Assembly (NCBI GenBank): GCA_000433175.1
Contig: HF986704.1
Span: 81,081-95,081 of the forward strand
Direction of reading: 5' to 3'
Length of the DNA stretch: 14,001 bases
DNA from: Prevotella sp. CAG:1058
GTDB taxonomy: Bacteria; Bacteroidota; Bacteroidia; Bacteroidales; Bacteroidaceae
Under the pieces are notes generated by a model, which saw only the letters and a program-made list of their open reading frames with translations, had not been told where the DNA came from and did not search any database. Positions 1 through 14,001 of this stretch are shown piece after piece. The first letter of the stretch is position 1; each line of letters starts with the position of its first letter. Position numbers and translations under genes: made by a program.

Positions 1-526
1 TTAGCCTTTCCCCGCCGTAACGGCTGGGCATGTGGACGACGAAGACGTGCAGCGTATCGCCTGTTATAATCCTGCCTGAAACGTACAGTATGTCGCGCGT
101 CGGGCGCATTCCCTCCATAGGTTCAATGCGGATAGGGTAATGCCTTATGGGTGCGAAGCTGCCAGGTGAGTAGGCAAGAGCCACGTCGATGCCGCGTATG
201 TCGGGCGATGAGGTCATTATGTACTCGTAGTTTGCGTTCCTCAACAGCGAGCGTTTTGTAAGGTCGCGCATCACGCTGTCGTTCTCCACCTCGCACAGTG
301 CTATCATGTCTGGCAAGTGCCAGTCGTTTCCGTCCGTTCCGCACGATATTATGCTCTTTGCCGTGTTGTTCAGTTTGTTCCAGTATTTACGCTCTGTCCA
401 GCGGCGTTCGCCGTCGGGTGTAAATTCCATGTCTTGCTTCAGGCTGTCGTGCCTGCAGTCAAACAGGTTTTCGCAGTTCAGTTCGACGAATGTGAACAGC
501 GATGCGAGAAACAGTGAGAGTAACAT
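1..526 (-). CDS. Endonuclease/exonuclease/phosphatase family protein, 3' end cut by window edge
   Basis: The reading frame stays open from an ATG at 526 down to base 1, so 175 residues are visible and the C-terminus lies outside. The start MLLSLFLASLFTFVELNCEN gives a short hydrophobic N-terminus that could be an export signal, running into the FVELNCENLFD block typical of Bacteroidetes members of the DNase I-like metal-dependent phosphohydrolase superfamily. Other matching family features are ALCEVEN (residues 76-82, with the likely metal-binding Glu79), RGIDVALAY (111-119) and VHMPSRYGG (164-172, with His165). An in-frame ATG at 610 would add 28 residues of low-complexity, Cys/His-rich sequence; I prefer 526 because the hydrophobic segment then sits at the N-terminus. 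Substrate (DNA, phosphoinositide or other phosphoester) cannot be told from sequence. It lies 95 bases downstream of tyrA and could be read through from that operon. Confidence 0.85.
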   Translation of the reverse strand, partial: MLLSLFLASLFTFVELNCENLFDCRHDSLKQDMEFTPDGERRWTERKYWNKLNNTAKSIISCGTDGNDWHLPDMIALCEVENDSVMRDLTKRSLLRNANYEYIMTSSPDIRGIDVALAYSPGSFAPIRHYPIRIEPMEGMRPTRDILYVSGRIITGDTLHVFVVHMPSRYGGERL

Positions 527-621
527 AGGTTGGTCGGTATAGTATGGTTTTAAGGTCGTGTTATGGCTGTGGCATGGGGCTGCATGGCGGCATTCCGCCT
601 TCTGTCCCATGTGTGCATGGC

Positions 622-1404
622 TCAAAGGTTGGCCTTCAGGTTGCTGCGTATTTTTGTAAGATACGCTTCCATTCCTTTCTCGTCCTTGCGTTCTATGATG
701 CCGAGCAACTCCTTAAGTTCGGTGCGTATCTGTTCTACTTGTTCCGAAGTGTACGGATTGAAGAGTATTTCCTGAAGCAGGTAGTCGTCCTCGTTCAACA
801 CGCCTTTGGCTATGTTCATGTGCCGTTTGAATGTAGTGCCCGGGGCATCCTGGTGTTTCATTACGGCGGCGAACACGAAGGTGCTTACGAACGGGATGCT
901 CAACGAATAGGCGACGGTCTTGTCGTGCTCCTCGAACGAGTATTCGTAGATGCTCAGTCCGATGCGGTTGTACAGGTCCTTGAAGAAAATCCTGCCCATG
1001 TAATCGCCTTCGTTTATTATTATTGCGTTCTCGTGGCTCAACTGGTTAAGGTTGGCAAAGGTCGGCCCAAACATCGGGTGGGTAGACACGTAGCGGTGTC
1101 CGCATTTTGAGTAGAAGTCCTTCAGCCCGGTCTTTACCGAAGCGATGTCGCTTATTATGCAGTCGGCAGGCAAGTGCGGAATTACCTCCTCGAAGGCGCT
1201 TATGGTGTATTTTACGGTCACTGCGTTTATTACAAGCTCGGGTTTGAAGTTCTCTATCTCCTTCATTGTCGTGAACCTGAGCGTGTTGAAGGTAAATCTC
1301 AGCCGCTCGGGAGCCTTCTCGTACACGGCTGTTTCATGCTCGAAGCTCAGCAGGTCCAGGAAGAAGCTGCCCATCTTGCCTGCTCCCAATACAAGTATTC
1401 TCAT
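622..1404 (-). CDS. tyrA: Prephenate dehydrogenase (TyrA)
   Basis: 260 residues. It oxidatively decarboxylates prephenate to 4-hydroxyphenylpyruvate, the precursor of tyrosine, in the cytoplasm. The N-terminal Rossmann fold starts with MRILVLGAGKMG (GxGxxG at residues 7-12) for NAD(P). SDIASVK is at 85-91, and STHPMFGP at 107-114 carries His109, which matches the catalytic histidine of the SHPMFGP motif. FEEHDK (157-162) is the second conserved active-site block. The C-terminal half is the helical dimerisation domain. There is no ACT or chorismate mutase domain; mutase activity is supplied by the neighbouring DAHPS/CM fusion. This is the last gene of the aromatic operon, separated from DAHPS/CM by 152 bases that include a possible internal promoter. 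Family assignment is firm; NAD versus NADP preference and prephenate versus arogenate preference are not resolved. Confidence 0.95.
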   Translation of the reverse strand: MRILVLGAGKMGSFFLDLLSFEHETAVYEKAPERLRFTFNTLRFTTMKEIENFKPELVINAVTVKYTISAFEEVIPHLPADCIISDIASVKTGLKDFYSKCGHRYVSTHPMFGPTFANLNQLSHENAIIINEGDYMGRIFFKDLYNRIGLSIYEYSFEEHDKTVAYSLSIPFVSTFVFAAVMKHQDAPGTTFKRHMNIAKGVLNEDDYLLQEILFNPYTSEQVEQIRTELKELLGIIERKDEKGMEAYLTKIRSNLKANL

Positions 1405-1430
1405 GGCCTGTTCTTGTTAAAGTTCATAAT

Positions 1431-1461
1431 CAAAGGTGTTTATGGAGCCAAAGGAGACAAA
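1431..1461 (-). promoter_or_regulatory. Possible internal promoter for tyrA
   Basis: On the minus strand a TTTG (1458-1461) is followed after 19 nt by CACCTTTG (1431-1438), one mismatch from the Bacteroidetes TAnnTTTG -7 box. It lies about 27 bases upstream of the tyrA ATG, in the only long gap inside the operon. The mismatch is at the first T, so this is a candidate only. The rest of the 1405-1556 gap holds no convincing ORF. Confidence 0.35.
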
Positions 1462-1556
1462 AGCCGCTTTATTGCCGGCATAGCTCGGATATGCTTCTGC
1501 ACGTCGTCGGTCTTTGCCGCCTTTGGCGTTCCATAACCTTTTTTACCCTAAAAAAA

Positions 1557-2621
1557 CTATTTGTTTACTATTTCCATTTGCTGCCTTACCGATTCTTCAT
1601 GTACTGCTTCGAACACGGTCTTTACGAACTGCGGGTCCATTCCGCACAACGAGCCTTGCGCTCCGCGCTTGTCGAGTATCTCGTTGTAGCGCGATGTCTG
1701 CAGCACGGTCATGTTATGCTCCTTCTTGTATGTTCCTATTTCACGGCATACGCGCATTCTCTTAGCCAGTATTTCCATTAGCTGGTTGTCGAGTTCGTCT
1801 ATTTGGCGGCGCAGTGTGGTTATGCCTTCGGTCGTAACGGTCTCGTCGCGGATGACAAGCAGGCTTAGAATGTAGTCGAGCACGTCGGGAGTTACCTGCT
1901 GCTTAGCATCGCTCCATGCCTTGTCGGGGTCGCAGTGGCTTTCTACAATCAGACCGTCAAGACCGAGGTCCATGGCCTGCTGGCACAGCGGGGCAATGAG
2001 TTCGCGGCGTCCACCGATATGGCTCGGGTCGCAGAAAATAGGCAGTTCGGGTATGCGACGGCGCAACTCGATTGGTATCTGCCACATCGGCAGGTTGCGG
2101 TATATCTTCTTGTCGTAGCTCGAGAAGCCTCGGTGTATGGCTGCAATCCTCTTTATTCCGGCCTGGTTGAGGCGTTCCATTGCTCCTATCCATAGCTCGA
2201 TGTCCGGGTTTACAGGGTTTTTTACAAGTACGGGTATGTCCATTCCCTGCAAGCTGTCGGCTATTGCCTGCATTGCAAAGGGGTTTGCCGACGTGCGCGC
2301 ACCTATCCACAGCACGTCGATTCCGTATTTCAGAGCCAGTTCCACATGTTCTGCAGTGGCAACTTCGGTGGCAACAAGCATGCCGGTAGTTTCCTTAACA
2401 CGCTGCATCCAGGGCAGTGCTTTCTCTCCATTGCCCTCGAATCCTCCCGGCTTGGTCCTAGGTTTCCATACTCCTGCGCGGAATATGTGGCAGCCTTTTG
2501 CTGCCAGTTGCATGGCTGTCGACATTACTTGTTCTTCCGTTTCGGCAGAACAAGGACCGGCAATCACCGTCAGACGTTCGTTATTGCTCGGCAGGTTGAG
2601 CGGTTGTAGTTCAAGTTCCAT
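1557..2621 (-). CDS. Bifunctional DAHP synthase / chorismate mutase (type II)
   Basis: 354 residues, two domains. Residues about 1-255 are a DAHP synthase of the short type I-beta (KdsA-like) class, which condenses phosphoenolpyruvate with erythrose 4-phosphate as the first shikimate-pathway step. Visible motifs are AGPCSAE (21-27, metal-ligand Cys24), RAGVWKPRT (48-56), KNP (134-136), HRGF (163-166), CDPSH (197-201) and ESH (227-229). Residues about 266-354 are an all-helical AroQ chorismate mutase, opening with GITTLRRQIDELDNQL and continuing with IGTYKKEHN; it converts chorismate to prephenate. One protein thus covers the entry step and the branch-point step of Phe/Tyr synthesis. In related fusions the mutase domain also gives allosteric control of the synthase by prephenate or chorismate (family knowledge, not visible here). 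Only 14 bases separate it from the aminotransferase upstream. Confidence 0.96.
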   Translation of the reverse strand: MELELQPLNLPSNNERLTVIAGPCSAETEEQVMSTAMQLAAKGCHIFRAGVWKPRTKPGGFEGNGEKALPWMQRVKETTGMLVATEVATAEHVELALKYGIDVLWIGARTSANPFAMQAIADSLQGMDIPVLVKNPVNPDIELWIGAMERLNQAGIKRIAAIHRGFSSYDKKIYRNLPMWQIPIELRRRIPELPIFCDPSHIGGRRELIAPLCQQAMDLGLDGLIVESHCDPDKAWSDAKQQVTPDVLDYILSLLVIRDETVTTEGITTLRRQIDELDNQLMEILAKRMRVCREIGTYKKEHNMTVLQTSRYNEILDKRGAQGSLCGMDPQFVKTVFEAVHEESVRQQMEIVNK

Positions 2622-2635
2622 TGTGTATTATGTTT

Positions 2636-3832
2636 TTATTTATTATTTGTCATTGTGTTTTTTATGCGCTCAAGAGCTTCTTTTATTTTCATGTCTTTTG
2701 CGCAAAGTGAGATTCGGATGTAGCGTTCGCCGTTGCTTCCGAATATGAATCCCGGCGTGATGAACACCCTTGCTTCATGCAAAACCTTTTCTGTGAGTTC
2801 CTCGGCGTTCGCATATTTGTCAGGAATCCTGCCCCATAGGAACATTCCCACCTGGTTTTCGTCAAACGTACAGCCAAGTTGCTGCATTATCTGTTCTGCC
2901 AGTTTACGGCGTTGACGGTAAGTATTTATGTTTGCCTGGCGGTGCCATTCGTCGCTGTTGTTGTACGCTTCGGCTGCGGCAAGCTGTATTCCGCGGAATG
3001 TTCCGGAGTCAATGTTGCTCTTAATCTTAAGAATCCACTGTATGAAAGTCGGGTTCGTGGCGCACATTCCTACTCGCCAGCCGGGCATGTTGTGGCTTTT
3101 GCTCATCGAGTTGAACTCTATGCAGCAGTCTTTTGCCCCTTCCACTTTCAGCAGCGAGACAGGGTTTTCGTTGAGGATGAACGAATACGGGTTGTCGTTG
3201 ACTACCACGATGGAGTGTCTGCGGGCGAAACTTACGAGCTTGCGGTAGGTCTCCATCTGTGCAGGAGCTCCCGTCGGCATGTTCGGGTAGTTGGTCCACA
3301 TCAGGCGGACGCCCGTCAGGTCCATGCTTTCAAGTTCGTTGAAGTCGGGCTGCCAGCCGTTCCCCTCGCGCAGGTTGTAGTTCACCACTTCGGCGCCGAG
3401 TATCTTGCTTAGCGACGTGTAGGTAGGATATCCGGGATTGGGCACCAGCACCTTGTCGCCGGGATTTACGAAAGCGAGCGTTACGTGCAGTATTCCTTCC
3501 TTCGAGCCGATAAGCGGCTGTATTTCTGTCTGCGGGTCGAGGCACACCCCGTACCAGCGTTTGTAGAAATCGGCCATGGCCTGCCGCAGCTCCGGAGTGC
3601 CCATTGTGGGCTGGTATCCGTGTGCGTCGTCCTGCCGTGCCGTCTCGCACAGCTTGTCTATTGTACCTTTCGACGGTGGCATGTCAGGACTGCCTATGGC
3701 CAGGCTTATGATGTCCTTGCCCTCGGCGTTCAGCTTTGCAACTTCCTTAAGTTTGCGGCTGAAGTAGTATTCGGCCACTGCCGACAGCCTGTCAGCCGGC
3801 TTTATCCTGTATGGTTGGTTGTCTTCCGTCAT
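2636..3832 (-). CDS. PLP-dependent aminotransferase (class I/II), probable aromatic aminotransferase
   Basis: 398 residues, the usual length for fold-type I aminotransferases. SMSKSHNMPGWRVG (242-255) holds the Schiff-base Lys245. NYPNMPTG (181-188) is the conserved Asn/Pro/Gly block, VVNDNPYS (210-217) carries the Asp that pairs with the PLP pyridine nitrogen, and RISLC (373-377) supplies the substrate-carboxylate Arg. Placed between prephenate dehydratase and DAHPS/CM, it probably transaminates phenylpyruvate and 4-hydroxyphenylpyruvate to Phe and Tyr; this is inferred from context, since class I members vary widely in specificity. The ATG at 3832 lies inside pheA, giving a 41-base overlap. 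The next Met is at residue 51, inside the conserved domain, so the overlap is probably real and suggests translational coupling. Confidence 0.93.
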   Translation of the reverse strand: MTEDNQPYRIKPADRLSAVAEYYFSRKLKEVAKLNAEGKDIISLAIGSPDMPPSKGTIDKLCETARQDDAHGYQPTMGTPELRQAMADFYKRWYGVCLDPQTEIQPLIGSKEGILHVTLAFVNPGDKVLVPNPGYPTYTSLSKILGAEVVNYNLREGNGWQPDFNELESMDLTGVRLMWTNYPNMPTGAPAQMETYRKLVSFARRHSIVVVNDNPYSFILNENPVSLLKVEGAKDCCIEFNSMSKSHNMPGWRVGMCATNPTFIQWILKIKSNIDSGTFRGIQLAAAEAYNNSDEWHRQANINTYRQRRKLAEQIMQQLGCTFDENQVGMFLWGRIPDKYANAEELTEKVLHEARVFITPGFIFGSNGERYIRISLCAKDMKIKEALERIKNTMTNNK

Positions 3833-4655
3833 CTTTGTATTCTCCTATCACTTTTAGTTCTCTTGTGAGCGGCATTATCGCGTCAATGCTTTGGCGGTAG
3901 CGTGTAAGGTTGTCGAATGTCACGTCCACGTAGAACATGTATTCCCATTCATGGCCGATGATTGGCAGGGATTGTATCTTCGTGAGGTTGATTTTGTAGA
4001 AGTAGAGTATGCTCAGCACTTGTGACAGACTGCCTTCCTCGTGCGGAAGCGAGAATACCAGACTGGCTTTGTTAGTTGATTCGAGCGGCCTAAGGAAGTC
4101 GGCCTTGTTGGGATTGCTTACCACCAGGAAGCGTGTAAAATTGTGTTTGTTGTCTTCTATTGACTCCTGCAGTATCTTCATGCCGTACATCTTTGCAGCC
4201 GAAGCGTTGCAGATGGCCGCCCATCCGCGGCATTTCTGTTCAGAGATTAATTTTGCGGCGCCGGCAGTGTCTGAGGCTTCGACGGCTTTCAGCTCGGGGT
4301 GGTCGGCCAGGAAGCCGCGGCATTGCATGAGGGCTACGGGGTGGGAGTGTACTTCATTTATTGTCTCCCACGAGTCTTCGGGCAGGCAGCAGATGCTGTG
4401 TTCGATGTGTAGCTTGTGTTCCCCGACAATCGTTGTTCCTGAGTTGCGCAGCAGTTCGTAGTTGTGGAGCAGCGAGCCGGCGATTGTGTTCTCGATGGCG
4501 AGCATGCCTATGACGGTAGGGTCGCGTTTGATGTTCTCAAACACCTGCTCGAACGTGGAGCAGCATATCAGCTGTATCTGTTCGTTCTCGAAATACTGGT
4601 GGGCCGCGATGTCGTGGAACGACCCGATTGAGCCTTGAATTGCTATTCTTTTCAT
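3792..4655 (-). CDS. pheA: Prephenate dehydratase with C-terminal ACT domain (PheA)
   Basis: 287 residues. It converts prephenate to phenylpyruvate. The catalytic periplasmic-binding-like fold shows QGSIGSFHDIAA (7-18), LAIENTIAGS (52-61), SHPVALMQC (104-112) and the catalytic block DNKHNFTRFLVV (168-179, Thr174-Arg175-Phe176). The ACT domain spans about 197-272 (SLVFSLPHEEGSLSQVL, then KIQSLPIIG). The classical Phe-sensing ESRP motif reads QSLP here (residues 228-231), so feedback binding may differ. There is no chorismate mutase domain, unlike enterobacterial PheA; that activity sits in the downstream DAHPS/CM fusion. This is the first structural gene of the operon. Its ATG is 30 bases past the T-run of the leader terminator, so expression should depend on read-through of that attenuator. 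Its 3' end overlaps the aminotransferase start by 41 bases. Confidence 0.96.
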   Translation of the reverse strand: MKRIAIQGSIGSFHDIAAHQYFENEQIQLICCSTFEQVFENIKRDPTVIGMLAIENTIAGSLLHNYELLRNSGTTIVGEHKLHIEHSICCLPEDSWETINEVHSHPVALMQCRGFLADHPELKAVEASDTAGAAKLISEQKCRGWAAICNASAAKMYGMKILQESIEDNKHNFTRFLVVSNPNKADFLRPLESTNKASLVFSLPHEEGSLSQVLSILYFYKINLTKIQSLPIIGHEWEYMFYVDVTFDNLTRYRQSIDAIMPLTRELKVIGEYKDDGRQPTIQDKAG

Positions 4656-4683
4656 ATATTGTTTTTTGTCATTTCCGCTAATA

Positions 4684-4716
4684 CCAAAAATCCCGCCTCA
4701 TTATTGTGAAGCGGGA
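4684..4716 (-). terminator. Rho-independent terminator of the Phe/Tyr attenuator
   Basis: Read on the minus strand, TCCCGCTTCA and TGAGGCGGGA form a 10-position stem (one C/A mismatch) around a six-base loop, followed directly by UUUUUGG. It lies between the leader ORF and pheA, 30 bases before the pheA ATG, so it terminates the leader transcript and not an upstream gene. Its 5' arm is also the partner of the antiterminator arm at 4774-4782. Confidence 0.85.
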
Positions 4717-4782
4717 CTTGATTGTATCTTTCTTTAAGATATCTTTGTCATAAGTTGAAATTTACACGCAACTTCCCGCTTC
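4708..4782 (-). promoter_or_regulatory. Antiterminator pairing of the Phe/Tyr attenuator
   Basis: On the minus strand GAAGCGGGA (4782-4774), inside the leader ORF, is a perfect 9-base complement of TCCCGCTTC (4716-4708), the 5' arm of the terminator. The two pairings exclude each other: if 4774-4782 is free, it can capture 4708-4716 and prevent the terminator; if it is covered by a ribosome, the terminator forms. The upstream arm ends 12 bases before the leader stop codon, so a ribosome waiting at the stop would sit on it. Confidence 0.8.
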
Positions 4783-4839
4783 GCAATGCCTTGCAAAGTA
4801 AAAATAAAAGTAAAAGAAAGATGCATGTTGCTTGTTCAT
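4762..4839 (-). CDS. Phe/Tyr-rich leader peptide of the pheA operon attenuator
   Basis: A 25-codon ORF starting at the ATG at 4839 (MNKQHAS) and stopping at TAA 4762-4764. Residues 8-15 are FFYFYFYF, eight consecutive aromatic codons (five Phe, three Tyr), followed by ARHCEAGSCV. The operon makes exactly these two amino acids. The run lies upstream of the antiterminator arm encoded by the Glu-Ala-Gly codons (residues 20-22). Shortage of charged tRNA-Phe or tRNA-Tyr should stall ribosomes in the run and favour read-through; plenty should carry them to the stop and favour termination. This is the logic of E. coli pheL/trpL. A second frame starting at 4826 also encodes a short Phe-containing peptide, but it fits the RNA structure less well. 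Translation is inferred, not shown. Confidence 0.85.
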   Translation of the reverse strand: MNKQHASFFYFYFYFARHCEAGSCV

Positions 4840-4864
4840 TGTCGTTATTTTTAATATTTTGATG

Positions 4865-4896
4865 CAAAAATAATGCTTTTGTCTGAATTGTGCAAG
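4865..4896 (-). promoter_or_regulatory. Promoter of the aromatic amino acid operon
   Basis: On the minus strand CTTG (4893-4896, within TTCTTG) is followed after 20 nt by TATTTTTG (4865-4872), a perfect match to the Bacteroidetes TAnnTTTG -7 box; the -33 box has one mismatch. The expected start near 4858 gives a leader of about 200 nt before pheA, containing the leader ORF and both alternative hairpins. It lies just downstream of the TPR gene. Confidence 0.7.
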
Positions 4897-4927
4897 AAAA
4901 GATAATGGAATTTAAGAATTTAATTCA

Positions 4928-5794
4928 TCATATCCCAAGCGGGTTTATATTCTTGTAAGCCTCGTCAACTTTCTTAGATATGTTTTCGCCATCGGCGTCG
5001 CCGTTGCCGTTGTTTGCCAATTCGGCGGCGTGTTCTATGTCTTCGTTGCCGCCTTTTTCGTCTCCGGCAACGAGTTTCATCTCACCACGTTCGCGGTAGG
5101 CGTCAATGTTGAACGGATTAGCGTCGATAACTTTGGTAAAGCAGTCTATGGCCGCGTCAGAATTTCCTTTTGCACGTTCTATCCTTGCCTTTAGTGTCAG
5201 GACGTCCTCGTTGTCTTGCGTATGTTCAAGCAACCACAGGGCATCGGCGTCAGCTTCCTCGGTCTCTCCGGCGGCGAGCAGAGTCTCTCCGCGCAGCAGG
5301 TAAGCCTCGGCGTAGTCGTCTTTAAGCGATATTGCCTTTGTAAGCATGGCCACGGCGTTGGTTGTGTCGCCGTGCCCTATGCACGCCCTGGCGTACAGGA
5401 ATGTAGCCTCGGTGTTGTTCGGGTCGATAAGTATGGCTTTCTCGCACGCTTCGCCCATGGCCGTGTAGTTTTCCATCATGTAGCAGACGTTTGCCATGCG
5501 TATGTACACCTGTATGTTGTCGGGCTGGGCTTCAGCTATTTTCAGCAGGTTGTCGTAAGCCTCGGGCAGCATGTCTGCACGTATCATTGCCTGCGACATA
5601 TAGTCGCGTATCTCGAGGTCTTCCTTCATTTGCAGTGCGTGTGTGAAGCACTTTATGGCATAGTCGTGTTGTCCGGAGCGCAGCGCGCGTACTCCGTCAT
5701 ATTTCAACACGTCAAAATTCTTCTCTTCTTCCGCCTTTTTCTTGTCTTCGGGTTTCTCTTCCTTTCCGCCGAACAGTGCCTTAAAGAAATTCAT
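4928..5794 (-). CDS. Tetratricopeptide-repeat protein
   Basis: 288 residues, built almost entirely of TPR-type helix pairs from about residue 28 to 262. Examples of repeat units are FDVLKYDGVRALRSGQHDYA (27-46), AYLLRGETLLAAGETEEA (164-181) and DAYRERGEMKLVAGDEKG (231-248). The N-terminus is MNFFKALFGG followed by a Lys/Glu-rich charged stretch (11-26). No signal peptide or membrane helix is visible, so it is probably cytoplasmic. TPR arrays are protein-binding scaffolds; no catalytic motif is seen and the partner is unknown. The gene has its own promoter and lies directly upstream of the aromatic operon promoter on the same strand. No obvious terminator separates them, so some read-through into the pheA leader is possible. 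Confidence 0.88.
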   Translation of the reverse strand: MNFFKALFGGKEEKPEDKKKAEEEKNFDVLKYDGVRALRSGQHDYAIKCFTHALQMKEDLEIRDYMSQAMIRADMLPEAYDNLLKIAEAQPDNIQVYIRMANVCYMMENYTAMGEACEKAILIDPNNTEATFLYARACIGHGDTTNAVAMLTKAISLKDDYAEAYLLRGETLLAAGETEEADADALWLLEHTQDNEDVLTLKARIERAKGNSDAAIDCFTKVIDANPFNIDAYRERGEMKLVAGDEKGGNEDIEHAAELANNGNGDADGENISKKVDEAYKNINPLGI

Positions 5795-5834
5795 TGGTAG
5801 TGGTGTTTGTCTTATGTTAAAAATAAAGTTTCTA

Positions 5835-5866
5835 CAAAAATAGTCATTTCCCGTCTAACATCCAAA
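5835..5866 (-). promoter_or_regulatory. Promoter of the TPR gene
   Basis: On the minus strand TTTG (5863-5866) and TATTTTTG (5835-5842) are separated by 20 nt, matching both Bacteroidetes promoter boxes exactly. Transcription should begin near 5828, leaving a 5' untranslated region of about 34 nt before the ATG at 5794. Confidence 0.75.
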
Positions 5867-5962
5867 TGTTGCCGTAATTTTCTTTTGCGTCCGTATTTGG
5901 CATGGCTGCATGTCGTGGAGAAAAGCGTATCAGATTTTCAAGTTTGCGAAAGGTTGCCTTTT

Positions 5963-6031
5963 GCGTTGCAAAACACGGCATATTGGAGGCTGAAAGGCCA
6001 TGTTTTGCAACGCCGTTTGCCGTGTTTTGCA
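5963..6031. repeat. Intergenic compound palindrome with two mutually exclusive hairpins
   Basis: Three copies of a TGTTTTGCA-type word occur within 69 bases. GCGTTGCAAAACA (5963-5975) pairs perfectly over 13 bp with TGTTTTGCAACGC (6001-6013), and the stem continues past one mismatch through GGC/GCC. The overlapping TGCAAAACACGGCA (5967-5980) pairs perfectly over 14 bp with TGCCGTGTTTTGCA (6018-6031). The two hairpins share their left arm and cannot form together. The element sits between the divergent TPR and exported-protein promoters and has no coding potential. It resembles a dispersed intergenic palindromic repeat, but only one copy is in this window. Confidence 0.75.
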
Positions 6032-6127
6032 GGCTCGTAGGTAACGTGTTGTGATACAGCAGGTTGTGAATTTGTCAAAAATCAAGGGTAGGAAAGGATA
6101 ATAAAGGCAAAAAAACGGCTGCAGTCT

Positions 6128-6158
6128 TTTGTTTTTACGCAGCATAGGTTTATCTTTG
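6128..6158 (+). promoter_or_regulatory. Promoter of the exported-protein gene, abutting its start codon
   Basis: TTTG (6128-6131), 19 nt, then TATCTTTG (6151-6158): both Bacteroidetes boxes match exactly. The first ATG of the gene is at 6162, only three bases after the -7 box, so the transcript should have almost no 5' leader. Confidence 0.7.
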
Positions 6159-6161
6159 TGC

Positions 6162-6848
6162 ATGATGAAAAGGTATGCTGTCTTATTTTCATTATGCCTG
6201 TGTTGCGCATTATGCAGCGCCCAGGAGGTGAAGTCGACCGTGGCGGTGCCCGACACGGTAGGTGTAGATGTCCCTGAACTGCAGCCCGGGCTGATAGGCG
6301 CCGGCGACGCCCCAACCGGCATGTATGTCTACGACGGTTACCGCGGCGAAGCCCTTGCTGCGGCAGACTCGTTGCACCTGCCCGTGCTGAACCGTTACGG
6401 GCAGACATATATTAATATGTATCCTTACGACTGGGTGGGGTTTTACGACTGGCGGTTGCACAAGGGACTTAACGTCAGTCTTGGCGCTTCGGTGTTCGCC
6501 ACGTTTGGCGACAGTCCGTGGAAAGGCGCAGGTTTCGCCCAAAGCATCTCCGCAATGTACGCCGTGCCCATAACAAGTAAACTGTCGTTGGCCGTCGGCG
6601 GCTACATGAACAACCTTTATTGGTCGCACGACGCATACCGCGATGCGGGTTTTAATGCCGTGTTGGGGTATAAGTTCGACGAGCATTGGGAGGGTTACAT
6701 CTACGGACAGAAGTCGATGGTAAATAAGAGAATGCCCATGCCTCTTTACGACATGGGCAGGATAGGCGACCGCATTGGCGCGGCAGTGAAATATAACTTT
6801 AATCCACAGTTCAGCATACAGGTCTCCGTGGAGACCGAGAAACGGTGA
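6162..6848 (+). CDS. Exported protein of unknown function, possible outer-membrane beta-barrel
   Basis: 228 residues from the ATG at 6162 (a second ATG follows at 6165). I do not recognise the family. MMKRYAVLFSLCLCCALCSAQ is a clear Sec signal peptide with likely cleavage after CSA. After a Pro/Asp-rich linker (about 22-60), the second half has the alternating aromatic/small pattern of amphipathic beta strands, such as LNVSLGASVFATFG, LSLAVGGYMNNLYW, AVLGYKFDEHWEGYIYG and GAAVKYNFNPQFSIQVSVE, which fits a small outer-membrane barrel or periplasmic beta protein. It does not end in the usual C-terminal Phe. A TTG at 6129 in the same frame would extend it, but that extension overlaps the promoter and would precede the signal peptide. 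It is the only plus-strand gene here and ends in a strong terminator. Confidence 0.8.
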   Translation: MMKRYAVLFSLCLCCALCSAQEVKSTVAVPDTVGVDVPELQPGLIGAGDAPTGMYVYDGYRGEALAAADSLHLPVLNRYGQTYINMYPYDWVGFYDWRLHKGLNVSLGASVFATFGDSPWKGAGFAQSISAMYAVPITSKLSLAVGGYMNNLYWSHDAYRDAGFNAVLGYKFDEHWEGYIYGQKSMVNKRMPMPLYDMGRIGDRIGAAVKYNFNPQFSIQVSVETEKR

Positions 6849-6864
6849 CCGGCGGAGCAAGCCT

Positions 6865-6918
6865 TGACAACCGCCAACGCCTGATGATACCACCGGGCGT
6901 TGGTGGTTGTCAGTTTTT
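6865..6918 (+). terminator. Terminator after the exported-protein gene, overlapping the copA 3' end
   Basis: TGACAACCGCCAACGCC (6865-6881) pairs over 17 bp (one G/T wobble) with the arm at 6896-6912, around a 14-base loop, followed by G then TTTTT (6914-6918) on the plus strand. The minus-strand stop codon of the copper ATPase (6910-6912) lies inside the right arm. On the minus strand there is no T-run after the hairpin, so its role for copA is less clear. Confidence 0.8.
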
Positions 6919-8814
6919 CATCATGTTTAGCCGCAGGCTGTTGAGTACCACGCTGATGCTAGAGAAGGCCATCAGTGCGCTCGCCCACATCGGCGTTATC
7001 TGCCATTGTGCGCCGAAGATGTAAGGGACACCTGCTGCGAGCGGTATGCAGACGACGTTGTAGATGAACGCCCAGAACAGGTTTTGCTTAATCATTCCCA
7101 CCGTGGCGCGCGACAGCCGGATGGCGTCGGGTATGCGGCGTAGGTCGGTGCCCATCAGCGTTACCTGCGCCACGTCCATTGCAATGTCTGTTCCTTTGCC
7201 CATGGCTATGCTAACGTCGGCGGCGGCGAGGGCTTGCGTATCGTTGATACCGTCGCCTACCATTGCCACGTGCTTGCCTTCGGCTTGCAGCTGCCTTACC
7301 ATGTCCTCCTTGTCCTGCGGCATCACCTGGCTGCGGTAGTGCCTTATTCCGGCTTTGTCAGCCCAGTAGCGTGCGGCCTCGTCCTTGTCGCCGCTCATCA
7401 TGTACACCTCTATGCCTTCCTGTTGCAGGGCTTCCATAGCCTCGCGCGCATGCGGTTTAAGTGTTTCGCGCTCTTCAAGCGACAGGTTGTCGGCCTTTGT
7501 GAAGTCCACGTCCTTGTTGGGGGTGGTCAGCGTTCCCGTCTTGTCTATCACGAGTGCGTCAATCTTGCGTATGTCTTCAAGTGCCGCGGCGTCCTTTATC
7601 AGTATGTTCTTGCGTGCCGCCTTGCCTATGCCTACCATCAGCGCCGTGGGCGTTGCCAGGCCGAGGGCGCACGGACAGGCTATGACTAGTACCGACACTG
7701 CCGAGAGGACGGCATGGGGCAGGCTGGCGTTGCCGCCTATGGCGTACCACAATATGAACGTAACGGCCGACAGGCATAATACCGCTGGCACGAACACAAG
7801 GGCTATCTTGTCGACAACGCGCTGCACGGGGGCCTTGCTGCCCTGGGCTTCCTGCACCATCTTTATTATCTGCGCGAGCATGGTCTCGGCTCCTACTTGA
7901 CGGGCACTGAAGCGCAGGCTGCCCTGCTTGACTATTGTCCCTGCAAACACTTTGTCGCCGGCCTTTCTCTGTGCAGGCGTAGGCTCGCCCGTAATCATGC
8001 TTTCGTCAATATAGGCTTCGCCTGTCGTGACGATGCCGTCCACGGGCACTTTCTCGCCTTGTCGTATCTCAATGGTGTCGCCTTTTTCGAGGGTCGCAAT
8101 CGGTACGTCGTCCACATCGTTTCCGTTGACTACGTGTGCCGTCTTGGGCGCAAGTCCCATCAGTGCGCGGATGGCTGAGGCTGTGCCCTTCTTTGCCCTT
8201 TCCTCGAGCATACGTCCTGTCAGGACGAATGTTATTATCATTACCGACGCGTCATAGTAAGTGTGGTTTTCTATGCCGCGCGAGCCCCAGAAAGACTCTC
8301 CCCTGAAAGTGTTGAACACGCTGAACAGGAACGATATTGCCGTACTCATGGCCACGAGCGTATCCATGTTGGCCGAGCCGTGGCGCAGCTGCTTCCATGT
8401 GTTCGAGTAAAACATGTTTCCGCAATACACAATGTTGGCCAACGCTAATACGAGCATCAGTTGGTTGGCCGAATCCGTGCTGCCTGTGTCGAGCCAGTTC
8501 ATTGACAGGCTCATGGTAAGCAGCGCGAGCAGCCACGACGTTATGACTTTCCTGACAAGCCGGCGGTATGCCGTACGCTCTATTGCTTCGACCGATTCGC
8601 CCTCGTCTATGACAAGGTCGTATCCGGCTTTGATGATTTCGCTTTTCATCATTGCCGGCGTGATTACTTTCGGGTCGTATTCTATCAGGGCCGTGCGGGC
8701 GGCGAAGTTGACGCTTGCTGATTGTATGCCGTCAAGCTGGTTGAGCCTCCTTTCGACGTTGGCGGCGCATCCGGCGCACGCCATGCCTGTTACTGCTATT
8801 GTTTTTTTCTCCAT
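6910..8814 (-). CDS. copA: CopA-type copper-translocating P1B ATPase with truncated nucleotide-binding domain
   Basis: 634 residues; most CopA proteins are 720-800. Inner-membrane Cu(I) exporter. An N-terminal HMA domain carries GMACAGC (10-16, Cys13 and Cys16). Eight hydrophobic segments are expected (about 92-108, 117-135, 150-170, 188-205, 338-357, 366-392, 575-597, 608-628). The actuator-domain TGE is at 275-277, the ion-site CPC at 380-382, the phosphorylated Asp424 in DKTGTLT (424-430), and GDGIND at 520-525. Cu(I) residues Tyr585-Asn586 and MAFSS (615-619) support a P1B-1 copper pump. Odd: only about 21 residues lie between DKTGTLT and LKPHAREAM (452-460), where about 110-130 of N-domain, with the SEHP motif, are expected. 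The frame is unbroken, so it is not a frameshift. The TGDN block reads SGDK (474-477). The HMA-AraC regulator gene lies 179 bases upstream. Confidence 0.93.
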   Translation of the reverse strand: MEKKTIAVTGMACAGCAANVERRLNQLDGIQSASVNFAARTALIEYDPKVITPAMMKSEIIKAGYDLVIDEGESVEAIERTAYRRLVRKVITSWLLALLTMSLSMNWLDTGSTDSANQLMLVLALANIVYCGNMFYSNTWKQLRHGSANMDTLVAMSTAISFLFSVFNTFRGESFWGSRGIENHTYYDASVMIITFVLTGRMLEERAKKGTASAIRALMGLAPKTAHVVNGNDVDDVPIATLEKGDTIEIRQGEKVPVDGIVTTGEAYIDESMITGEPTPAQRKAGDKVFAGTIVKQGSLRFSARQVGAETMLAQIIKMVQEAQGSKAPVQRVVDKIALVFVPAVLCLSAVTFILWYAIGGNASLPHAVLSAVSVLVIACPCALGLATPTALMVGIGKAARKNILIKDAAALEDIRKIDALVIDKTGTLTTPNKDVDFTKADNLSLEERETLKPHAREAMEALQQEGIEVYMMSGDKDEAARYWADKAGIRHYRSQVMPQDKEDMVRQLQAEGKHVAMVGDGINDTQALAAADVSIAMGKGTDIAMDVAQVTLMGTDLRRIPDAIRLSRATVGMIKQNLFWAFIYNVVCIPLAAGVPYIFGAQWQITPMWASALMAFSSISVVLNSLRLNMMKN

Positions 8815-8838
8815 AACTGTCAGTTAGTTTGTTTTGTG

Positions 8839-8846
8839 CAAAAGTA
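8839..8846 (-). promoter_or_regulatory. -7 box of the copA promoter
   Basis: TACTTTTG on the minus strand matches TAnnTTTG exactly and lies 25-32 bases before the copA ATG. At the -33 position (19-21 nt upstream) there is no TTTG; the sequence there is AACAA and is overlapped by the operator repeats. A good -7 box with no -33 box is typical of an activator-dependent promoter. Confidence 0.65.
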
Positions 8847-8868
8847 CGCAAAACAATCGTCCGGCTTG

Positions 8869-8903
8869 TTATGGAATTATGGAAAAGTTTTATGAGGTTA
8901 TGG
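8869..8903. promoter_or_regulatory. Probable operator: two direct repeats 21 bp apart upstream of copA
   Basis: TTATGGAATTATGG (8869-8882) and TTATGAGGTTATGG (8890-8903) agree at 12 of 14 positions, written on the plus strand. Each contains two TTATG words 8 bp apart, and the units repeat at 21 bp, two helical turns, as in AraC I1/I2 half-sites. The array ends about 23 bp from the copA -7 box and covers the missing -33 region, where an AraC-type activator would contact RNA polymerase. The neighbouring HMA-AraC protein is the obvious candidate ligand (inference). Confidence 0.65.
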
Positions 8904-8993
8904 GTGTGTTTGTGTGGCGTGCGATGATACAGGTCCGGCAGTCTGTAAAAATTGTAGTTGCCGTCGTGTTACGTGGCGGCGTATATCCGTTTT

Positions 8994-9563
8994 TTACAGT
9001 CCGACCTTGTCTAATTGTTTAAGGCTTTTCTTGCCCGCCGCCTTGAATTGTGAAGGCGTCATGCCCGTTACGCTCTTGAACTGGGTGCTCAGGTATGCCG
9101 TGCTTGAATAGTTCATCTTCAATGCTATTTCGCTGACCGACATTTCGTCGTAAAATAAAAGTTCTTTTACACGCTCTATTTTTTGAAGTATGACATACCT
9201 CTCGATAGTCATGCCAGTGCTTTCGGAGAAGAGTTTGCTCAGCGTGCTGTAATCGGTGGCGAGCTTGCCTGACAGGTGTGTAGACAGGTTGACGTCTGAT
9301 TTGTTATCCTTATAGTGTACAAGTTCTATTATTTCGCTTTTTATCCTGTCTATGATCTGTTTCTGCTTGTCTTCAAGCAGTTCGAAACCTAAGTCGCATA
9401 GGGTAGCACGTATCTCGTCGGTTTTGTCTTTGTCTATTTCACCTTCGATATCGGCAATGCCAAGCTCAACCGATACCGGCTTCAGTCCCAGGCTTTGCAG
9501 GGCGTTTTTAACGGCGGCCTTGCACCTGTCGCAAACCATGTTTTTTATGTAAAGTGTGGTCAT
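8994..9563 (-). CDS. AraC-family transcriptional regulator with N-terminal heavy-metal-associated domain
   Basis: 189 residues. Residues 1 to about 65 form an HMA fold (TTLYIKNMVCDRC, Cys11 and Cys14 in MxCxxC; beta strands near 30-42 and 57-64). Residues about 90-175 are an AraC DNA-binding domain with both helix-turn-helix units: LATDYSTLSKLFSESTGMTI (101-120) and VSEIALKMNYSSTAYLSTQF (143-162), ending in the family signature FKSVTGMTPSQFK (162-174). There is no cupin or other ligand domain, so the metal site is presumably the sensor. It lies directly upstream of copA on the same strand, and the gap holds AraC-like direct repeats, so it probably activates copA when Cu(I) binds. Its stop codon is part of a 9-bp inverted repeat (8943-8951 / 8991-8999). 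Cu versus other soft metals cannot be settled from sequence. Confidence 0.9.
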   Translation of the reverse strand: MTTLYIKNMVCDRCKAAVKNALQSLGLKPVSVELGIADIEGEIDKDKTDEIRATLCDLGFELLEDKQKQIIDRIKSEIIELVHYKDNKSDVNLSTHLSGKLATDYSTLSKLFSESTGMTIERYVILQKIERVKELLFYDEMSVSEIALKMNYSSTAYLSTQFKSVTGMTPSQFKAAGKKSLKQLDKVGL

Positions 9564-9628
9564 GTCAAACGTTGGAGGGTGGTTGAGTCAAGGATGTGAT
9601 GATGTCTGTTGGGTTGTGGTTTCGAATA

Positions 9629-9671
9629 GCCTGCCCTTGCCAAAGTTAATAGGCTTTGGTAAAGGGCAGGC
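9629..9671 (-). terminator. Strong hairpin after the dihydrolipoamide dehydrogenase gene
   Basis: GCCTGCCCTTGCCAAAG (9629-9645) pairs with the arm at 9654-9671 over 17 positions with a single bulged base. It begins 34 bases past the lpdA stop and lies upstream of the HMA-AraC gene. No T-run follows on either strand, so termination efficiency is uncertain, but it separates the gcv and copper regions. Confidence 0.55.
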
Positions 9672-9704
9672 CGTTGCATGAGTTTTTATTGCCGTATGTC
9701 AGTT

Positions 9705-11027
9705 TTAGACTGAATCCCTTAGCAGTTCGGCTATTGTCGGATGGATGTGCGTTATGTCGTGCAGCTTCGACGCGGTGCATCCGAGCGACATCAGGGCTGC
9801 CGCCTCTTGCACTATGTCGGCAGCGTGGGCGCCGCACACGTGGCAGCCTAAGATTGTGCCGTCGTTCTTTGTGATGAGCTTTATCAGGCCATCGTCGGCC
9901 TCGTCGGCAACGGCGCGGCCATTTGCACGGAACGGAGTCTTCTTCACTGTATATTCCAGACCGGCTTCCTTGCACTGGGCTTCGGTCAGTCCTACGGCTG
10001 CTGCTTCGGGATTTGTGAATACAGCCGAAGGCATTATGTCGAGCTTTATTTCGTCATTGCGGCCAAGTATGTTGTTTACGCAGCGTATGCCTTGCATTAT
10101 TGCGGCGTGGGCGAGCATGCAGCGTCCGTTTACGTCGCCCACGGCGTAGACGTGCCCGATGTTGGTCTGCATGTTGTCGTCGACGACGATGTGTCCCCTC
10201 TCTGTTGCAATGCCTGCGGTTTCGAGACCAATGTTTTCGATGTTGGCCGCGCGTCCGGTGGCGACAAGTACTATTTCGGCAGACGTCTCTCCGGTCTTTC
10301 CTTTGTACTCATAGCAGACATTAAGGTTGTCGTTGTTCTTGGCGATGCTCTTTACAGCCGCCTGCATGACGAACTTTATGCCGCGTTTTTCCATGGCCTT
10401 TCGTACACGCTTGGATATGTCCTGGTCGTATGGAGGAAGGCACTCTTTCATGTATTCGACTACCGTTACCTCGCAGCCGAAGCTGTTGAATACAGATGCG
10501 AACTCGAGTCCTATGACTCCGGCGCCGATGATGCAAAGGCTTTGCGGCAACTTGTCCGTGGCGAGCAGCTCGGTAGACGTCATTACTCCGGGTAAGTTAA
10601 TGCCCTCGATTGGTGGCATCTTGGGGCGTGAGCCTGTTGCTATGATTATGTTTCCGGCTTGGTATTCTTCGCCGTTGGCTACTATCGTGTGGTCGTCTTT
10701 CAGTACGGCGTTGCCTCTTACGAACGTTACGCCGGTCTGTGCAAGCAGGGTTTCCACGTCTTGCCTTAACTTTGCCACTACTTCTTGCTGGCGTGCGGCT
10801 ATTTTGCCGAAGTCTACTGCCGGTCTTGTTCCGCAGATGCGTGTAGCCGCTTCAACAGCCTCGGCATCGTGGCAGAGCGCCTTTGTCGGTATGCAGCCAC
10901 AGTTAAGGCATGTTCCTCCGGTTTCGGCCTTTTCTACTATTGTAACACTCAGGCCGTGGCGCACGGCGTAAGCTGCGGTATGGTAGCCGCCTGGTCCTGC
11001 GCCGATGATTATTATATCGGATTTCAT
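9705..11027 (-). CDS. lpdA: Dihydrolipoamide dehydrogenase (E3 / L protein)
   Basis: 440 residues from the ATG at 11027. A flavoprotein that reoxidises dihydrolipoyl groups using NAD+. MKSDIIIIGAGPGG places the FAD-binding GxGxxG at residues 9-14. GGTCLNCGCIPTK (37-49) holds the redox disulfide Cys40/Cys45, with an extra Cys43 where Asn-Val/Asn-Ile variants are usual. A second dinucleotide motif, CIIGAGVIGLEFAS, is in the NAD domain. The C-terminal THIHPTIAE block carries the catalytic His429-Glu434 pair. The frame stays open upstream to an ATG at 11111, but those 28 residues read through a hairpin and precede the canonical start, so I reject them. The position after gcvPA-gcvPB suggests it serves as the L protein of glycine cleavage, although it may also serve 2-oxoacid dehydrogenases. 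Confidence 0.94.
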   Translation of the reverse strand: MKSDIIIIGAGPGGYHTAAYAVRHGLSVTIVEKAETGGTCLNCGCIPTKALCHDAEAVEAATRICGTRPAVDFGKIAARQQEVVAKLRQDVETLLAQTGVTFVRGNAVLKDDHTIVANGEEYQAGNIIIATGSRPKMPPIEGINLPGVMTSTELLATDKLPQSLCIIGAGVIGLEFASVFNSFGCEVTVVEYMKECLPPYDQDISKRVRKAMEKRGIKFVMQAAVKSIAKNNDNLNVCYEYKGKTGETSAEIVLVATGRAANIENIGLETAGIATERGHIVVDDNMQTNIGHVYAVGDVNGRCMLAHAAIMQGIRCVNNILGRNDEIKLDIMPSAVFTNPEAAAVGLTEAQCKEAGLEYTVKKTPFRANGRAVADEADDGLIKLITKNDGTILGCHVCGAHAADIVQEAAALMSLGCTASKLHDITHIHPTIAELLRDSV

Positions 11028-11066
11028 TTTTCGGAAGGTGACTTTAATTATTAATGTAAAAGACAA

Positions 11067-11103
11067 TAAGTTTATGCGGATTGGAGCTTTCCGCATAAAC
11101 TTA
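11067..11103 (-). terminator. Perfect 14-bp hairpin between gcvPB and lpdA
   Basis: TAAGTTTATGCGGA (11067-11080) and TCCGCATAAACTTA (11090-11103) form a perfect 14-bp stem with a 9-base loop, 16 bases after the gcvPB stop. On the minus strand the stem is followed by TTGTCTTTTA, an imperfect U-rich tail. It is probably a terminator or partial terminator that lowers lpdA expression relative to gcvP, or an RNA-stabilising 3' end. Confidence 0.6.
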
Positions 11104-11119
11104 CTGTACAAAAAAATGA

Positions 11120-12565
11120 TTATTTTTGGAACTTCAGGACAGGATGTTTTGCCGCCTGTACGTCGTCAACGCGTCCTATCGGGGCGTTGTGTGGCGCGCT
11201 CTTAACCACCTCTGGGTCTTCTTTTGCTTCACGCGCAATCTCACGCATAATGCTTATGAAACCGTCGATTGTGTCTTTCCCCTCCGTTTCTGTCGGTTCT
11301 ATCATCATTGCTTCGTGGAAAAGCAGCGGGAAATAGATTGTCGGGGCGTGGTAGCCGAAGTCGAGCAAGCGTTTTGCAACGTCCATTGTGGTCACTCCTG
11401 TGCTCTTGTCCTTGAGTCCGTCGAATACGAATTCATGCTTGCACAAGCCTTGTATTGGTAGTTCGTAAACGTCTTTCAGGCACTCTTTAATGTAGTTGGC
11501 GTTAAGTGTTGCCAACGGGCCTACCATCTTCATGTTCTCGCGGCCGAGTGTCAGAATGTATGCGTAAGCCTTCACTGCCACACCGAAGTTGCCGAGGAAC
11601 GCGCCAACGTGTATTGCGTCTGCACCCTCTGCGTCGATTTCATACCTGTCGCCGTTTTTCACTACCTTGGGTTTTGGCAGGAATTTTTCAAGTCCTTGCC
11701 TTACTCCTACGGGACCGCAGCCGGGGCCGCCACCTCCGTGTGGAGTCGAGAATGTCTTGTGCAGGTTGATGTGCATAACGTCGAAACCCATGTCGCCGGG
11801 GCGGCATGCTCCCAGCATAGGATTGAGGTTGGCTCCGTCGTAGTACAGCAACGCTCCGCATTCGTGTACAATTTTGGCTATTTCCGGTATTCCCGGCTCG
11901 AAGAGTCCGAGCGTGTTGGGATTGGTCATCATTATCGCAGCAATCGTGTCGTCGAGCAGTCCGCGCAGGTGTTCGATGTCGATGGTGCCGTCAGACTTAC
12001 TTTTCACCTCCACTATTTCAAGTCCGCAGACGGCTGCCGAGGCGGGGTTGGTGCCGTGTGCTGAATCTGGCACGATTACTTTAACGCGTTTGTTGTCGCC
12101 GCGGCTTTCGTGGTATGCACGGATAATCATCAGTCCGGTCAACTCGCCGTGTGCTCCTGCGAACGGATTAAGGGTAAATTCGCTCAGGCCGGTGATTGCA
12201 GACAATGATTTTTGCAGGTTGTAATAAACGGCCAGCGCGCCCTGGCATGTATTGTCAGGCTGTGCCGGATGGATGGCGGAAAATTCGGGTCTTGCCGCCA
12301 TTTCCTCGTTGATGTACGGGTTGTATTTCATCGTACAGCTGCCCAGAGGATAGAATCCGTTGTCAACTCCGAAGTTGTTGCCGCTCAGATTGGTGTAGTG
12401 GCGCACGATGGTAAGCTCGTCGCATTCGGGGAGTTCGGCGTCAGCCTCACGCTTCATTTCGGCAGGCAGATGATAATCTCCAAATATGTTTTTCGGCAAT
12501 GAATAAGCTTTTCTTCCTTCATGGGAAAGTTCGAATATCAGTTTGCCGTAAAGTTTGTTGTTCAT
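11120..12565 (-). CDS. gcvPB: Glycine dehydrogenase (decarboxylating) subunit 2, GcvPB
   Basis: 481 residues, the catalytic PLP-carrying half of the two-gene P protein. HINLHKTFSTPHGGGGPG places the PLP Schiff-base Lys at residue 270, next to the glycine-rich PHGGGGPG (275-282). FYPLGSCTMKYNP (71-83), NPFAGAHGEL (133-142), PDSAHGTNPASA (166-177) and DGANLNPMLG (243-252) are further family blocks. With GcvPA it decarboxylates glycine and passes the aminomethyl group to lipoylated GcvH. The gene follows gcvPA after 24 bases on the same strand, so the two are co-transcribed. Length and motifs are normal. Confidence 0.96.
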   Translation of the reverse strand: MNNKLYGKLIFELSHEGRKAYSLPKNIFGDYHLPAEMKREADAELPECDELTIVRHYTNLSGNNFGVDNGFYPLGSCTMKYNPYINEEMAARPEFSAIHPAQPDNTCQGALAVYYNLQKSLSAITGLSEFTLNPFAGAHGELTGLMIIRAYHESRGDNKRVKVIVPDSAHGTNPASAAVCGLEIVEVKSKSDGTIDIEHLRGLLDDTIAAIMMTNPNTLGLFEPGIPEIAKIVHECGALLYYDGANLNPMLGACRPGDMGFDVMHINLHKTFSTPHGGGGPGCGPVGVRQGLEKFLPKPKVVKNGDRYEIDAEGADAIHVGAFLGNFGVAVKAYAYILTLGRENMKMVGPLATLNANYIKECLKDVYELPIQGLCKHEFVFDGLKDKSTGVTTMDVAKRLLDFGYHAPTIYFPLLFHEAMMIEPTETEGKDTIDGFISIMREIAREAKEDPEVVKSAPHNAPIGRVDDVQAAKHPVLKFQK

Positions 12566-12589
12566 AATCCTTCTGTTTTTCCTTGGTTA

Positions 12590-13906
12590 TTAAATGGAAA
12601 GTTCGACAAGTCTGTCTATTTCCTCTTTTGTCCTACGTTCGGTTACGGCGAACATGATTTCATTATCGCTGATCTTTACGCCTCCAAGTATTCCTGCGTC
12701 TTCATATTTCTTGCGTAATGCATCTACGTCTCCGTCGTATTTTACACAGAATTCGTTGAAGAACGGACGGTCGTATGACAGTTGGAAGTGCCCTGTTCCG
12801 ACAAGTTTGTCGCACAGATAGTGGGCGCCTGCGTATGATAATTCGGCTGCTTCTTTAAGTCCTTGTTTTCCCATTACAGACATGTAAATGGTTACGTACA
12901 AGGCCATAAGGCTCTCATTTGAACAAATGTTAGAGGTGGCTTTCTGCCTTCTGATGTGCTGTTCGCGTGCTTGCAGGGTCAGTACGAACGCCCGGTTGCC
13001 GCGGTTGTCTGTTGTTTCTCCGACAATGCGTCCCGGCATTTTGCGCATCAGTTTCTCAGTGCAGCACAGGTATCCGATATACGGACCACCGAACGACATG
13101 GGAATTCCAAGTGACTGGCCGTCGCCGACTGCTATGTCGGCACCCCATTCGCCTGGTGTCTTTAACAAAGCCAGGTCTGCTGCGACAGAATTGATGATGA
13201 ACAGGGCCTTGTTCTCGTGGCAAGCATCCGCCATTCCGTCATAATCTTCGATGATGCCGTAACGGTTGGGCTGTTGCACAACTATGCCTGCAACTCCGCC
13301 TTTGTTGATGCGGTTCTTCATTCCAGCATTGTCTGTGGCTCCGTTGTCTTGTTTTATTACTTCTGTCTTGATGCCGTGGAAGTGTGCGTATGTCTTGATT
13401 ACGTCAATGGTTTTAGGGTCGACGGTTTCAGATACGAGTACTGTGTCTGCCTTCTTTGCCACCGATGCAGCCATTATCACAGCTTCGGCAGTGGCTGTGG
13501 TGCCGTCATACATTGACGCGTTTGAAATGTCCATGTTCGTCAGGCGTGCCATCATCGTCTGGTATTCGAAGATGTAGTGTAGCGTTCCCTGGGAAATCTC
13601 TGCCTGGTACGGGGTGTAGCTTGTAAGATATTCAGACCGTTCCACGATGTACGGAATTATGGACGGAGTGTAGTGGTCGTAGACGCCTGCGCCGGCGAAA
13701 CACGTTAGCTGTTTGTCGTTACGGCACAAGTTGTCAAAGAACTGCCTTGCTTCAATCTCGCTCATAGCTTCGGGCAGGTCGTAGTCGCCCTTGAATCGTA
13801 TCTGCTCGGGCACGTCGGCGTACAAGTCGTCAAGCGACTTTACACCCACGCGAGCCAGCATGTCCTTGACGTCTTGCTCCGTATGGGGAAAATATTTAAA
13901 TGCCAT
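12590..13906 (-). CDS. gcvPA: Glycine dehydrogenase (decarboxylating) subunit 1, GcvPA
   Basis: 438 residues, the non-PLP half of the two-subunit glycine decarboxylase. MAFKYFPHTEQDVKDML is the typical N-terminus. CFAGAGVYDHYTPSI (69-83), TPYQAEISQGTLHYIFEYQT (97-116), DISNASMYDGTTATAEA (125-141) and GEWGADIAVGDGQSLGIPMS are conserved family blocks, as is RREQHIRR-like REQHIRRQKATSNICSNESL near residue 320. It lacks the PLP lysine, which is in GcvPB. It begins the visible cluster gcvPA-gcvPB-lpdA; gcvT and gcvH must be elsewhere, perhaps just beyond the right edge. I saw no glycine riboswitch in the 95 bases available upstream. Confidence 0.96.
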   Translation of the reverse strand: MAFKYFPHTEQDVKDMLARVGVKSLDDLYADVPEQIRFKGDYDLPEAMSEIEARQFFDNLCRNDKQLTCFAGAGVYDHYTPSIIPYIVERSEYLTSYTPYQAEISQGTLHYIFEYQTMMARLTNMDISNASMYDGTTATAEAVIMAASVAKKADTVLVSETVDPKTIDVIKTYAHFHGIKTEVIKQDNGATDNAGMKNRINKGGVAGIVVQQPNRYGIIEDYDGMADACHENKALFIINSVAADLALLKTPGEWGADIAVGDGQSLGIPMSFGGPYIGYLCCTEKLMRKMPGRIVGETTDNRGNRAFVLTLQAREQHIRRQKATSNICSNESLMALYVTIYMSVMGKQGLKEAAELSYAGAHYLCDKLVGTGHFQLSYDRPFFNEFCVKYDGDVDALRKKYEDAGILGGVKISDNEIMFAVTERRTKEEIDRLVELSI

Positions 13907-13974
13907 TTGGTTATGCGTGTTAAGAATATAAGGTTAAGGGATGGATGAAAACGTAAATGCTCTAAAGAGTATAG

Positions 13975-14001
13975 GGGGCAAGCCGCTTTGACGGCTGCCC
14001 C
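13975..14001. terminator. Hairpin at the right edge, probable terminator of the gene beyond the window
   Basis: GGGGCAAGCCG (13975-13985) pairs with CGGCTGCCCC (13992-14001) over 10 bp with one bulged A and a six-base loop; the stem may extend past the edge. It lies 68 bases upstream of gcvPA, so it probably ends the neighbouring transcript. Read toward gcvPA it is followed by CTATACTCTT, not a clean T-run. Confidence 0.45.

Follow-up and report, generated by a model that had tools for sequence, protein, structure and literature searches.

The pheA operon in the window (the whole stretch of 14,001 nucleotides analysed here) is very probably preceded by a ribosome-mediated transcription attenuator which, judging from the sequence, would sense charged tRNA-Phe and tRNA-Tyr together. 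An attenuator had been proposed for this DNA in an earlier note, and comparison with related genomes supports that interpretation of the sequence. Upstream of pheA are found an ORF rich in the codons of the end products, a terminator placed before the first gene, an antiterminator exclusive of this terminator, and a geometry that separates a stalled ribosome from one at the stop codon. The same leader arrangement recurs in many relatives within the Bacteroidota, and its anatomy, its conservation, the co-variation of its pairings, its pathway specificity and the link between its Tyr codons and gene content emerge from the computations reported below.

Ribosome-mediated attenuation is textbook knowledge from pheL, trpL, thrL, and ilvL, and a similar course of events can be proposed here. 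The transcript would begin some 20 nt upstream of the leader ATG, as suggested by a promoter-like box. When both tRNAs are charged, the ribosome would read the aromatic codons through to the stop codon and cover segment 2; segment 3 would then be available to segment 4, and termination by RNA polymerase would follow at 4690-4686. When either tRNA is short, the ribosome would stall in the Phe/Tyr run and open the leader hairpin; the freed segment 2 would pair with segment 3, and transcription would proceed into pheA-aat-DAHPS/CM-tyrA. A promoter, transcription-translation coupling and a response to tRNA charging are what we infer in this scheme.

Architecture of the Leader and of Its Operon

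The features of the leader and the four genes behind it are listed in Table 1. Re-reading of the window sequence recovers the 25-codon ORF with its FFYFYFYF run, the terminator with its U5 tail and the pheA ATG (4655) 30 nt beyond the U5 tract, as they had been described. It likewise agrees that TCCCGCTTC (4716-4708), within segment 3, is a perfect complement of the nine bases of segment 2 and doubles as the 5′ arm of the terminator, whose stem (segments 3:4) consists of 10 bp with one G-U pair. Since segment 3 is common to both structures, terminator and antiterminator are mutually exclusive, a claim upheld by folding of the window, by own-arm pairing and by alignment. Segment 2 does lie inside the ORF, but the 12 bases formerly given between this arm and the stop reach to the end of the stop codon, the distance to the stop codon itself being 9 nt. 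In the 1:2 hairpin, the final aromatic codons form the inner 5′ arm, and the 3′ side contains segment 2. The folding z-score is -3.99 for the whole leader of the window and -5.73 for its terminator half.

Table 1. Positions of the leader elements and operon genes in the window.
Feature	Position	Strand	Basis
Promoter-like -7 box TATTTTTG	4865..4872	-	Sequence, enrichment vs shuffles
Leader peptide ORF, 25 codons, ATG...TAA, MNKQHASFFYFYFYFARHCEAGSCV	4762..4839	-	Sequence, conservation
Sensor run Phe-Phe-Tyr-Phe-Tyr-Phe-Tyr-Phe, codons 8-15	4795..4818	-	Sequence, conservation, permutation
Leader (1:2) hairpin: 4828-4822/4770-4764, 4820-4815/4777-4772, 4798-4791/4786-4779	4764..4828	-	Folding, 76-locus alignment
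Segment 2, antiterminator 5′ arm GAAGCGGGA	4774..4782	-	Sequence; pairing with segment 3
Segment 3 TCCCGCTTCA, shared by antiterminator (as 3′ arm) and terminator (as 5′ arm)	4707..4716	-	Sequence, folding, alignment
Segment 4, terminator 3′ arm TGAGGCGGGA	4691..4700	-	Sequence, folding, alignment
U5 tract, where attenuated RNA is expected to end	4686..4690	-	Sequence
pheA, prephenate dehydratase (PF00800)	3792..4655	-	Pfam
aat, class I/II aminotransferase (PF00155); start as called from ORF	2636..3832	-	Pfam, ORF list
DAHP synthase + chorismate mutase, DAHPS/CM (PF00793, PF01817)	1557..2621	-	Pfam
tyrA, prephenate dehydrogenase-like (PF02153)	622..1404	-	Pfam

All four operon products have Pfam domains above their cut-offs; since the NCBIfam matches listed for these proteins all fall below the curated cut-offs, gene names were taken from Pfam. 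The domains fit each of the four functions named in the earlier note. The start of the aminotransferase ORF overlaps pheA by 41 nt, and an upstream ORF for a TPR protein, on the same strand, ends at 4928. The gene order pheA-aat-DAHPS/CM-tyrA is annotated likewise in Bacteroides finegoldii (NZ_OY725947.1), and the PheA of the window is 94% similar to uncultured Prevotella contigs. A search of plasmid DNA matched two named Bacteroidaceae records over 25-28% of the query, and the leader is present in both, encoding MKSFTYAYYFFFYFYFSNKVEREFVCIK in B. finegoldii (L336) and MKALYNTYFFFFYYFYFSNKVKREFVCVR in Phocaeicola massiliensis (L337). These two records, filed as plasmids, carry the operon; the former also holds recJ and dnaG, so at least this one looks chromosomal.

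Conservation of the Leader Across Bacteroidota

Three samples of pheA loci, oriented by tblastn, were compared. The Prevotella-type set comprises the best 80 loci among the matches listed in public genome contigs, whose titles, three apart (L025, L057, and L080), are those of Prevotella, of Prevotellaceae or of a named relative. The order sample holds 96 regions (103/247 genomes matched; 7 genomes omitted as incomplete, weak or already included), and the phylum sample 84 regions chosen manually among the matches listed (258/296 genomes matched), with a tilt to better PheA matches. Together with the window this makes 261 loci, reduced to 257 by dropping four with less than 300 nt upstream (L014, L052, L074, and L176). 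A leader was defined as an ATG ORF of 8-60 codons, located within 450 nt upstream and having at least six Phe/Tyr in 10 codons.

The aromatic run, whose conservation in relatives had been called for as a check, precedes pheA in 76/78 Prevotella-type, 85/95 order and 35/84 phylum loci. Dinucleotide shuffles yield such an ORF in 6/1560, 30/1900, and 23/1680 cases, respectively (0.4-1.6%), and the reverse complements in 7 of the 78 Prevotella-type loci, one order locus and no phylum locus. Among the 190 amino-acid pairs, Phe+Tyr ranks first with 196/257 loci, the second, Phe+Ser, being found at 83. The box TAnnTTTG, which we take to be the consensus for the promoter-like -7 box, is found in the interval from 75 to 15 nt upstream of the leader ATG at 75/76 leader loci of the Prevotella-type set, 65/85 of the order sample and 15/35 of the phylum sample, shuffled sequences having it there in 3.6, 5.5, and 7.0% of cases; in the window, TATTTTTG begins 33 nt 5′ of the leader ATG, with a TTG at 4895-4893 at a spacing of 20 nt.

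In the order and phylum samples, loci having aromatic genes within 3.6 kb number 114 with a leader and 12 without, whereas those devoid of such genes number 6 and 47; a missing leader therefore mostly accompanies a missing operon. The operon is present at both Prevotella-type loci that are leaderless under the 450-nt rule, L071 and L015. In L071, the Phe/Tyr run lies at the outermost edge of the 450 nt. In L015, which has the full operon, the run is absent from the 450 nt before pheA and the region resembles coding sequence by eye, pointing either to loss of the attenuator or to an assembly join.

Comparative Evidence for the Alternative Pairings

A U-tailed terminator is located between the end of the ORF and pheA in 188/196 leader loci (69/76 Prevotella-type, 84/85 order, and 35/35 phylum), and a terminator score of at least 25 is reached in 86.7% of leader loci vs 0.17% of mononucleotide shuffles. 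The eight loci without a scanned terminator seem, by eye, to form bulged or long-loop hairpins, which stay outside the count. The antiterminator duplex is more stable with a locus's own arm than with foreign arms, at medians of -15.8 vs -10.8 kcal/mol in the order sample (p 1e-27) and -16.5 vs -10.9 kcal/mol in the phylum sample (p 5e-11), and at -22.2 vs -21.1 kcal/mol in the Prevotella-type set, where p is only 0.03 because the arms barely differ among loci; all these p values are optimistic, the draws being repeated and non-independent and the loci akin.

In the alignment of the 76 Prevotella-type leaders, 93.9% of the cells of helix 2:3 are paired (at most 54.8% when slid), as are 91.8% of those of helix 3:4 (at most 59.6%) and 87.9% of those of helix 1:2 (37.5-69.8%), the latter structure being favoured in this test as it was taken from the window's own fold. 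Double-change cells amount to 30 in 3:4 (0-6 when slid) and 56 in 1:2 (4-27), but to eight in 2:3, which is not above the 0-9 of the slid controls, and the coevolution argument for 2:3 therefore rests on own-vs-foreign arm pairing. The compensatory stem changes that the earlier note had suggested looking for are thus present for 3:4 and 1:2 and lacking for 2:3 in the Prevotella-type set; its expectation that the alternative pairing be conserved holds, both in the paired 2:3 cells and in the advantage of own over foreign arms.

In each of the three groups, the stretch made up of the run and the arm folds more stably than its mononucleotide shuffles. Among Prevotella-type leaders, the last codons TAC TTT are near-invariant (75/76 each), and the 1:2 helix would explain both these codons and the common CEAGSCV end, both being pairing sequence. 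At position -4 of the run, Tyr is found in 74/76, encoded by TAT in 40 and TAC in 34, a synonymous change. As a side observation, Phe is encoded by TTT in 86% of cases in these leaders (n=301) vs 22% in pheA (n=838); pairing would account for TTT in the final leader codons only.

Position of the Ribosome and State of the Switch

The gap between the last aromatic codon and the arm measures 7-15 nt in 168/188 loci, which is about the reach of the ribosome's leading edge, given the size of its footprint. In computed foldings, a ribosome set on the stop codon brings the 2:3 pairing down to 0.00 (median of every group), and one stalled on the last aromatic codon leaves it at medians of 0.90-0.95; for the window, the values are 0.00 at the stop vs 0.97 for a stall in the sensor run. 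After omission of seven of the 188 loci for odd spacing, the value for the stalled ribosome is higher than that at the stop codon in 66/67, 75/79, and 29/35 loci, that is 170/181, and 11/181 show no such difference.

The 2:3 pairing is also favoured at equilibrium with no ribosome and segment 4 not yet made (median 0.87-0.95, window 0.96): the leader does have the 1:2 hairpin, but at equilibrium 2:3 wins before segment 4 appears. Once the RNA is complete, the terminator is the favoured structure (0.93-0.95). Since 2:3 can form at equilibrium without a ribosome or with any stall before the arm, as long as the terminator 3′ arm is not yet made, the model predicts OFF through a ribosome at the stop codon and otherwise needs folding kinetics, to which it leaves the untranslated state; the stall-vs-stop folding cannot separate aromatic from earlier codons, the stall itself being provided by the codons.

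Tyrosine Codons and Gene Content

The Tyr content of the leaders follows the genes behind them. Where pheA is alone, i.e., with other aromatic genes absent from the next 5.5 kb, the run has at most one Tyr in 6/6 leaders (none in L145, L165, L166, L193, and L204; one in L189), vs at least two in 187/190 leaders before pheA with further aromatic-pathway genes and at most one in the other 3/190 (Fisher 1e-9 over 196 leaders, ignoring kinship). On a FastTree phylogeny of 133 PheA proteins with leaders, the lone-pheA cases represent four independent events, and paired tree comparisons agree 4/4 in nearly all pairings, with a median p of 0.125, the floor of the sign test. Low Tyr changed seven times in all on the tree, and thus in part independently of any split of the operon.

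In 5/6 lone-pheA genomes, a Phe/Tyr leader precedes a pheA-less Tyr/DAHPS operon: MNNTFGYYAFYYYFFYNN before tyrA-DAHPS in G316, MAPVHTYYAWSFFFFYFQNKRGHAV before tyrA in G336, MIKNISVFAYFYYYFYFSKK before aat-DAHPS-tyrA in G326 with a one-residue variant in G533, and two leaders in series before aat-tyrA-DAHPS in G396 (aat named by eye in the last three genomes). In the sixth, G540, DAHPS lies at a contig start and tyrA was not found in the genome search. A second round dealt with genomes in which DAHPS is far from pheA. In six of them (G674, G610, G580, G552, G678, and G631), the stretch retrieved around pheA holds no further aromatic genes and pheA has no convincing leader, while a Phe/Tyr leader is found before aat, or about 1 kb 5′ of DAHPS with a gene in between; counted by region, 6/9 second-round DAHPS regions have such a leader (L408-L410 and L413-L415; not L411, L412, and L416). 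A seventh lone-pheA case, G615, has a pheA leader with six Phe and no Tyr, the contig stopping about 2 kb past pheA in this genome as in G610.

The order of the codons is informative as well. In 90 distinct strings from the order and phylum samples, Phe and Tyr alternate above permutation (5.03 vs 4.11 switches, 0/2000), and the distance between last Phe and last Tyr is shorter than chance (7/2000 permutations), kinship being ignored in both. This fits a shortage of either amino acid stalling the ribosome near the same place, as had been argued from the alternation in the window alone. The proposal of two-input sensing also gains support, Tyr codons being nearly gone at lone pheA and present before several split-off Tyr/DAHPS operons.

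Leaders of Other Pathways

Leader ORFs of this type are not restricted to pheA in the order. A His-rich ORF is found upstream of hisG at 25/30 loci (L338-L367; mononucleotide shuffles 4.2%), and a Trp-run ORF upstream of trpE-like genes at 19/26 loci (L368-L393; shuffles 0.2%), a count which leaves out L394-L397 and matches without a locus; the name trpE-like is tentative, as 0/60 genomes score above the TIGR00564 cut-off. When the three ORF types are crossed, Phe/Tyr, His, and Trp ORFs number 120, 1, and 4 upstream of pheA (order and phylum, n=179), 1, 25, and 0 upstream of hisG (n=30), and 1, 0, and 19 upstream of trpE-like genes (n=26), so that each type of leader peptide agrees with the pathway encoded downstream of it. 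Like the pheA leader, the His and Trp leaders are short ORFs with repeated end-product codons upstream of a biosynthetic gene, a likeness drawn from the ORF alone; unlike it, they are devoted to a single amino acid.

Alternative Explanations

A leader that senses Phe only, with Tyr codons as neutral neighbours, would be the equivalent of E. coli pheL, itself Phe-only, and would suit an operon with pheA as its first gene. A Phe codon closes the aromatic run in 21/22 distinct Prevotella-type strings and 65/90 others, and one-Tyr leaders exist at three operon loci. Such a leader nevertheless seems unlikely in view of the contrast between lone-pheA and operon leaders (at most one Tyr in 6/6 vs at least two in 187/190), of the Tyr-containing leaders of several pheA-less Tyr/DAHPS operons, and of an alternation and a nearness of last Phe and last Tyr that exceed permutation, kinship ignored; joint sensing of both charged tRNAs is the reading preferred here.

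Even less probable is nascent-peptide arrest, for which TnaC is the model: a conserved peptide would act in the exit tunnel and sense the free amino acid, not tRNA charging. The strong conservation of the peptide in Prevotella-type loci, many of which share CEAGSCV, could be read in this way, but CEAGSCV is the translation of segment 2 and adjoining sequence, and the final codons TAC TTT GCA belong to the 1:2 arm; across the order and phylum samples the C-terminus mostly differs while the pairing is retained, and hisG and trpE-like genes are preceded by His-run and Trp-run leaders. It is hardly credible that the ORF is a chance T-rich one next to an ordinary terminator, with no regulation. The run is T-rich and the TPR-protein ORF on the same strand ends close by, at 4928, but a promoter-like box separates the leader from the TPR gene, shuffles give 0.4-1.6% where 42-97% are observed, the variation inside the run is synonymous and in frame, and 188/196 leader loci have the terminator. 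The charging-dependent attenuator thus remains by far the best account of the leader.

Relation to Known Systems

Both E. coli pheL and the Rfam family RF01859 (Phe_leader) have, as in the window, a Phe-rich leader ORF and a terminator before pheA. Among the Rfam matches below threshold, RF01859 ranks first and spans the whole leader of the window (25.9 bits, E 0.018), although this score is below half of the gathering threshold (55) and segment 2 falls in an unaligned 32-nt stretch. At gathering, no Rfam match was obtained for the window or for the loci of 14 relatives; the T-box in particular has no such match in the window and is absent from the nine Rfam matches at E<=10 in 4650-4900. Unlike in pheL, 3/8 sensor codons in the window are Tyr, and the operon adds aat, DAHPS/CM, and tyrA. 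E. coli thrL senses Thr and Ile, and ilvL senses Ile, Val, and Leu, so that one leader serves several end products of one operon, as proposed for the window; the Bacteroidota leaders differ from both by using other amino acids and by a codon set that follows gene content among related genomes.

The kind of attenuator is already known, and the locus has in part been noticed before: according to the relevant passages on Flavobacterium psychrophilum, RNA data gave clues for leader-peptide attenuation at amino-acid operons, and pheA has a structured 5′ element, conserved in Flavobacteriaceae and without an Rfam match (PMC9723704). This element is likened to that of the window by phylum and gene alone; the pheA section of the paper does not give a leader peptide, codons or alternative pairing, unlike the present analysis (PMC9723704). 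The earlier note knew of no experimental proof in this phylum; the F. psychrophilum clues are a qualification to be added to its interpretation (PMC9723704). In the part of Seliverstov 2005 consulted, Phe is listed under attenuators and Tyr under T-boxes (PMC1262725). In a map of Bacteroides thetaiotaomicron, sORFs in long 5′ UTRs resemble leader peptides, pheA being absent from the main text (PMC7366714). Among the matches listed, open-licence full-text literature gave no Phe/Tyr leader in Bacteroidota, nor did it describe a leader of this kind that senses Tyr, a codon composition that goes with gene content, or tandem modules.

The mechanism itself is unsurprising; should it operate as proposed, close coupling of transcription and translation would be needed at these operons, tRNA charging would set aromatic amino-acid synthesis in these bacteria, and leader codon content would help to predict an operon's end products. 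Bacteroidota gain a concrete set of leader-peptide attenuators in which lone pheA vs joint operons provides a natural experiment for two-amino-acid sensing, and both two-input sensing and coupling become directly testable in the phylum. The balance is about even on a wider reading, in which ribosome attenuators of Bacteroidota form a large set that is easily re-wired, with leader codons tracking the gene products: Phe where pheA is alone, Phe+Tyr where the operon is joint, perhaps Phe+Tyr+Trp with a shared DAHP synthase, and sometimes two modules in series. If this wider reading is true, these would be the first Tyr-sensing ribosome attenuators as far as the literature search reached, and leading ribosomes would have to stay near RNA polymerase in a phylum reported in a review to be without Shine-Dalgarno interactions at initiation (PMC10931766).

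Further Observations

Two Phe/Tyr leader ORFs in series are found at 22 pheA loci, 17 of which have a scored terminator after each ORF by the terminator scan only, with no shuffle control (L146, L147, L152, L196, L198, L199, L205, L207, L210, L212, L218, L219, L223, L228, L230, L232, and L238). Further serial leaders were seen by eye in L321 and L410, upstream of aat, and in L405 and L407. Tandem leaders changed 11 times on the tree and are possibly tandem ribosome attenuators.

In the order and phylum leaders, Trp makes up 30/664 non-Phe/Tyr residues near the run vs 15/968 elsewhere (p 5e-4), e.g., inside or beside the run in L196, L211, L219, L243, and L247, with 20 changes on the tree. Trp is possibly a third input via the shared DAHP synthase, which is to be taken as a lead only.

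Elsewhere in the window, the product of 8994-9563 (minus strand) combines an HMA metal-binding domain at its N-terminus with an AraC-type HTH and is possibly a metal-responsive AraC regulator, and the adjoining ORF at 6910-8814 (minus strand) resembles, by eye, a metal P-type ATPase.
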